Source: an uncultured beta proteobacterium
GTDB taxonomy: Bacteria; Pseudomonadota; Gammaproteobacteria; Burkholderiales; Burkholderiaceae_C
Length of the DNA stretch: 13,968 bases
Assembly: GCA_903870955.1 (NCBI GenBank)
Contig: CAIQEX010000554.1
Span: 1 to 13,968, forward strand
Direction: 5' to 3'
Both the position numbers and the translations under genes were made by a program. This document shows positions 1-13,968 of the stretch, one piece after another; the first letter of the stretch is position 1, and each line of letters begins with the position of its first letter. The notes under the pieces were generated by a model, which had not been told where the DNA came from, did not search any database, and saw only the letters and a list, made by a program, of their open reading frames with translations.

Positions 1-718
<718 letters not shown>

Positions 719-752
719 TTAAAAATGGATTGTCGAAAAAAACTGCTTTCGC

Positions 753-2825
753 CTACTTGCGTTGCAGCAAGGTTTGCACGGTATCGGCCACATTCTGCTC
801 GGTAAAGCCGAAGTGTTTGAACAGCACCGGTGCGGGTGCCGACTCGCCAAAGGTATCGATGCCGACGACGGCACCCACGCCATATTTCCACCAACCGTCG
901 GTCGAACCCATTTCGACCGCCACACGGGGCAAACCGGCGGGCAGCACGGCGCTCTTGTATTCGACGCTCTGGCGATCAAAGGTGGTGGTGCTGGGCATGG
1001 AAACCACGCGCACCGCAATCTTGCGTTCGGCCAGCACTTGTTGTGCCTTGAGTGCCAGTTGCACTTCAGAGCCGGTGGCGATGATGACGGCTTGGGTCTT
1101 CTTCTTCAAGCCCACATCCGATGGCTCGGACAGCACGTAGGCACCCTTGCCAATGGCATCAATGCCGCTGGCATCCGGCGCAGCTTCAGAGTCGCCCTTT
1201 GCGGCGTAGCTGATGTTCTGGCGTGACAACAGCAAAGCCGTGGGCTTGTTTTCATTCTGCAAGGCCACGGTCCAGGCCACGGCGGTTTCTGCCGTATCTG
1301 CGGGACGCCATACGTCCAGATTCGGGATCAGGCGCAGCGAGGCGGCATGCTCGATCGACTGGTGGGTCGGGCCGTCTTCGCCCAGGCCGATGGAGTCGTG
1401 GGTGAACACATGGATCACGCGGATCTTCATCAGCGCGGCCATCCGAATGGCGTTGCGGCTGTAATCGCTAAAGGTCAGGAAAGTGCCGCCGTAGGGGATG
1501 AAACCACCGTGCAGCGCAATGCCATTCATGATGGCGGCCATGCCGAATTCGCGCACACCGTAGTTGATGTGGCGGCCACCGATGAGGTTGCCATTGGCAT
1601 CCGGCGTTTGCACCACATCACCCTGCGACGTGACGCGCAGGTTGGGCGTGCTCTTGGTGTTGGTCAGGTTGGAGCCGGTCAGGTCAGCCGAGCCGCCGAG
1701 CATTTCGGGGATGGCTGCAGTAAAGCTTTCCAGTGCCAGTTGCGAGGCCTTGCGGCTGGCAACGGTCTCGCCCTTCTGGTGTGCGCCGATGATGGTGTCC
1801 ACAGCCGTCTGCACGAAGTTCTTGGGCAATTCGCCCTTCATGCGGCGCACCAGTTCTTTGGCCAGTGCGGGGTGAGCCGCCTTGTAGGCGTTGAACTTTT
1901 CGGTCCATTCTTTTTGCGCCGCAGCGCCGGCCTTCTTGGCATCCCAATCGGCATACACAGCCTTGGGAATGACAAAGGGTGCGTGCTCCCAACCAATGGC
2001 TTCGCGGGTCAGCTTGATTTCTTCGGCACCGAGCGGCTCGCCGTGCGCCTTGGCGGTGTTGGCGCGGTTCGGGCTGCCTTTGCCAATGTGCGTTTTGCAC
2101 AGGATCAGGGTCGGGCGTTCGGTCGACTTCTTGGCCTCGGTAATGGTCTTGGACACCAGTTCGGCATCGTGGCCGTTGATGGGGCCCAGCACATTCCAGC
2201 CGTAGGACACAAAACGCAGGGCCGTGTTGTCGTTGAACCAGGGGCTGACCTGGCCGTCAATGGAAATGCCGTTGTCGTCGTACAGGGCGATCAGCTTGTT
2301 CAGCTTCCAGGCACCGGCCAAGGAAGCCGCCTCGTGGCTGATGCCTTCCATCAGGCAGCCGTCGCCCATGAAGACGTAGGTGTTGTGGTCGACCACGGCG
2401 TGGCCTTCACGGTTGAATTCCTTGGCCAGCAGCTTCTCGGCCAGCGCCATGCCGACGGCATTGGTCAAACCCTGACCCAACGGGCCGGTGGTGGTTTCAA
2501 CACCAGGGGTGATGCCGAACTCGGGGTGGCCAGCGGTCTTGCTGTGCAACTGGCGGAAGTTCTTCAGCTCTTCCATGGGCAGCTTGTAGCCGGTCAGGTG
2601 CAGCAGCGCATAAATCAGCATGGAGCCGTGACCGTTTGACAGCACAAAGCGGTCGCGGTTCAGCCACTGGGGGTTGGCCGGGTTGTGGCGCAGGTGTTCG
2701 CCCCAGAGAGCAACGGCCATATCGGCCATGCCCATCGGGGCGCCGGGGTGACCGGAGTTGGCTTGTTGAACTGCGTCCATGGCAAGTGCGCGGATTGCGC
2801 TTGCCATTTGTTGGGTGTTGGCCAT
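753..2825 (-). CDS. tkt: Transketolase
   Basis: Thiamine-diphosphate enzyme that moves two-carbon units between sugar phosphates in the pentose phosphate pathway (and in the Calvin cycle where present). The 690 residues are a full family length. Visible motifs in order: [12 protein letters not shown] (residues 25-36, His26), SNGHGS (63-68), GPLGQG (114-119), the diphosphate/Mg-binding GDGCLMEG with DDNGISIDG (154-191), the pyrimidine-domain catalytic glutamate in NYGVREFGM (Glu426), and [16 protein letters not shown] (475-490) lining the substrate channel. A GGAG ribosome binding site sits 9 bases before the ATG at 2825. The gene leads the tkt-gap pair and diverges from the ene-reductase gene across a 121-bp spacer. 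Nothing marks it as a Calvin-cycle copy, because no RuBisCO or phosphoribulokinase gene is nearby. It is best read as the housekeeping enzyme. Confidence 0.97.
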
Positions 2826-2946
2826 TGTTGGCGACTCCGATAGAAAGTGAGGGCTGCGGGATTAGCCTGCCATTTTACCGGTGACATTGTCCCGGCCGTT
2901 ACCAGCGCATAACAGATGCCGGCCAAGCCCACGCTATGCTTTGGGT

Positions 2947-4068
2947 ATGAGCACACTTTTCACCCCCCTGACCCTGCCCTCGCCACGGGGCGGCATCACG
3001 CTTCCCAACCGCATTGTGGTTGCGCCGATGTGCCAGTATTCCGCCGTCAACGGCGAAGCCACCGACTGGCATTTGATGCACTGGGGCAACCTGCTTAACG
3101 GCGGCGCGGCCCTGTTCACCATCGAAGCCACAGCGGTGCTGCCCGAGGGCCGCATCACCCCCAACTGCCTGGGCCTGTGGGATGGCCGCACCGAAGCCAA
3201 GCTGGCCGACACCCTGCAGCGCGCCCGCAAACTGGCACCGAAAACTGCCGTGTGCATCCAGTTGGCCCATGCCGGGCGCAAGGCGTCCAGTGACGTACCC
3301 TGGCAGGGCGGGCAGTTGCTGGGCCCGGACAACGGCGGCTGGCCCACCTACGGCCCTTCAGCCTTGCCGCAGTTGCCCCATGAGGCGCCACCGGCCGCCA
3401 TGGGCGCCTATGAACTGACCCGCGTGCGCGAAGCCTTTGTGACCGCCGCCCTGCGTGCCGACAAAATCGGCATCGACGCCGTCGAATTGCACTGTGCGCA
3501 CGGCTATCTGCTGCATCAATTCCTGTCACCTCTCTCGAACACACGCACCGACGCCTATGGCGGCAGCCTGGAAAACCGCATGCGCTATCCGCTGGAAGTA
3601 TTTGCCGCCATGCGTGCGGCCTACCAGGGCGTGCTGGGCATCCGCGTGTCGGCCAGCGACTGGGTGGACGGCGGGTTGACACCCGATGAGGTGACCGAAT
3701 TCGCCCGCCGCCTGAAGGCCCTGGGTTGCGACTTTGTCCACGTCTCCAGTGGTGGCGTGTCGCCGCAACAAAAGATCGCCATCGGCCCGGGCTACCAGGT
3801 GCACTTTGCCCGGCAGATTCGCGCCGCCACCGGCATGGTCACCACCGCAGTGGGGATGATCACCGAGGCACAACAGGCCGAAGACATTCTGCAAGCCGGT
3901 GATGCCGACCTGATCGCCCTGGCCCGCGCCTTTCTGTACCAGCCCCGCTGGGGTTGGCGCGCCGCTGCCGCCCTGGGTGGCGCGGTGGAAGCCAACCCGG
4001 TCTATTGGCGCAGCCTGCCGCGCGAAGCGCAGACTGCCTTTGGCAAGGTCTCGGTAGGCCAGCGCTAA
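2947..4068 (+). CDS. NADH:flavin oxidoreductase, Old Yellow Enzyme family (YqjM/NamA-like)
   Basis: FMN-dependent TIM-barrel ene-reductase, expected to reduce activated C=C bonds of unsaturated carbonyl compounds with NAD(P)H in the cytoplasm; the physiological substrate is unknown. The protein has 373 residues, a normal length. It carries the YqjM-subclass signature APMCQYS (Cys29 and Tyr31, the redox-tuning Cys position), QLAHAGRKAS (105-114), the substrate-anion pair His182/His185 in LHCAHGYLLHQFLSPLSN, TRTDAYGGSLENR (199-211), and the FMN phosphate-binding segments near GMITEA and ALARAF (Arg327). The frame is open upstream to 2881, but the start at 2947 gives the usual N-terminus STLFTPLTL. 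No clear Shine-Dalgarno precedes it, so the start rests on homology. speD follows 11 bases downstream, suggesting one transcript. Confidence 0.93.
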   Translation: MSTLFTPLTLPSPRGGITLPNRIVVAPMCQYSAVNGEATDWHLMHWGNLLNGGAALFTIEATAVLPEGRITPNCLGLWDGRTEAKLADTLQRARKLAPKTAVCIQLAHAGRKASSDVPWQGGQLLGPDNGGWPTYGPSALPQLPHEAPPAAMGAYELTRVREAFVTAALRADKIGIDAVELHCAHGYLLHQFLSPLSNTRTDAYGGSLENRMRYPLEVFAAMRAAYQGVLGIRVSASDWVDGGLTPDEVTEFARRLKALGCDFVHVSSGGVSPQQKIAIGPGYQVHFARQIRAATGMVTTAVGMITEAQQAEDILQAGDADLIALARAFLYQPRWGWRAAAALGGAVEANPVYWRSLPREAQTAFGKVSVGQR

Positions 4069-4079
4069 GCGAGTCGGCC

Positions 4080-4457
4080 ATGCACGGCCTGCACCTGACT
4101 GCCGACCTGACCCACTGCGCCTGTGAGGCCGCACTGCTGACCGATGCCGACCGGCTCGGGGCGCTGTGCATGCAAGCCGTGACAGACGCCGGGCTGCAAG
4201 CCGTGGCCCAACTGTTTCACACCTTCCCGAACACGGCACACGGCGCCGGTGGCGTCACCGCCACGGTGCTGCTGGCCGAGTCGCACCTGTGCGTGCACAC
4301 CTGGCCCGAACAATCGGCCGTCACGCTGGATGTGTATGTGTGCAACTTTGGCGGCGACCATTCCAGCAAGGCGCACGCGTTGATGGCGGCGCTGCGGGAT
4401 TTGTTTAAGCCAGCGCATTGCAGATTGAATCAGTTGGAGCGAGGCAAGGTTCCCTGA
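4080..4457 (+). CDS. speD: S-adenosylmethionine decarboxylase proenzyme, small prokaryotic type
   Basis: Pyruvoyl enzyme that decarboxylates S-adenosylmethionine, supplying the aminopropyl donor for spermidine synthesis. The 125-residue length suits the class seen in Thermotoga and Bacillus. The self-processing site is ESHLCVHTWPE. Cleavage is expected between Glu67 and Ser68, with Ser68 becoming the pyruvoyl group. His73 (processing) and Cys88 in DVYVCNFG (proton donor) match known catalytic positions. The N-terminus GLHLTADLTHC matches the family start, so the ATG at 4080 is preferred over the upstream open frame that overlaps the reductase gene. No spermidine synthase gene is seen here, so its partner must be elsewhere. 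Its 3' end converges with the response regulator gene, with only 11 bases between the stop codons. Confidence 0.92.
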   Translation: MHGLHLTADLTHCACEAALLTDADRLGALCMQAVTDAGLQAVAQLFHTFPNTAHGAGGVTATVLLAESHLCVHTWPEQSAVTLDVYVCNFGGDHSSKAHALMAALRDLFKPAHCRLNQLERGKVP

Positions 4458-4468
4458 ATCCGCAAAGG

Positions 4469-5110
4469 CTACAACCCGTTGTCCCGCAAAAACACCAAAA
4501 GTTCATTGCTGTTGGCGAGCTCCAGTTTGTCAAAAATACTGGCGCGGTAATTGTCCACGGTTCGCCAGTTAATCGGTTTGGCCGGGGCCTGCTGTGTGAG
4601 AAGTTGCGCGGCCACTTTACTGGACATGCCCTGGGCCACCAGCGGGGCCACCTGCTTCTCACGGGGTGTAACTTTGGCCCAGCGCTGCAAAGCTTGGTGG
4701 CGGTCACGCCGTGCAGCTGCAATGCCCGCCGCCCGCGCCTTGGCTTGTTCAACCGCCTCCATGAGATGCTCGTCCTTGCAGGGTTTTTCCAGCCATGTCA
4801 CCGCGCCTTCCTGCATGGCGCGCACGGCCACGGGTAACGTGCCGTGTCCGGACAGAAACACCACTACCAGCGGACTGGTGCGCTCCTGGAGCGCGGCAAA
4901 AACTTCCAGCCCGCTGATGCCCGGCTCCATGCGCAGGTCCAGCAGCACGACGCCACTGCCGTCCAGATTGGCACCTTCGAGAAAGGCCTCGCCACTTGCA
5001 AAGGTCTTGACCGAACAATCGGGCAGACGCGCCAGCAGCAGGCTACCGAGCGAACGGCGCACGGCTTCATCGTCATCGACGATGTACAGGTTGAGGTTTT
5101 TCGGGTTCAT
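4469..5110 (-). CDS. LuxR/FixJ-type response regulator, DctR-like
   Basis: Cytoplasmic transcription factor of 213 residues, expected to be phosphorylated by the kinase encoded just upstream. Receiver domain, residues 5-125: acidic pocket Asp12-Asp14 (IVDDDEAV), phosphoacceptor Asp58 (LLDLRMEPGISG), Ser87 (LSGHG) and Lys109 (EKP). The C-terminal helix-turn-helix of the NarL/FixJ class spans roughly 147-213 (VTPREKQVAPLVAQGMSS ... RTVDNYRASIFDKLEL). Between the two core helices there are about seven more residues (around TQQAPAKPINW) than in ordinary members, which is unusual. The ATG overlaps the kinase stop as ATGA (5107-5110), and no good ribosome binding site is visible, so translational coupling is likely. 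DctS/DctR of Rhodobacter capsulatus, which control C4-dicarboxylate uptake, are the nearest named precedent I can recall. The target here is inferred, not shown. Confidence 0.9.
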   Translation of the reverse strand: MNPKNLNLYIVDDDEAVRRSLGSLLLARLPDCSVKTFASGEAFLEGANLDGSGVVLLDLRMEPGISGLEVFAALQERTSPLVVVFLSGHGTLPVAVRAMQEGAVTWLEKPCKDEHLMEAVEQAKARAAGIAAARRDRHQALQRWAKVTPREKQVAPLVAQGMSSKVAAQLLTQQAPAKPINWRTVDNYRASIFDKLELANSNELLVFLRDNGL

Positions 5111-7281
5111 AGGCTTTTAGGAAGGTAAACCGTAAAAATTGCGCCGCCCTGGGGCGCGTTCTCAAACTCAAGGCGGCCACGATGACTCTCGATGGTGGTG
5201 CGGCAGATGTTCAGGCCCAGGCCCAAGCCATCGGGCTTGGTGGTGAAGAAGGGCTCAAACAATTGCGCCACCACCGGCTGTGCAATGCCAGGGCCACGAT
5301 CCGACACGCGAATAAACACCATGTCGTCCTGCGCCCCGGTCTGCACCCGCACTTGTTTGTCCACCGGGTATTTGTCCTGCATCGCTTGCAAGGCGTTGAG
5401 CACCAGGTTCAAAACCACCTGTTCCAGCAACACACGGTCGGCCTGGATGGCGGGCAAATGCGCATCCAGCTGCGTGATGACACGCGCTTGCTGGTGGCGG
5501 ATTTCGGGGCGCATCAGGGCCAGCACATTGCTGACCACATCGTTGACAGCGCAATCCTGAAAACCGGGGGTTTGCTGGCGCACAAAGCCACGGATACGGC
5601 CGACAATTTCGGCGGCGCGCTGGGCTTGTTCGCTGATGTCACTGAGCGTCTCATTCAACAGTTCGCGGTGGCCACGGTCTGCATAGGCACGTGCCGCACC
5701 GGCAAAGCTGCCCAGCGCCATCAACGGCTGGCTGAGTTCGTGTGCCAGGGTGGAAGCCATCTCGCCCAAGGTGGCGAGGCGCCCGGTGCGTTGCATTTTG
5801 GCGGCCTGCACGCGTTGCTGTTCTTCGGCACGCTTTTGTTCGGTGATGTCCACCACCGAACTCATCCAGCCACTGTGCTTTCCGGTGCTGTCAATCAGCG
5901 GTGCCGAATAGACCATGGTGTAGACGTCGTGTCCATCGCGGTGGCGGATGCGCGACTCAAAGCCATTCATGGTGGTCTTGCCACTGAGCACGGCGTCGTT
6001 GTCCTGCCAGTGCTTTTCCAGATCGTCCGGGTGCCAGTAGGGGTAGGGAGGCAGATGACCGACCAATTCATCTGCACGGTAGCCGGTGATATCGCACAGC
6101 GCGGGGTTGACGTAAATCATGCGCCCCGCCAGATCGCGTGCGCGCATGCCGACCAGCAGCGAGTCGCCCATGGCTTTGCGAAACGCATGCGACTCCTGCA
6201 GCTCTGCGGTGCGCTCGAGCACCCGCTTTTCCAGTTCACTGCGGTGCCGGCGCATCTCGATATAGCGGCGCTCGCGCTGCTGCGCCACCTTGAACGCCAG
6301 GATCAAAACCAGCGCCAGCAGCACAGCAAGAGCGCGACCCATCCAGCGCGCCCAGTTGACGGGTGCGAGGTCCGTCATGACCGTCAGCGTCCATTGAAAT
6401 TCCGGCAGATTCTCGTCCAGAGACAGCAGTTGCTGGGGCTTGCCATCCATCAGGGTGCGGGTCTCGTAACTGGCTTCGGACGCTTCGCGATTTTGTTTCC
6501 ATTCGATGGGCGCGAAGCTTGCGCGTTCACCGTATTGCCGATGCTTGTGGACCCATGCCAGTTCATCGGCTTGCAGGGCCCGTGTGGTCTTGTATTTCCA
6601 GGCTTCGATCGAGCCCAAAAAAACGATGCCATGCGCATCCGTCAAAAACACCGGATCTTTGCTGCGTCGCCAGGCATCCTCGATATCCCGCAGGCTGACC
6701 TTGATGGCCAGCACACCGGCTACCTCGTCACCCAGGCGCACCGGTGCGGTCATAAACAGACCTGGAACGCCAGTGCTGGTGCCAATGGCAAAGAAGAACC
6801 CATCGTGACCGGCCATGGCATCCAGAAAGTAGGGACGAAAGGAATAGTTGTCACCCACAAAACTCTCGGTTTCCAACCAGTTGCTGGCGGCCAGGGTGAC
6901 GCCTCGGGAGTCCATCAGGTACAGCGCGTCCGAGCCCACCTGGCGACTGGTGGCCTGCAGAAACCGGTTGACCCTATTGGTCAGGGCTTTGTCGCTGGGC
7001 GACTGCAGCAAGGCCTTGATGTCAGCGTGCTGGGCCGTGACAAAGGGTATCTGGTTGTAGCGCGCCACCGTGCCCCGCAGACCCAGGGCCTGGACCTCAA
7101 TGGTGCGGTGAATGGCATCAATCTGGATGCCCTTTTCGCGTCGCGCATTCCACTCACCTGCCAGCCAAGCCAGGACCACAACCGCCAGCACATAAAGCGC
7201 CCATAGCAGCTTGCTGCGCAGGCTGCCAATGCCGGGCTCCGAGGAGTCGGTGCGCTCCACGGCGGCTAAATCGGTTGTCAT
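5107..7281 (-). CDS. Membrane sensor histidine kinase with dCache-like periplasmic domain and PAS (DctB/DctS-like)
   Basis: Predicted inner-membrane sensor of 724 residues. Order: short cytoplasmic tail, TM1 (about 22-41), periplasmic domain (about 45-310), TM2 (about 314-331), coiled linker, PAS domain (about 365-485), dimerisation/phosphoacceptor domain (LGEMASTLAHELSQPL, His514), then ATPase domain with N box (LNLVLNALQAM), DRGPGI, LFEPFFTTK and GLGLGLNIC. The periplasmic stretches FVGDNYSFRPYF (141-152) and GTSTGVPGLFMTAPV (167-181) closely recall the carboxylate-binding sensor domain of DctB-type kinases, which suggests an organic-acid ligand. The start at 7281 is chosen because GGGAAGG lies 8 bases upstream. 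An in-frame ATG at 7320 lacks a ribosome binding site but cannot be excluded. Its stop overlaps the regulator start by four bases. Confidence 0.93.
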   Translation of the reverse strand: MTTDLAAVERTDSSEPGIGSLRSKLLWALYVLAVVVLAWLAGEWNARREKGIQIDAIHRTIEVQALGLRGTVARYNQIPFVTAQHADIKALLQSPSDKALTNRVNRFLQATSRQVGSDALYLMDSRGVTLAASNWLETESFVGDNYSFRPYFLDAMAGHDGFFFAIGTSTGVPGLFMTAPVRLGDEVAGVLAIKVSLRDIEDAWRRSKDPVFLTDAHGIVFLGSIEAWKYKTTRALQADELAWVHKHRQYGERASFAPIEWKQNREASEASYETRTLMDGKPQQLLSLDENLPEFQWTLTVMTDLAPVNWARWMGRALAVLLALVLILAFKVAQQRERRYIEMRRHRSELEKRVLERTAELQESHAFRKAMGDSLLVGMRARDLAGRMIYVNPALCDITGYRADELVGHLPPYPYWHPDDLEKHWQDNDAVLSGKTTMNGFESRIRHRDGHDVYTMVYSAPLIDSTGKHSGWMSSVVDITEQKRAEEQQRVQAAKMQRTGRLATLGEMASTLAHELSQPLMALGSFAGAARAYADRGHRELLNETLSDISEQAQRAAEIVGRIRGFVRQQTPGFQDCAVNDVVSNVLALMRPEIRHQQARVITQLDAHLPAIQADRVLLEQVVLNLVLNALQAMQDKYPVDKQVRVQTGAQDDMVFIRVSDRGPGIAQPVVAQLFEPFFTTKPDGLGLGLNICRTTIESHRGRLEFENAPQGGAIFTVYLPKSL

Positions 7282-7351
7282 AGGTTGTGCCTTCCCTTGC
7301 TTTTTTTGGTCATTGTCCATCAAACCAATGCGGGTACCGAAAGCCGCCACA

Positions 7352-7486
7352 CTAGCGCACGATGACGGGCGCAGCATGGGTGCCATCGTCGTCCATAGAC
7401 CGGGGGGTAGAGACCAACCAGGCCAGCAGCACCATGGCCACAAACAGCAGAGCGCTGATCCAACGCAGGGCTTTCCAGAAGTTCAT
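7352..7486 (-). CDS. Small single-span membrane protein of unknown function (44 residues)
   Basis: An ORF too short for usual cutoffs. It begins MNFWKALRWISALLFVAMV and has one hydrophobic helix (about residues 9-25), a few basic residues before it, and an acidic SMDDDG patch after it; the last residues are VIVR. The arrangement suggests an N-in, C-out inner-membrane peptide, which is inference. Support for translation is strong for its size. A GGGAG ribosome binding site lies about 8 bases before the ATG, and that ATG overlaps the stop of the coiled-coil gene as ATGA (7483-7486). The kinase gene begins 70 bases after its stop. No family is recognised. By position it could be an accessory subunit of the kinase or of the coiled-coil protein. 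Confidence 0.65.
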   Translation of the reverse strand: MNFWKALRWISALLFVAMVLLAWLVSTPRSMDDDGTHAAPVIVR

Positions 7487-8268
7487 GACTTGCTCCCGGT
7501 TTTTAACACCGTGGAGACCTGCAAGGCATCCATCGGATCGAAGCGGCTATTGGCCAGATAGTCGCGCGTTGGTGAGTCCATGGAACTCAGCTCCACATCG
7601 AGTTCGGCGAACACGCGGTTGAAGCGGGACTGCACTTCGGTCAGGGCTTCGTCGGTCAGCAGGCCTTGCATCAGGTCCTGCATCTCACTCGGGTTGAGCG
7701 CTTCCATCACCACCTGCCCGGCCTGGGCAAATTCCCACTCAAACATCTTCTGTTTGACTTGGTGGCGAAACGCCTGCAGCGCCGCGTGGGCCTCCTCCAA
7801 CCTGCGGATATTGGCCTGGTAAAACTGTTGCATGCGGCGCAGGGCGCGCTCTTGCCGGTCCAGCACATGTTCCGGGTCCAGGTGGCGGCGCTCCTGAATC
7901 ATCTGGCTCATGTTTTCAATCTGACCACCAATGGTGACCAGCGCCTGGCGAAAGGACTGCAGACGTTCCTCGCGGCGCAGGCAGTCGTTTTGCAACTGCT
8001 CGATGGGGTTGGCGCGGGCCTCCGCTTTGCGCAGTTGAAGCAAACGGTTTTCCAGCTTTTGCAGCGCCAGCGGCAAGGCCTGGAAAGCGGCAAAGCCCAC
8101 CGCAGCCATGCCCGCCAAAGCGGCCAGACCGGCACCAGTGGACACTGCGGCCCAGACCAGGGGGCCTGACAGAGCCAGCAGCACCAGCGTGCCAAACACG
8201 GCACCGCCACGCAGTGCCCAGACCTTGAAATCATGCACCTGCTGGGCAGGGATGGGGTTCGTTTGCAT
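7483..8268 (-). CDS. Membrane-anchored coiled-coil protein of unknown function
   Basis: A 261-residue protein that I do not assign to a family. Residues 20-41 and 43-65 form two hydrophobic segments rich in Ala, Gly and Leu, separated by a very short turn, consistent with a membrane hairpin that leaves both ends on the same side. From about 68 to 185 the sequence is a charged, heptad-like helix (LENRLLQLRKAEAR ... RRLEEAHAALQAFRHQV), probably a long coiled coil. The C-terminal 75 residues are acidic and mixed. The ATG at 8268 is preferred because AGGAG lies 7 bases upstream. An in-frame ATG at 8292 overlaps the preceding stop (ATGA) but has no ribosome binding site. It lies between the TAXI receptor and the small membrane protein in the operon, so it may link receptor and kinase or form an oligomeric scaffold. 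That role is speculation. Confidence 0.85.
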   Translation of the reverse strand: MQTNPIPAQQVHDFKVWALRGGAVFGTLVLLALSGPLVWAAVSTGAGLAALAGMAAVGFAAFQALPLALQKLENRLLQLRKAEARANPIEQLQNDCLRREERLQSFRQALVTIGGQIENMSQMIQERRHLDPEHVLDRQERALRRMQQFYQANIRRLEEAHAALQAFRHQVKQKMFEWEFAQAGQVVMEALNPSEMQDLMQGLLTDEALTEVQSRFNRVFAELDVELSSMDSPTRDYLANSRFDPMDALQVSTVLKTGSKS

Positions 8269-8273
8269 GGGGT

Positions 8274-8281
8274 ATCTCCTG
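8274..8281 (-). promoter_or_regulatory. Ribosome binding site that decides the start of the coiled-coil gene
   Basis: The minus strand reads CAGGAGATACCCC directly before the ATG at 8268. This strong Shine-Dalgarno core favours 8268 over the in-frame ATG at 8292, which has only C/G-rich sequence without a purine core upstream. Confidence 0.7.
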
Positions 8282-8288
8282 GGCGAAT

Positions 8289-9272
8289 TCATGGTGCTAC
8301 ACGGGGCGTCGCGTTGGCGCGTGCGGTCTTCTGGCCCTCGGCCCGGGTAAAGCGGGCGATGCCCAGGGTATCGGTCGGGTTCTTGATTTCTTTCCAGGCG
8401 GCAGAGAAGCGACCTTCCTGCAGGTTATCCATGTTGCGCAGCAGACACGTTTGCAGGGCACCCACCTTCTTGCCCATGTCGCCGGCGGGCTTGAAGGGCC
8501 GCGTGAGGAGCAGATTTGGCACCGCCAGGAAGCTGAAGTTAAAGGCATCCAGGTTCTGGTAGTTGCGCTTCACGGCGACAAAAGGCGGGTGGGCGCTCAG
8601 GTCGTATTCGACCAGCACCAGACCGCTGCCATGCGTGTGCCGCACGATGTTGGGCATGGGCCAACCGCCCGAGGTGAAGATGGCTTGCACCTTGTTGGAC
8701 TGCAACAATTTGAGGGCCTGGTCATCGTTGTCGGCCACCACAAAATCCATGTCGTAGCCCAACTGGCTGTTGAGTGTTTGCCCCAGCAACTGGGCCGAAC
8801 CCACCAGGGCCACGCGTACCCCCTTGAGGTCGGAGAACTTGCGGATCTGCCGCGTTTCTCCAAACGAGACCAGACCGCCCGACTTCACCTTGGAGCCTTC
8901 CCGCAGTGCCAGCACGTGCAACAGGTTGCTGTGCAGGGGCATTACGGCCTGCAGGTTGCGCAGGTTGTCGTCGCCACCGCGTGCCATTTCCTGCAGCGTG
9001 TCGAGTTGGGCAATGCCCAGATCGGCCTCATTGGCGGAGAGTTTCATCAGGTTTTGCAGGCCGCCCGCACTGGGCACGGCGCACACCGAGACTTCGTTAC
9101 CACAGACTGTCTGGATGTCGCGCACGATCAGCTCGTACACGCCCCCCTTGGGTCCACTGCCAATGCGCAAGGCGCAGTCGGCTGGTTCATCTTCTGCAAA
9201 AGCCGTGTGGCTCGACAGCATCGCGGCGACCACGGTGCAAAGCAGGCGAGCGATAAATGGATGGGGGCGCAT
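8289..9272 (-). CDS. TAXI-family TRAP-type solute-binding protein
   Basis: Predicted periplasmic receptor of 327 residues. A signal peptide (MRPHPFIARLLCTVVAAMLS, with cleavage likely after AFA at 26) precedes the mature domain. LRIGSGPKGGVYELIVRDI (35-53) is the N-terminal TAXI hallmark, followed by SAGGLQNLMKLSANEADLGIAQLD (68-91), the segment where TAXI proteins normally read SGGS-x-N and AD-x-G. Four cysteines (33, 57, 64, 276) remain in the mature protein and could form disulfides. An AAGGAG ribosome binding site lies 7 bases before the ATG. TAXI proteins normally deliver ligand to a fused TRAP permease, but none is encoded here. The downstream genes encode two unknown membrane proteins and a two-component system. 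It may therefore act as a sensory receptor, or work with a permease encoded elsewhere. A relationship to NMT1-like periplasmic proteins is a less likely alternative. Confidence 0.88.
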   Translation of the reverse strand: MRPHPFIARLLCTVVAAMLSSHTAFAEDEPADCALRIGSGPKGGVYELIVRDIQTVCGNEVSVCAVPSAGGLQNLMKLSANEADLGIAQLDTLQEMARGGDDNLRNLQAVMPLHSNLLHVLALREGSKVKSGGLVSFGETRQIRKFSDLKGVRVALVGSAQLLGQTLNSQLGYDMDFVVADNDDQALKLLQSNKVQAIFTSGGWPMPNIVRHTHGSGLVLVEYDLSAHPPFVAVKRNYQNLDAFNFSFLAVPNLLLTRPFKPAGDMGKKVGALQTCLLRNMDNLQEGRFSAAWKEIKNPTDTLGIARFTRAEGQKTARANATPRVAP

Positions 9273-9323
9273 GGTGAACTCCTTGGGTGTGTTGTTGATG
9301 CACCCAGTGTCTTGCGCGTTGCC

Positions 9324-9359
9324 AAATAAAACATCCGTACGCTTGCGCCCGCCGGATGT
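9324..9359 (-). terminator. Probable rho-independent terminator after the SulP gene
   Basis: On the minus strand, ACATCCG and CGGATGT (9353-9359 and 9331-9337) form a perfect 7-bp stem around a 15-base GC-rich loop that can pair further, followed at once by TTTATTT (9330-9324). This is the expected shape for terminating SulP transcription, whose stop is at 9366. The same bases lie 52-87 bases upstream of the TAXI start. A promoter for the sensor operon must therefore lie beside or within this spacer, unless read-through is regulated. Confidence 0.5.
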
Positions 9360-9372
9360 GTAGAACTACACA
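9357..9372. promoter_or_regulatory. Candidate operator: 16-bp near-palindrome
   Basis: TGTGTAGAACTACACA has two 7-base arms that pair perfectly around a central AA. Its size and symmetry suit a dimeric helix-turn-helix regulator such as the FixJ-type protein of this operon. It lies about 85 bases upstream of the TAXI start and overlaps the SulP stop codon. It shares bases 9357-9359 with the terminator stem, so as RNA the two hairpins exclude each other. Function is inferred; no regulator has been tied to it. Confidence 0.35.
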
Positions 9373-11102
9373 GTCGGCGGCGCCCCACCCGTACCTGGCG
9401 CAAGGGCGGCTTCCACCGCATCGGCCACGCTCCAGAACACCTTTGCATCACTGCCCACACCGGCCGGGTCCACGTGCTGCAGCAATTCGCGCACGGTGGT
9501 CTTCACGCGTGCCAGCAACAGCACCTTGTTGGCGGACTGCAGGCTGTGGCGCAGTTCCATCAGGCAGTCGACGGCCGTGCTGTCGAGGTCGGCACTTTCT
9601 TCCAGACTCAGGATGACGGTGTGCAGACCGGATCGGCCACGAACCGCACGCATGACCTCGCCCATGACCCGCTCCGCACTGCCGAAGAACAAAGGCTCCT
9701 CGGGCCGCAGAATCAACAGGCCGGGCTTTGCCTGTGCCTCGGCCTGAACCTGCACGTCGACATAGTTGCGGCTGCTCCCGAGTTCGCCCAGTTCATGCAC
9801 CACCGGTTGACTGAAGCGGTGCAACGCGCCCAGCACCGACAAGGCAATGGCGGCCAGCATGCCGTCCAGCACACCGAACAAGAGCACGGCGGCCACGGCA
9901 GCCAGCAACAACCATCGGTCACGATTCATGCGCCAGACCTGCATTAGCGGGCGCACCGACAGGGCATGCCACAACGCGCTGATCACCGCCACCGCCAGCA
10001 CCGGTCGCGGCAGCAGTTGCAGTGTTGGCAGCGCCAGCCACAGGGCGAGCAAGACTGCCGCCAAGGCAAAAGCACCGGCCTTGCGCGACACCGCGCCCGC
10101 AGCGGCATTGGCGCTGGTGGCCGAGAAGCCAGCGCCCACCACCATGCCCTGCATAAGCCCTGCACCAACGTTGCAGGCGCCCAGCACCATCAGTTCCCGA
10201 TCGGCATTCAGCGTGTCGCCATGCGCCAGCGCTTGCGTGCGCATGCTGCCCCACGACTCGGCAAACACCAGCATCACCAGCCCAAAGGCCAGCTCACCCG
10301 CGCGTAGCCATTCACTTTGCGCCAACTGCGGCAGCCCCACTGCGAACACGGGTGCGGCCACCGCGCCAACCTGATGCACCAACAGCGCTGACCAGCCTGG
10401 CAAGCGCGTGATGGCGATGGCCAGCAGCATCACCATCAAGGAGGCTGGCAAACGCGGCCAGCGCCGCAGCCACCCGATCAACGCGCCGGCGGCCAGCGCC
10501 AGCATCACGCTCGGCAGATGCCAGGTGTGCAACTGCGTGAGCGCAAAGTACAGGAGCGAGAACGGGTCGGCACGCACGGCAGCCGGCACTTCGAGCCCCA
10601 ACGCGTCCGGCAGTTGCTTGACGACGATCGACAACGCCAGCGCAAAGGCAAAACCTTTGAGTACCGGCCGCGAAACATAAGACGAGAGCTGACCCTGGCG
10701 CGCCACGGCCAACAGCACCAACAGCACACCGCTAAGCAAAACCATGGCCATCACCACCTGCGTATAGGCGGCAGCGGTCGCCACGCTATAGGCACCACCC
10801 ATGGACACGGCTGCCGCTGCGGCCAGCGCGGCAGTGGATGAGGTGGGCGCCACGATGGCAAAGCGACTACCGCCAAACAAGGCGTACACGGCCAAGCCGA
10901 TGACCACGGCCGTCAGCGCGTGGCCGACCGGCAAATGCGCCAACCCGGCATAGGCCACGGCTTCAGGCAGCAGCAGCCCGGCCACACACAGGCCAGCCAC
11001 CATGTCGGGCCACAGGCTGGTTATGTCTGTGTCTGTGTCTGTGTCTGTGTTTGGGTTTGGGTTTGGGTTTGGGTTTGGGTTTTGTAAATCGGCTTTGCGC
11101 AT
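9366..11102 (-). CDS. SulP-family inorganic anion transporter with STAS domain
   Basis: Inner-membrane secondary carrier of the SLC26/SulP family; known members carry sulfate, bicarbonate or dicarboxylates, and the substrate here cannot be read from sequence. The protein has 578 residues. The family entry motif is DMVAGLCVAGLLLPEAVAYA (33-52), followed by YALFGGSRFAIVAPTSSTAA. Many Ala/Leu-rich membrane segments run to about residue 430. A cytoplasmic STAS domain follows (about 450-565) with the conserved DSTAVD at 507-512. Residues 8-26 are a low-complexity tail of five Asn-Pro repeats then Thr-Asp repeats, encoded by a hexanucleotide microsatellite. The ATG at 11102 has no clear ribosome binding site. 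Met34, immediately before the SulP core, is a possible alternative start, which would put the repeats in the leader. Confidence 0.93.
   Translation of the reverse strand: MRKADLQNPNPNPNPNPNTDTDTDTDITSLWPDMVAGLCVAGLLLPEAVAYAGLAHLPVGHALTAVVIGLAVYALFGGSRFAIVAPTSSTAALAAAAAVSMGGAYSVATAAAYTQVVMAMVLLSGVLLVLLAVARQGQLSSYVSRPVLKGFAFALALSIVVKQLPDALGLEVPAAVRADPFSLLYFALTQLHTWHLPSVMLALAAGALIGWLRRWPRLPASLMVMLLAIAITRLPGWSALLVHQVGAVAAPVFAVGLPQLAQSEWLRAGELAFGLVMLVFAESWGSMRTQALAHGDTLNADRELMVLGACNVGAGLMQGMVVGAGFSATSANAAAGAVSRKAGAFALAAVLLALWLALPTLQLLPRPVLAVAVISALWHALSVRPLMQVWRMNRDRWLLLAAVAAVLLFGVLDGMLAAIALSVLGALHRFSQPVVHELGELGSSRNYVDVQVQAEAQAKPGLLILRPEEPLFFGSAERVMGEVMRAVRGRSGLHTVILSLEESADLDSTAVDCLMELRHSLQSANKVLLLARVKTTVRELLQHVDPAGVGSDAKVFWSVADAVEAALAPGTGGAPPTV
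11024..11083. repeat. Hexanucleotide microsatellite with G-quadruplex motif
   Basis: On the plus strand there are four TGTCTG units (11024-11047), one transitional TGTTTG, then five TTTGGG units in phase (11050-11079). The second block gives five GGG runs spaced by TTT, a canonical intramolecular G-quadruplex motif on the template strand of the SulP gene; the coding strand is correspondingly C-rich. Unit length is six, so gain or loss of copies keeps the reading frame and only changes the number of Asn-Pro or Thr-Asp dipeptides. Confidence 0.95.
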
Positions 11103-11110
11103 AGGAAGAG

Positions 11111-11130
11111 TATGCGGCGACTATGCGGCG
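11111..11130. promoter_or_regulatory. Tandem direct repeat in the SulP leader
   Basis: TATGCGGCG occurs twice with an 11-base period (11111-11119 and 11122-11130), about one helical turn apart, starting 9 bases upstream of the SulP ATG. The phased spacing would suit a regulator bound on one face of the helix. A simple duplication is equally possible, and no promoter could be placed with confidence. Confidence 0.25.
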
Positions 11131-11148
11131 CAAATATTGCCCGCTTAA

Positions 11149-11409
11149 GGGACAAGAGATCAAGGAACTACCAAGTTGCTAATTTCCACCGACTGGATGC
11201 TTTTTGCTGGCAACGGCGAACGCCTGGTGCAGGCATTGTTTGAGCAAGCGCACCTTTATGGCTACAAGAAAGTCTTACCCGACAGCCACCACTCAATGAC
11301 CAAGGCCCACGATGTTTATCGCAAACTCGGATTCGATGAAGTCGATGCGCCACCTGACTTTCCCGAGGAGCACAAGCAAGTTGTGGTGTTCATGGTTCGA
11401 ACGCTTTAA
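11149..11409 (+). pseudogene. GNAT N-acetyltransferase remnant, 5'-truncated
   Basis: The frame encodes the C-terminal half of a GNAT acyltransferase: an acetyl-CoA-loop-like GNGERLVQALFEQAHLYGYK, then DSHHSMTKAHDVYRKLGFDEV, the usual strand, helix and YRKLGF signature, and a C-terminal tail ending VVVFMVRTL. The first half of the fold is absent, because a stop at 11146-11148 closes the frame upstream and the available start is a TTG at 11176 with no ribosome binding site of note. At 77 residues it is about half the normal 140-170. The N-terminal part was probably lost in a rearrangement that placed the SulP leader next to it. A functional short protein is possible but unlikely. Confidence 0.7.
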
Positions 11410-11524
11410 GGTACTTGCTGAATCGAAGTTCGGTAGTGCAGCGGCAGGGGGTCATTTTTCAGCGGCGCGACCTTGGTGTGTGGGCACAAAGATAAGCCTT
11501 TTGGGCATGATGGCTTGAACTTTG
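11410..11524. other. Spacer with possible insertion-sequence end
   Basis: No gene is seen. GGGGGTCATTTTTCAGCGGC at 11447-11466, continuing GCGACC, recalls the repeated TCA-T-rich-CGC motifs inside IS21-family termini, from memory of that family. It lies beside the truncated GNAT gene. No transposase or second copy is present in the window. No convincing terminator for ipdC was found here; a 5-bp AAGCC/GGCTT pairing without a T tract is the best candidate. Confidence 0.2.
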
Positions 11525-13144
<1,620 letters not shown>

Positions 13145-13257
13145 GTGGGCGTTTATGCCTGAATTGAGCCGCAACTGCAAATCCTTTTCGGGCAGCGCTT
13201 TGGCTGCGCTGCGCGAGGGCAAGACTCTGGAAGGAAGGTCCGCAAACTGGCGGTTAA

Positions 13258-13560
13258 CTAGGTCAGCAGCTTGCCGACATTGCATCGTCGTTGAATGGTC
13301 TGTTTGGCCGTGAGAATCGTGGACTCCAGACTTTCGCAATCGGTTTCCCGAAGGTAGGTCAACCAGCCAGCTCCGTATTTCTGTGGCACGGAGTAAGCAA
13401 GTATCCAGTACCTCCGGATGTTGCCCGTCGTGGTCAGATTCCGTCGATCCAGATAGACCCGCTTGGCACCTGCAACGCGCATCCATTCGAAGTCCATTCT
13501 CTGGTACCCCAAGGCTGAGAGTGAACATACCAGCAGGACCGTGGCAATGAGTGCCTTCAT
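13258..13560 (-). CDS. Small secreted protein, surface-adhesin E-like
   Basis: A 100-residue protein with a clear signal peptide (MKALIATVLLVCSLSALG), probably exported to the periplasm or surface. The mature part has W/V-rich strands, WMRVAGAKRVYLDRRNL, then YWILAYSVPQ, and a Cys pair (75 and 93). This is the layout of the proteobacterial surface-adhesin E-like family, in which a conserved Tyr-x-Asp strand precedes a strand-rich domain. It is somewhat shorter than usual for that family, so the C-terminus may be cut. A GAGAAA ribosome binding site lies 7-8 bases before the ATG. AT content is visibly higher than in flanking genes, hinting at a different origin. Its stop is 113 bases before the ipdC start on the same strand; no functional link is evident. 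Confidence 0.6.
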   Translation of the reverse strand: MKALIATVLLVCSLSALGYQRMDFEWMRVAGAKRVYLDRRNLTTTGNIRRYWILAYSVPQKYGAGWLTYLRETDCESLESTILTAKQTIQRRCNVGKLLT

Positions 13561-13968
13561 AAATGATTTCTCGCATAGTGCATGAACTTGACTGCAAGTT
13601 TGGCAATCCTCAACGTTTCAAGCTACCGTGAAAATCTGATTTCAGGCTATGTAGATATACGCAATCCCATGCGGTCTACCCCTGGATCTGAACTGCGGCG
13701 GACACCAATAAAGCTAAGCACCCCCCCCGCCGCGATCAGCCGACTGCACCTGGCCACAAGCAGCGCAAGCATCCAGGATGGTCTTCATGGTCGCGTCCAG
13801 GATGATGAACGACCTCCATCCAAACAACACCGGCAAGGTGACTAAGGATCAGCTATTTTCGGGATTGACGGCCAAAGCGTGACCACCGCTGAGACCACGA
13901 AAATTCACTTGCGTTCTGGCAACGTAGCTTTTCGTGATATTCAAAAAGTGTTTCCACACAGCCTCGGC
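13561..13968. other. Non-coding or decayed region at right edge
   Basis: No convincing gene in 408 bases. Contents: the divergent leader of the surface-adhesin-like gene, an eight-base C tract (about 13722-13729), a plus-strand scrap ending at 13858 that reads NDLHPNNTGKVTKDQLFSGL and recalls a degenerate EF-hand loop, and a hairpin at 13896-13936. A plus-strand frame at 13582-13845 is open but has low-complexity, implausible protein content. The mix suggests worn-down gene and mobile-element debris. Confidence 0.45.
13896..13936. repeat. Inverted repeat, 8-bp perfect stem
   Basis: CACGAAAA (13896-13903) and TTTTCGTG (13929-13936) are perfect complements around a 25-base loop. The loop itself can pair (CGTT with AACG, or TTGC with GCAA). 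No T tract follows on either strand, so it is not a typical terminator. It may be a mobile-element end, a REP-like element or a protein site. Confidence 0.5.

Follow-up and report, generated by a model that had tools for sequence, protein, structure and literature searches.

A portable CC-SMP-TAXI gene cassette as a candidate transport-free co-sensor of two-component kinases

A review describes BctC of Bordetella as a periplasmic solute-binding protein that contacts the kinase BctE and is required for the response of this kinase (PMC5812351). This TTT citrate system, BctC-BctD/BctE, resembles the role proposed here for a cassette of three genes, encoding a coiled-coil membrane protein (CC), a small membrane protein (SMP) and a TAXI-type receptor, in that the kinase depends on a binding protein, but differs in that BctC belongs to the TctC family and also serves the permease BctBA; the passages on this system mention no coiled-coil or small membrane partner (PMC5812351). 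Likewise, the Bacillus subtilis DctS-DctB-DctA system combines a kinase with an accessory C4-dicarboxylate receptor but works with the transporter DctA (PMC6978683). A TAXI protein without a TRAP permease gene is described for Bordetella pertussis TAXI-GltS, an elongated dimeric lipoprotein which, unlike the cassette TAXI, is translationally coupled to a glutamate symporter (PMC12344293); the terms "histidine kinase" and "sensor" are absent from the main text of that paper. The Vibrio receptor VcGluP (VC0430) shares its fold and two key pocket residues with the cassette TAXI but has a permease, VcGluQM (PMC11574862). Finally, in PSP/Lia envelope stress systems, PspA homologs are sometimes linked to two-component systems, as stated in a paper (PMC11237479) from whose main text TAXI and TRAP are absent. 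Searches of an open-access library turned up no description of the cassette itself. To our knowledge, the binding protein of the B. subtilis system is not a TAXI protein, and neither CC nor SMP belongs to that system.

The window (the whole stretch of DNA analyzed here, 13,968 nucleotides from an uncultured beta proteobacterium) carries, on the minus strand and in the order of transcription, genes for SulP, TAXI, CC, SMP, a kinase and a regulator:

9366..11102, minus strand: SulP-STAS transporter gene, upstream of TAXI (PF00916 and PF01740)
8289..9272, minus strand: TAXI-type periplasmic receptor, 327 aa (PF16868 match, AlphaFold2 model)
7483..8268, minus strand: CC, 261 aa, with a membrane hairpin at the N-terminus and a coiled-coil domain after it
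7352..7486, minus strand: SMP, single-pass small membrane protein MNFWKALRW...APVIVR, 44 aa
5107..7281, minus strand: sensor histidine kinase with two TMs, dCache-like periplasmic domain, PAS, HisKA and HATPase_c
4469..5110, minus strand: response regulator, receiver and GerE/LuxR output domains, TtrR/FixJ-like (PF00072 and PF00196)

The first-pass annotation described five of these genes, from TAXI to the regulator, as a unidirectional run with short gaps or ATGA overlaps and without a TRAP permease. All five are present on the minus strand, and DctM and DctQ are absent among the nine window proteins scanned. The ATGA overlaps hold for the CC/SMP and kinase/regulator gene pairs but not for TAXI/CC: the CC open frame spans 7483-8292, its start at 8268 is favored by relatives and by an AGGAGA site, and the upstream ATG that creates the overlap is therefore probably unused. 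The kinase frame spans 5107-7443, with the likely start at 7281 yielding 724 residues. Two features had escaped the first-pass annotation, namely the SulP gene, located 93 bp upstream of TAXI on the same strand, and three further cassette copies in the same genome. The SulP open frame (window 9366-11102) opens with a run of NP followed by TD repeats; the alternatives are a true start further downstream and an N-terminus of variable length. A promoter scan detected no sigma-70-like site, and terminator-like sites numbered 13 against 7.5 expected.

A scan of 84,980 species genomes produced 47 loci (denoted by L numbers) in which CC identity, over the best segment, is 30-88%; each locus is an exact match to one of two peptide patterns, so that remote relatives are under-sampled. 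In 46 of the 47 loci TAXI and CC are same-strand neighbors, with TAXI upstream in three of them (L006, L007 and L050), and a motif-bearing SMP is encoded at the CC end in 43. In all 33 motif-bearing loci among L006-L039, SMP start and CC stop share four bases. Thus, the conserved unit is the three-gene cassette CC-SMP-TAXI. The initial proposal envisaged conservation of the five-gene order beyond a single strain, and such conservation exists, but among the fetched loci it is confined to L006 and L007, so that a strict five-gene operon is rejected as the unit and the widely kept element is the three-gene core. Conversely, TAXI matches of at least 270 bits in 34 carrier genomes number 47, of which 45 are in fetched loci with CC adjacent and the remaining two sit at contig edges; given that these genomes were chosen as CC carriers and that the same TAXI proteins had served to construct the profile, this count covers carriers alone. 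The window genome, a fragmented assembly of 787 contigs that is 86.8% complete, possesses four copies of the cassette in different surroundings: the window copy (contig C554) is beside a DctB-like kinase, those on C358 and C488 are beside a Cache-HisKA_3 kinase, and that on C774 is cut by the contig end. A remote CC relative is encoded on C734 of the same genome. Locus L052, with fragments of CC, kinase and regulator genes but without TAXI (L052:8986-10855), is apparently a decaying cassette copy.

The cassette is rare and patchy in its distribution. At the level of the family, matches above 300 bits were found in 5 of 399 genomes and any match in 8 of 399; the order yields matches in 3 of 399 genomes, the class in 2 of 369 and the phylum in 3 of 398, where each count includes the window's own genome and some of the other matches are weak or remote. 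No cassette match was detected in the four genus-mates searched. L049 and L051 are labeled as candidate-phyla genomes, an assignment taken from the labels. In L049 (contig labeled Adlerbacteria, L049:8671-14497), a 586-aa protein that carries a second, weakly TAXI-like domain (below the Pfam cut-off) and then a DUF2491 protein come after CC-small protein-TAXI. A cassette outside the 47 loci resides on the conjugative plasmid pAZI09 of Azospira sp. I09 (L102, 112800-133453), where the SMP is annotated as a hypothetical protein and the run includes two TelA genes and unnamed genes common to L041; no two-component gene is annotated within these 20.7 kb. TelA was considered as a general partner and rejected, L041 being the sole match among the loci compared by tblastn.

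Several more distant arrangements were also observed. CC relatives scoring 75-88 bits in L096:3639-5656 (on C734 of the window genome) and L087:7439-9420 adjoin a single protein that combines an N-terminal hydrophobic segment with SBP_bac_3 and LysM domains, as if SMP were fused to a receptor; a search with this protein retrieved mainly weak matches of the SBP_bac_3 type. In L085:4459-10645 and L103:2224-11890, a regulator-kinase-TAXI run and a remote CC-TAXI pair point in opposite directions. The two genes of the pair are 56 bp apart, and no SMP with the motif accompanies them; several kb separate pair and run in L103, and in L085 the TAXI of the run begins with a hydrophobic stretch.

The lack of a TRAP permease extends beyond the window. 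An adjacent permease in relatives, which according to the first-pass annotation would speak against its reading, was searched for with profiles built here, and no DctM or DctQ match above 40 bits was found in any of the 47 loci (flanks reach at most 9 kb, and many are truncated by the end of a contig); loss of the permease in the window alone is thus rejected. The window genome contains DctM in five places, none of them on the cassette contig, and four of these (C745, C54, C12 and C233) have a DctP-profile match nearby. A fused TAXI permease above the cut-off is present in 3 of the 34 carrier genomes, with all nine matches off the cassette contigs. As a positive control, three weak TAXI matches of the ordinary kind do adjoin a fused permease in two of those genomes (G1506 C77, G1506 C515 and G1507 C226). 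All these statements on absence are limited by the incompleteness of the assemblies, and apply to the cassette proper, given that in L087, where a distant relative of CC scores 88 bits, the same strand carries a DctP-DctQM operon some 3.5 kb upstream of it.

The window TAXI scores 37 bits against PF16868, above the cut-off of 27, but 56.6 bits against TIGR02122, below the cut-off of 84.35, and accordingly appears to be a divergent member of the family. An AlphaFold2 model derived from 67 sequences (pLDDT 89.7) has the two-lobed fold of solved TAXI proteins. Its best PDB match is VcGluP with glutamate (9ibo, E 3e-15), and the best seven PDB rows comprise VcGluP, VCA0144, a Thermus TAXI protein and an Ehrlichia immunogenic protein (TMq 0.60-0.62). 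In VcGluP, affinity depends most on Y45 and Q93 (PMC11574862). Mapping by profile alignment to the VcGluP chain places these residues at Y46, kept in 63 of 67 rows, and Q89, kept in 64 of 67, whereas the position of E125 is occupied by N in 64 of the 67 cassette rows. This pattern, with Y46 and Q89 kept and E125 replaced, suggests that the pocket is probably functional and that its ligand may differ from that of VcGluP. Judging from the fold and the two residues, the ligand is probably small, glutamate-like or a carboxylate.

The CC protein matches no Pfam family above the cut-off but has 465 homologs at E 0.001. Its model (pLDDT 69.6) consists of helices at residues 11-44, 47-86, 88-130, 137-188, 194-203 and 206-230. 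Residues 22-69 are uncharged and lie between positively charged flanks, with the coiled coil following. Under the positive-inside rule, positively charged flanks are cytoplasmic, which places the coiled coil, by prediction, in the cytoplasm. The SMP has a positive N-terminus, a single hydrophobic segment and a short tail predicted to be periplasmic; for both proteins, topology is deduced from charge and hydropathy. Comparison of the window SMP with the nearest fetched relative, L006, indicates purifying selection (dN 0.097, dS 0.773). Across the loci, SMP is mostly 40-57 residues long, with a truncated version of about 30 residues in L028 and a positional single-pass protein devoid of the SMP motif in L049. 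The last residues differ by class. They are GL in all 12 type D loci (see below) with a detected SMP; the end contains FN in 9 of 9 loci L040-L048, which lack the three kinase sets described below; in types A-C and L034, the usual ending is P-x-(I/V/F) with no more than two residues after it. An anti-phage system was considered and rejected: PADLOC returned four weak matches for CC (best E 0.00038) and none for TAXI or SMP.

The window kinase has a DctB/DctS-like architecture, with a dCache domain between two TMs (near residues 18-46 and 310-336) followed by HisKA and HATPase_c. The latter two domains score above the cut-off and dCache_1, with 42.6 bits, just below the cut-off of 45, and structures of DctB sensor domains are recovered with the periplasmic region (2zbb, E 7.4e-36). 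For the regulator, the best NCBIfam models are TtrR and FixJ, both below their cut-offs. One of three kinase sets is encoded within the fetched locus in 32 of the 47 cases (classes in 11, 9 and 12 loci). In type A (the window, L006 and L007), the order is TAXI-CC-SMP-kinase-regulator. In type B (9 loci), CC-SMP-TAXI is combined with the same DctB-like class of kinase. In type C (9 loci), CC-SMP-TAXI is found with a dCache_2/sCache_2-HisKA_3 kinase of a class unrelated to the others, which is co-directional in five loci and inverted downstream in four (L016, L019, L020 and L022); in L020 other genes intervene between cassette and kinase, and in L021, the one type C locus examined in this respect, two receiver proteins accompany the kinase. 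In type D (12 loci and the short L037, which was assigned here through a fragment of DctP, as its contig does not extend to a kinase), the gene of a DctP receptor precedes CC-SMP-TAXI, with a PAS-HisKA kinase and a LuxR-type regulator encoded divergently, a pair that we take to be DctS/DctR-like. The isolate Ramlibacter rhizophilus (L039) is of this type. On C233 of the window genome, a kinase gene of the type D class and a DctP gene are divergent, and DctM comes after DctP; in type D, the cassette thus occupies the place that the permease has there. The 15 loci without the three kinase sets (L034, L037 and L040-L052) include representatives of Massilia, Rhodocyclaceae and Agitococcus; in three Massilia loci (L042, L045 and L046), a hybrid kinase is encoded convergently downstream. 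Given these 15 of 47 loci and plasmid L102, the cassette has a role for which an adjacent kinase is not needed. Two neighborhoods may be recorded here. In L014:8845-18744, a type B cassette and a Band_7 gene adjoin a DctP gene and a type-D-class kinase gene. Adenosylmethionine decarboxylase and flavin oxidoreductase genes adjoin the window operon (window 2881-4457), and the same two genes are found about 4 kb past the type B cassette of L023 (L023:17931-18790).

CC and TAXI distances are correlated (r 0.739 over 41 loci, with none of 2000 permutations as high), also within the two-component clade of 32 loci (r 0.592, again 0 of 2000). The 41 loci were drawn from 48 after removal of L024, L027, L036 and L049-L052, which are split, cut, degenerate or very divergent, and do not include the own-genome copies L077-L079 or plasmid L102; those of the 41 in types A-D form a set of 31. 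N-terminal frame extensions were removed by cutting rows to the last 300 or 330 residues, which affected six CC rows in a 50-row analysis and all long rows in the distance correlation. Over the 31 loci, the TAXI tree can be explained by two changes of partner set, the fewest possible, and the CC tree by no fewer than six, where trees are quick searches with SH-aLRT support. On the CC tree, the AU test rejects a single origin of the HisKA_3 set (p-AU 9e-70) and of the DctB set (p-AU 7e-19) but not of the DctP set (p-AU 0.25; 31 loci), with the qualification that the groups were named after the first tree was seen, which weakens the p-values. The DctB set also fails to form one clade on the TAXI tree (p-AU 0.007; 31 loci), as expected if the other sets arose within it. 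When the loci without a kinase set are included as a fifth group (41 loci), the TAXI tree requires 5 changes (minimum 4) and the CC tree 9; in this analysis the TAXI tree puts L034 within type C, and for the CC tree the hypothesis that type D arose once is not rejected (p-AU 0.19). In the 50-row analysis, the CC tree needs 12 changes. According to these results, TAXI remains with its partner set whereas CC is swapped among loci. Such a match between TAXI phylogeny and partner set is predicted for a receptor that talks to its kinase and so favors a sensory role. However, TAXI adjoins the kinase gene in type B and in five type C loci, and because TAXI is often the cassette gene nearest to the kinase, though not in types A and D, part of the co-segregation may be due to physical linkage alone; co-segregation would also be expected if the regulator merely controls its own receptor operon.

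We consider it somewhat better than an even bet that CC-SMP-TAXI is a portable, transport-free co-sensor cassette for two-component kinases. Under this proposal, TAXI would bind a small ligand in the periplasm, as a Venus-flytrap receptor; SMP would span the membrane from a cytoplasmic N-terminus and expose its conserved C-terminal tail to the periplasm; and the hairpin of CC would anchor it in the membrane so that the cytoplasmic coiled coil could organize the assembly. Ligand-bound TAXI would then engage the periplasmic domain of the neighboring kinase, and kinase and regulator would respond to the ligand without importing it. The protein contacts, the direction of signaling, the topology and the ligand class of the cassette are all inferred. 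A more elaborate version, in which the periplasmic C-terminus of SMP serves as a docking peptide or tethered pseudo-ligand for TAXI and its ligand-triggered release is the signal, making the cassette a three-protein receptor pluggable into unrelated kinases, is a distinctly long shot. The reading of the receptor as a sensor, already suggested in the first-pass annotation, gains from the association of the core with three kinase sets and from the agreement of the TAXI tree with the partner set, and loses to the extent that linkage may account for this agreement. Other observations that argue against a co-sensor are that kinase and cassette genes differ in direction in type D and in four type C loci, that 15 of the 47 loci lack the three kinase sets, and that the kinases carry periplasmic sensor regions of their own.

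The possibility that the cassette is an envelope or membrane-stress structure, merely regulated by the two-component system, with CC as a PspA/BAR-like scaffold tethered to TAXI, draws on Band_7, TelA and DUF2491 neighbors, but we regard it as unlikely. CC has an N-terminal membrane hairpin and no match to the PspA family in Pfam at E 0.1, Foldseek with the CC model gives no match at E 0.001, and the structural scores are within the range rated as common for helical bundles; CC as a member of the PspA or BAR proteins was set aside, the likeness probably being one of structure only. Moreover, TAXI retains ligand-binding residues, and it is TAXI more than CC that follows the partner set. A binding-protein-dependent transporter with a non-TRAP permease, SulP in the window and other carriers elsewhere, is rather unlikely as well. 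It has a published parallel in TAXI-GltS (PMC12344293), and the window SulP, which is directly upstream of the cassette, resembles the C4-dicarboxylate transporter DauA, although it scores far below the model cut-off. SulP has this position in just 3 of the 47 loci in addition to the window (L006, L011 and L020; the L011 protein is 67% and the L020 protein 27% identical to the window SulP), whereas linkage to a kinase, in 32 of 47, is far commoner. In L007, which has the gene order of the window, an amine oxidase gene takes the SulP position. SulP is thus rejected as a conserved partner and lies outside the conserved core, although it could possibly be a functional partner; no gltS was detected among the scanned neighbors of the window. 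That the gene order reflects chance or hitch-hiking, without functional linkage, could be argued from the patchy distribution (5 of 399 family genomes above 300 bits and none of four genus-mates), but is highly improbable in view of the TAXI-CC adjacency in 46 of 47 loci across CC identities of 30-88%, the four copies in differing surroundings in one genome, and the distance correlation of 0.739.

A TAXI protein without a TRAP permease gene is easily read as the remnant of a transporter. Should the cassette be a sensor, its family is misjudged by such readings, and the lending of a nutrient receptor to unrelated kinases becomes testable as a general device. There would then also be a role for two nameless protein families, one of which, SMP, is small enough for gene callers to miss, and a case in which the match between receptor and kinase is maintained while the scaffold is swapped.
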